40,023 nucleotides of DNA from a virus. A model generated the notes under the pieces. The model worked only from the letters and a program-made list of their open reading frames with translations. It made no database searches and was not told where the DNA came from. Shown here piece after piece: positions 1 to 40,023 of this stretch. Position 1 is the stretch's first letter. Every line of letters begins with the position of its first letter. Location of the stretch: the IMG/VR virus record IMGVR_UViG_3300049855_000070, positions 1-40,023 of that record; one strand, written 5' to 3'. The translations under genes and the position numbers were made by a program.

Positions 1-126
1 TTCCGTTCGCAGCTAGTCTTAAAGTAGATCAACACGTGGTCATTCATGGTCGTATCTCCTATACTGACAAGGGTGAGGGAGAGAACAAAAAAAGATTTAC
101 CAACATCATTGCGGATAGGATAGAAT
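1..126. repeat. Terminal overlap: identical to 39893-40018
   Basis: Bases 1-126 are identical to 39893-40018. The copies then diverge: the left one continues GAATGACTC and the right one GAATAATGA, which is a 3-base insertion/deletion at the SSB/endolysin gene junction. Both versions keep the SSB reading frame and give a valid stop/start overlap (ATGA on the left, TAATG on the right). The repeat lies inside a gene and has a size typical of assembly overlap, so I read it as circular closure of the contig, not a physical terminal repeat. The indel may reflect strain variation. Confidence 0.9.
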
Positions 127-128
127 GA
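1..128 (+). CDS. ssb: SSB-like OB-fold protein, 3' end (second copy of the gene at 39745-40020)
   Basis: This is the redundant 3' portion of the single-stranded DNA-binding-like gene found complete at 39745-40020, repeated because the window ends overlap. The translated tail is the same as in the complete copy. It ends with TGA at 126-128, which overlaps the ATG of the endolysin gene at 125; the complete copy ends with TAA instead. On the circular map this gene sits directly upstream of and is translationally coupled to the endolysin gene. Confidence 0.75.
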   Translation, partial: PFAASLKVDQHVVIHGRISYTDKGEGENKKRFTNIIADRIE

Positions 129-433
129 CTCTCGGCGAGAAGCAAGAGCTGTTCTCCAAGTGCTTTGCTCAACTAATACTAGAGATGTATGCTCGAGGAT
201 ACACAGTGAGACTTGGAGATGTCTTCGCTATTATTCGGAATCCATTAGAACATAAGTCAAATTCTCAGCACTACGTTAAATGTGCTGGAGATGTTAACCT
301 ATTTAAAGATGGAAAATGGCTTCAGAATACCAATGACCACAAGGTCTTTGGGGATTTCTGGGAATCCCTAAATCCTCTTTGCCGTTGGGGTGGGCGCTGG
401 TCAGACGGTAACCACTACGAAATCAAACCGTAG
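125..433 (+). CDS. Endolysin, M15 (VanY-like) peptidase
   Basis: The 102-residue product matches small phage endolysins of the M15 zinc peptidase family, which cut the peptide cross-bridges of peptidoglycan. The expected zinc ligands are in order: H49 (in SQHY), D56 (in GDVNLF) and H97 (in DGNHYE). The family pattern of a DG turn (62-63), DH (71-72), FWE (78-80) and WGG (88-90) is also present. The length is normal for a single-domain M15 lysin, and there is no signal peptide, so export to the wall would need a holin or membrane damage. The start overlaps the SSB-like gene by ATGA. The gene lies in the rightward arm, far from the small membrane proteins of the late arm. Family assignment is by motif recognition only. 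Confidence 0.8.
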   Translation: MTLGEKQELFSKCFAQLILEMYARGYTVRLGDVFAIIRNPLEHKSNSQHYVKCAGDVNLFKDGKWLQNTNDHKVFGDFWESLNPLCRWGGRWSDGNHYEIKP

Positions 434-446
434 TCGGTCGAATTAA

Positions 447-507
447 ATCGCTAAGGCGTAACGACGTAATTACAGCGAAATACAAAATTTAAAAATTGAG
501 GTATATT
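447..507 (+). promoter_or_regulatory. Promoter P1 with composite upstream element
   Basis: A TATATT box at 502-507 lies in the 131-base gap before the gene at 565. Exactly 19 bases upstream is ACAGCGAAATA (472-482), and 16 bases before that is ATCGCTAAG (447-455). The same two words, with the same 19-base spacing to TATATT, occur at 34663-34722. TCGCT and AGCGA form a dyad. There is no good -35 hexamer, so the upstream words may be an activator or repressor site. It probably drives the block 565-9301. Confidence 0.6.
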
Positions 508-564
508 ATAGGTAGATAATTTTTTGATAAAAACAAAAGTTTAACATGAAATCAAGGGAGTAAT

Positions 565-1074
565 ATGCAAGTTGAAACGTACCAAGAACAAGAAATTTCC
601 TTTAATAAAGAAGAGCTCGAAGGTCACAAAGAGCTTTGTGAACAGCTTGGATTAATCAAGCAAGTTGAATTACACCGCGAAAAAACCGTAGATGTGTATC
701 GCAAAATGACTGCGGAAGAAGTCTTTGTTTTCCTAACAAACTTCCCCAACCAAGTTGAGCTCAAAGACTACCAAGAGTTTATCCCTGTCCGTGTGCTTCA
801 GATAGTTGCTCACTATAGAGAAGTTCACCCGGAAATGAAAGTTTGGTTAGCTTGTCCAGAACCTGGTAGGCCAGATCCAGTTGTGTATGGAAGCCAATAC
901 CAACTAGCTTCATGGAACACTAGTGCCACGATCATTGCGAGATTTGGCTCCGCTCTCGAAGACTTCTCAGTTCTCCGTAAGAGAGCCTTAGAAATCATGC
1001 AAAAAAGACTCTCCAATCTCGATGTATTTAGTTTCCAACAACTAAGTGCTATCCAGAATGCGATAAGGAACTAG
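565..1074 (+). CDS. Hypothetical protein (169 aa)
   Basis: I do not recognise this protein. It is 169 residues, acidic and glutamate-rich at its N-terminus, with a mixed helical middle and no membrane segment or signal peptide. The start at 565 has a good ribosome site (AGGGAG, six bases upstream). It is the first gene after promoter P1 and is followed three bases later by the methyltransferase gene, so the two are probably co-transcribed. Confidence 0.75.
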   Translation: MQVETYQEQEISFNKEELEGHKELCEQLGLIKQVELHREKTVDVYRKMTAEEVFVFLTNFPNQVELKDYQEFIPVRVLQIVAHYREVHPEMKVWLACPEPGRPDPVVYGSQYQLASWNTSATIIARFGSALEDFSVLRKRALEIMQKRLSNLDVFSFQQLSAIQNAIRN

Positions 1075-1077
1075 GTC

Positions 1078-1938
1078 ATGGCAAACGAGCGCGGAAAAGC
1101 AATTGACAATACTCATCTCAGCATTGACCAAGCCGAGGAACGTGGGTTCATACACCGAGACTATATCGCCCACTGTCTCCGTTGGTCTCACGTGGCAAAG
1201 CACCTCCAACAAGGAAAACTCTATGACCGAGCTAACATACTCGACATTGGCTGTGGCCGTGAAGTCCCACTGGCCAAGCTTATGTACAGCAGCCGGCTCA
1301 TTCCTACAACTGGGAGCTATCTCGGTATTGATTACAATGCTCTCACTGTGCCTCCTATGTTTCATACTGGAAGGTTCCCAATCACACTCATCTCCGGAAT
1401 TTTCCCAGGGGCGTTGGACGAAGTACAAGCACAGATCCCCGAACCTTTAAGTTATGATGTCATCACATGCTTTGAAGTAGCAGAACACGTTGAACCTGAA
1501 GGTACTTTAGCCATACTCAGGGGAATAAAGAAGTATTTGTCTCCAAGCGGTTTTGCTTTCATCTCGACTCCATGCTATGATGAGCAGACTGGAGCTGCAG
1601 CAAACCATGTTAATGAGATGAGCTATAACGCCTTTGGAGCAATGATTGAATACTCAGGACTCAAGGTTGAAAAAGCCTGGGGAACCTTTGCCTCAATCAA
1701 AGACTATAAGTTTGAATTAACTCCAAGCATGCAGATCATTTTTGATGAGCTCAGGGACTACTACGACGTGAACTACTTAGCCACCCTGTTTGCTCCGATG
1801 TTTCCTCAACACTCGAGGAACTGCTTGTGGAAAGTCTCTACCAAATTACCAACCGGTAACTTCGCAGACTTGGCTACATTCCAAGATAAGTCTAATTCTT
1901 CCTCGGACAAGTGGACGGGGTTTATTAAAGAACTATGA
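1078..1938 (+). CDS. Class I SAM-dependent methyltransferase-like protein
   Basis: The 286-residue protein carries the Rossmann methyltransferase signature: motif I NILDIGCG near residues 53-60, an acidic-loop region GSYLGIDYN near 79-87, and a motif IV-like YDVITCFEVAEHVEP near 126-140, followed by a FISTPC strand. These are the S-adenosylmethionine-binding elements of class I enzymes. The ExxEH(V/I)E stretch resembles Methyltransf_11/23-type small-molecule or protein methylases more than DNA methylases, because no DPPY or PCQ catalytic motif is visible. The substrate is unknown. It sits between a hypothetical gene and a zinc-ribbon-like gene whose start overlaps its stop. Confidence 0.8.
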   Translation: MANERGKAIDNTHLSIDQAEERGFIHRDYIAHCLRWSHVAKHLQQGKLYDRANILDIGCGREVPLAKLMYSSRLIPTTGSYLGIDYNALTVPPMFHTGRFPITLISGIFPGALDEVQAQIPEPLSYDVITCFEVAEHVEPEGTLAILRGIKKYLSPSGFAFISTPCYDEQTGAAANHVNEMSYNAFGAMIEYSGLKVEKAWGTFASIKDYKFELTPSMQIIFDELRDYYDVNYLATLFAPMFPQHSRNCLWKVSTKLPTGNFADLATFQDKSNSSSDKWTGFIKEL

Positions 1939-2135
1939 CCGCCATGTCTCGTAGAACAAGGATTGGGGCTCAGTGTAGAAACTGTCAAGGACCTTTATCT
2001 TATTGGTCTAAGACAGGTTTATGTAAGAAATCGGAGTGCTTTAGTCTTGCCATGGTAGAAGCTCACGCGAAATACCCAGGCAGCTATAGCAATGAAGTCA
2101 AAACTAAACACATGAAAATGAAGGATAAAAGATGA
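1935..2135 (+). CDS. Small zinc-ribbon-like protein (66 aa)
   Basis: This 66-residue basic protein has two cysteine pairs, C14-x2-C17 and C30-x4-C35, suggesting a small zinc-binding knuckle. The C-terminal tail is lysine-rich. The start codon overlaps the methyltransferase stop as ATGA, and its own stop overlaps the next start, so it belongs to a translationally coupled string. An internal ATG at residue 4 could be the true start. A nucleic-acid-binding role is plausible from charge and the cysteines but is not shown. Confidence 0.65.
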   Translation: MTAMSRRTRIGAQCRNCQGPLSYWSKTGLCKKSECFSLAMVEAHAKYPGSYSNEVKTKHMKMKDKR

Positions 2136-2611
2136 GCTTGTTTAATATCGCGGCAATGCATGATAAGTTTAGATTCAAAAGAAACAAGAGGCCTGGGTTC
2201 TTAGAACCAAGTCTCATGCACATGAGAATCAATTTCTTATTCGAAGAACTTCATGAGTTTGCAACGGCTTGCGGATACGAGATTTGTATCCAAACAAATG
2301 GCTCACTTGGTTATTCCGAAGTTCCAGCAAAAGACCGCAAGGTAAATCTTGAAGAAGCTCTTGACGGACTCATAGATATGGACGTCGTTCTATTAGGCAC
2401 AGCTGATCTCATGGGATTTGGAACTCAGTTGCCACTAGGTGTGACAAGTCGTTGGAGAACTATTTGGTCTGAAGCGTGGGAACGAGTCCATAAGGCTAAT
2501 ATGAGTAAAGAACGAGTTGCTCCCGGAGAGAAGAGCAAGCGAGGTTCTGACACCGACCTCATTAAACCAGAAGGCTGGAAGAAACCAACATTTGAAGACT
2601 TGTTGGTGTAA
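2132..2611 (+). CDS. MazG-like / all-alpha NTP pyrophosphohydrolase
   Basis: The 159-residue protein resembles phage all-alpha NTP pyrophosphatases of the MazG/HisE group. Visible features are the helical pair with EELHEF (around 38-43) and the metal-binding helix LDGLIDMDVV (around 77-86). These are followed by W..V..ANMSKERV and KRGS..DLIKPEGWKKP, which is typical of the phage sub-family. Such enzymes hydrolyse nucleoside triphosphates to monophosphates plus pyrophosphate, cleaning the nucleotide pool or removing modified nucleotides. It lies just upstream of a kinase, a thymidylate-synthase-family enzyme and a dCMP deaminase, which supports a role in nucleotide metabolism. The start overlaps the preceding stop. 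Confidence 0.75.
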   Translation: MSLFNIAAMHDKFRFKRNKRPGFLEPSLMHMRINFLFEELHEFATACGYEICIQTNGSLGYSEVPAKDRKVNLEEALDGLIDMDVVLLGTADLMGFGTQLPLGVTSRWRTIWSEAWERVHKANMSKERVAPGEKSKRGSDTDLIKPEGWKKPTFEDLLV

Positions 2612-2612
2612 C

Positions 2613-2741
2613 ATGGAAAAGATAGACCAAAAAACTGCAGAGAATATGGCTATTTTTATTGGGTCAGTTATTGTTGGAGTAGCTCTATTTACTGTTGGCC
2701 TAGTAGTAGGATTGGCCATAAATCTCACGGAATTTTTTTAG
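2613..2741 (+). CDS. Small membrane protein (42 aa)
   Basis: This is a 42-residue protein with one strongly hydrophobic stretch covering roughly residues 12-37 (FIGSVIVGVALF, then TVGLVVGL), preceded by a short charged N-terminus. I chose the ATG at 2613, two bases after the pyrophosphohydrolase stop. A longer reading from an upstream start would overlap that gene extensively. The gene ends exactly where the kinase ATG begins (2742). The function is unknown; an inner-membrane peptide such as a holin or exclusion factor is possible. Confidence 0.6.
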   Translation: MEKIDQKTAENMAIFIGSVIVGVALFTVGLVVGLAINLTEFF

Positions 2742-3770
2742 ATGAGAGGTTTGATTGTTCTTGACGGTCCAGATGGAGCTGGAAAAACAACTCTCGGTAA
2801 AGCTCTAGTTGCAAAGTATGGTGGGAAATATCTCCATCTTACTTACCGCTGGAAGAATTCAATGTTCGAGTACCACACAGCAGCCCTGTTACACGCGATC
2901 TCCAGTTGTGATAAGCAGTTGGTAGTGATTGATAGGCTTTGGATGTCTGAACTTATCTATGCTTTGGTCTATCGAGGTGGGTCTACCTGGCCTCATATGG
3001 GTCGGCTAATGGACAGGGTGGTGCGTAAGCATGTCGGGATGTATGTCCTTTGCTTTGACGAATCTATGAAGACCCATCAAGATAGGTTCATGAGACTCAA
3101 GGCTGAACGTGTTGAGATGTATAATGACACGTCGGACGTCTGGGCTTTGTATAACAGTCTCTACCATGGAGGTCTTGGTTCCGAGTTTGGTCAGGATTAC
3201 TTTGCTGATTTAGCTAGTGATAAAGGGATGAAGGTTCGTGGAGATGTTTGGAAATACTCTATAGACCAAGAAGGCCGTAACGTAGATCAGTTCATGCACC
3301 AGTTGATGACATGCTTAGAACTACGTCAGTCAGAACAAACAGCTCTTGGACTAGATTCAACCTTCCAAAATTTTCTTGGATATGCCCCAGAAGCTAAGTG
3401 GGTCTTCGTAGGTGATGCAAATATTGATAAACAATACCGCAAAACTAGTTGGCCATTCTATACCTACGAGGGTTCTTCTAAGTTCTTACTTGAACAACTC
3501 TCAAAGATGGGATTTGATGAAACAACTGCTTGTTGGACCAATGCTAACGGTCCTTTAGGGGCAGCAGTAGTAGACCTTCTTTGTGATGAATATGGTTTAA
3601 CCCCTATCTTCATGGGCGTAGGTGGTTTAAGTAAATTTAAGACGACGGAACTATTCCATGGTAAACAATTCGGTTGCATACGTGAACCTGAGTACTATAC
3701 TCGTTGGAGACATAATTCAAATCAATTAGTTGATGATCTTAAATATGAAATGGAGACACGATGCCGTTAA
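2742..3770 (+). CDS. dTMP kinase fused to a C-terminal UDG-fold-like domain
   Basis: The N-terminal ~200 residues are a thymidylate-kinase-like P-loop domain: Walker A GPDGAGKTT at 9-17, a DRLWMSE segment near 64-70 in the position of the DR(Y/W) nucleotide-binding motif, and a lid-like region rich in R and E. The C-terminal ~140 residues have a separate pattern: FVGDANID, WPFYTYEGSSKFL, ACWTNAN and IFMGVGG. These resemble uracil-DNA-glycosylase superfamily spacing (VGD, PF, SS/G, TNA), but I cannot show catalytic activity. At 342 residues it is far longer than the usual ~210. The 3' end overlaps the thymidylate-synthase-family gene by ten bases. Confidence 0.75.
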   Translation: MRGLIVLDGPDGAGKTTLGKALVAKYGGKYLHLTYRWKNSMFEYHTAALLHAISSCDKQLVVIDRLWMSELIYALVYRGGSTWPHMGRLMDRVVRKHVGMYVLCFDESMKTHQDRFMRLKAERVEMYNDTSDVWALYNSLYHGGLGSEFGQDYFADLASDKGMKVRGDVWKYSIDQEGRNVDQFMHQLMTCLELRQSEQTALGLDSTFQNFLGYAPEAKWVFVGDANIDKQYRKTSWPFYTYEGSSKFLLEQLSKMGFDETTACWTNANGPLGAAVVDLLCDEYGLTPIFMGVGGLSKFKTTELFHGKQFGCIREPEYYTRWRHNSNQLVDDLKYEMETRCR

Positions 3771-4558
3771 TTGCTAATGGAGCTTGGCACTCACTAGTAG
3801 AGAGGTTGTTGAAACAAGGAGAAGAAGTCTCTCCTCGTGGAATCAAGACACTGGAGTTATTAGGACATAAGACAGTAGTTGACATGAACTATCCAATGGT
3901 TGTTTCAAAAGAAAGAAAACTCGGATATAAGTTCATGGCAGCTGAGGCTGCTTGGATTCTCTCTGGAGACAACAGGGTGAGTACAATTAAGTCTTACTCT
4001 AAGGACATAGTTAATTTTTCAGACGATGGACTACTTTACTTTGGAGCCTATGGTCCTCAATTCAGAGACCAGATTCGCCATGTGATAACCTCTTTAAATA
4101 ATGACGAAAGCACTCGTCAAGCAGTCATAACTCTATGGCGCAAGAATCCTCCTGCAACTAAGGACGTACCTTGCACTATTAGTCTGCAGTGGATGGTCAG
4201 GGATGGACATCTTAATTGTTTTGTGGATATGAGGTCATCTGATGTGTGGCTAGGTGTACCATACGACTGGTTTAACTTCACAATGATGACCGGCTACATT
4301 GCTTTACTGCTTAGAGAGTTAAACGGAACTAATTATAGACTTGGTGCGTTGCATTTCTACGCGCACTCTCAGCATCTATATGAGACAAACGCTCTAATTG
4401 CGTCGAAACTAACCTTAATCGACCGTGTCTTTGATCCTCCCGAGTTTCTACTACACGGTTTCGATAAACCAGACGACTTAATTACCTATCTTTGGTCCAT
4501 GGCTGATGGAGTGTGTTTAGACTATAAGCATGGAAGGATGGGCTATGCGAGTAAGTAA
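3761..4558 (+). CDS. Thymidylate synthase family enzyme (possible dCMP-specific variant)
   Basis: This 265-residue protein belongs to the ThyA / pyrimidine hydroxymethylase family. The catalytic cysteine is C138 in DVPCTISLQW. It is followed by the phosphate- and base-binding segments RSSD (158-161), LGVPYD (164-169), and HFYAHSQHLYETN further on. Canonical thymidylate synthases have Asn after GVPF; here the aligned residue is Asp169. In the family that Asn-to-Asp change is associated with dCMP recognition, as in T4 dCMP hydroxymethylase. The product could therefore be dTMP, or methyl- or hydroxymethyl-dCMP. Neighbours are a kinase fusion upstream and a dCMP deaminase downstream, with overlapping ends. 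Confidence 0.8.
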   Translation: MPLIANGAWHSLVERLLKQGEEVSPRGIKTLELLGHKTVVDMNYPMVVSKERKLGYKFMAAEAAWILSGDNRVSTIKSYSKDIVNFSDDGLLYFGAYGPQFRDQIRHVITSLNNDESTRQAVITLWRKNPPATKDVPCTISLQWMVRDGHLNCFVDMRSSDVWLGVPYDWFNFTMMTGYIALLLRELNGTNYRLGALHFYAHSQHLYETNALIASKLTLIDRVFDPPEFLLHGFDKPDDLITYLWSMADGVCLDYKHGRMGYASK

Positions 4559-4985
4559 GGATGAAACATTTTTAAGAGTTGCCGCAGTTATTGCAGAAAG
4601 AGGTACTTGTGTCCGTCGTCAAGTGGGTTGTGTTTTGGTTAATGGCTTGGGGCATATACTTGCCACTGGCTATAATGGAGTTGCTCGTGGGAGTGCTCAC
4701 TGCATTGATAATCCTTGCGCTGGGGCCTCTTACCCGAGCGGTAGCGGTCTTGACAAATGCGAGGCAATCCATGCGGAACAGAACGCACTACTACAATGCA
4801 AAGATGTTCAAGAGATTGTAACTTGCTACGTAACAGTCTCACCCTGTATACACTGCGTTAAGCTTCTTATGAACACTGGTTGCAAGAACATCGTCTTTTT
4901 AAATGAATACGCAGGAGCTGAAGACTCTATGCTTCTTTGGGTGCAAAATAGTCCCGGAAGAGTTTGGTGGCACTATGGCCACTGA
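4545..4985 (+). CDS. dCMP deaminase
   Basis: The 146-residue protein has the cytidine/deoxycytidylate deaminase zinc motif: HAE at 76-78 and SPCIHC with cysteines 101 and 104. An extra cysteine/histidine cluster (C53, C58, C72) is typical of phage dCMP deaminases with a second zinc site. It would convert dCMP to dUMP for the adjacent synthase. I chose ATG 4545 because AAGGATGG lies just upstream; an in-frame ATG at 4530 is the alternative. It overlaps the previous gene by 14 bases and the polymerase start by 11. Confidence 0.88.
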   Translation: MRVSKDETFLRVAAVIAERGTCVRRQVGCVLVNGLGHILATGYNGVARGSAHCIDNPCAGASYPSGSGLDKCEAIHAEQNALLQCKDVQEIVTCYVTVSPCIHCVKLLMNTGCKNIVFLNEYAGAEDSMLLWVQNSPGRVWWHYGH

Positions 4986-6837
4986 GTGGACTGCACCAAC
5001 TGAACTTCCAAATCTATCAGGAGCTAAAGTAATCTCACTTGATTGTGAGACTAAAGACCCGAACTTAATGACACTTGGACCTGGAGGAGTACGCGGAGAT
5101 GGGTATGTCATTGGAGTCTCAATCGCAACTGACAATGGTGTTAGAGGGTATTACCCAATCCGCCATGAAGGAGGGGGTAACCTTGAAGCTTCGTCCGTAC
5201 TCAGATGGCTCAAGGATTCACTTAACGGTCCTCAACCGAAAGTCGGAGCTAACATATTATACGACCTTGAGTGGCTCAGACACGAAGGAATTACTGTCAA
5301 CGGCCCTAAGTGGGACGTTCAAATCGCCGAGCCACTACTCGACGAAGATAAACGAAGTTATCGACTGGAAGTCCTTGCTCAACAATATTGCGGAAGAGGA
5401 AAAGATGAATCCCACCTTACTAGTGTTGCAACCCGAATGGGCATTGCCGAGAAGGACATCAAGTCAAACCTATGGAGACTCCCTGCTTCCGCTGTGGGGC
5501 CCTATGGCGAAGCCGATGCTGACTTGCCTCTTGAAATCTTTGCTAAACAGCGTTTGCTTCTGGAGGAGCAAGGTCTCTGGGGTGTCTTTGAATTAGAGAC
5601 GCGGCTTGTTGATGTGCTGCTTGCCATGCGTTTCAAAGGTATTCCAGTAGATATAAACAAAGCTGAAGAAGTCCGCGCCACCCTGTTAGCCAAGCAACAA
5701 TTGCTTCAAGCCCAAGCAGACCAATTAGCTGGGAAATCTGTGGACGTGTGGTCAGGGGATGACATTGAAGTAGTTTGTAAAGCTTTAGGTATTGAATACG
5801 AGATGACAGAGAAAGGCAATGCTTCTTTTGAAGGTGACTGGCTTAAGGGACACTCAAACCCATTGATGCAGACCATAGCTCAGATCAGACGGTTAGACAG
5901 GATGGGCGGAGTTTTTATTCAATCAAAGATTTTGGAGATGCATCACAATGGAAGAATTCACCCTACTTTCAGAGCAGTTCGAGGAGATGATGGCGGTACT
6001 AAAGGAGGACGATTTGCTTCGTCTAATCCAAATATGCAACAAATACCAGCGAGAGATCCGGATCTCGCTCCCCTTATCAGGGGAATCTTTGTCCCTGAGG
6101 CCGGTTGTCGCTGGGGTGTCTTTGACCATTCACAACAAGAGCCAAGACTTACGGTTCACTATGCATTTCTCTCGGGCTTCCGTGGCGCCGCCGAAGCTCG
6201 TCAAAGGTACATTGATAACCCAGCAACGGATTATCACGGGATGGTGGCGGAGATGGCAGACATCCCTAGGAAGGACGCGAAAACCCTTAACCTTGGCTTA
6301 GCTTATGGCATGGGCAAAGCCAAGATGGCAACTCAACTCGGCAAGACAATGGCTGAAACCTCGGAGCTCTATGATCGTTACCATTCGTCCGTCCCCTTTA
6401 TCAAAGCACTTGGAGACAAGTGTTCGCGAGTTGCTGGTGACCGCGGCTACATTAAAACTATTCTGGGGCGTCATCGTCATTTCCAACTCTTTGGACCGAC
6501 GAAATGGTCCAAGGGCATCAAGCCACTTCCGCGTGCGGAAGCTCTTAAAGAGTTCGGACCTCCGGTGGTGCGATACTTCGTTCATAAGGCTATGAATGCT
6601 CTTGTACAGGGTAGTGGCGGAGATATGATTAAGAAGAATCTCATAGACCTCTATGACGCCGGGTATACTCTACCTTTGACTATTCATGATGAACTCGATG
6701 CTACAGACATTCAATCAGACAAGCAACTTAAAGAGATTCGGGACATCATGATTAATAGTTTAAAGCTAGAAGTACCTTTAAAAGTTGACGTTGAGACTGG
6801 ACCATCTTGGGGAGAATGCAAGGAGATTGAGTTGTGA
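4975..6837 (+). CDS. Family A DNA polymerase with 3'-5' exonuclease domain
   Basis: This is a 620-residue T7-like replicative polymerase. The proofreading domain shows ExoI LDCET (D23, E25) and ExoII NILYDLEWL (D97). The polymerase domain has motif A DHSQQEPRL (D384), motif B RKDAKTLNLGLAYG (R432, K436) and motif C IHDE (H571, D572, E573). There is no 5'-nuclease domain, as is usual for phage enzymes. I placed the start at ATG 4975, giving an 11-base overlap with the deaminase gene; a longer reading from 4903 would overlap it by 83 bases. Motif A has Pro-Arg where most enzymes have Leu/Glu-Leu-Arg, a small variation. It is the core of the replication module with the primase and helicases downstream. 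Confidence 0.93.
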   Translation: MATEWTAPTELPNLSGAKVISLDCETKDPNLMTLGPGGVRGDGYVIGVSIATDNGVRGYYPIRHEGGGNLEASSVLRWLKDSLNGPQPKVGANILYDLEWLRHEGITVNGPKWDVQIAEPLLDEDKRSYRLEVLAQQYCGRGKDESHLTSVATRMGIAEKDIKSNLWRLPASAVGPYGEADADLPLEIFAKQRLLLEEQGLWGVFELETRLVDVLLAMRFKGIPVDINKAEEVRATLLAKQQLLQAQADQLAGKSVDVWSGDDIEVVCKALGIEYEMTEKGNASFEGDWLKGHSNPLMQTIAQIRRLDRMGGVFIQSKILEMHHNGRIHPTFRAVRGDDGGTKGGRFASSNPNMQQIPARDPDLAPLIRGIFVPEAGCRWGVFDHSQQEPRLTVHYAFLSGFRGAAEARQRYIDNPATDYHGMVAEMADIPRKDAKTLNLGLAYGMGKAKMATQLGKTMAETSELYDRYHSSVPFIKALGDKCSRVAGDRGYIKTILGRHRHFQLFGPTKWSKGIKPLPRAEALKEFGPPVVRYFVHKAMNALVQGSGGDMIKKNLIDLYDAGYTLPLTIHDELDATDIQSDKQLKEIRDIMINSLKLEVPLKVDVETGPSWGECKEIEL

Positions 6838-7106
6838 TCTTAGTACCAAAAGGACCTAATGCTGAGTGCCACAAGGAGATAATATCTGTTCTTCAGAAGT
6901 ACGGCTTTGTAGACTTCTTTTATGGTGGTCTTGGTTTGATGGGAGAAGATATTTGCGGAGCTAGGTTTGGAGAAGATAGTTTCTCTAAGATGAATACTAT
7001 TAGGAAGCGTAACCTAGTCGGCTTGATTAGTGAGGTAATACACGACATGAATAATTGCCCTAAACAATACTTAGTTGAGGAAGATAAAGATGAGTCTCAA
7101 TCATAA
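6834..7106 (+). CDS. Hypothetical protein (90 aa)
   Basis: I do not recognise this 90-residue protein. It starts with GTG at 6834, overlapping the polymerase stop as GTGA, which suggests coupled translation. It contains a glycine-rich middle (FFYGGLGLMGEDICG) and a charged, acidic C-terminus, with no membrane segment. Its 3' end overlaps the start of the next small gene by 17 bases. Confidence 0.6.
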   Translation: MILVPKGPNAECHKEIISVLQKYGFVDFFYGGLGLMGEDICGARFGEDSFSKMNTIRKRNLVGLISEVIHDMNNCPKQYLVEEDKDESQS

Positions 7107-7272
7107 GCCTTTTAGTCTTGAGGATACTATCCCTTTTGGTAAGTATGCTGGAACAAAGATTCGCGTTTTGTTATTCCAAGATATTAGCTATGTTGTTTGG
7201 CTTATCGAGAATACTGATTTCCAACTCGATAACGCTGCCTTTGAGAAGTATGAAAGTTTGGTGGCTGAATGA
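7090..7272 (+). CDS. ExoX C-terminal-like small protein (60 aa)
   Basis: The 60-residue product carries the pattern TIPFGKYAGTKI ... ISYVVWLIENT. It resembles the short domain found at the C-terminus of exodeoxyribonuclease X and as a stand-alone domain in phages (FGKYKG followed by YLxWL). That domain is thought to bind nucleic acid or mediate protein contacts, but its role here is not known. I use ATG 7090 as the start; a GTG or other upstream start would extend it by five residues. It overlaps the gene before and the nuclease gene after. Confidence 0.65.
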   Translation: MSLNHKPFSLEDTIPFGKYAGTKIRVLLFQDISYVVWLIENTDFQLDNAAFEKYESLVAE

Positions 7273-7652
7273 AGCCTGAACAAGCTTTGTGGCAATTGAT
7301 TAAGCCGTATGTTCCCGGGCATAGAGAGCGAGTTGAGAATGCAGCTATGGTTGGCGGTCCTGATGTTAACTACTGCTTTAATGGTAAAGAAACCTGGATA
7401 GAGCTTAAGGTAGCAAAGACTGAGAATCAAGACGTACTAGACTTACTCAGACCTGAGCAGAAAATCTGGCACCTAAAACGAGTAATTCAAGGAGGCAAGG
7501 TCTTTGTGCTTATCCGATATAGGAATAAGTTAGTCTTACTTAGAGCTATGAACGGAGGTAAGTCCGTTTGTAACTATACAACTAGCATAGTTTTAGAAAT
7601 GCCTTGGCGTTGGGAAACATTTCAAGCAATATTAAAAGGAGAGACAACATGA
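7269..7652 (+). CDS. VRR-NUC / PD-(D/E)XK-type nuclease-like protein
   Basis: The 127-residue protein has the short PD-(D/E)XK core: an N-terminal helix ending in RVEN, then GGPDVNYCF with the metal-binding D32, then TWIELK with E43 and K45, and a downstream LRPEQKIWHLKR helix. This is the layout of small phage VRR-NUC-like nucleases, often thought to act on branched or nicked DNA during recombination. It is encoded among replication genes, its start overlaps the ExoX-like gene as ATGA, and its stop overlaps the next start. Catalytic activity is inferred from motif order only. Confidence 0.7.
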   Translation: MKPEQALWQLIKPYVPGHRERVENAAMVGGPDVNYCFNGKETWIELKVAKTENQDVLDLLRPEQKIWHLKRVIQGGKVFVLIRYRNKLVLLRAMNGGKSVCNYTTSIVLEMPWRWETFQAILKGETT

Positions 7653-7906
7653 GAGTAGAGAGAATCGAGTACACAAAACTAGTAGCTAATGTCGGCAATG
7701 AACCTGGGATATTTCATAGGGCTCGTAGAGTTATTCGGAATATGAATAAGAAATTCAAGGCCCAAGGACGTAGGTCTGTTGTTGGAATAAAGAACGGACC
7801 TGGTTCAATTATCGAAAACGATTTTGATAAGTTCCTGGTTACATCAAAGGGAAAGTATCTTCACATCAAGGGACCTGGACTCCATAACACCGCGAAAGGA
7901 AAATAA
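7649..7906 (+). CDS. Hypothetical basic protein (85 aa)
   Basis: This is an 85-residue, strongly basic protein (RARRVIRNMNKKFKAQGRR) with no recognised domain. I place the start at ATG 7649, which overlaps the nuclease stop and has AAAAGGAG just upstream. The charge suggests nucleic-acid or ribosome association, but that is inference. It is followed one base later by the coiled-coil protein gene. Confidence 0.65.
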   Translation: MRVERIEYTKLVANVGNEPGIFHRARRVIRNMNKKFKAQGRRSVVGIKNGPGSIIENDFDKFLVTSKGKYLHIKGPGLHNTAKGK

Positions 7907-7907
7907 C

Positions 7908-8468
7908 ATGAATGATCAACAAACAATGGACTTAGAGGGCGATAGCAAAACAATTGCTCCTTCAGACGGAGCTCTCACAAAAGTAAGTTCACTTGCTGAA
8001 AAGCAATTAGACTTAGAACAGCAACTCGCCGACCTAGGTGACGTGATGAAAGAATTAGCTGAGCAGTTGCGTAAGGTCCAAGAATATGAACTTCCAGACG
8101 CAATGGATGAAGCTGGCGTAGCTGAGTTCAAACTAAAAAATGGATCAAAGATCACAGTTAAACCTTTCTACTCAGGTAAGATTACCGAAGAGAACAAAGA
8201 GAATGCCTTTGCATGGCTCCGTGATCGTGGCCATGGGGACCTTATCAAACACGAGATTGTTGTTGGTGTAGGTCGTGGTCGCGAAGAGGACTTGAAAGAA
8301 ATCAAGCAACTCCTCAACACCATCCGTATTCCATACAATGATAAGGAAGCTGTTCACCACTCTACTCTCAATGCTTTCATCAAGGAACAATCTGAGAATG
8401 GAGCAATTCCTCCAGCAGAGTTATTCAACACGTTCATTGGACGTAAATCAAAAATCGTAGTCAAGTAG
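7908..8468 (+). CDS. Conserved phage replication-region protein with coiled coil (186 aa)
   Basis: This 186-residue protein has a coiled-coil segment at about residues 26-62 (repeated LEQQLADL and LAEQL heptads). It is followed by LPDAMDEAGVAEFKLKNG and by a domain with FAWLRDRGHGDLIKHEI and VGVGRGREED. That order is familiar from hypothetical proteins near polymerase and primase genes in many podophages, but I know no proven function. The start at 7908 is supported by AAAGGA upstream; a longer reading from 7824 would overlap the previous gene. Confidence 0.7.
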   Translation: MNDQQTMDLEGDSKTIAPSDGALTKVSSLAEKQLDLEQQLADLGDVMKELAEQLRKVQEYELPDAMDEAGVAEFKLKNGSKITVKPFYSGKITEENKENAFAWLRDRGHGDLIKHEIVVGVGRGREEDLKEIKQLLNTIRIPYNDKEAVHHSTLNAFIKEQSENGAIPPAELFNTFIGRKSKIVVK

Positions 8469-8521
8469 AAGACCAAAACACTTAACCCGGCTGATTGGTC
8501 CAGCCACAAGGAGACGAAGTC

Positions 8522-9301
8522 ATGGCAAAAGATATAGTTAATAAACCCGCAGCACCGCTACCAGTCGCTATGAGCGACATGGAAGGAGATGCTTATCTTG
8601 GATTTGAAGGCATGTCTGCTAAAGACATTGCTATTCCATACCTACAGGTCCTTCAAGCCCTGTCACCTCAGGTCAAGAAGGGACCTTCTAAGGTTGATGG
8701 AGCCGATGAAGGCGACATCTATAACAGTGTCTCCAGTAAGGTCTACAAGGGAGACAAAGGTATCAGGGTGGTTCCTTGTGCCTACCAGAAACGTTGGGTA
8801 GAGTGGGTTGATCGAGATGCTGGCGGTGGATTTGTTAAGGCTCACGAGACTGAGGCTATCTTGGACCATACAACCAAGAATCAACAGGGTCGCGATGTCT
8901 TGAAGAATGGCAATGTCATCGTGACTACAGCTTACCACTACGTTTTGCTGGTAAGCGAAGACGGTAGTTACGAGCGAGTGGTTATGTCATTGACCAGTAC
9001 TCAGTTGAAGAAGTCTCGTAAGTGGAATGCAGTCATGACCAGCATCCAACTTCAAGGAAAGAATGGTAAGTTCAATCCTCCAAGTTTCAGCCATAGTTAC
9101 TTGCTCCATACTGTGCAGGAAACGAAGGACAAACTTAGCTGGTTTGGTTGGAATATGGAAGCTCCTGAACTTATCGCAGATCCAGGCTTATATGCCGCGG
9201 CAAAGAAGTTTAATGCTGATGTTAGTGGTGGAACTGTTAAGGTAGCGACTCCGGATACGGAGCATACTGAAACTGGTCCTGCTACATCCGAAAACTTCTA
9301 A
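8522..9301 (+). CDS. Conserved phage protein, possible ssDNA/DNA-binding role (259 aa)
   Basis: This is a 259-residue protein with no catalytic motif that I can identify. Features are a flexible N-terminus, a conserved-looking core (IRVVPCAYQKRWVEW, HYVLLVSEDGSYERVVMSLTSTQLKKSRKWN) and a threonine/glutamate-rich acidic tail ending in a single phenylalanine. An acidic tail with terminal Phe is seen in T7 gp2.5 and other phage SSBs, so a DNA-binding role is possible; but a separate SSB-like OB-fold gene exists at 39745. I chose ATG 8522 because AAGGAGACG lies just upstream. A terminator follows the gene. Confidence 0.65.
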   Translation: MAKDIVNKPAAPLPVAMSDMEGDAYLGFEGMSAKDIAIPYLQVLQALSPQVKKGPSKVDGADEGDIYNSVSSKVYKGDKGIRVVPCAYQKRWVEWVDRDAGGGFVKAHETEAILDHTTKNQQGRDVLKNGNVIVTTAYHYVLLVSEDGSYERVVMSLTSTQLKKSRKWNAVMTSIQLQGKNGKFNPPSFSHSYLLHTVQETKDKLSWFGWNMEAPELIADPGLYAAAKKFNADVSGGTVKVATPDTEHTETGPATSENF

Positions 9302-9321
9302 GTCCTCGTCACACCCGGTCC

Positions 9322-9353
9322 GGCCTATCTTCCTAGTGGAGATAGGCCTTTTG
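9322..9353 (+). terminator. Rho-independent terminator
   Basis: A 9-bp perfect stem (GGCCTATCT at 9322-9330 paired with AGATAGGCC at 9340-9348), with a 9-base loop, is followed by TTTTGT. It lies in the 65-base gap between the gene ending at 9301 and the primase gene. Read-through, or an unseen promoter, would be needed for expression of the downstream helicase block. Confidence 0.85.
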
Positions 9354-9366
9354 TCTAAAGGAGCCA

Positions 9367-10893
9367 ATGTCTGTCGCTAAACAGTTCATGGAGTTATTTA
9401 AAGGACTAGATAGAGCCTATGGTTACTATGAAGTAGTGACTACGAAAAAAGAAGGCCTTAAACTAGTCGGCAATGATAAGACGATTAAGACTCTAAGAGG
9501 AGAGGTCAATGAAGAACTCTGGCAAGGACACCTCGACGGTAAACGAGGAATTGGAATTGTTCCTATTACAGACGAATCAACGTGCAGTTTTGGAGCTATT
9601 GACATTGACGTCTACGAGGGCCTCGACTATCTTGCGGTTATTGGAGCTATTAAAGAGTTCTCACTCCCACTTCTCCCTATTAAATCCAAATCTGGCGGCC
9701 TTCATCTCTATTGCTTCCTCACCATCCCAATGGGGGCGGCGCCCTTACAAGCGAAGCTCAAAGAGTTTGCAGCTCTACTAGGTTTTGGTGGAGTAGAGAT
9801 ATTCCCAAAACAAACTGAAATTCTAACTGAACGAGGTGATATAGGGCAGTGGATTAACATGCCTTATTTCGATTCAGATAAAACCACTCGATATGCTTTA
9901 AATCACCAAGGTGAACCTATTAATATGGTTGATTTCCTTGAATATGCTAAAGCCATGAAAGTTTCGCCTGAGGAACTTTTAAAAGTAAAGATGGCTCCAA
10001 TCAACGTAGAAGATATAGTTGATGGACCTCCATGTCTCGAACATCTCTGCGCTAAAGGATTTCCATCGGGAACTAGGAATGATGGTCTCTTTAATCTAGC
10101 AGTATACCTTCGTAAATTAATCCCAAACTCATGGAAAGAAGGCCTTCAAGTATACAATAAAAAGTATATGAAACCACCTCTTCCCGAGAAAGAAGTCTCA
10201 GATATAGCTGAGTCAGCCAGTAAAAAAGAATATCACTACTCGTGTTCAAAGAATCCAATCAAGGCTCATTGCAATTCTACTTTATGTAGAACCCGTAAGT
10301 ATGGCGTAGGTCTTATGGAAGGTATGCCAACACTGAGTTCATTAACCAAATATGATACTCGTCCACCTATTTGGTTTGTTACTGTAGAAAATGGAGGCCG
10401 TCTTGAGCTCTCAACCGAAGACCTCCAGAACCAAGGAAAATTCCAAAAGCGATGTATGGAATTACTTAACACCATGCCTCAGCCCATCAAGCAAGCTGTC
10501 TGGCAAAACTTGGTACAAGAGCTCCTTGGCAAAGTTATCATCATTGAAGCTCCGGCTGACGCCTCTCCAGTTGGACAGTTGTTCGAGTATCTCGAACGCT
10601 TCTGCACCTCTAAAGCCCAAGCAAGAGCAAAGGACGAATTGCTCTTAGGTAAACCATGGCTTGAAAATGGGAGACACTACTTCCGCTTAAGTGACTTTAT
10701 CTCTTTCCTTGAACGACAGCACTTCAAGCACTTCACATCAACTCAAATATCGTCAGCTATTAAAGACCGTGGCGGTGACCACCACTTCTTTAATCTAAAA
10801 GGTAAGGGTATAAATACTTGGTCATTCCCGGAATTCGCTCAACAAAAAGAAACTCACTCTATCCCTCAACTGCCAGACACCGATGCCTTCTAA
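9367..10893 (+). CDS. Archaeo-eukaryotic type primase (AEP; TOTE-like)
   Basis: This 508-residue protein has the AEP primase catalytic layout. The metal-binding pair is GAIDIDVYEG (D79, D81). It is followed by IKSKSGGLHLY with His113, EIFPKQ (E144), and GDIGQWINMPYFD with TTRYAL, a set typical of the phage/TOTE-type AEP family. A later segment (SGTRNDGLFNLAVYLRK, around residue 235) resembles a primase C-terminal helical domain, and a cysteine cluster (YSCSKNPIKAHC, then C near KSTLCRT) may bind zinc. It would make primers for the family A polymerase. The start at 9367 has AAAGGAG upstream, and the 3' end overlaps the helicase gene by 11 bases. Confidence 0.82.
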   Translation: MSVAKQFMELFKGLDRAYGYYEVVTTKKEGLKLVGNDKTIKTLRGEVNEELWQGHLDGKRGIGIVPITDESTCSFGAIDIDVYEGLDYLAVIGAIKEFSLPLLPIKSKSGGLHLYCFLTIPMGAAPLQAKLKEFAALLGFGGVEIFPKQTEILTERGDIGQWINMPYFDSDKTTRYALNHQGEPINMVDFLEYAKAMKVSPEELLKVKMAPINVEDIVDGPPCLEHLCAKGFPSGTRNDGLFNLAVYLRKLIPNSWKEGLQVYNKKYMKPPLPEKEVSDIAESASKKEYHYSCSKNPIKAHCNSTLCRTRKYGVGLMEGMPTLSSLTKYDTRPPIWFVTVENGGRLELSTEDLQNQGKFQKRCMELLNTMPQPIKQAVWQNLVQELLGKVIIIEAPADASPVGQLFEYLERFCTSKAQARAKDELLLGKPWLENGRHYFRLSDFISFLERQHFKHFTSTQISSAIKDRGGDHHFFNLKGKGINTWSFPEFAQQKETHSIPQLPDTDAF

Positions 10894-12352
10894 GGTTAAC
10901 ATTATCCTCGGACCTCCAGGAACTGGCAAGACCACCACCCTGTTAAACTTGGTGGATCAGAACCTCGCCAAAGGAGTAAAGCCAGACAAGATTGGCTTTA
11001 TCTCTTTCACTAAGAAAGCTACAGAAGAGGCGCGTGACAGGGCGAAACATCGATTTGGGTTTAGCAATGATGACCTCCAGTATTTTAGAACTATCCACTC
11101 TATGGCTTTTAAGATGATGGGATTTAATACTGGCTCAGTTATGAAGTTCATGCACTACAAAGAACTTGGAGACCTTCTTGGAGTAGAGGTCAACGGTAGA
11201 TTTAATATAGAAGACGGGATGATACAGGGGTTGAACATTGGGGATAAGGCCTTGTTCATTGAACAACTGTCAAGGGCTCGTTGTGTTCCTCTAAAGCAAG
11301 CTTGGGAAGAGGCTGGAGAAGATGACTCCGTGTCGTGGTTTGAGATTGAGCGAGTAGCAAGAGGCTTGGCTGCATTTAAAAAGAATCGTGGTCTTATAGA
11401 CTATACTGATATGTTGACTAGGTATCTCGATGAAGGATACATTCCTCAGTTCTCAGTTTTGTTTGTTGACGAAGCTCAAGACTTATCCCAACTCCAGTGG
11501 CGTATCGTGGAGCGAATGGTTCAAAACTCAGAAGTAGCATACATTGCTGGAGACGATGACCAAGCTATCTTCAGATGGTCAGGGGCGGATATTGAACACT
11601 TTATTAACCTTAAAGGTGATGTTCAAGTACTTGATCACAGCTACCGTCTCCCAATTGAGATTCATAGACTATCTAGTGACATAGTTGAGACTATAGAGAA
11701 TAGGCGTGAGAAGCGATTTAAATCGAACGAAAATAATGGATATGTACATTATAACAATTCCGTCGCTGAACTTAATCTTGACTCGGGCAACTGGCTGCTG
11801 CTAGTTCGCAACGGCTATATGGTCAAGAATCTGGAGGTTTTCTGCCAGAATCAGGGTATTTTCTATACGTTTCGGGATAAAGGACCTGATTTTAACGAAG
11901 CTCTACTGGCCGCGAGACAGTGGCAAAGGCTCATAAAGGGTGAGAGCATTAGTGGAGAAAATGCCAAATTAATTTCGAAATATATTTCAAAACGTCAAAA
12001 AAAGTTCATAGATGACCAACCTTATATGTTATTTGACTTTGATGCTCCACATGAAGTATGGCACAAGGTCCTAAATAAAATCTCAGTTGAAGATCGAGAA
12101 TATTTTATTTCGATGTTACGACGTGGGGAAAAGCTCCAAGATCCACCAAGAGTAAAGATAAGTACAATACACGGAGCTAAGGGTGGCGAGGCCGACAATG
12201 TTGCCCTATTCACTGACATTAGCTTCAAGACTCATGAAGCAATGCAAAGATACCCAGACGACGAGGCTCGAGTCTTCTATGTAGGAGCAACTAGAGCTAA
12301 GGTCAATCTGCACATCATGTCACCAGAAACCACGAGGTATTTTCAACTATGA
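10883..12352 (+). CDS. SF1 (UvrD/PcrA-like) DNA helicase
   Basis: The 489-residue protein has the superfamily 1A helicase motifs in order. Motif I is LGPPGTGKTT near 9-18, and Ia is FISFTKKATEEA. Motif II is FVDEAQD with D196 and E197, and III is YIAGDDDQAIFRWSGAD. Motif V is STIHGAKGGEADNVAL and VI is FYVGATRAKVNLH. It is shorter than the host UvrD (~720 residues), as phage forms often are. With no DnaB or T7 gp4-like protein in the window, it is a candidate replicative or recombination helicase. It overlaps both neighbouring genes slightly, so primase, SF1 helicase and SNF2 helicase are co-translated. Confidence 0.9.
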   Translation: MPSKVNIILGPPGTGKTTTLLNLVDQNLAKGVKPDKIGFISFTKKATEEARDRAKHRFGFSNDDLQYFRTIHSMAFKMMGFNTGSVMKFMHYKELGDLLGVEVNGRFNIEDGMIQGLNIGDKALFIEQLSRARCVPLKQAWEEAGEDDSVSWFEIERVARGLAAFKKNRGLIDYTDMLTRYLDEGYIPQFSVLFVDEAQDLSQLQWRIVERMVQNSEVAYIAGDDDQAIFRWSGADIEHFINLKGDVQVLDHSYRLPIEIHRLSSDIVETIENRREKRFKSNENNGYVHYNNSVAELNLDSGNWLLLVRNGYMVKNLEVFCQNQGIFYTFRDKGPDFNEALLAARQWQRLIKGESISGENAKLISKYISKRQKKFIDDQPYMLFDFDAPHEVWHKVLNKISVEDREYFISMLRRGEKLQDPPRVKISTIHGAKGGEADNVALFTDISFKTHEAMQRYPDDEARVFYVGATRAKVNLHIMSPETTRYFQL

Positions 12353-13773
12353 ACTATCCATTCAAAACTATACCAAAGAAGCACCAGTATGAGGACTTTG
12401 AGCGGTCTAAGGATTCTGAGTTCTTTGGACTCCTCTGGGAAATGGGTCTAGGTAAGTCTAAAGAAGCTATTGACACGATGTGTTATCTCTACACCACCGG
12501 AAAAATAAATGCTTGTCTTATTCTAGCTAACAATGGTTCTTATCGTAACTGGTCGGACGGTGAGGATGCAGAACTTAAGAAGCATTGTTGGGATGACGTA
12601 ATGAAAGAAGCTTACATTGGAGTGTGGAAAGAAGATTCAGGAGACATCATCTCGGAGATAGTGGTTCAAGGAACCTTACTTATATTTGTTATGAATGTTG
12701 AAGCACTGGCTTATGAAAAAGGCAGAACAGCGGCAATGGCGTTTGTGAAGAAGCGCAAGGTTTTATTAATCTGTGACGAGTCGACTACTCTTAAAAACAA
12801 AGATGCTGCACGTACTAAGGCTGCGGTGAAGATAGCTGGGATGTGTTCTTATAGACGTATTATGACTGGGACCCCAATCACCAATAGTCCACTAGACATC
12901 TATTCTCAGTGTCAGATGTTACATCCAAAGGCTCTAGGCTTTTCTAGCTACTATGCCTTCCGGGCTTACTATGCTAAAATGGTTACTGTCCCAATGGGTC
13001 AGAGATCATTTATGAAGGTTAGTGGGTATCAAAACCTAGATGTGCTAACCAAGAGTCTAAAGAAATTCTGCTCTATCCGCAAAAAAGAAGAGTGTTTAGA
13101 CTTACCTCCAAAGATATATCAGAAGTACTCAGTTGAACTTACAGATGAACAAGAAAAGATATATGAGCAAATGAGGGATGATGCTATAGTAGAGTTATCT
13201 AACTCCATAGTTACAGCTCCGTTAATGATTACTCGTATGATGCGTCTCCATCAACTCGTCTGTGGTAATCTGGTAGACGATGATGGTCTCAACCACCCCG
13301 TCAAATCCAATCGAATCAAGGCTTTACTAGAAGTCTTAGAAGAGGCTCCCGGTAAGGTAATCATATGGGCTACATATAGGGCTAACATCAAAGAGATAGC
13401 AGATGCCATAGCAAGAGAATATGGTGGAGACACTGTAGTTACTTATTATGGTGATACCTCGAGCGATGACAGGGTGGTTGCGGTTGAAGGGTTCCAAAAT
13501 GGAAAGATTCGTTTCTTTGTGAGTAATAAATCTGGGGCGTATGGGTTAACTCTTACTGCGGCTAGTCTCGTGGTTTATTACAGTAACAACTATGAACTTG
13601 AGGTGCGACTTCAATCAGAGGATCGCGCGCATAGGATTGGCCAGGATAAGTCAGTGACTTACGTCGATCTTGTCTCTAAGGGTACTGTGGACGAGAAGAT
13701 AATAAAAGCACTACGGAGCAATAAAGAAATTGCTGACGTAGTGCTTGGAGTAGATTGGAAACAATGGATTTAA
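12349..13773 (+). CDS. SNF2-like SF2 helicase/ATPase
   Basis: The 474-residue protein is an SF2 Snf2-type ATPase. Motif I is WEMGLGKS (30-37), motif II is CDEST (D143, E144) and motif III is MTGTPITNSP. The C-terminal lobe has SGAYGLTLTAAS and the Snf2 signature QSEDRAHRIGQ, then TVDEKI. Phage proteins of this kind accompany AEP primases and family A polymerases in several podophages, and probably remodel forks or recombination intermediates. It is the last rightward gene: its stop overlaps the stop of the convergent small membrane protein gene by four bases. Confidence 0.9.
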   Translation: MNYPFKTIPKKHQYEDFERSKDSEFFGLLWEMGLGKSKEAIDTMCYLYTTGKINACLILANNGSYRNWSDGEDAELKKHCWDDVMKEAYIGVWKEDSGDIISEIVVQGTLLIFVMNVEALAYEKGRTAAMAFVKKRKVLLICDESTTLKNKDAARTKAAVKIAGMCSYRRIMTGTPITNSPLDIYSQCQMLHPKALGFSSYYAFRAYYAKMVTVPMGQRSFMKVSGYQNLDVLTKSLKKFCSIRKKEECLDLPPKIYQKYSVELTDEQEKIYEQMRDDAIVELSNSIVTAPLMITRMMRLHQLVCGNLVDDDGLNHPVKSNRIKALLEVLEEAPGKVIIWATYRANIKEIADAIAREYGGDTVVTYYGDTSSDDRVVAVEGFQNGKIRFFVSNKSGAYGLTLTAASLVVYYSNNYELEVRLQSEDRAHRIGQDKSVTYVDLVSKGTVDEKIIKALRSNKEIADVVLGVDWKQWI

Positions 13774-13922
13774 GAAATAGCGCCGCGAAGTCCGATAGCC
13801 ACTAAAGCTTCTCCAAGCTTAGGAGATAAAGATTTGGTTTGGTAGGATTCAACGATTCCTAGTATTAGAAGACCAACACCTCCCCACCATGTAACTGAAG
13901 TTGGTTTAAAGTATTTATTCAC
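13770..13922 (-). CDS. Small holin-like membrane protein (50 aa)
   Basis: On the minus strand a GTG at 13922 is preceded by AAGGAGGTGATC, an almost perfect ribosome-binding site, and opens a 50-residue frame. The product has one hydrophobic segment (WWGGVGLLILGIVE, about residues 12-25) and a short second apolar stretch (LGEALVAIGLRGAI) at the C-terminus. This is compatible with a small phage holin or similar membrane protein. It is the last gene of the leftward arm and converges with the SNF2 gene, overlapping by four bases at the stops. Function is inferred from topology only. Confidence 0.65.
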   Translation of the reverse strand: MNKYFKPTSVTWWGGVGLLILGIVESYQTKSLSPKLGEALVAIGLRGAIS

Positions 13923-13935
13923 TGAGATCACCTCC

Positions 13936-15501
13936 TTATGGGGCTGTATAGCCCGTTAACGTACACCCAAAAGCTGTTGCAGCAGAAGGTCTAAGGCATA
14001 TTGCGTTAGCTGCTGTAGGATTTAGTGGCGACATAAAGGTATGTGTTATTTCAAAAGGACTAGTAGTAGTTGCATTAGTCCCAAATTGAAACTTATGCGT
14101 AAGTGCTGTAGTTCCGGTAACACAAGCTGCTCCCGTACCAAACACAACATCTACTGTCTGAACAGTAGCCGCTTCATTTGAGCAAGACATAGAAGTAACA
14201 TAGGCTTTTAATCCAGCTCCAGGTGCTGCTTGACATTGTGTAGTTGCAGTTACAGCCTCTACGAAGCAAGACCAAGTAACCGGACCGCCAATTCTGGCGT
14301 ACTGTACGCCATCTAATCCTGCTACCCCTCTTCGTACTTGACCAGCAGTTCCTGCAGTTGCAGTAGCTCCTGATTGTATCTCAAATCCAGCAACAACTAC
14401 GTTAGCAGGAGCAGTAGCATTATTTGCCGCATCAAAAGCTGCATTAGCATTTCCTACTATGCCTACTTTCTGTACACCCGCAGCAGCAGTGGAGGTAGCT
14501 GTTCCAGCTACACTTGACATGTCTGTCTTAAGTGCTGTAGTCCCTGCTATTACCCCAGCAGTGGTAGTGCCATCAGTTATCTTTGATATAGACCTAGTAT
14601 CCCCAACTAAGTTAGTAGAGTGTGCTACTAAATTTCCTTCTGTCCATGAAGGAGCTGCTGCAGTGGCAACTGCTACCAGGGCTCCTACGTTAGTTGCTCC
14701 TGGAGCAGCGTTATTATGAGTCTTACCTCCTACTACTGTAGCATTTAGGTTAGCAGCAGTTGCTTGTCTTACGAAGACATCTCCATCTGCTCCTTTAAAA
14801 TCTATCTTACCTGCTGTAGTTGGAGCAGTACCTAGTATGGTAGTAATATCTGACCGTTGAGCACCATTTAGGAGCACTGAGCCAGCAACTAAATTACCTT
14901 CTGTCCATAATGGATTAGCCGCATTTGCTATCCTGTCCAGTGTTCCTAGATTGGTTGCTCCTGGAACTGCAGCATTGTTAGTTTTTCCACCAGCAAAAAG
15001 CCAAGCAGTAGTGTTTGCAGTATTTCCTGGCTGAACTGTCCAAGTTCCTGATTGAGCAGCGTTAACAGTAAAAGCAGTATTATCAGAAGCAATAGTGACT
15101 CTCTGACTTCCTGTTCCTGTAACCCCATTACCCATTAAAGGAGTGACCGCATTAATCTGAGCGATATTAGTAGAGGCATTAGAAGGAGGAGTAGTTGTCA
15201 CAGTTCCGGAGACTGGTTGAGTCGCCTGCCAGAACGTACCGGAGACTGGTTGAGTAACGCCACTTCCATCTACCCTGAGTCCACCTGAAAGATTCATAGA
15301 GAATGGATAACTAAATCCAGTAGTATATGAAGGAGCAGCTGTGGTTGCTGCGCCAAAGGTTAAGGTTCCTAGTTGTCCTGGAGTAGCAGACCCCTGTGCA
15401 AGAGTACTTCCGCCTCCTCCACCGGAACTCGGTGGATAGGAGACAACTCCAAAAGACAATGTTAACAGGGTTAATATAAGACTAACAAATTTCAGTAACA
15501 T
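13936..15501 (-). CDS. Secreted-looking repetitive structural protein (521 aa)
   Basis: I place the start at 15501 (ATG with GGAGG five bases upstream), overlapping the previous gene by 20 bases. The N-terminus (MLLKFVSLILTLLTLSFGVV) is a typical signal peptide followed by a glycine/serine linker. The body is low-complexity and rich in Thr, Ala, Gly and Asn. It has at least two imperfect repeats of a module containing PGATN(L/V)G and (L/S)WTEGNLVA, and two copies of TQPVSGT near residues 80-100. The C-terminal ~100 residues contain four to six cysteines. It may be a virion fibre, or an exported adhesin or surface-modifying protein. A signal peptide is unusual for a tail component. Confidence 0.7.
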   Translation of the reverse strand: MLLKFVSLILTLLTLSFGVVSYPPSSGGGGGSTLAQGSATPGQLGTLTFGAATTAAPSYTTGFSYPFSMNLSGGLRVDGSGVTQPVSGTFWQATQPVSGTVTTTPPSNASTNIAQINAVTPLMGNGVTGTGSQRVTIASDNTAFTVNAAQSGTWTVQPGNTANTTAWLFAGGKTNNAAVPGATNLGTLDRIANAANPLWTEGNLVAGSVLLNGAQRSDITTILGTAPTTAGKIDFKGADGDVFVRQATAANLNATVVGGKTHNNAAPGATNVGALVAVATAAAPSWTEGNLVAHSTNLVGDTRSISKITDGTTTAGVIAGTTALKTDMSSVAGTATSTAAAGVQKVGIVGNANAAFDAANNATAPANVVVAGFEIQSGATATAGTAGQVRRGVAGLDGVQYARIGGPVTWSCFVEAVTATTQCQAAPGAGLKAYVTSMSCSNEAATVQTVDVVFGTGAACVTGTTALTHKFQFGTNATTTSPFEITHTFMSPLNPTAANAICLRPSAATAFGCTLTGYTAP

Positions 15502-15772
15502 AAGCGCCTCCATCCGCAGGTGCGGTTTCCCAATATCCTCTAACTTCTCCAGCCCAACCATCAAGTTCTATAAATCCATTTTGAAATACTTTACAAGTAT
15601 AATCAGTTGCAGATACCGCGTTTGGACCTAGTCCAATTACAAGTACTCCAGATGAACTATTGTAGAGCATAAATACTTTTCTAGTTATATTAAACTTAGC
15701 CAACTGAATCTCAGTCAGCGACTCGTTTATTTTTCCACTACGAGCTACTTGAACCTTGTTATTGTCACTCAT
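15482..15772 (-). CDS. Small beta-rich virion-associated protein (96 aa)
   Basis: The 96-residue product (start ATG 15772) has the pattern VFMLYNSSSGVLVIGLG ... FIELDGWAGEVRGYWE ... AYVTE. This recalls a family of small beta-sandwich proteins encoded near tail fibres in many phages; no molecular role is established to my knowledge. The ATG overlaps the stop of the upstream 45-residue gene as ATGA, and its own stop lies inside the next gene's start region. The longer TTG reading from 15787 is less likely. Confidence 0.65.
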   Translation of the reverse strand: MSDNNKVQVARSGKINESLTEIQLAKFNITRKVFMLYNSSSGVLVIGLGPNAVSATDYTCKVFQNGFIELDGWAGEVRGYWETAPADGGAYVTEIC

Positions 15773-15906
15773 TTGCAGGTCAGCCAAATCAATAAGAGTG
15801 AATTAATAAAGGTATTCACAGCAAATAAAGCTAGAAGTATCTTGTATTCTACCTTATCTTTCTTTGCTTGTTTAGTATCTATTCCAAAGGGATTACCGCC
15901 TATCAT
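15769..15906 (-). CDS. Small membrane protein (45 aa)
   Basis: This 45-residue minus-strand frame starts at ATG 15906 with GAGGAG seven bases upstream. The first half is polar and basic (TKQAKKDKVEYK), and the second half is one hydrophobic helix (ILLALFAVNTFINSLLIWL, about residues 24-42). The stop overlaps the ATG of the next gene. It is the third of three small membrane-protein genes in a row after the tailspike. A lysis accessory or holin-like role is possible but unproven. Confidence 0.6.
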   Translation of the reverse strand: MIGGNPFGIDTKQAKKDKVEYKILLALFAVNTFINSLLLIWLTCK

Positions 15907-15915
15907 ATATCTCCT

Positions 15916-16044
15916 CTATGCTACTCTGAGTAGTTTAATCAATAACACTAGAAAAAAGAATAACGAAGTTGTCGCAAGAATAAACCAAGGAAGTACACTA
16001 TTGTTTAGAACCGAGAGCAAGTGTTTTATTGTTTCATTGTCCAT
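15916..16044 (-). CDS. Small membrane protein, holin candidate (42 aa)
   Basis: The 42-residue product starts at ATG 16044 with AGGAAG upstream. It has an amphipathic N-terminus (ETIKHLLSVLNN) and a single long hydrophobic segment (residues about 17-39, including FFFLVLLIKLL). It is two bases downstream of the preceding small basic membrane protein gene. Single-span proteins of this size next to each other are typical of holin, antiholin or pinholin pairs, but I cannot assign which is which. Confidence 0.6.
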   Translation of the reverse strand: MDNETIKHLLSVLNNSVLPWFILATTSLFFFLVLLIKLLRVA

Positions 16045-16046
16045 AA

Positions 16047-16163
16047 TTACTTCCTTCTATTTTTGCGATTCTTGTACCCTTTCCAGGTCGAGAATGCAGT
16101 TGTTATTGCTGTGATTAACAGGGCTAGTGCATTGAAATCTATCTTAAATCCCTTGAACTCCAA
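16047..16163 (-). CDS. Small membrane protein with basic tail, holin candidate (38 aa, TTG start)
   Basis: A TTG at 16163 preceded by GGAGGA four bases upstream opens a 38-residue frame. The product has a hydrophobic helix (ALALLITAITTAF, about residues 12-24) and a strongly basic C-terminal tail (KGYKNRKNRRK). That architecture is seen in small phage holins. It follows the tailspike stop by 12 bases. The TTG start is supported by the strong ribosome site and by the lack of an in-frame ATG. Confidence 0.55.
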   Translation of the reverse strand: MEFKGFKIDFNALALLITAITTAFSTWKGYKNRKNRRK

Positions 16164-16175
16164 CTATCCTCCAAA

Positions 16176-19100
16176 CTAAGATGTAACACCTTTAACTACT
16201 TGAAATCCGATTGTTATAGCTTCGGAAAGTCCACCAGCAGTTAGATTACGTATTGTGATTACAGCAGAGCCTGCTGCGCACTGGTAATCGAAATGATAGG
16301 CCCCTGCAGTTCCTCCAGCCTTATTAGCTAGAACTAGACCGTCTGCTGCTGCAATCGTGGTATTCGTCCACGTGAAGGACACTACTGCTCCAGCAGCTAG
16401 AAGTGCATTATGTGTAACTATCTCACCAGAGACCTTAGACAACGTAACTGCTGTAGCTTTACTAGTGGCTTGAGTAACCGTTCCCCCTGCTCCAGTAGCA
16501 TACCCTACCCCTTTATCAGGTGCAGTTGATTGAATTTTTCCGTTTCCAATTACATCCTTAGTCCCAGTAGGGACTTTAAATACGGTTCCACCTGCAGGGT
16601 CGTCTACTGTGATGTCGTTCGTTGAACCAGTTACACCAGCTATTAGCAGACCCGCAGTAGCACTTTTGTTAATCCCTCCAACAAGCTCATTGCCTCCTGT
16701 TATTTGTATCCCACCAATTGCAGTCAGCAGACCAGTAACTCCTAGAGTTAGCGGCATTGTTACGGCACTTTGGAAATCTACAAGCAACACAGCAGAAGCT
16801 GTTACACCAACTAAGACTCCACCAGCTCCATTATTTACTATGGCATTTTCAAAAGCTTGTATAAGTCCTTGAACAGTTTGTCTAATTAAGACTCCAGAGG
16901 AGTTACCTTCTACGAAGTTGCAGAACACTTTAGACTTAGTATTATTGGTGCCATCATTATTGGAGATAATCTCAATGCAGGGGACATTCAGGGCTGCTGG
17001 CATCAACACTCTATTATTATGGCACTGAACGTAGGCTTTTGCAGCATATCCAGAGTTGTCACAAGTTATGCCACTAGCAGTATTACTACTAGGTAGGATT
17101 AAGATATTATCTTTAACGATAATTGTATCGGTATCCTCCAGTACCAATGCTCCACAGATATTTCCTACAGCAATAATACTTAAGAAAGTTGCAACACTGC
17201 AGAACCTTAGAGAAGCCGCTCCAGCTCCAGCAGAGGAAATCAAGATGTTATCTGCCAGAGTCATTCTCCCTAAGTTAGTATTTCCATCTAGGACGAATAA
17301 AGACACTCCAGTAACAGAAGAATTGAAATAGACTCGATTCCCCTTTATTCTTGAGTCCCCACCTAGTTTTAGGATAACCATTCGACAAGAAGCTACTGTA
17401 GAATTGAACTCAAATACGTTATCTTCCATTACTAACCCAATAAGGTTTGCGGAAGCATTTATAGCATATTGGTCCCCAGTTGGAGTTATAACTCTATTCC
17501 TAGAGAATACCCAATCTGTTGCACCAGCAGACCATAGACTGTATATTGTCTGTTGATTAGTCCCAGCAGAAGTAGTTTCAAAAGTATTTCCTTCCACTCG
17601 AACATCGTCCATAAAGGAAGAAAGGTACAGGGCCGAACCAGTAACTGTGACATAGTTATCCTGTACAATTGTTCCACGTACTCTGTCTAACTTGATACCT
17701 ATGCCTGTGCCTCGAACAACATTATCGTGGACAGCGATTCTCATTCTATAACTATTATCCCAGGTGGCCACAGAAGCTACAGAGTGCCCGTTTATCTCTA
17801 GTCCAGCAAGAAAAGTACCTGAGATTTGGTTACCGGAGACTTCCCCTTCAATATAAGATAACGCAGCTCCGGTAGAATCAAATGGTCCATAGTCATTGGA
17901 GTAGATTATTAAAGGGCGAAGAGCAGTAGCTTCGTTCATATTGTAAAGTTTATTGTCCTTTACAGTTATACGAATAGCTCCAGTTAAAAATAGACAAGTA
18001 GTAAGGTACAAAGTTGAGTAGCCATTAAAAGTATTTCTAGATACAGAAACATTTTCAGGGGAATATTTAATAGAGATGTCTGTAGAGCTGTCATAGAGCA
18101 AAGAGTTGAGAAGATAGCCGATATGTATTGTCAGCCCACAATTCTCTACATAATTATCTTCAAGTCTTATGTTTTTTCCTGCTTGAGTAAACAACGCCCT
18201 AAAATTAGCTCCTAAGAACTTATTATTGTGGATGTATAGTCTATCGAAATGCTGTCCAGCTATACTTGCAAAGTAAGAACCATACCCAGCAGTAAAGGCA
18301 GAGGCTGGGAAAGCTGCTCCAGTAGTAAAAATAAACTGGGTTATCTCTACATCCACAGCTCCTCTCTTTATGAAGAAAGCATTTGAACATTTGTAGTAGC
18401 CTAGTCCACTTCCACTGGTATCAATAGAGTTTACGGGGTCATGGTTCTGTATTAAGGTACAGCCATTACCTTGCAGTTTGAGCTTTCCTATTGTAATGAA
18501 TACCATCTTAAGGACGTATATCCCATGTCCATCAAAAGAAATCTCCCCACCGAGAACTTCTGTAGAAGCTACGCAAGCTTGTATCGCTGCAGTATCATCA
18601 GTGGTCCCATCTCCAGTAGCTCCCCACCATTCAGGTAGAATTGGGCCAGCCCCTTTAAACGTTATGAGACCAACAGTGCTTGAAAAGAATTGAGTATTCC
18701 CAAGTTCAATTTTTGTTGAGAAGGTTATAAGTAAGCCTGCACTAGTTAGCATAGCTCCTTTTTCTCTAGTTACTACAACCTTTGTCCCAAAGACTAGGTT
18801 AGTTTGAAATAAGTAAGCTCCAGAAGAAGCGGGGAAGAATAGGTTTCCTCCTAGGGCTAGTGTCTGAACGTAGGCATTTGCTTTAAAAATCGCCGTATAG
18901 TCATCTGTTACAGCATCTCCAACAGCCCCAAACCAACGTATGTTTACTGCTCCCGAATAAAGCCTTACCCAACGACCAGTTGCTGGAGTACTATTTGGTA
19001 AAAATATAGTTCCAGCGTTGTCAGCAGATGTATTAACACTATCCCAATAAAATAACCCACCTCCGCCATCTCCATTAGCATAGTACCCGCCAACGAGAAC

Positions 19101-19451
19101 ATAGCTAGAACTTCCAGAAGCAAGAGCCTTTAAGTCTGCGATAGATTCAACTGTTTGATATGAAGCTACACCGCTACCAGTAGACCCTGGAACGTTGTCT
19201 TCAGACCAAATAGTATTGCCTAAAGAATCTTTTAGTACTATATAGTAAGAACCTTCTTCAAGGTAGATTCTCTTGCGGCCAGTAGAATCAAGAACTACTG
19301 GGTTAGCATTAGGAGTAGTTAAAGCAATATCTGAGTAGGTATTCTTTCTAACTACTGTTCCAGCTGCGTAGAAATCAAGGGTTCCAGCTGATAGAAAAGC
19401 TGCTGTATTTCCGAAATACTGTGGAAGAACAAAAGGGACTGGAGAACCCAT
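16176..19451 (-). CDS. Tailspike with P22-like head-binding domain and beta-helix
   Basis: This 1091-residue protein begins with a P22 tailspike-type particle-binding domain (about 1-100; QYFGNTAAF, GTLDFYAAGT, RIYLEEGSYYIVLKDSLG). It then shows two pectate-lyase/beta-helix entry motifs, GAVGDAVTDD (175-184) and GATGDGTTDD (277-286). A long right-handed beta-helix follows, with many repeated (L/V)xDNxx turns through residue ~850. The C-terminal ~130 residues form a separate Ala/Gly/Thr-rich domain, probably for trimerisation. It would bind and probably degrade a host surface polysaccharide. The start overlaps the ejection-protein stop as TAATG. Confidence 0.88.
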   Translation of the reverse strand: MGSPVPFVLPQYFGNTAAFLSAGTLDFYAAGTVVRKNTYSDIALTTPNANPVVLDSTGRKRIYLEEGSYYIVLKDSLGNTIWSEDNVPGSTGSGVASYQTVESIADLKALASGSSSYVLVGGYYANGDGGGGLFYWDSVNTSADNAGTIFLPNSTPATGRWVRLYSGAVNIRWFGAVGDAVTDDYTAIFKANAYVQTLALGGNLFFPASSGAYLFQTNLVFGTKVVVTREKGAMLTSAGLLITFSTKIELGNTQFFSSTVGLITFKGAGPILPEWWGATGDGTTDDTAAIQACVASTEVLGGEISFDGHGIYVLKMVFITIGKLKLQGNGCTLIQNHDPVNSIDTSGSGLGYYKCSNAFFIKRGAVDVEITQFIFTTGAAFPASAFTAGYGSYFASIAGQHFDRLYIHNNKFLGANFRALFTQAGKNIRLEDNYVENCGLTIHIGYLLNSLLYDSSTDISIKYSPENVSVSRNTFNGYSTLYLTTCLFLTGAIRITVKDNKLYNMNEATALRPLIIYSNDYGPFDSTGAALSYIEGEVSGNQISGTFLAGLEINGHSVASVATWDNSYRMRIAVHDNVVRGTGIGIKLDRVRGTIVQDNYVTVTGSALYLSSFMDDVRVEGNTFETTSAGTNQQTIYSLWSAGATDWVFSRNRVITPTGDQYAINASANLIGLVMEDNVFEFNSTVASCRMVILKLGGDSRIKGNRVYFNSSVTGVSLFVLDGNTNLGRMTLADNILISSAGAGAASLRFCSVATFLSIIAVGNICGALVLEDTDTIIVKDNILILPSSNTASGITCDNSGYAAKAYVQCHNNRVLMPAALNVPCIEIISNNDGTNNTKSKVFCNFVEGNSSGVLIRQTVQGLIQAFENAIVNNGAGGVLVGVTASAVLLVDFQSAVTMPLTLGVTGLLTAIGGIQITGGNELVGGINKSATAGLLIAGVTGSTNDITVDDPAGGTVFKVPTGTKDVIGNGKIQSTAPDKGVGYATGAGGTVTQATSKATAVTLSKVSGEIVTHNALLAAGAVVSFTWTNTTIAAADGLVLANKAGGTAGAYHFDYQCAAGSAVITIRNLTAGGLSEAITIGFQVVKGVTS

Positions 19452-21472
19452 TACTTACTCCTATCTTGTAAATTGGTAGCTTCTACAGCTGCCAATTTTG
19501 GTAATTGACCTTGCATCTCATCTATTAATCTTTGCCAACCTGGAGAACCTACTTTTAAGTCACTTGCAGCTAGTAACCAGTTGCGCCCAGGTTTTGTTGT
19601 GAATAGAACTCTAGCCGCGGCTGCGACTAGTGGTTTAGTGCCAACTGTTCCCACTGTCATCATTAAGAAAGGTAAGATTTGAGAACCCGAAGCTTGACTC
19701 CCTATCTTTCCATATCTTGGGGTGTGGCGAAGGAGCTTTTCAAACCCCGTCAATTCCCACTTATCTGGCCCACTAAAGAAGACACCCTTAGCTTCCTTAA
19801 TCTTATCCAAACTCTTAACATATTTGACTGGGTCAATGGTTCCGGTAGTTGCATTCATTGACTCATCTAGAGCTTTAGTAGCTACTCCGTACCTTACGGC
19901 TGCTTGACCTTTTTTGTCTAATGAACCATAAAACGTTTCAGCAAGGTCCTCTTTGCCTAGACTCATAAATTTACCAGCAATCTCATCTGCATTTTTTGTA
20001 GTATAGGCTTCAGCTAGTGCTTTTGACTTATATGGAGCAACCTGGGTTGCATAGAACTTATTAGCCCTGTCATAAGCTTTTTTAAGTGCTGGGCGAGTTG
20101 CAACCAGAGATTCTATGTCAGATTCGATTCCTTCTTTAACTTGAGAAAGTGCTTTTATTCCGGGTTTACCTACAAGAGCGTTTTCTCCAGAACTAGCATC
20201 TTCAATCATTGAACCTAGCTTAGAACGTAGTTCACGGAGTTGAGAAAAACGAGGAGCCTTGCTTGTAGTCTCTTGAAGCTTTGTAAGAAAGTTAACTGTT
20301 TTAATATCTGGAGAGAGAGAACCGCTTTCTTGTTTGATAGCATCTGCAATAGCTGTGCGAGTATTAGCTATTTTAATAAACCCAGTTCCCGACTTTGCTC
20401 CAACATCGTCATAGAGTTTATCAGCAATAAGTTTAGCTCTGAAGGCCTTAACTCCACCTGAAGTCTTAACGACCTGAGTCCAATCAGTTCCAGCATCTAC
20501 AGTTGCTTGCAGTAGGTTCTTAGCCACAGCAGCTCTTTTCCCTGTCCCAGCGGCGGCGGTTTGAAGGTCTTGGAGTCCTTTAAACTTTGTATTAATCATC
20601 TCTTCACGGAGATTATTTGAAACGTTTTCTGCTGCATCTGTGAGCTGTTCAGCTCCTTTACGACGCATTCCCTCTGTTCCTAAAACCGGCACATTTTCAA
20701 GCATGTTCTCAGCTTTTTGAGGAATTGTTTTACTAGTAGCTTCGCCGAATGTCAGGGTGGATAGGCCGTGCTTATCTGCAAGATCTACTACTTCTTTAGC
20801 TGCAGGAGAGGCTATCTTACCATTGACTGAGTTGATAGTCTTGTTGAGCCCTCTGGCAGCAAGAGCAAAAGCACCGCCACCAGCACCACCAGTTAAAGCA
20901 TTCATTGCTCTAGATTTACCTGTAGGGTCATATTGCGTTGCGCCAGCTGCGACTCCTGAAGCAACGGCTCCAGGAATAGTTTTTGCTATAGGCATTGCTA
21001 GGGTTGGCAATACTTGTCCAACAAATTCACCGGTGCTTGCTAATCCACTATTCTGAGCTGCATCGTGGTATGGTCCTAATACATCTTCAACTTGTTGGTT
21101 AACTTCCTCGGTTCTGGACTTAGGTATAACGCCTAGAACATTGCCTGTTTGATCAGCTAGTTGCTGAATTCCTTTATATGATTGATACAACCCAGAACCT
21201 AACCCAGCAAGTAATTTACCACCTGGAGACTCTTTATCAAACATCCTTTGACGTTCTGCGGAAATGTAGTCTTCAGTAGTTGCATCTGGCTGCATTTGCT
21301 GGGGTTTATTTTTCTCAGTGTATGATATCACCGAGTCCAGATGATCTTTTATTTTTTCACGCGACCAAGACCTCGGTAAATAAAAGTCCTTACCTAGTCT
21401 TTTAACAAAGATTCGAACGCTATCTTTTGGGACGCGTCCTTCTGTTGATGTAACGTCTGTTGCATCAGCCAT
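19451..21472 (-). CDS. Large internal virion / DNA ejection protein (673 aa)
   Basis: This 673-residue protein occupies the position of the large P22-type ejection protein (gp16/gp20-like). The N-terminal third carries a SPGGKLLAGLGSGLYQSYKG segment and a glycine/alanine-rich apolar stretch (about residues 150-210) that could insert in a membrane. The middle is long alpha-helical with Lys/Asp/Glu. Another apolar stretch near residues 600-630 (ILPFLMMTVGTVGTKPLVAAAARVL, here split: ILPFLMMTVGTV then VAAAARVL) could also reach a membrane. Such proteins travel inside the head and form a conduit for DNA into the cell. Its ends abut neighbouring genes exactly. Confidence 0.75.
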   Translation of the reverse strand: MADATDVTSTEGRVPKDSVRIFVKRLGKDFYLPRSWSREKIKDHLDSVISYTEKNKPQQMQPDATTEDYISAERQRMFDKESPGGKLLAGLGSGLYQSYKGIQQLADQTGNVLGVIPKSRTEEVNQQVEDVLGPYHDAAQNSGLASTGEFVGQVLPTLAMPIAKTIPGAVASGVAAGATQYDPTGKSRAMNALTGGAGGGAFALAARGLNKTINSVNGKIASPAAKEVVDLADKHGLSTLTFGEATSKTIPQKAENMLENVPVLGTEGMRRKGAEQLTDAAENVSNNLREEMINTKFKGLQDLQTAAAGTGKRAAVAKNLLQATVDAGTDWTQVVKTSGGVKAFRAKLIADKLYDDVGAKSGTGFIKIANTRTAIADAIKQESGSLSPDIKTVNFLTKLQETTSKAPRFSQLRELRSKLGSMIEDASSGENALVGKPGIKALSQVKEGIESDIESLVATRPALKKAYDRANKFYATQVAPYKSKALAEAYTTKNADEIAGKFMSLGKEDLAETFYGSLDKKGQAAVRYGVATKALDESMNATTGTIDPVKYVKSLDKIKEAKGVFFSGPDKWELTGFEKLLRHTPRYGKIGSQASGSQILPFLMMTVGTVGTKPLVAAAARVLFTTKPGRNWLLAASDLKVGSPGWQRLIDEMQGQLPKLAAVEATNLQDRSK

Positions 21473-22803
21473 TATTGTTCTCCATCGTCGTATATAAATC
21501 CACCTTTTCCATCATCAGTTAAATCCATTTTACCAGGTGAATATGGCATAGGAGTTGGAGGTCTAGGTGGAGGAAGTCCAGGTCTTGCTTTACCTCCAGG
21601 ACCTGCTGGATTGGAGTTATATGTATTTGGATTAGTTGGGTCTACTCCTGGATCTGGATCATAGGAGTTCCATTCTTTATCTAAGAGACCTTTACTCTTC
21701 CAATATTGAACATTTTGGTCAACGGTCTTTTTGGTCTCAAGATACGAACTTCTTGAACCTTCATATAGTCTCTGAGCTCTATTAAATATCTGGTCTCTAA
21801 CTGATTCCGTAAGTCTCTCACCACTCTGGATTCGTTTGATAATAGCTCCAGCATTATCAAATATGTTACCCATACCGGCAATAGTGGCATAATCCATATC
21901 GCGAACAGCACCGACATTATCAAGCATCTTTGCGTAGTTATAAATAAGAGCTTGGTCACCAGCTGAGTCTGGATTCTTATATGAGTTGATAATACGCTTA
22001 TACGAGTCACGAGACTGGAGGTGAGTTTTAGACAACTGCTGAATATCATTATTTATCTTATCAGCTACAGTAAACGAGCGATACGTCTCAGCATTGGCTG
22101 TATTCCCACCTTGAATAGCTTCGCCTGCTTTATGGTGTCTTTCAAGTTCAGCTTGGTCAACTTCTTTATTCTTTTGGTCAAGTTGATCTTTAGCTGTCAA
22201 AGTTTGTTTTATGATTCCGTCAATAACTTTTGGGTCGTACTGCTTAGGCAAATGGTCTACGTTTAATCCAAGAGCTTTGCCGCGTAACAGGGCGGATTCA
22301 TATGAGGCTTGGTCATTTACTCCACCAGCTATTTTTCCAATAGCGTCGTTTTCAAACTTAGCTTTTTCTAGTAAAAGCTTCTTTGTATCTAAGTCAAGTT
22401 TGCTAAAGTCAAGTGCCGTCTTGGTTCCTTCAAGGTCTACCTTTTTTGCGTCGAGACCTAGTTGCTGAGTCTTTATCTTTTGCTCTTCTGAGTTGTTAGC
22501 AGACTTGCGCATCTGTTCTTCAATGACCATAGCTTTTTGTGGAGCTATCTTATAGATGTCTCCAAGAGCTCTAGTATAATCAACTCCAGTTGAACCATCT
22601 TCATTTTGCTTAACATTGCGTTTTAAGGCCTCGCCAATAGCTTGATTCTCAGCCTGGTCTTGTTTATATTGCTGCATCTCAGCTTGAGTTTGTTGATTAC
22701 GAGCCATAGCTGCCTGTAAAGACATCATTTGATTCACGGTTTCAAACGGATTTGTTTGCTGAACCTGAGGAGTTCTTAGAGCAATACTTGCATCAACGGC
22801 CAT
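21472..22803 (-). CDS. Internal virion / DNA ejection protein (443 aa)
   Basis: The 443-residue product is glutamine-rich and predicted helical in its first 160 residues, with repeated K/Q/E coiled-coil-like runs. It has a conserved-looking core (DQALIYNYAKMLDNVGAVRD, residues about 285-304) that is familiar from phage internal virion proteins. The C-terminus is proline/glycine-rich (PGLPPPRPPTPMPYSPG). Its place between the small and large ejection proteins fits the P22 gp7-gp20-gp16 order. The start overlaps the upstream stop by one base. Confidence 0.7.
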   Translation of the reverse strand: MAVDASIALRTPQVQQTNPFETVNQMMSLQAAMARNQQTQAEMQQYKQDQAENQAIGEALKRNVKQNEDGSTGVDYTRALGDIYKIAPQKAMVIEEQMRKSANNSEEQKIKTQQLGLDAKKVDLEGTKTALDFSKLDLDTKKLLLEKAKFENDAIGKIAGGVNDQASYESALLRGKALGLNVDHLPKQYDPKVIDGIIKQTLTAKDQLDQKNKEVDQAELERHHKAGEAIQGGNTANAETYRSFTVADKINNDIQQLSKTHLQSRDSYKRIINSYKNPDSAGDQALIYNYAKMLDNVGAVRDMDYATIAGMGNIFDNAGAIIKRIQSGERLTESVRDQIFNRAQRLYEGSRSSYLETKKTVDQNVQYWKSKGLLDKEWNSYDPDPGVDPTNPNTYNSNPAGPGGKARPGLPPPRPPTPMPYSPGKMDLTDDGKGGFIYDDGEQ

Positions 22804-23765
22804 TATTTAACCCCTCCTTTGCCCATCTGAGACAACAGGAACGCGTTAGTTACACCATTTATTCCTGAGTTAATTCCTCCGCTAATTGCGTTAGCTGAAC
22901 CAACAGCTCCTGCAGCCATGGCGTTACCGGCTCCAGTAATATTGTCACCAAGCTGTGCTCCAAGACTAGAACGAAGTTGACCTAGGTTTTGAGCAGTAGC
23001 TTGACCAACACCAGACATCGAAGCATAACGATTAAAGGCTTGGTTCTGATTTCCATAAAACAAGTTGCGGTCATTTAAGAAGCTGTTGTATCCGAAGTCA
23101 CGGTTGCCAACAAAGTTTCCATAGTTAAAGTTGCGATCATTGCTAAACTTATTATAACCAAATCCACGATTAGTGTTAAACTGGTTCTGGTCCCCTAAGA
23201 ATCTATTATAATCGAACTGTCTTTGATTACTATAGGCTCCATAGGCTCGATTGAAAGCGTTTCCATATTCTTCACTAGCCAAACCTTGCGAAAAACTTAA
23301 CACCGCTTTTTTCTGACCACCGCCAAGAACCCCACCTCTTGACGAAGCAGAGCGGTCTAGACCTTGTATGCCCTGATCCATCCTAAATTGAGAACCTTTA
23401 TCGAGTAGAATTGAGTTCGGGTCAAAAGCTCCTACCCCTTCATATGTTGGTTCTTTGTATTGACTTGCGTCAAAACTTCCTCCATCAAATGAACCAGGAT
23501 CAAATGAACCTCCATATTCCTTACTAAAGTCACCTCTAGCAAAAGCTTCGTTCATTTTACCTAAAGCATCTTTACCCGAATCAAGCCAAGGTTGATTATC
23601 AGCTCGAGTTTGCTCGAACATCCTTAATTGCGTATCAGAAGCTTTGTTTGCAGAATCTCTCTGCATTCTAGCTGCACGCATTGACCCCTTGTATCCGTAA
23701 TAAGCATTAACCCCACCACCAACAATGGCAGCGACTCCTATGGCTATTGGTACTGCGGCAGGCAT
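22803..23765 (-). CDS. DNA ejection protein with Asn/Phe-rich 11-residue repeats (320 aa)
   Basis: The N-terminus (PAAVPIAIGVAAIVGGGVNAYYGY) is a glycine-zipper-like apolar segment, as in P22 gp7-type ejection proteins; it is split here as VPIAIGVAAIVGGG plus VNAYYGY. After a D/N-QPWLDSGKDAL region comes an unusual tandem array at about residues 180-245. Units of about 11 residues have the form F-(G/D/N)-Y-(N/G)-x-F-x-(N/G)-(D/N)-(R/Q)-(N/D). The C-terminus is Gly/Ala/Asn-rich. I chose ATG 23765, with AGGAGAG about six bases upstream, over the TTG at 23771. It overlaps the GNAT gene by 22 bases. Confidence 0.7.
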   Translation of the reverse strand: MPAAVPIAIGVAAIVGGGVNAYYGYKGSMRAARMQRDSANKASDTQLRMFEQTRADNQPWLDSGKDALGKMNEAFARGDFSKEYGGSFDPGSFDGGSFDASQYKEPTYEGVGAFDPNSILLDKGSQFRMDQGIQGLDRSASSRGGVLGGGQKKAVLSFSQGLASEEYGNAFNRAYGAYSNQRQFDYNRFLGDQNQFNTNRGFGYNKFSNDRNFNYGNFVGNRDFGYNSFLNDRNLFYGNQNQAFNRYASMSGVGQATAQNLGQLRSSLGAQLGDNITGAGNAMAAGAVGSANAISGGINSGINGVTNAFLLSQMGKGGVK

Positions 23766-24235
23766 TTCCAACTCTCCTTTGTTATCCCGAATAAACTCTG
23801 GTCTAAGAGTTTTCCGTTTCTTCTTACACTTTTACCATTAACACCCTCAAGTCGAAGGCCAGCGTTGATTGAATACTTATAAGCGTAGTCGTTGTCTTCA
23901 GGAACCCATGAGATAAGTTTTTCACAAGGAGTGTTGTTAAACAACCAATCTAGGACTGCTTTTGCACACTCAAGTCCAATACTACCCCAGCCCCTAGGAA
24001 GTAGGCAGGTGTGTATTTCCCAACAGGTAGCTGAGTAAGGAAACAACATATAGAGACCAAGACACTCTTCACCGTCGTCAAGTAATAAGTACGTGATGAC
24101 AGGGTTTGCGGAAGGTGTAAAGCTCTCGACACTTGGCGAGTGGTCATCAGAAATCCAAGGCCACACCTTGGGGTGGGCCATAATTGCTCTAACCATGTCC
24201 ATATCTTCAGGTGTTGCAACTGTTGTATTAATCAT
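23744..24235 (-). CDS. GNAT-like N-acetyltransferase (163 aa)
   Basis: This 163-residue protein resembles GNAT-fold proteins commonly embedded in P22-like structural cassettes. It has an N-terminal DMDMVRAIMAHPKVWPW helix, a central beta strand pair (ECLGLYMLFPY, CWEIHTCLLP), a RGWGSIGLECAKAVLDWLF acetyl-CoA-loop/helix region in the place of the R/QxxGxG/A motif, and ENDYAYKYSINAGLRLEG near the C-terminus. The acceptor substrate is unknown. It lies between a short tail-associated gene and the first ejection gene, overlapping both. Confidence 0.7.
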   Translation of the reverse strand: MINTTVATPEDMDMVRAIMAHPKVWPWISDDHSPSVESFTPSANPVITYLLLDDGEECLGLYMLFPYSATCWEIHTCLLPRGWGSIGLECAKAVLDWLFNNTPCEKLISWVPEDNDYAYKYSINAGLRLEGVNGKSVRRNGKLLDQSLFGITKESWKCLPQYQ

Positions 24236-24674
24236 CAGTTAACCCCGAACCTGAAATTAGAATATTGTCAGTAGTTGCTAACCACGCAGGGACATACACC
24301 CTATTGCCCTGAGCTAGACAGACACCAAGACTTGCCTTAGTTGTAAGATTAACTACTGTAAAAGTTGTTTCTTGTATTAGTGTAAATGGTAAAGTTAAAT
24401 AAGTAGTACCAAGAACGGAAGCGCTAGTACCTCCGCCGCTAGTAGCGATTTTAATAGAGGCTACTAGTATATTACCTATTCTACTATAGTGACCACTAAT
24501 TGTGACGCTACCAGCAGTTGTTAATCCAGATACAACTGGCATCCATGCTTGACCATGGTTATTTTTAAATCCAAGTGTGTTAACTATGCTTTGAAACCAA
24601 GTTGACCAAGGTTGTACAAGAGCATCATTTTCTAGTAAGGCATTTTTAACTGGGTAGTTATTAATTGGGTTCAT
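24228..24674 (-). CDS. Tail-associated knob/fibre-like protein (148 aa)
   Basis: The 148-residue protein begins with a helical WSTWFQSIVNTLGF segment, followed by a beta-rich domain (SVTISGHYSRIGNILVASIKI, split: SVTISGHYSR and IGNILVASIKI). This pattern is seen in C-terminal knobs of phage fibres and needles. In P22 the needle gene gp26 follows gp10, and this gene follows the gp10-like gene. It is too short to be a normal gp26, so a needle-tip or small fibre role is only suggested. The ATG overlaps the gp10 stop as ATGA. Confidence 0.6.
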   Translation of the reverse strand: MNPINNYPVKNALLENDALVQPWSTWFQSIVNTLGFKNNHGQAWMPVVSGLTTAGSVTISGHYSRIGNILVASIKIATSGGGTSASVLGTTYLTLPFTLIQETTFTVVNLTTKASLGVCLAQGNRVYVPAWLATTDNILISGSGLTDD

Positions 24675-26101
24675 GGTAGAACCTCGATTTCTGCATATGA
24701 ACCATTCATAACAAAGTCAACTGGGTCCGACACCCTGATTTCAAATACCCAGTCATAAGCCATACCAACTTGGCGAGCAACAACTTTTTTAGTATATTCT
24801 CCCATTTTACCAATCGATAGTTCACGATAACTTCCCCAAGTATTACCACCATCTCTTGAAGCTCTAAATTGCATTTTAGGATCACTACCCTGACCACTAA
24901 CTAGTCCAACGCCCACTTTCATATCAAACTCAACTTCAGAAACAATAATTCGACGCCTATCTTTATGAACGTGTGGTGTTCTACGCGTTATGACTATAGG
25001 GTCACCATCGTCTGAGTAAGACGCAGTAGTTAATTCAAATATACGCCCGTTTGAGATGTCTCCAACATAGTTTTTACCATTAAAAAAAGTATAGCTGATT
25101 GCTCGGCATCGTCCTTCAATACCAGATATTGGATCTCTATATGTCCACTCATGCCATAAAGCTGTAGTTAGGTCATATACCCAAGTACGGTCTCCTGACT
25201 GAAATGTAATAACATAGAAGTAATGCCCGCCTAGTTGGAAAGTAAATCCAATTGCATCGTCAAGGCTGGAATAAGAAAGAATGTCTTCTTCTATCGCGTG
25301 TGTACTTATGCGTTGAGGAAGATAACCATTGCTCTTATAGATAACTGCTTGACCTTCTTTACTTGAACCAAGCCAAAAAAGTGAGTTATTGATTTGAGCA
25401 AGACTATGCTTAGCTGCAATACCTACTTCATACGTCTGAATTGGTTGAAACGGAGTAAGTTGATTTCCGGTATTTCCTATAACTTCATATGTAGCAGCTC
25501 CAAATACCCAATGCTCATTTCCATTTTTACCGACACAAAGTACTTGGTCTGGACTTGATTCTGCTACTTCATAATCAAGTCCATCAAACGGTATAACTCC
25601 ATCCCAATAGATGGGTGAAAAATAGTAGTTTTGTGTTGCAGGCCAATCAAAGATAAAGTAGCCATCTTTAAATATAACTGAATTAGCACCGTGGAAATTT
25701 ACGTCTACTATTTGAGTAAGCGTGTTGCTAGTTAAATTAAAAACATAGCCATTTGGACCATCTACTAAAACTGCAATTACACCATTATCTGCAAACTTAA
25801 CAACACCAAAGGCAGATGAAAGGGTTCCTCTACTTGTTACAACACCAGTAGAGCTTATTTCAGATAATTCAGTCCCAACCACAGATAAAAAACGTCCGCT
25901 AGAAGTAGTGAACGTACCTCTAACCGCTCCAACCGCTGTAACAGTTGTAAATAAACTAAGACCTGGACGACGAAGTAACGACATCCTTGATTTACTATTA
26001 ACTAAGTTAACTTCTACAAAACAGTTTATTGACCGTTGAGTGTCTATAGACCCTTTACGAGTATAGGCTTCACCAACTATACCTATTGGAATCCTAGCCA
26101 C
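24671..26101 (-). CDS. P22 gp10-like tail accessory / DNA stabilization protein
   Basis: This 476-residue protein has the features of P22 gp10-type tail accessory proteins. The N-terminus (GEAYTRKG, DTQRSINCFVE, LLRRPGLSLF) fits, and the body has beta-propeller-like strands with many aromatic-aspartate turns. It is translated from a GTG at 26101, overlapping the gp4-like gene by eight bases. In P22 this protein sits under the gp4 ring and keeps packaged DNA in the head until the needle is added. The order gp4, gp10 matches P22. Confidence 0.82.
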   Translation of the reverse strand: MARIPIGIVGEAYTRKGSIDTQRSINCFVEVNLVNSKSRMSLLRRPGLSLFTTVTAVGAVRGTFTTSSGRFLSVVGTELSEISSTGVVTSRGTLSSAFGVVKFADNGVIAVLVDGPNGYVFNLTSNTLTQIVDVNFHGANSVIFKDGYFIFDWPATQNYYFSPIYWDGVIPFDGLDYEVAESSPDQVLCVGKNGNEHWVFGAATYEVIGNTGNQLTPFQPIQTYEVGIAAKHSLAQINNSLFWLGSSKEGQAVIYKSNGYLPQRISTHAIEEDILSYSSLDDAIGFTFQLGGHYFYVITFQSGDRTWVYDLTTALWHEWTYRDPISGIEGRCRAISYTFFNGKNYVGDISNGRIFELTTASYSDDGDPIVITRRTPHVHKDRRRIIVSEVEFDMKVGVGLVSGQGSDPKMQFRASRDGGNTWGSYRELSIGKMGEYTKKVVARQVGMAYDWVFEIRVSDPVDFVMNGSYAEIEVLP

Positions 26102-26789
26102 GATATATACTCCAAACTTGTTTATTTGGCATTAAACCAAGATCAACTTTAAGTTTTGGAGTAACTATGTTAGTATCCTCTATTCCAGCCTTAAGTTCTT
26201 TCGCTAGTCTAACCACAGAGGCAGATATGACTCCTTTTGTATACAGGTCAGCTATTCTAGGAGCTAGGTTATACTCTAACATCTCTTGGTAACCTGCAGG
26301 TAAGGCTAGTGTCGTAGCCAAAGTTACCTGAGCAAACTGTTTCCACGAAGTAATGAACAGGGTGGCTGCGTTGGTTGGCACAGGCCAAAGATAGATAGTT
26401 GCTAGAGGGTATGTTGGATGGTAAAAGATTTTCTGTGGATAGTCTTGAGTTTGCGCTTTATAAGCAATTTCCCTGTACTCTTGGTCATTTAGTAGAGTAA
26501 GGGGAGTATCGACGTTATTCGAGTCTCTAATTTGGGCACTCTCTAATCGCTGTGGACGAGTTGTGTTGAAAACTCCACTTGAACCAATTGTATAGCTTGC
26601 AGTGTTTGCAACTATTGGAAAGTTTTCTGCATTCATGTTGAATATCATCAGCCTGTTATTGGACATAGTATCCAACATAGCATTTAAGGCGTCAAGGCCG
26701 TTATTTGCTTCTTCTCCTTCTAAAGGATCAATAGCAGAGCCAATTCCACAAAGTAAGAAAGACTTCTTTACTAACTCAAGAACAGTCAT
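26094..26789 (-). CDS. P22 gp4-like tail accessory factor (head-tail connector)
   Basis: The 231-residue protein matches P22 gp4-type connectors. It has an N-terminal helix TVLELVKKSFLLCGIG, then LNAMLDTMSNNRLMIF, a SYTIGSSGVFNTTRP beta segment, and YPLATIYLWPVPTNA, typical of the family. The C-terminal LPAGYQEMLEYNLAPRIA helix also fits. Gp4 binds under the portal and starts tail assembly. Its start overlaps the glycosyltransferase-like stop as ATGA. P22 gp4 also has lytic transglycosylase activity, but I see no clear catalytic motif here. Confidence 0.8.
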   Translation of the reverse strand: MTVLELVKKSFLLCGIGSAIDPLEGEEANNGLDALNAMLDTMSNNRLMIFNMNAENFPIVANTASYTIGSSGVFNTTRPQRLESAQIRDSNNVDTPLTLLNDQEYREIAYKAQTQDYPQKIFYHPTYPLATIYLWPVPTNAATLFITSWKQFAQVTLATTLALPAGYQEMLEYNLAPRIADLYTKGVISASVVRLAKELKAGIEDTNIVTPKLKVDLGLMPNKQVWSIYRG

Positions 26790-27472
26790 CTGCGTGCTCC
26801 CGGTTGGCGAAGTAAGAACTTGTGGAAGTTACCTTTATACCCGATATACTTGCCATCTTTATCTTTGGCGTAGTGGGTTATATCGAGGTTTGGAACGATG
26901 AACATCTGCCCACCGCAATCAATCCAATTGCGACTAAAGGCGTAATCTTCTCCGTACCATACACCCTTGTGGGCTCCGTGGTTAAATAAGTCAATAGATG
27001 GATTCCATTTATCTCCAAACACAAGGTCTGGATATGCTTCCATAAACTTCCAAATAGCTTTTCTTGTTACTTTTAAAAAGCCTGCTGGAACTCTATCTGC
27101 GTAAATAGCTCCGTCTTTTCTTAAACGTGAGTAACCGCCTGATGTAGTACAGACGGCCCCCATATACTTTTCTTCGTCTTGCTTAAATCGGTAGGTTCCT
27201 GCAACCACGTCTCCTTCAGTTTCAAGTAGAGTAAGCAAGTCTTTGGGTCTCCAGCCTAAATCATAGTCTAGGTAAATTATAACGTCTGCGCCAGCATCGA
27301 GTGCTTTGCGAGTCATTATAGCCCTAGCTGCAGAAATATATGGATTCCCAATTTCGTGCACTATACCTTCTTCCCAACCAGCGGCCTTAATTAGGGGGAT
27401 GGATTTCTCCAATGACCTAATATATGGCTTAGTTGGGCCTGAAAGGGATGGGTTGCAGAAAATAACCTTCAT
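26786..27472 (-). CDS. GT-A type glycosyltransferase-like protein (228 aa)
   Basis: The 228-residue protein has features of GT-A glycosyltransferases. An N-terminal Rossmann-like strand is followed by ISAARAIMTRKALDAGAD, then the likely metal-binding triad DYD (in VIIYLDYDLGW) at the end of a beta strand. It continues with VVAGTYRFK, PAGFLKVTRKAIW, and a later GEDYAFSRNWIDCGG segment with an acidic pair. Such proteins transfer sugars from nucleotide-sugars; similar phage proteins lie between head and tail genes. Acceptor unknown: virion protein, host surface or DNA. It starts three bases after the 78-residue gene. Confidence 0.72.
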   Translation of the reverse strand: MKVIFCNPSLSGPTKPYIRSLEKSIPLIKAAGWEEGIVHEIGNPYISAARAIMTRKALDAGADVIIYLDYDLGWRPKDLLTLLETEGDVVAGTYRFKQDEEKYMGAVCTTSGGYSRLRKDGAIYADRVPAGFLKVTRKAIWKFMEAYPDLVFGDKWNPSIDLFNHGAHKGVWYGEDYAFSRNWIDCGGQMFIVPNLDITHYAKDKDGKYIGYKGNFHKFLLRQPGARR

Positions 27473-27475
27473 GAC

Positions 27476-27712
27476 TTAGGCTGCGCCTTTCCAAAGACCA
27501 AGAGCTGTCAACGTGTTCATGATCTCTTGGATCACTGCAAGTTGGGTAGCTCCGAACGAAGTGGAAACCGCAATGTTCGTAGTCGCTTGGTTAGAAGAAG
27601 CTCGCTGAGCAACCGGAGCCACACCATAGTGACCAATAAGGTCAGCTGTGCTTTGGCCAAACATGGTTCCATCAGGATTGAGGTCTGAGAGGTGTTTATA
27701 CTTAGTTCCCAT
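27476..27712 (-). CDS. Small head-associated protein (78 aa)
   Basis: This 78-residue protein has LNPDGTMFGQSTADLIGHYGVAPVAQR (here LNPDGTMFGQSTADLIG and HYGVAPVAQR). The pattern is common in short phage genes directly downstream of coat-protein genes, often called head fibre or decoration proteins. It ends with a helix (LAVIQEIMNTLTALGLWKGAA, from about residue 57). A structural role is inferred from position, not proven. It begins 15 bases after the coat-protein stop with AAGGATG upstream. Confidence 0.6.
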   Translation of the reverse strand: MGTKYKHLSDLNPDGTMFGQSTADLIGHYGVAPVAQRASSNQATTNIAVSTSFGATQLAVIQEIMNTLTALGLWKGAA

Positions 27713-27727
27713 TTGTCACATCCTTTC

Positions 27728-28945
27728 TTATTTACCGTAGATTAGTACGGCATGGTTATCGCGAAGCACTTTCTTCCCGTAAAGAACGTCGATACGGCAA
27801 GGGAACTGATCATTGATGATTTCCGAAGCGCGCCAAATGCGCATAGAGATTCCGTCAAACACTTCGCGAGCTGCGAAATGAGCGTCGGTAGGCAATTCAA
27901 GATCAGCAGACACGAAGGTCATGAAGTCTTCTTGGAATGCCAAACTCAGTCCGTAGTTAGTGTTTATTGCGCCAGTCTGCAAGAACGATACCGCTACACC
28001 ATTAGCCATAGCAGCAGAGCAGTTCTTATTTACGCCAGTGATGACGATTGCAGGAGCAAAGGAAATGGTATGAGCACCACCGCCAGTAGCAGTTGCATCG
28101 GCTGTGATTACAAACTGCTTCAAGTCACCATAAGCAGTACCAGTTTCTGGGTTAACTTCGTAGCAACCAACAACCGTGAAGGTCTGACCGGCCTTTAGAG
28201 TACCGCTAGCAGTACAACCAGAAAGAACCAAGGTCGAACCGGAGGAAACTGCACCGTTAACAATAGGCGTGGTGTCCGTGGTGCTTCCAAAAAGAATGGA
28301 AGGTGTCAATTGAGACATATTCCAGTTTTTGAATCCCAAAGAACCACTTGGTACCATTGCGTTGTTGAAGGCGTCGCTTACCTTGCCGTTCGGATTGAAC
28401 AAGCCAGACATAGCCTTAACACCAGAAGCTTCTGCTCCAGGGGTAAGGATAATGTTTCGACCCATACGAGGGGCAAGCTGCTCATTCAGCTTCTGTTGAG
28501 CAGCGAGAGGAGTTGCGATGTCGGTGAAGTTAGTACCAGCAGTACCAACGCGAGCATTGATCAGGGGCAAGACGCTCGTGAGAACATCGGATTCGATTTC
28601 AGCAGCCAAACGGGACATTGCGGGTTGCAAATATCGTTTGCTGAACTCATCGATGGTAAGAGTAAGTTCAATTGCCGAAAAATCCATGTCCACGCCTTTT
28701 TGCGTAGCCACGGTGAGAATCTGAGAAGCCTCAGAAACTATATTGGTTTGCATGGTTTTTCCAGTTCGAACTGGAAACTTGTTGGGCATACGGATGGTCA
28801 AGTTCTGACCAATCTTTGCTCCAGTTTTTGCAAACTGTGAATCGTACTGACGGTTTAGACCCCGAATAAACGGCATCTCCGAGTGCAGCACACGAAGTGC
28901 CTCTCTCGTGATGGCCGTTGGGGTCAATAGTGTATTATCTGCCAT
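27728..28945 (-). CDS. Major capsid protein, P22 coat (gp5) type
   Basis: This 405-residue protein resembles the P22 coat-protein branch of the HK97 fold. The N-terminus has LTPTAITREALRVLHSEM and the Y..QF...GAKIGQ segment, followed by the P-domain (LTLTIDEFSKRYLQPAM). An insertion of roughly residues 225-330, rich in Gly/Thr/Val with paired cysteines, is in the place of the P22 telokin-like I-domain. The C-terminus has PCRIDVLYGKKVLRDNHAVLIYG, typical of the family. It follows the scaffold gene with AAAGGAAAG upstream of the ATG. Confidence 0.9.
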   Translation of the reverse strand: MADNTLLTPTAITREALRVLHSEMPFIRGLNRQYDSQFAKTGAKIGQNLTIRMPNKFPVRTGKTMQTNIVSEASQILTVATQKGVDMDFSAIELTLTIDEFSKRYLQPAMSRLAAEIESDVLTSVLPLINARVGTAGTNFTDIATPLAAQQKLNEQLAPRMGRNIILTPGAEASGVKAMSGLFNPNGKVSDAFNNAMVPSGSLGFKNWNMSQLTPSILFGSTTDTTPIVNGAVSSGSTLVLSGCTASGTLKAGQTFTVVGCYEVNPETGTAYGDLKQFVITADATATGGGAHTISFAPAIVITGVNKNCSAAMANGVAVSFLQTGAINTNYGLSLAFQEDFMTFVSADLELPTDAHFAAREVFDGISMRIWRASEIINDQFPCRIDVLYGKKVLRDNHAVLIYGK

Positions 28946-28979
28946 TTTCTTTCCTTTTTAAAAATTTAAAACAAACTAG

Positions 28980-29816
28980 CTAATTTCCACGCTTAGCTAT
29001 GTCAGCGTTTCGACGACGCATCCATTCATCAGTTGAGAGTTTGTCTTGAAGACCACTAGGTACCACCGTTCCACGCCTTGTGCCGGAATTCACTGGCTTG
29101 GGTGCGTTCGTCTTTTTTGGTGATAACAGGGTTGTCAATCGCGCAGATATTTGACCAATCTCAGTAGCTTGTTCATAAGGATCTCTCATGCGAGCAATTT
29201 TGTCCGCAATGTGAGGATTTTTACCTAAATAGTAAGCAATGTCTGGTCCATTTTTAGTACGAAGCATAGCTGCGCGCATGTGACCACTAACCTTGACTTC
29301 ATCGTTCTCATGAACGACTTCATCGTAGTCGTGATAACGTCCTCGAGCAGTATCTTCCCTATCTTCCCAGGCGTCGAATAACTCGCTTTCAAACGTTTGC
29401 GCTTGTTTACGAGCTTCTCTTTCCGTTTGGCCATTAAGAGTCTTCTTAGCCTCTTGACGTCCAGCCCAAGCCCCTAAAGCTTTATGATAGTCCTTAGGTT
29501 CTTTAAACTTCGGATCGTTTTCGTCTGGTTCTGGATCTTCTTCACTTGAACTAGAAGATTGAGATTCTCCCTTTGGCGCCGATTGAGCTAATTGACTCGC
29601 GAGTTCCTTGTTTTTACGCAATAACTCTCTAATCCTTTTACCCGAACGATCGCTTTTAGGTTTCTTCTCGTCTTCACCTTCCTTAGATTCCTTATCTTCA
29701 CTACCTTCTACATCTTCCTTAGGTACTTCACCTTTGGGTTCCTGATTATCAGCATCGCTGCCTTCTTCGGAATTAAGATATGACAAGTCTTCATTTTCAT
29801 CTGCAACATTACTCAT
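28980..29816 (-). CDS. Scaffolding protein
   Basis: The 278-residue protein lies between portal and coat genes and is highly charged, low-complexity and acidic in its first 110 residues (repeated E/D/K/S). It then has a predicted helical middle and a basic C-terminus with NSGTRRG and WMRRRNADIAKRG. This composition and position match P22 gp8-type scaffolding proteins, which bind coat protein through a short basic C-terminal helix-turn-helix and leave the procapsid. The start is two bases from the portal stop. Confidence 0.8.
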   Translation of the reverse strand: MSNVADENEDLSYLNSEEGSDADNQEPKGEVPKEDVEGSEDKESKEGEDEKKPKSDRSGKRIRELLRKNKELASQLAQSAPKGESQSSSSSEEDPEPDENDPKFKEPKDYHKALGAWAGRQEAKKTLNGQTEREARKQAQTFESELFDAWEDREDTARGRYHDYDEVVHENDEVKVSGHMRAAMLRTKNGPDIAYYLGKNPHIADKIARMRDPYEQATEIGQISARLTTLLSPKKTNAPKPVNSGTRRGTVVPSGLQDKLSTDEWMRRRNADIAKRGN

Positions 29817-29818
29817 TT

Positions 29819-32068
29819 TTACGTCTCCTCGACGGGCTGACCCATTGATTCCAACTCCTGCGGAGCCTCACTAGGAGGATTAGCGTCAGTTGGTCCCTGT
29901 TGGGCACTCTCTGCAGGCAGTGCAGCTTCCGGGCCGAGTTCTTTTTCTTCTTGCGCAAGCCCGAGCTCAGCCATACGGGTGCGAAGGTCTTTGAGTTGAC
30001 CCTGCATATCCCCAATAATCTTGGGGTCCATCTTATTAATAATGGCTATCTGCAGTTTAGCGTCAACGTCCATTTCAGCAATACGAAGTTTAGCAGCAGT
30101 TTCGGCTGACTTGTCGTCTAACTGTGCTTGACAATCCATTAATTTTTGAGAAAGATCAGCTACAACTTGTTGCAATTGTGCAGAGCGCTGAGTTGCCTCA
30201 GCAGTTTGCTGCTGCATCTGCATCATAGCTTCTTTCATCTTCTCTTCACCAGATTGCTCTATCTTCTCAAGTTCTTCTGGAGGTATAAGACCTGGGTTCT
30301 TCAGGGAAATAGCTTTACGTAGTCGTTTGGCTAGTTCTTGTGATCCTGGGACATCCCAATTTTGAGCAATAATATCCCCAGCAACATCAATCATCCCAGG
30401 ATTAGCTCTAGCTAGTTCTACCATCAAAGCAGATGCTTCTTCACGTTTAGAAGCAAATGAGGGGCCTGAGTCCACATAAACGTCGTACTTACCTACTCCT
30501 AGGGTATAGTAGTTACCGTTTTGATCAGGTGTTAACCTATTGATCTCAATGATCTTAGCTTGCATATCTTCGCCGAGAATACGAACTCGACGATTTGTGT
30601 CATAGATAACTGGGTATATACCCAAGAGTATACGACCAGTATAAGCAACAGCTCGACCATGGTTATCCATGAAGTGATAGTTCGACAACTGAGACGCTGT
30701 TTGTCTGTTCCGAATAGCGACGCCAGTAGTTTCGTTGCTCTTTTGACCAAGAGCCGACGGATAGATACCCGTTGTTTGATATAAATCTTCGCGAGCAAGA
30801 TTAATCTCATTAGTTACCCCAGTAGGTATAGAAGGAAATGGCTGGCGCTGCGGAGGAGGCGCTAGGTGACCATCTATAGAAACGGGGTCGTACTCCAAGA
30901 ATGCATGGTTGTCAACATTGGCTGAGGCCCACTTGGATTCTTGTGTTTTAAATTGACCTTTAGCTCCAATATAGGGAGTCTTAGGTGCAAGAGCAACCAT
31001 CTCAGTTGAAGCTGTACGCCAGAAGTTATACATCTGCTGAGCATCTTTAGAGAAGCGAGTAAGCGACGCGTAGATGGTCTTTCCATCAATAAGATACTCT
31101 TCACCAAAGTCTGGTACTATAGGAATATATTTACCTGGGAAGATTCCTTCTTCAAGGATTTCCACAGCGTTCATTTTGTACCACTCGATGCGGCATTCTT
31201 TTAAATTCTTGGAATCAACCTTTTTCCAATTCTTTGGAATCTTGTGACCTTCATCCTTGAAGACCTTAACGAAGTTTCCTTGATTATCAGTATAGAGCTC
31301 TAGGGTTCTCTTAGTATACCTACGAACAAAAAACTCGGCTACCCTGACCGTTTCTTCTTGAACCCAACCAACTGAGTTTCCACTTAAGGCACTGGTAGGA
31401 TAACCTACAGCAGCAGAGTTTGGATAGTCTTCTTCATAGACCTTCTTGGGGATGTCTTCAAACACAAAAGCAAAGTTGGCATCTGAACCATCTGCTTCTT
31501 GGATAAATGGGTCATATACGACCTTATTAATGTCCTTGATCCTTTTGATATAGGCTTCTAGTTCAAATGAACCTTCATCTTCGTAGTCAGTCGTTATTCT
31601 CCAGAAGCCCAACCCCGCCCGGACCGCCCAGTCGAAGCCCGTGTCGTACGCTTGCTGCGCGTTCGAGATGTTTTCCGTGTGCCGAACAAGCCCTTGATAT
31701 ACTTCAGCAGTTGCAATATCAGAGGAGTCATCAAAAGGACGGACACGAATGCGGTGACGATTTTGGCGTTGGTCATTGGTTACCTGCCTTACAAATTGTG
31801 GGAGCTGGTTGATGGTTAGACAGGGTCGGCCGGACCCCTCTCTGTCATTCTTAATGTTCTGAGGCCACTGGTCAATACCAGCAATAAATCGAACATCATC
31901 ATTTCCAGCTGTGTAAACATCTTGCCAAATCTTATTAGCTACGTCAAACAACTCAAGACCCTCATCGAGGATCTTCTGTTTACGGGCTCGCTCTTCTTCG
32001 CCGTCTTCCTGGCCTAAGTCTTCATTTTTCTCAAGTTGTTTGAACTTGTTTTCTTCTAACGCATCCAT
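29819..32068 (-). CDS. Portal protein, P22 gp1 type
   Basis: This 749-residue protein fits the P22-like portal family in length and order. It has the conserved start region DVRFIAGIDQWPQNIKND, then GRPCLTINQLPQFVRQVTNDQRQNR in pieces (GRPCLTINQLPQF and VRQVTNDQRQNR), and AGLGFWRI. It continues with VVYDPFIQEADGSDANFAF and TGIYPSALGQKSNETTGVAI. The last ~120 residues form a long coiled-coil-like Gln/Glu/Lys-rich helix that may correspond to the P22 portal barrel. It forms the dodecameric DNA entry ring. Its ATG overlaps the large-terminase nuclease gene by 13 bases. Confidence 0.9.
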   Translation of the reverse strand: MDALEENKFKQLEKNEDLGQEDGEEERARKQKILDEGLELFDVANKIWQDVYTAGNDDVRFIAGIDQWPQNIKNDREGSGRPCLTINQLPQFVRQVTNDQRQNRHRIRVRPFDDSSDIATAEVYQGLVRHTENISNAQQAYDTGFDWAVRAGLGFWRITTDYEDEGSFELEAYIKRIKDINKVVYDPFIQEADGSDANFAFVFEDIPKKVYEEDYPNSAAVGYPTSALSGNSVGWVQEETVRVAEFFVRRYTKRTLELYTDNQGNFVKVFKDEGHKIPKNWKKVDSKNLKECRIEWYKMNAVEILEEGIFPGKYIPIVPDFGEEYLIDGKTIYASLTRFSKDAQQMYNFWRTASTEMVALAPKTPYIGAKGQFKTQESKWASANVDNHAFLEYDPVSIDGHLAPPPQRQPFPSIPTGVTNEINLAREDLYQTTGIYPSALGQKSNETTGVAIRNRQTASQLSNYHFMDNHGRAVAYTGRILLGIYPVIYDTNRRVRILGEDMQAKIIEINRLTPDQNGNYYTLGVGKYDVYVDSGPSFASKREEASALMVELARANPGMIDVAGDIIAQNWDVPGSQELAKRLRKAISLKNPGLIPPEELEKIEQSGEEKMKEAMMQMQQQTAEATQRSAQLQQVVADLSQKLMDCQAQLDDKSAETAAKLRIAEMDVDAKLQIAIINKMDPKIIGDMQGQLKDLRTRMAELGLAQEEKELGPEAALPAESAQQGPTDANPPSEAPQELESMGQPVEET

Positions 32069-32787
32069 GAGCCCCTCCCGAGGTAGGATTTCTCATAGAC
32101 ACGAGTAGTCTCATGCGGTTTAACACAAGCCACAGCTAATCCGGAAACGTGATTGTATCTCCACGAATCCATGATATGGTCGTTTTTCTTAACGACCTTA
32201 CCTTTCTCATCTCGGCGATACAAACGAATCTCTCCGAAGAATGGGGTGCATGACTCAAAGACCTTTACTTTACCAGCTGAGAGGTCTTGCCAGACGTTAA
32301 GCAAGCCGGACTCTACTGAGTTCTTGGCCTTAGTGATATTGAGCCCTAGACCCTTGTAAATATCAAACAACTTTGAGCCATCAAACTGACCGCTAATATT
32401 GGCCGCGGGATCAATTACTCCGGGAATCCAATCCCCAGGAGCTTTAATAGCCTCGGCATGAATCGCCGGTTGCTCATGTCCAGCTTTATACACGCGGTAT
32501 ATATACTTAACACCACCATCGAGATCATAGGCATACCACTGAGCCGCAGTCCAGTTCCAACCTACGTCCATTCCATAAGAACGAGGCCAGTGGTCAGGGA
32601 TTGCGAAGTCCGCTATTTTATAACTATCCTCGCCGACTGGATAAATGGCTCCAGAACCTAGCTGAGGAATCCCTTTAGAACGAGCGTCGCGTTGAAAGGC
32701 GGGAATACTTTTGAGTAGTTCTTCTTTAGTCGCGTTGTCTAGATGTGGGACATCATCCCAACCAGCCATTACAACAAACTTACTCAT
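32056..32787 (-). CDS. terL: Large terminase, nuclease part (split gene)
   Basis: This 243-residue frame encodes only the RNase H-like headful nuclease half of a large terminase. It starts KFVVMAGWDDVPHL, then has GMDVGW with D74, VIDPAA with D126, and DHIMDSWRY with D203 and D207 as the probable metal ligands. The ATPase half is in a different frame just upstream. The ATG at 32787 overlaps the ATPase stop as ATGAGTAA and has its own ribosome site (AGGGAG, six bases upstream). It may be a separate subunit, or the 3' half of a gene joined by frameshifting or broken by an indel. Confidence 0.85.
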   Translation of the reverse strand: MSKFVVMAGWDDVPHLDNATKEELLKSIPAFQRDARSKGIPQLGSGAIYPVGEDSYKIADFAIPDHWPRSYGMDVGWNWTAAQWYAYDLDGGVKYIYRVYKAGHEQPAIHAEAIKAPGDWIPGVIDPAANISGQFDGSKLFDIYKGLGLNITKAKNSVESGLLNVWQDLSAGKVKVFESCTPFFGEIRLYRRDEKGKVVKKNDHIMDSWRYNHVSGLAVACVKPHETTRVYEKSYLGRGSWMR

Positions 32788-33544
32788 CTGAGTCTCCCTC
32801 GGAATCGAGGCGTGACCCGGAAGAATCGAACCCAGGAATAAGGCCATTATCCAAATAGAGCATGACGACATCAGACATGCCTTCCATTGGTGTAAATGTG
32901 CAGATAACCATTCCATTGACCGTCATTGTCCTTATTAAGCACTCTGTGTAGATGTCAAGAGGGGGTTCTTCATCGAGCCAGGCAACATGCCTCTCTTCAC
33001 CCTCAAAAGCCACTCTTCGTTGGTCATAGGACTTAAGGGTGATGAGGCTGGTTCCTCCGGTAATGTGCTCAAGGTAGATAAGCTCAACCGCATCTTGGAT
33101 TCCAGCCTTTGGAGTATGTCTCTTAATGCAGTCCTGTGGGATAAGTCCGGTCCCAAATTCTCCAACTGGCCCGAGTAGTTTAGCTTGGATAATATCTCGT
33201 GTAGTTTTTCCAGTTGTTCCAGAACATACAGCTGAGATGGGATGCTCAAAGCGTCTTCCTTCCCACCACTCAGGGTATCGACCAGTAGCGTGGAGAACCG
33301 TCTCGTAGCCACCAACACCCTCTGTTTTACCGACGCGATTAGCCGCGAGCATAAGTCTTTCACGGTTGTCCACCCCCGCCCGAAAGAACTCCAGGTGCTT
33401 CTGATATAACTCCCTCCGTAACGGTCCCCTGTCCGGATAGTACTTCTTGATCTTGTTCCTCTTCCGGCGATCCATCTCCATCGCTAGTAATTCGGGGCTT
33501 GGCAACCCGTTGAGTGAGGGCAAGGAAGGAGGCAAGTTCGTCAT
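32780..33544 (-). CDS. terL: Large terminase, ATPase part (split gene)
   Basis: This 254-residue frame encodes the packaging motor ATPase: Walker A LAANRVGKTEG (around 67-76), Walker B VAWLDEE (D191, E192), and a coupling motif CTFTP at 215-219. The frame stops at TAA 32780-32782, soon after the FTP motif and a short acidic tail (DSEGDSDE). A typical large terminase would continue into the nuclease domain here. The nuclease lies in the +1 frame, starting inside this stop. I chose ATG 33544; the start lies inside the small-terminase gene, which overlaps it by about 185 bases. That is a large overlap for real genes, so the exact start is uncertain. Confidence 0.85.
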   Translation of the reverse strand: MTNLPPSLPSLNGLPSPELLAMEMDRRKRNKIKKYYPDRGPLRRELYQKHLEFFRAGVDNRERLMLAANRVGKTEGVGGYETVLHATGRYPEWWEGRRFEHPISAVCSGTTGKTTRDIIQAKLLGPVGEFGTGLIPQDCIKRHTPKAGIQDAVELIYLEHITGGTSLITLKSYDQRRVAFEGEERHVAWLDEEPPLDIYTECLIRTMTVNGMVICTFTPMEGMSDVVMLYLDNGLIPGFDSSGSRLDSEGDSDE

Positions 33545-33899
33545 CAGTGAGATCCGCCAGTCGGTCCATCTGAGCATTGATTATCAGGGTGGATGTGTTC
33601 TGCTCGGCGGGCATGTCTACTACTATCGGCATTTTGCGGTGTATATAAGGCGAAGCGGCTTTGGCGCAATCGACTCGTATATCTAAAGGCACCGTATCGT
33701 TGTTCATGGTCTCTATTAGAAACATGAGAGGCAGCTTGCAGTTTGACTTGATTATCTCTGCTGCAAAATCCCGCATATACGAAGGGATACGCTTGGTTAA
33801 TACCCGCTGTTCGAAGGCCGCTACTGTCGAGCCTGGCTTCCTGCCGCGTGGATTTGGGTTCCATTTTGGTGAACTCGGGTTTAATTTTGGTGTGTCCAT
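33360..33899 (-). CDS. Small terminase-like protein (179 aa)
   Basis: The 179-residue protein is the first gene of the late arm. It has a proline/arginine-rich N-terminus (NPNPRGRKPGS), followed by LPLMFLIETMNND and DIRVDCAKAASPYIHRKMPIV, a stretch seen in phage small-terminase-like proteins next to large terminase genes. The C-terminus is acidic and Gly/Ser-rich. Small terminases recognise the packaging site; here that could be the neighbouring control region. Promoter P6 lies 24 to 58 bases upstream. There is no strong ribosome site; the untranslated leader is short. Confidence 0.7.
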   Translation of the reverse strand: MDTPKLNPSSPKWNPNPRGRKPGSTVAAFEQRVLTKRIPSYMRDFAAEIIKSNCKLPLMFLIETMNNDTVPLDIRVDCAKAASPYIHRKMPIVVDMPAEQNTSTLIINAQMDRLADLTDDELASFLALTQRVAKPRITSDGDGSPEEEQDQEVLSGQGTVTEGVISEAPGVLSGGGGQP

Positions 33900-33915
33900 A
33901 TTTATAGAATGCCGA

Positions 33916-33957
33916 TATATCTAATATACTACAATTAATCGGCTTTGTACACTAGTT
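33916..33957 (-). promoter_or_regulatory. Late promoter P6 (leftward)
   Basis: Reading the minus strand, a -35-like TGTACA (33946-33951) is followed by exactly 17 bases and a TATATT box (33923-33928). The 14-base word AACTAGTGTACAAA around the upstream box is identical to that of the rightward promoter at 38002-38015, with the same spacing. It is placed to drive the whole late arm, starting with the small terminase ATG at 33899. The expected start site is about 33916. Confidence 0.7.
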
Positions 33958-34125
33958 TAATTACGTCGCTAGTACTTACGACGCATGTGACTTGGGTCGC
34001 TGAGTGTGTAGCTTGGACCCCGCCCCTAGGTTTTCGGTGCTCAGTTAATGGTCATCGGAGTAGAGCTATCACTAGTACGCTATAGAAGCGGGCTCCAACG
34101 TGTATACACCGGGGCCCTTGGCCTG
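33958..34125. other. Divergent control region, upstream part without genes
   Basis: This is the first part of the 829-base gene-free region between the two arms. I see no open frame worth calling. It holds a perfect 10-bp palindrome GTGTATACAC at 34100-34109 and several short GC-rich blocks, and it ends at the dyad array. It is a natural place for a packaging site next to the small terminase gene, but no pac signal can be named from sequence alone. Confidence 0.5.
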
Positions 34126-34326
34126 TTAACCTACAGGTTACGGTAACATCCATGTTACAGTGACACGCACGTTACCTCGCTGCTCGCATCTCTATCCTCT
34201 GCGATCTAAGTAACACGCACGTTACCTGGTAACCTCTACATTACGTGTAACTTCGATGTCACCTCGATTCGCGATGTATTATTCTTGTCACATGTATCTC
34301 AGATGTTACAGTAACCTTCGAGTTAA
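34126..34326. repeat. Array of eight 16-bp dyads, GTNAC-N6-GTNAC
   Basis: Eight copies of a two-fold symmetric site lie at 34126, 34143, 34160, 34210, 34229, 34247, 34294 and 34311 (each 16 bp). Half-sites are GTAAC on the left and GTTAC on the right, with at most one mismatch per half-site. The best copies are GTAACATCCATGTTAC (34143-34158), which has 7-bp arms, and GTAACACGCACGTTAC (34210-34225). Start-to-start distances are 17, 17, 50, 19, 18, 47 and 17 bases. This is the size and spacing of repeated operators or origin iterons bound by a dimeric protein. It lies next to AT-rich DNA. Two further copies occur at 35036 and 35054. Confidence 0.85.
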
Positions 34327-34662
34327 CAGGGGGTTGAGTGTGGTATTTGTTATTGTTTATTCCCGGTGTGGTGATTGAGGTATTATATTAGTATACGAAC
34401 GAAAAATAACGAAGAGGGGGCCGTTTATTTAATATTTTATTATGCCAATAACTCTAATAATACCAATAACATTAATCACATTTAACAGGATAATCAAGAA
34501 AAAGATAAAGCTATACGAAAGAAAAATGACGAAGAGTAGCCCTATTTGTGATTTTTGGTTTTAATACTAATACAATATTTACATTCTCCGCACTTTTCGC
34601 CTCATTATCACCCTGTCCAAAGATTCGAGACGCGAGAATCACACACCAAGGTTCACAAATAA
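34327..34662. other. AT-rich gene-free region with two 25-bp direct repeats; origin candidate
   Basis: This stretch follows the dyad array and is strongly AT-rich. Two copies of a 25-base sequence beginning TATACGAA(C/A)GAAAAAT and ending ACGAAGAG occur at 34392-34416 and 34512-34536, with two mismatches, exactly 120 bases apart. There are also repeats of CCAATAAC near 34444 and 34463. A 40-codon frame from 34442 exists but has no ribosome site and I do not call it. Together with the adjacent dyads it resembles a replication origin: binding sites next to an easily melted segment, at the point from which both arms diverge. Confidence 0.55.
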
Positions 34663-34729
34663 ATCGCTAAGAATTCCAAATATCACACAGCGAAATAAAA
34701 TAAACAAAATTTGTACTATATTATTACTA
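34663..34729 (+). promoter_or_regulatory. Promoter P2 with composite upstream element
   Basis: The words ATCGCTAAG (34663-34671) and ACAGCGAAATA (34687-34697) lie upstream, with exactly 19 bases between the second word and TATATT (34717-34722). The same arrangement occurs at 447-507. The ATG of the downstream gene lies six bases after TATATT, at the expected transcription start, so the message may be leaderless. It would drive the first rightward early gene. Confidence 0.6.
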
Positions 34730-35142
34730 TGGGCAGAACACAATTAAAACAGCATCTCATGTCTTTAGATATTATTCGCAACATAGAAAAACTATTTCCA
34801 AAGGTTTCCGATTTCTATTATCTTTGCTTTGAGGAGCAAAGACTTCCTATGGTAGAATACTATTCTGCAATGCGTCACGAATATCACAGAGGTGACGTGA
34901 TAGATTTAATAGAAGCCAACTATTGGTCCTTTATCCAAGACACTCCTTATTCTCACGAAGACTTTTGTCTCGCTCCAAGAATCGAGGACATTCAACCACT
35001 TCTTCTTGAATCATTCGAACTACTTAAGAAACTAAGTAACAACCCTGTCACCTGTGACCCACAAGTTACCTCCGATCTTATAAAACGAGTCGAGATTTCT
35101 ATTTTCATCCTTAATTGTACTAGTAAATACAAAGTAAAATAA
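34729..35142 (+). CDS. First rightward early protein, unknown (137 aa)
   Basis: I do not recognise this protein. It is 137 residues, mostly helical in appearance, with an aromatic-rich part (FYYLCFEEQ, YWSFIQD) and no membrane segment. I take ATG 34729 as the start; an in-frame TTG at 34711 lies inside the promoter. No ribosome site is visible and the ATG falls at the expected transcript start, so translation may be leaderless. Two copies of the GTNAC dyad lie within its 3' end (35036-35069). It is the closest gene to the dyad array and could encode its binding protein, but no helix-turn-helix is obvious. Confidence 0.65.
   Translation: MGRTQLKQHLMSLDIIRNIEKLFPKVSDFYYLCFEEQRLPMVEYYSAMRHEYHRGDVIDLIEANYWSFIQDTPYSHEDFCLAPRIEDIQPLLLESFELLKKLSNNPVTCDPQVTSDLIKRVEISIFILNCTSKYKVK
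35036..35069. repeat. Two further GTNAC-N6-GTNAC dyads inside a coding region
   Basis: GTAAC-N6-GTCAC at 35036-35051 and GTGAC-N6-GTTAC at 35054-35069 match the consensus of the array at 34126-34326, and their 18-base spacing is like that within the array. They lie in codons for the last third of the 137-residue protein, about 710 bases from the array. Such a pair could loop to the main array or control downstream transcription. Confidence 0.7.
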
Positions 35143-35156
35143 CAGTAAGATTATTT

Positions 35157-35232
35157 GTGCACCTATTAAACTTTAAAGTAGTGCACAAAAAGATTTACCT
35201 TTATTTAACCATGTGCACTATGTTCTTTGCAC
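35157..35232. promoter_or_regulatory. Cluster of GTGCAC sites upstream of promoter P3
   Basis: The palindrome GTGCAC occurs three times (35157-35162, 35181-35186, 35213-35218) and a near copy TTGCAC at 35227-35232, all within 76 bases. The flanks often read TTTGTGCAC or GTGCACAAA. The last copy overlaps the region just downstream of the upstream box of promoter P3, so a protein bound there could block or assist the polymerase. Confidence 0.5.
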
Positions 35233-35256
35233 AAATATTGTTGTATATTATAGATA
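35221..35256 (+). promoter_or_regulatory. Promoter P3
   Basis: TGTTCT (35221-35226), a 17-base spacer and TATATT (35244-35249) match the pattern of the phage's other promoters (TGTACA-N17-TATATT). The expected start coincides with an ATG at 35256, six bases after the box. Confidence 0.5.
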
Positions 35257-35393
35257 TGAATAACGAACTAATAAACGAAAAAAGAGACTGGAACAAAAAG
35301 TTCCAAAAATCTTTTAAAGTTTCTATGTACGTTACTCATAATTCATTGTATATTATAACCATGAGCAATAAAGCTCATACATCAGGAGAATAA
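35256..35393 (+). CDS. Possible small early protein (45 aa), leaderless
   Basis: This 45-residue frame starts at ATG 35256, at the expected transcript start of promoter P3, and has no ribosome site. The product is basic and polar (NEKRDWNKKFQKSFK) and unrecognised. Promoter P4 and the ribosome site of the next gene lie inside it, and its last ten codons from ATG 35361 could also be read as a short leader. A TGGAAC-N5-GTTCCA palindrome is at 35289-35305. It may be a real peptide or a chance frame. Confidence 0.4.
   Translation: MNNELINEKRDWNKKFQKSFKVSMYVTHNSLYIITMSNKAHTSGE
35326..35361 (+). promoter_or_regulatory. Promoter P4
   Basis: TGTACG (35326-35331), a 17-base spacer and TATATT (35349-35354) form a promoter 46 bases before the gene at 35395. 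The expected start is A35361, giving a leader of about 34 bases with AGGAG. A perfect 6-bp palindrome TGGAAC-N5-GTTCCA lies just upstream at 35289-35305. Confidence 0.6.
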
Positions 35394-35394
35394 C

Positions 35395-35757
35395 ATGGAA
35401 ATCAAGTACTCTATAACCAAAGACAATCTTCCCGCCAAGCTTAATCCTCAACAAAAGCAACTCGTGGAAGCTTTACAGATTTTTGACGGTCAAGTAATAA
35501 CCAAGGAAGACATTCTTCCCGAAATCACCAAAACCCTGGTAACTCGTCAAGACCCTTGGCTAATCCTTAAATACTACCAACCAGGTTTCCTTGAGTCCGG
35601 TTTCATCACCATCGAAAAAACCAAAAAACCTAAAGTTCTAAAGACCCCAAAACAGGTCGAAATGGACCTCGGTTTAATGACCGAGGCGGAATTGGACGTC
35701 TCCGAGGAAGAATGGGACTCTATTCCGGATGACGAAGAAGTGACTGAAGAGGTCTAA
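35395..35757 (+). CDS. Early protein with paralogous winged-helix-like domain (120 aa)
   Basis: This 120-residue protein has a compact domain at about residues 14-75: LNPQQKQLVEAL (16-27), then RQDP (51-54), YY (60-61) and ESGFITIE (67-74). A linker follows, then a strongly acidic tail (DVSEEEWDSIPDDEEVTEEV, residues 101-120). The domain pattern recurs in the proteins at 37209 and 38089. The start has CAGGAGAATAAC upstream. The helix-helix-helix-beta order suggests a small winged helix, possibly binding DNA or a host protein, and the acidic tail would suit a DNA-mimicking or regulatory role. Both ideas are inference. Confidence 0.7.
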   Translation: MEIKYSITKDNLPAKLNPQQKQLVEALQIFDGQVITKEDILPEITKTLVTRQDPWLILKYYQPGFLESGFITIEKTKKPKVLKTPKQVEMDLGLMTEAELDVSEEEWDSIPDDEEVTEEV

Positions 35758-35766
35758 TAAGCCGAA

Positions 35767-35784
35767 ACCCTCTATATAGAGGGT
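35767..35784. terminator. Perfect 18-bp palindrome after the early gene
   Basis: ACCCTCTATATAGAGGGT is perfectly self-complementary and lies ten bases after the stop of the gene at 35395. A second weaker dyad (TACCG/CGGTA) follows at 35786-35807. There is no T-run after either, so it may be a hairpin terminator that needs help, an RNA-processing site, or an operator. Confidence 0.5.
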
Positions 35785-35847
35785 CTACCGAGGGCTAATC
35801 TCCCGGTACTGATGAGGCAGATTCCTTCAAATATCAAAGGCTTAAAC

Positions 35848-36159
35848 ATGAAATTAGTAACCCTGTTAACCCTGACTACTATCTCCCTAAGCGTCTCAAA
35901 GACCAAAGAGACGACTCCTGCGGCCTGTCTGACCAATGACCGTCAGTACGTAAACCTCACCGATCTGGACGGCAAGAAGCATCATTTCAAAGTCTTCTTA
36001 CTCGGAGCCGAAATCTCCGAGTTCCGGTCTGCTCGGAATGTCGTAGCTCTTGATGCCGAGACTGGTGATGTCCATGTGAAGACCAATGGGGATACCATCA
36101 AGGTAATCCAAAACATCCCTACCTGTGCCTCTAAGTCCCAAAATACCGTCAACTTCTAA
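35848..36159 (+). CDS. Exported early protein (103 aa)
   Basis: The 103-residue product from ATG 35848 starts with a signal peptide-like segment (MKLVTLLTLTTISLSVS) followed by a polar mature part with two cysteines (C27 and one near the C-terminus). A longer reading from 35812 would add twelve residues before the signal. An early-expressed exported phage protein could act in superinfection exclusion or in altering the periplasm, but nothing specific is recognised. The leader has the palindromes at 35767-35807, and a 34-bp palindrome follows the gene. Confidence 0.65.
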   Translation: MKLVTLLTLTTISLSVSKTKETTPAACLTNDRQYVNLTDLDGKKHHFKVFLLGAEISEFRSARNVVALDAETGDVHVKTNGDTIKVIQNIPTCASKSQNTVNF

Positions 36160-36170
36160 ACACCTTCGCC

Positions 36171-36204
36171 CGTAATTTACGACTCAATTGAGTCGTAAAT
36201 TACG
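36171..36204. terminator. Perfect 34-bp palindrome
   Basis: Bases 36171-36204 are perfectly self-complementary: arms of 17 bases starting CGTAATTTACGACTCAA. They lie 11 bases after the stop of the exported protein gene and are followed by CCTTATTTAAGG. It can form a very stable hairpin with almost no loop. It could act as a terminator or processing site in RNA, or as a cruciform or binding site in DNA. Confidence 0.6.
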
Positions 36205-36226
36205 CCTTATTTAAGGAGATTCTATT

Positions 36227-36364
36227 ATGTTTCAGGTAATTGACCGTCAGACCGGCAAGATAATGGGGACCTATAAGACGTCGAGAGCGGCGAGTCGTGC
36301 CGTTGATAGACTAGATAACGAATACGGTGGGTATCGGTACTATAAGCGCGAGGTCAGAGTATGA
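36227..36364 (+). CDS. Small early protein (45 aa)
   Basis: This 45-residue, strongly basic protein (arginine- and tyrosine-rich: GGYRYYKREVRV) begins at ATG 36227 with AAGGAG seven bases upstream. The stop overlaps the next ATG (ATGA at 36361). The N-terminus (FQVIDRQTGKIMGTYKT) looks like a small beta hairpin. Unrecognised. Confidence 0.65.
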   Translation: MFQVIDRQTGKIMGTYKTSRAASRAVDRLDNEYGGYRYYKREVRV

Positions 36365-36522
36365 GTAAGCTAGAGTTCTTGTTGCTGATTCGTGGAAAGC
36401 TTGATGTCGAATTCGAGGATGGAGAGATCAGTGAGTACGATTACGAACAGAGACTCGAGCTCATTGAGGACCTGATCCGTGAAGCTGAAGAAGGAATCAA
36501 GGTGCCGTATGCAAGAACCTAA
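36361..36522 (+). CDS. Small acidic early protein (53 aa)
   Basis: This 53-residue acidic, probably helical protein (ISEYDYEQRLELIEDLIREAEEG) is coupled to the gene before by an ATGA overlap. The next gene starts inside its last codons. It has the look of a short antiparallel helical hairpin. Unrecognised. Confidence 0.6.
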   Translation: MSKLEFLLLIRGKLDVEFEDGEISEYDYEQRLELIEDLIREAEEGIKVPYART

Positions 36523-36745
36523 ACCAGTAGTGTCAGAATCCGAACCGATCTCAACCCAATCATTCCAAGATAAACCGGTAATCATGACCGATGTGCATGC
36601 GATTCTTCTCAAACAATTCTGGAGTGAGGGTATGACCCCAACGCCGATGGTATTAGAGTTAGTCGCCGCGTGCCCGGAGCTGAGTGAGGAGCAAGGTTGG
36701 TTGGTAGTCATGCACTGGATGTGGTCCGATAAGTTCAGAGTGTAG
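36509..36745 (+). CDS. Small early protein (78 aa)
   Basis: The 78-residue product starts at ATG 36509 with AAGGTG upstream, overlapping the previous gene by 14 bases. It has a polar N-terminus, then VHAILLKQFWSEGMTPTPMVLELV and LSEEQGWLVVMHWMWSDKF (from about residues 29 and 58; each a separate segment here). It is rich in Trp and Met at the C-terminus. Unrecognised. A structured leader region follows. Confidence 0.6.
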   Translation: MQEPKPVVSESEPISTQSFQDKPVIMTDVHAILLKQFWSEGMTPTPMVLELVAACPELSEEQGWLVVMHWMWSDKFRV

Positions 36746-36861
36746 AGAATCGAAGGGACAGGGTTAGGCCCTGTTTAAGACCCTCAGCTTCAATACCGGA
36801 GCGAGCCGAGTCCTAAGTCTCGGGTCTTACAGCGCAGACTGTAGCTTAGAAATACCAACCT
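36746..36861 (+). other. Structured leader between early genes
   Basis: This 116-base gap holds a hairpin with a 6-bp stem ACAGGG / CCCTGT (36758-36763 with 36769-36774) and a 5-base loop, followed by TTTAAG. A second dyad CCGAG / CTCGG lies near 36806-36823. The first resembles a weak terminator or attenuator in front of the gene at 36862. No open frame is seen. Confidence 0.45.
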
Positions 36862-37056
36862 ATGGTTATAAATAAAGGTGAAGTGTATAAGTTCTATTCT
36901 CAGGTTCCCGTGACTGATAGACACAACGGCAAGACAGTTATTGTCATGGACGTTGGAAACATGTTCCATCGAGTACAAGACGAGAACGGCGTGACCTTCG
37001 CGGCCTTTAGCAGTGAGCTGAAGCGTGTGAAGGAGGCAGGTGATGATCAATGGTAG
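36862..37056 (+). CDS. Small early protein (64 aa)
   Basis: This 64-residue protein looks like a small beta-barrel (GEVYKFYSQVPVTDRHNGKT, VIVMDVGNMFHRVQDENG, VTFAAF), with the feel of an SH3-like domain; I cannot name a family. The ATG at 36862 lacks a strong ribosome site. Its end overlaps the next gene, which starts in the sequence AGGAGGCAGGTGATG. Confidence 0.6.
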   Translation: MVINKGEVYKFYSQVPVTDRHNGKTVIVMDVGNMFHRVQDENGVTFAAFSSELKRVKEAGDDQW

Positions 37057-37216
37057 CGGAGACCCAAGAGACTACACCAAGGAACCTGTAACCTTATTAG
37101 ATCCAATGTGGGTGCTAAAGATGAGGAACAGGCTCAAAGAATTTAAGAAATCCGGTGACATACGTTGGTTTGAATCCAAGATTCTAGCGGATGAAGTCGA
37201 GGTGACACGTGGCTAA
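37043..37216 (+). CDS. Small early protein (57 aa)
   Basis: This 57-residue basic protein starts at ATG 37043 with AGGAGG seven bases upstream. It includes a WVLKMRNRLKEFKKSG helix and ends EVTRG. It overlaps the gene before by 14 bases and the next GTG by eight. Unrecognised. Confidence 0.6.
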   Translation: MINGSGDPRDYTKEPVTLLDPMWVLKMRNRLKEFKKSGDIRWFESKILADEVEVTRG

Positions 37217-37967
37217 GATAGCGATGCACCCAGAAACCTTAGACATTAGAGAGTTCAAGCCTCAACTGGATCTGTACAAGCGAGGATACTTTGTGTTTTC
37301 AACTGCCGAACAGCTGTATGCCAAGGCAGATGGGGAGACAATTGACAGGATTTTGCAAGAATTCTATCCCAATAAGAAGCGAGGTCGACAGTCTAAGGCC
37401 GATATTATCACCAAACTATGGCCGGAAATAGTACTTCGAGGTATAAATAACCTCGCTCCCGTGCCTCTTCTCAAGCGTGAAACTGAAGAAGAAGCCTTGG
37501 CCAAACAGTTCAACAGACCAACAGGTGCTCCACCAACTGAATTAGTTGGCTTTCCTACTCAAGGACGTCGTATCGGAATTACTGATGATAGGGAGGACCT
37601 CCTTCGTAAACACGCTAATATAAATCAAAAAGTCGACTCAACGGTCCATAAACTAGGGCGTGGAAACCACAACCCACGATTACCGAACTTCGAATTGACA
37701 GGGGCGGATCATGAGGGTCGGTTACCGCCTCAAGCTCAACTGCTTTCCGTCGGCTTTAAAACTCTGTTCAACGCGAAGGTGACGACTGTTACTCAGGCAG
37801 AGGTCCCAGAATACCTCAGAGAGATGCGGCTTGCAACGACACAAGATCCAATGCGAATCTTCCGTTATTACTTCTGGGCGTTAGTTCAGGCTGGAGTGAT
37901 AAAGGTCGAAAATACGATCCGTGTCGATTCCGTCGTAAAACGATTGAATACGCGAGTTGGAGGTTAA
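37209..37967 (+). CDS. Early protein with C-terminal paralogous domain (252 aa)
   Basis: This 252-residue protein starts at GTG 37209 with GAGGTG upstream. The N-terminal part has a KKRGRQSKADIITKLWPEIV segment that could be a DNA- or RNA-binding helix pair, then a low-complexity linker. The C-terminal part (about 172-235) has LPPQAQLL, TQDP (211-214), YY (220-221) and QAGVIKVE (227-234), the same order and nearly the same spacing as in the proteins at 35395 and 38089. No family known to me covers it. The gene is the last before the promoter at 38002. Confidence 0.7.
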   Translation: MAKIAMHPETLDIREFKPQLDLYKRGYFVFSTAEQLYAKADGETIDRILQEFYPNKKRGRQSKADIITKLWPEIVLRGINNLAPVPLLKRETEEEALAKQFNRPTGAPPTELVGFPTQGRRIGITDDREDLLRKHANINQKVDSTVHKLGRGNHNPRLPNFELTGADHEGRLPPQAQLLSVGFKTLFNAKVTTVTQAEVPEYLREMRLATTQDPMRIFRYYFWALVQAGVIKVENTIRVDSVVKRLNTRVGG

Positions 37968-38001
37968 ACGATATGCTCTGTAAGATTATAAGTCGCTCAA
38001 A

Positions 38002-38042
38002 AACTAGTGTACAAACGCAAAAATAGTGTGTATATTAGTCTA
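38002..38042 (+). promoter_or_regulatory. Promoter P5
   Basis: TGTACA (38008-38013) inside AACTAGTGTACAAA, a 17-base spacer and TATATT (38031-38036) match the late promoter P6 base for base in the upstream word and exactly in spacing. The expected start is near A38042, at an ATG followed immediately by TGA. The leader to the gene at 38089 is about 47 bases and carries AAGGAG. Confidence 0.7.
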
Positions 38043-38088
38043 TGTGAGTCAATAATGACAACATCAAACACAAAATAAGGAGAATACT

Positions 38089-38538
38089 ATGGATACTGCA
38101 ACGATTGACACCCAAGTTGAACTGAATCCCGCTCAGGCTAAGGCCGCGGAAATTCTCGCCAAGCGTGGAAAGAAAGCCCCTAAGACCGAGGGTGAAGCCG
38201 AAGTCAAGGTTCCTAAGGCACCGAAAGCCCCCAAAGCGCCTCCCGCTAAGGTTGGCTACAAGTTCTTGCGTGATATGGATGAACATGACAAGCTGAACAA
38301 CCAACAGAAAATCCTTATCGATGCCATGCTCCGTTTGCGTGGAACCGAAGGTGATTCCAAAGACGTGGTTGTTCGCAGCCAGTTGATCAGCGAAGTGACG
38401 CCCGAGATGCTGAAGAGCCGTCAGTCAACGGAAGCCGTTCTCGGTTTCTACATGAACGGTTGGAAAAAAGGGAAAGAAGCTACGGACAAGAAACCCGCCA
38501 TCGCTCCTTTGCTCGAAGTTGTAAAGATCGCCGGATAA
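38089..38538 (+). CDS. Early protein with paralogous domain and PKA linker (149 aa)
   Basis: The 149-residue protein has a short N-terminal LNPAQAKAA helix, then a lysine/alanine/proline linker with repeated PKAPKAP (about residues 42-54) similar to histone H1-like tails. The domain shared with the two other early proteins follows: LNNQQK (69-74), RQS (111-113), FY (120-121) and LLEVVKI at the end. The basic linker suggests DNA binding. Promoter P5 is directly upstream and AAGGAG precedes the ATG. Downstream is a structured, gene-free region. Confidence 0.7.
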   Translation: MDTATIDTQVELNPAQAKAAEILAKRGKKAPKTEGEAEVKVPKAPKAPKAPPAKVGYKFLRDMDEHDKLNNQQKILIDAMLRLRGTEGDSKDVVVRSQLISEVTPEMLKSRQSTEAVLGFYMNGWKKGKEATDKKPAIAPLLEVVKIAG

Positions 38539-38540
38539 AA

Positions 38541-38830
38541 GACCTACTACCACCAAGAGTAGTATGGCCAGACTCGAGAGCAGAACGCTGAAAACTCGTC
38601 ATTAGACGATGAATAAGCCCGAAGCGCGAGTCTGGGTCCGCGAGCCGGAGAATCGAGAACGTATCGTACCTTCGCTCAGTCAAGGCTACGTGTTGGTAAG
38701 ATTCTCAGGGCGATGACCGGACCATAGAAGTTGGTCTAATCTGCTACAGACCCGGGGTACCTACGGTCTATGACGCGTAGGGAGTGACGACCGAAAACCA
38801 TTGCAGACGTGGAGGCCCTGACCACGTAAA
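38541..38830 (+). ncRNA. Candidate structured RNA
   Basis: No gene covers 38539-38918. The first ~290 bases contain many complementary stems in one orientation. They are TACTAC/GTAGTA (38545-38564), CCAGACTCG/CGAGTCTGG (38568-38576 with 38627-38635) enclosing TCGTC-ATTA-GACGA (38596-38609), and GGTCCG/CGGACC (38635-38640 with 38718-38723) enclosing GAGAATC/GATTCTC (38648-38654 with 38700-38706). After these come GGTCT/AGACC (38733-38752), CCTACG/CGTAGG (38760-38781) and ACGTGG/CCACGT (38807-38827). The composition is richer in G and C than the neighbours. The set suggests a folded RNA made from promoter P5; the family is unknown. Confidence 0.55.
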
Positions 38831-38918
38831 GAGATGAGGGATTGTTAGTTAGTCGAATACTCCAAACTGAGGATCGGCGCAACTTTAACTCTTTAACAAC
38901 GTTACTAGGAGAACTCAC

Positions 38919-39215
38919 ATGGCAATCAAGAAGACTACAACTAAGACCAAGAAATTCTGGGAAGCTGGAAAAGCTTATTTCATTCGCACTGTCACTCATT
39001 ACCATACAGGTAAGTTGGTGCGCGAGGAAAAAGACTGCTTTATATTTACCAATGCAGCCTGGATCGCGGACACAGGTCGATTCGCCAATTTCTTGAAGAC
39101 TGGTATTCCAAATGAAGTGGAGCCATTCCCTCAGGACCTTGAAGTCGCGGTTCCTAAGATGTCCATCGTAGATGCTTGCTTTTGGCCACATGAGCTCCCT
39201 AAGGAGCAAAAGTGA
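38919..39215 (+). CDS. Conserved phage hypothetical protein (98 aa)
   Basis: This 98-residue protein has the pattern KAYFIRTVTHYHTGKLV, AAWIADTGRFANFLKTG, NEVEPFP, and SIVDACFWPHELPKEQK. I recognise it as a widespread phage and prophage protein of unknown function (the IVDA..W.H.LP.EQK ending is characteristic). It has a lysine/threonine-rich N-terminus. The ATG at 38919 has AGGAG nine bases upstream. The next frame begins with GTG 39212, overlapping its stop. Confidence 0.75.
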   Translation: MAIKKTTTKTKKFWEAGKAYFIRTVTHYHTGKLVREEKDCFIFTNAAWIADTGRFANFLKTGIPNEVEPFPQDLEVAVPKMSIVDACFWPHELPKEQK

Positions 39216-39430
39216 AGACGGCCGCCCTGTCAAAAGCAGGGGTAGACAGCTCCTGGTCGTGGTCGCGGTCGCGGTCGCGGTCGGGGTCGCGGTCGTGGTC
39301 GCGGTCGCGGTCGGGGTCGCGGTCGGGGTCGTGGTCGGGGTCGTGGTCGCGGTCGGGGTCGTGGTCGCGGTCGCGGTCGCGGTCGGGGTCGCGGTCGCGG
39401 TCGGGGTCGCGGTCGTGGTCGTGGTCGTAA
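39212..39430 (+). CDS. Possible Ser/Arg-repeat protein read from the tandem repeat (72 aa)
   Basis: A GTG at 39212 with AAGGAG five bases upstream (inside the end of the previous gene) opens a 72-codon frame: MKTAALSKAGVDSS, then a run of Ser-(Arg/Trp/Gly) dipeptides produced by the GGTCGN repeat. It is the only frame through the repeat with a good start and ribosome site. However, base changes in the repeat would alter the protein in this frame, and they would be silent in the Gly-Arg frame, which has no start. Whether this is a real gene is unclear. Confidence 0.35.
   Translation: MKTAALSKAGVDSSWSWSRSRSRSGSRSWSRSRSGSRSGSWSGSWSRSGSWSRSRSRSGSRSRSGSRSWSWS
39255..39428. repeat. Hexamer tandem repeat (GGTCGN)29
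   Basis: Exactly 29 uninterrupted copies of GGTCGN fill 174 bases. The sixth base is C, G or T, never A. Five of six positions never change. In the plus-strand frame starting at 39255 every variation is silent (Gly-Arg), and in the complementary minus-strand frame also (Arg-Pro), but neither frame has a start codon here. Other frames give Ser-x, Val-x, Asp-x or Thr-x. The GC-rich run stands out sharply from the AT-rich genome. Confidence 0.95.
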
Positions 39431-39493
39431 TCCCTGTTAACATCGGTGGGACAGCTTTGCTTACTCCCACCCTCTTTTTGAAAGGAAGTCCCA

Positions 39494-39748
39494 GTGTTTG
39501 ATAAGCTCAAGGAAAAGTTTAAGCAGGCAATCTGCACACACAAGCGAGCCGACAGCTCTGGGGGATCCTTTATTATTAAACAAACCCTGTACAACTCAAC
39601 CTTATACACTCAAGAGGGTAAGTTCGAGGTAATTGACAGGGTTGCGAAGTGTGTGGCTTGTGGCCAAGAATGGGTAAAGATTCCAGATTGGAAAGAGTTC
39701 AAGCTAAATCCAGGAGCCCCAAAACAAAAGATAGGAGTTCCAGTATGA
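39494..39748 (+). CDS. Small zinc-finger-like protein (84 aa)
   Basis: This 84-residue protein starts at GTG 39494 with AAAGGAAG upstream. It has a possible zinc site: CTHKR with C14 and H16, and CVACGQEW with a CxxC pair near residues 53-56. The N-terminus is a basic helix (FDKLKEKFKQ) and the C-terminus is proline/lysine-rich. Its TGA stop overlaps the ATG of the SSB-like gene. A nucleic-acid-binding role beside SSB is plausible but not shown. Confidence 0.65.
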   Translation: MFDKLKEKFKQAICTHKRADSSGGSFIIKQTLYNSTLYTQEGKFEVIDRVAKCVACGQEWVKIPDWKEFKLNPGAPKQKIGVPV

Positions 39749-40020
39749 ACATAGTGGTTCTCAGCGGTTACGTATCTAAAGTATACCCATCGTCAACATC
39801 TGCCGGGCAGCGAGAAGTGTGCAACTTTGAAATCTATACTGATGAAAATAGTCGTCGTGTTTTTCATAGTCTCTCAGCTTGGGATCGTTTGGTTCCGTTC
39901 GCAGCTAGTCTTAAAGTAGATCAACACGTGGTCATTCATGGTCGTATCTCCTATACTGACAAGGGTGAGGGAGAGAACAAAAAAAGATTTACCAACATCA
40001 TTGCGGATAGGATAGAATAA
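39745..40020 (+). CDS. ssb: SSB-like single-stranded DNA-binding OB-fold protein (91 aa)
   Basis: The 91-residue protein has an OB-fold SSB pattern: MNIVVLSGYVSKVY strand, CNFEIYTDE, VFHSLSAWDRLVPFAASLKVDQHVVIHGRIS (in parts: VFHSLSAWDRLV, KVDQHVVIHGRIS), and KKRFTNIIADRIE at the end, matching the core of bacterial SSB/PriB. It lacks the acidic C-terminal tail that recruits partners in most SSBs. It ends TAA here and TGA in the repeated copy at the window start. Coupled with the zinc-finger gene upstream and the endolysin downstream (on the circular map). Confidence 0.85.
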   Translation: MNIVVLSGYVSKVYPSSTSAGQREVCNFEIYTDENSRRVFHSLSAWDRLVPFAASLKVDQHVVIHGRISYTDKGEGENKKRFTNIIADRIE

Positions 40021-40023
40021 TGA

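Follow-up and report, generated by a model that had tools for sequence, protein, structure and literature searches.

The replication origin of bacteriophage lambda (ori-lambda) comprises an array of 19-bp near-perfect inverted repeats, which are bound by dimers of the O protein. The array lies inside a transcribed gene, and the A+T-rich DNA adjoining it is opened (PMC5043065). In the PLE satellite, the proven origin is located in a repeat-bearing noncoding gap between divergent operons, where inverted-repeat iterons bind the satellite's own initiator RepA, a member of the RepA_N family (PMC7145576). Mycobacteriophage stoperators are asymmetric sites spread across the genome (PMC9283540). Here, we describe an array of inverted repeats in an IMG/VR virus record of 40,023 nt, the whole of which is termed the window in the following and which belongs to an uncultured P22-portal podovirus.

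The genes of the window are arranged in two arms. The minus strand codes for portal, scaffold, major head protein and terS/terL, and these late genes run leftward from position 33899. Rightward from 34729, the early genes on the plus strand code for thymidylate synthase, dCMP deaminase, PolA, an AEP-type primase, a UvrD-like helicase, an SNF2 helicase, SSB and Pam3 gp33/gp34-like proteins. With the primase, both helicases, PolA and SSB, the phage thus encodes a replication set of its own. The leftward arm starts with a terS-like gene (33360-33899, minus strand; phrog_641, E 5.5e-4), and the array is situated inside the 811-bp gap between terS and the early arm. The terL gene consists of two overlapping reading frames within 32056-33577, one for the N-terminal (32780-33577) and one for the C-terminal part (32056-32916). 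Its match in the closest collinear relative, IMGVR_UViG_3300048080_000084 (G001), has an internal TGA, and MW202785 carries two terL genes; the arrangement may be due to a split gene, a frameshift or an assembly error. Several frames are open in a low-complexity stretch at 39212-39430 (VAVGVAV... or DRDPDRD...), near which, at a match to window position 39306, the G001 contig ends.

The first-pass annotation had listed eight dyads of the type GTNAC-N6-GTNAC. All of them are present with at most one mismatch each, four exact (34143, 34160, 34210 and 34247) and four with one mismatch. Dyad 1 (34126-34141, TTAAC-ctacag-GTTAC, one mismatch) is followed by dyad 2 (34143-34158, GTAAC-atccat-GTTAC, exact) and dyad 3 (34160-34175, GTGAC-acgcac-GTTAC, exact at the GTNAC level). 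Dyad 4 (34210-34225, GTAAC-acgcac-GTTAC, exact) is a near-copy of dyad 3 at 50 bp; the two share a 19-nt block, and the 15-base sequence ACACGCACGTTACCT is, as had been reported, repeated exactly 50 bases apart. Further to the right, dyad 5 (34229-34244, GTAAC-ctctac-ATTAC, one mismatch), dyad 6 (34247-34262, GTAAC-ttcgat-GTCAC, exact at the GTNAC level), dyad 7 (34294-34309, GTATC-tcagat-GTTAC, one mismatch) and dyad 8 (34311-34326, GTAAC-cttcga-GTTAA, one mismatch) complete the main array, whose steps of 17, 17, 50, 19, 18, 47 and 17 bases likewise agree with the earlier list. The ends of the array mirror each other, the left flank CCTGTTAAC of dyad 1 corresponding to GTTAACAGG at the right end (inverted repeat I2). 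Two more dyads, absent from that list, are located 18 bp apart within the first early reading frame, namely dyad 9 (35036-35051, GTAAC-aaccct-GTCAC) and dyad 10 (35054-35069, GTGAC-ccacaa-GTTAC), both exact at the GTNAC level. All exact GTNAC-N6-GTNAC sites of the record fall within 34143-35069.

The number of dyads clearly exceeded that obtained by chance. In 2000 dinucleotide-preserving shuffles of the whole gap (33900-34728), a check suggested along with the first list, the mean was 0.42 and the maximum 4, compared to the eight dyads observed. A motif-free scan, allowing any 5-mer arm and spacers of 0-12 within 250 bp, ranked the array first in the window with eight members, while 100 first-order Markov genomes yielded two to three members and never more than three. 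For GTRAC/GTYAC arms, the N6 spacer gave eight matches and spacers of 0-5 and 7-11 gave none or one. Neighbouring dyads are separated by gaps of 1 to 34 bp; since N6 is constant, GTYAC-N1-GTRAC was ruled out as the repeating unit. Pairwise identity among the dyads amounts to 85% in the arms, 37% in the spacers and 28-30% in the flanks. With the exception of dyads 3 and 4, the array does not consist of recent duplicates, so that the arms have been kept while the spacers diverged, as would be expected if a protein reads the arms. The fixed N6, the conserved arms and the unconserved spacers thus argue against repeat expansion, and judged from its nucleotide sequence the locus is a predicted protein-binding array.

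Pooled half-sites of the window read GTRACnT. The centres of the two half-sites are 11 bp apart, that is one helical turn, which would fit a symmetric dimer. The dyad centres follow a 17-bp lattice (R 0.89), and helical phasing at 10-11 bp was not detected among them (R 0.1-0.2). This combination suggests that neighbouring dimers would be packed against each other and not lie on one face of the DNA.

Nearest-neighbour duplex energies were determined for 150-bp stretches of the whole record. The eight-dyad array has the least stable stretch (34427-34576, 24% GC), a candidate unwinding element, about 100 bp to its right, and the second least stable one (35112-35261, 25% GC) lies 43 bp rightward of dyad 10. 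Thus, the two lowest-stability stretches of 40 kb adjoin the two dyad clusters, which counts for an origin. The A+T-rich DNA also contains a 25-nt repeat, TATACGAACGAAAAATAACGAAGAG, at 34392-34416 and 34512-34536 (92% identical, 120 bp apart). Furthermore, the sequence TTGTA-n-TATTAT-n-ATG occurs three times (34711, 35241 and 35346), each time before a small early reading frame and with the ATG a few bases past the -10-like box; leaderless early transcripts may possibly arise from these copies. Because the A+T-rich stretches hold promoter-like sequences, their instability may reflect early promoters. A turning point of the GC skew, which had been anticipated at the array, was not found there; the cumulative minimum resides at 36185, about 1.9 kb rightward, and that of G001 at 36626.

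We favour the reading, with a probability of about 0.45, that the array is an origin-type landing pad, i.e., a set of replication-origin iterons for a dimeric, lineage-specific initiator on the plan of ori-lambda. Each GTRAC-N6-GTYAC dyad would be gripped by one homodimer, and the dimers would be packed next to each other over 34122-34330, one every 17-19 bp, while two more would occupy the outlying dyads at 35036-35069. Their binding would strain the DNA and thereby open its A+T-rich stretch at 34427-34576 and possibly that at 35112-35261, whereupon the helicase/primase set of the phage would enter at the opened DNA and forks would leave along both arms. Occupation of the dyads could also control the adjacent early promoters by feedback. 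Dimer binding, a phage-encoded lineage-specific binder, DNA opening and a replication start at the array are what we infer for this locus.

The corresponding junction between terS and the early arm was compared in related phages. G001 shares about 65% nucleotide identity with the window in coding parts and 61% protein identity in terL. It exhibits the same divergent layout and no GTNAC dyads, and GTNAC dyad arrays are also absent among about 100 terL/pol relatives, so that conservation of the motif, an expectation of the first-pass annotation, was not supported by these relatives. The G001 control region is instead rich in repeats of another sequence, namely AGATCAAAT/ATCTGATCTT together with a 20-nt stretch repeated exactly (z 6.7). 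Two podoviruses more distantly related than G001 possess dyad arrays of their own at this junction, whose sequences are unrelated to that of the window: OR003940 contains TGACCCA-N-TGGGTCA-like sites (L036:33444-33972, z 16.2) and MW202483 contains GTTTA-NN-TAAAC (L040:28219-28600, z 17.6). The junction of P26218 is rich in short repeats (z 13.6) and lacks a clear dyad array, and that of MW202510, whose early arm is collinear, is not clearly repeat-rich (z 2.3). These junctions suggest that the position of a repeat array recurs while its motif changes from lineage to lineage. Repeat-rich junctions with differing motifs, as in G001, OR003940, MW202483 and P26218, are what one would expect if the repeats are specific to each initiator. 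The earlier proposal that relatives of the same gene order lacking any dyads would speak against the array applies literally to the motif in G001; since the same junction carries arrays of another motif in two relatives and is repeat-rich in several, that measure is too strict for fast-evolving binding sites. BLAST searches of the array against plasmids and phages gave no meaningful matches, and a literature search on the arms did not retrieve a description of the motif. In EBPR podovirus 1, about twelve 60-bp tandem repeats occupy the left end of the record (L286:1-740).

Attempts were also made to identify the binder. Neither lambda-O (PF04492, Phage_rep_O) nor HTH_36 (PF13730) gave a match at E<=1 in the record and G001, HTH_3 (PF01381) was not matched in either of them, and a RepA_N-type protein was not recognised in scans of the record. 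Binder candidates are the first rightward reading frame ORF1 (34729-35142, plus strand; 137 aa from ATG), in which dyads 9 and 10 reside, and the family of three paralogues 35395-35757, 37209-37967 and 38089-38538, which have the domain L..QQ..L.EAL...RQ.P...I..YY in common. ORF1 has no family match, and G001 lacks it as well as the array, having no ORF at the corresponding place; ORF1 is without relatives and its AlphaFold model is useless (pLDDT 48), so that it was set aside as the binder. The gene at 35395-35757 (plus strand) is the earliest early gene common to the window and G001 and represents a candidate DNA-binding family. Its AlphaFold model reveals a confident E-H-H-H-E core of about 76 residues, but it did not match any PDB entry, its matches being unnamed phage proteins (BFVD A0A6J5QDL3, E 6e-6), and this family was set aside as well.

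Several findings stand against an origin. Proteins of the lambda-O/HTH_36 type were not found in the record and G001, the GC-skew minima of the window and of G001 lie off the array, and the steps of 17-19 bp are out of helical phase. In addition, G001 is without such dyads, the MW202510 junction is not clearly repeat-rich, and the A+T-rich DNA contains promoter-like sequence. The data could also be explained by a multi-site operator, a reading that we regard as possible and somewhat less probable than an origin. A dimeric regulator, Cro/CI-like or with another helix-turn-helix, would bind the dyads cooperatively and balance the late (terS) and early arms, and dyads 9 and 10 would constitute a secondary operator in the first early gene. 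The array is indeed located between the divergent arms, and dyads 7 and 8 include a promoter-like sequence (TTGTCA-16-TACAGT). However, promoter-like sites are no commoner than in shuffled sequences (9 versus 6.1 +/- 2.7), the first early ORF has its leader-type motif (TTGTA..TATTAT..ATG) about 380 bp away from the array, eight to ten sites are many for an operator region, and HTH_3 was found neither in the record nor in G001.

The occurrence of the core dyad in other genomes bears on this question. A scan for two neighbouring dyads separated by 1-3 bp detected 18 viral and more than 120 bacterial loci, where a rough estimate of chance predicts a handful. In Sphingomonadales and other alphaproteobacteria (L168-L241), paired dyads mostly at an 18-bp step (tGTAACCynnrGGTTAC-AT-GTAAC...) precede a membrane-protein gene, which is followed by an HTH_3 (Cro/CI-type) regulator. 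Out of 98 sites of this set, 27 are within 1 kb of an HTH_3 gene, compared to 8.3 expected, and these pairs are probably the operator of the adjoining regulator. Similarly, three cGTAACAG-type dyads are located directly before an HTH_3-type gene in an inovirus (L154:9942-10002) and three more in an inovirus-like sequence (L165:7547-7607), whose next gene resembles by eye that of L154. Bacterial arrays of the same core that are tied to promoters of HTH_3 regulators favour operators over an origin, and it is for this tie and for the site between divergent arms that the operator stands next to the origin in our assessment. The two readings are not mutually exclusive. Some viral matches (L152, L155 and L160) with regular 18-bp steps look like in-frame coding repeats and were not considered as operators. 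A strict IMG/VR scan for triple dyads at 17-17 steps gave one match (L007), which proved to be an A+T-rich tandem repeat of 17 bp unrelated to the array.

Same-core arrays were also found in three gokushoviruses whose VP1 is 71-79% identical (L153:2928-3084, L148:1849-1983 and L163:2213-2330). There, GTAAC-N6-GTTAC dyads are located directly upstream of VP4, five to nine of them depending on whether one or two mismatches are allowed, with 16-18-bp steps and largely different spacers. Multi-site operators and iteron arrays are not known to us from the Microviridae, and arrays in front of the replication gene VP4 were therefore unexpected. A host regulator or nucleoid protein reading the array would explain why the same core dyad occurs in unrelated small viruses. 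A local profile did not find an HTH_3-like protein in the three gokushoviruses, and paired dyads occur widely among bacterial chromosomes, both of which would suit such a host factor. We nevertheless consider it unlikely, as the motif is absent from G001 and from five more distant microviruses and as the extended half-sites differ between groups (GTRACnT in the window, cGTAACAG in the inovirus and tGTAACCT in alphaproteobacteria); a fixed inner base is absent from the chromosomal set with a 17-bp step. The differing bases beside the core make several proteins with one geometry likelier than one shared factor and speak against the view that all arrays are read by the same host protein. It is a quite improbable idea that GTAAC-N6-GTTAC is a cis element common to unrelated phages (P22-like podovirus, gokushoviruses and possibly inoviruses) and that a protein of a single kind, which may come from the host, reads it and couples phage replication to the state of the host; if true, this would hold for double-stranded as well as for single-stranded DNA phages.

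A partition (centromere-like) or packaging (pac) site is highly improbable: the array does adjoin terS, and centromeres are typically tandem arrays of binding sites, but ParA-, ParB- and ParM-type genes, and hence partition genes of a ParABS-type system, are absent among the Pfam-scanned ORFs of the possibly incomplete record, of which small ORFs were partly covered, known pac sites are short and not dyad arrays, and the second dyad cluster resides inside an early ORF. Of the original interpretation, a binding array between divergent arms near A+T-rich DNA has held up, and so have origin and master operator as surviving readings, while partition and packaging were dropped for want of positive evidence. 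For uncultured P22-portal podoviruses with AEP primases, the array offers a candidate origin or master control site that can be tested, together with a definite motif by which its binding protein could be retrieved.

Compared with known systems, the array shares with stoperators that one site, a repressor site in their case and a predicted binding site here, is present in many copies per phage genome; it differs from stoperators in that its sites are symmetric and clustered, and it was not classed with them. Core arms, N6 and a 17-18-bp step are as in the Cro/CI (HTH_3) operators of alphaproteobacteria and inovirus L154. Those operators have two or three sites and, in the examined cases, lie beside an HTH_3 gene, whereas the window has eight plus two sites and another extended half-site. 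Dyads in a divergent region are present in the window and an adjacent HTH_3 repressor gene is not; by the latter feature, the array is not a CI/Cro operator. With the PLE origin it has in common a repeat-bearing noncoding region flanked by divergent operons and inverted repeats, while its putative iterons are different, a RepA_N-type protein was not recognised in the window, and it is known from sequence alone. Closest is ori-lambda, which likewise consists of tandem inverted-repeat sites of 16-19 bp, predicted here to take one dimer each, with A+T-rich DNA on one side. The former view that no iteron of this form is known has to be revised accordingly, as ori-lambda is an inverted-repeat array bound by O dimers beside A+T-rich DNA (PMC5043065). 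It comprises four sites of another sequence within an early gene, whereas the window has eight plus two sites, of which dyads 9 and 10 are in an early gene and the main array is intergenic. A tandem inverted-repeat array and an adjoining A+T-rich region are present in the window; since an O-type/HTH_36 initiator was not found, the array was not filed as a lambda-type origin. The motif itself was not found described in the literature search on its arms, whereas dyad arrays at divergent control regions are known as a kind of layout.
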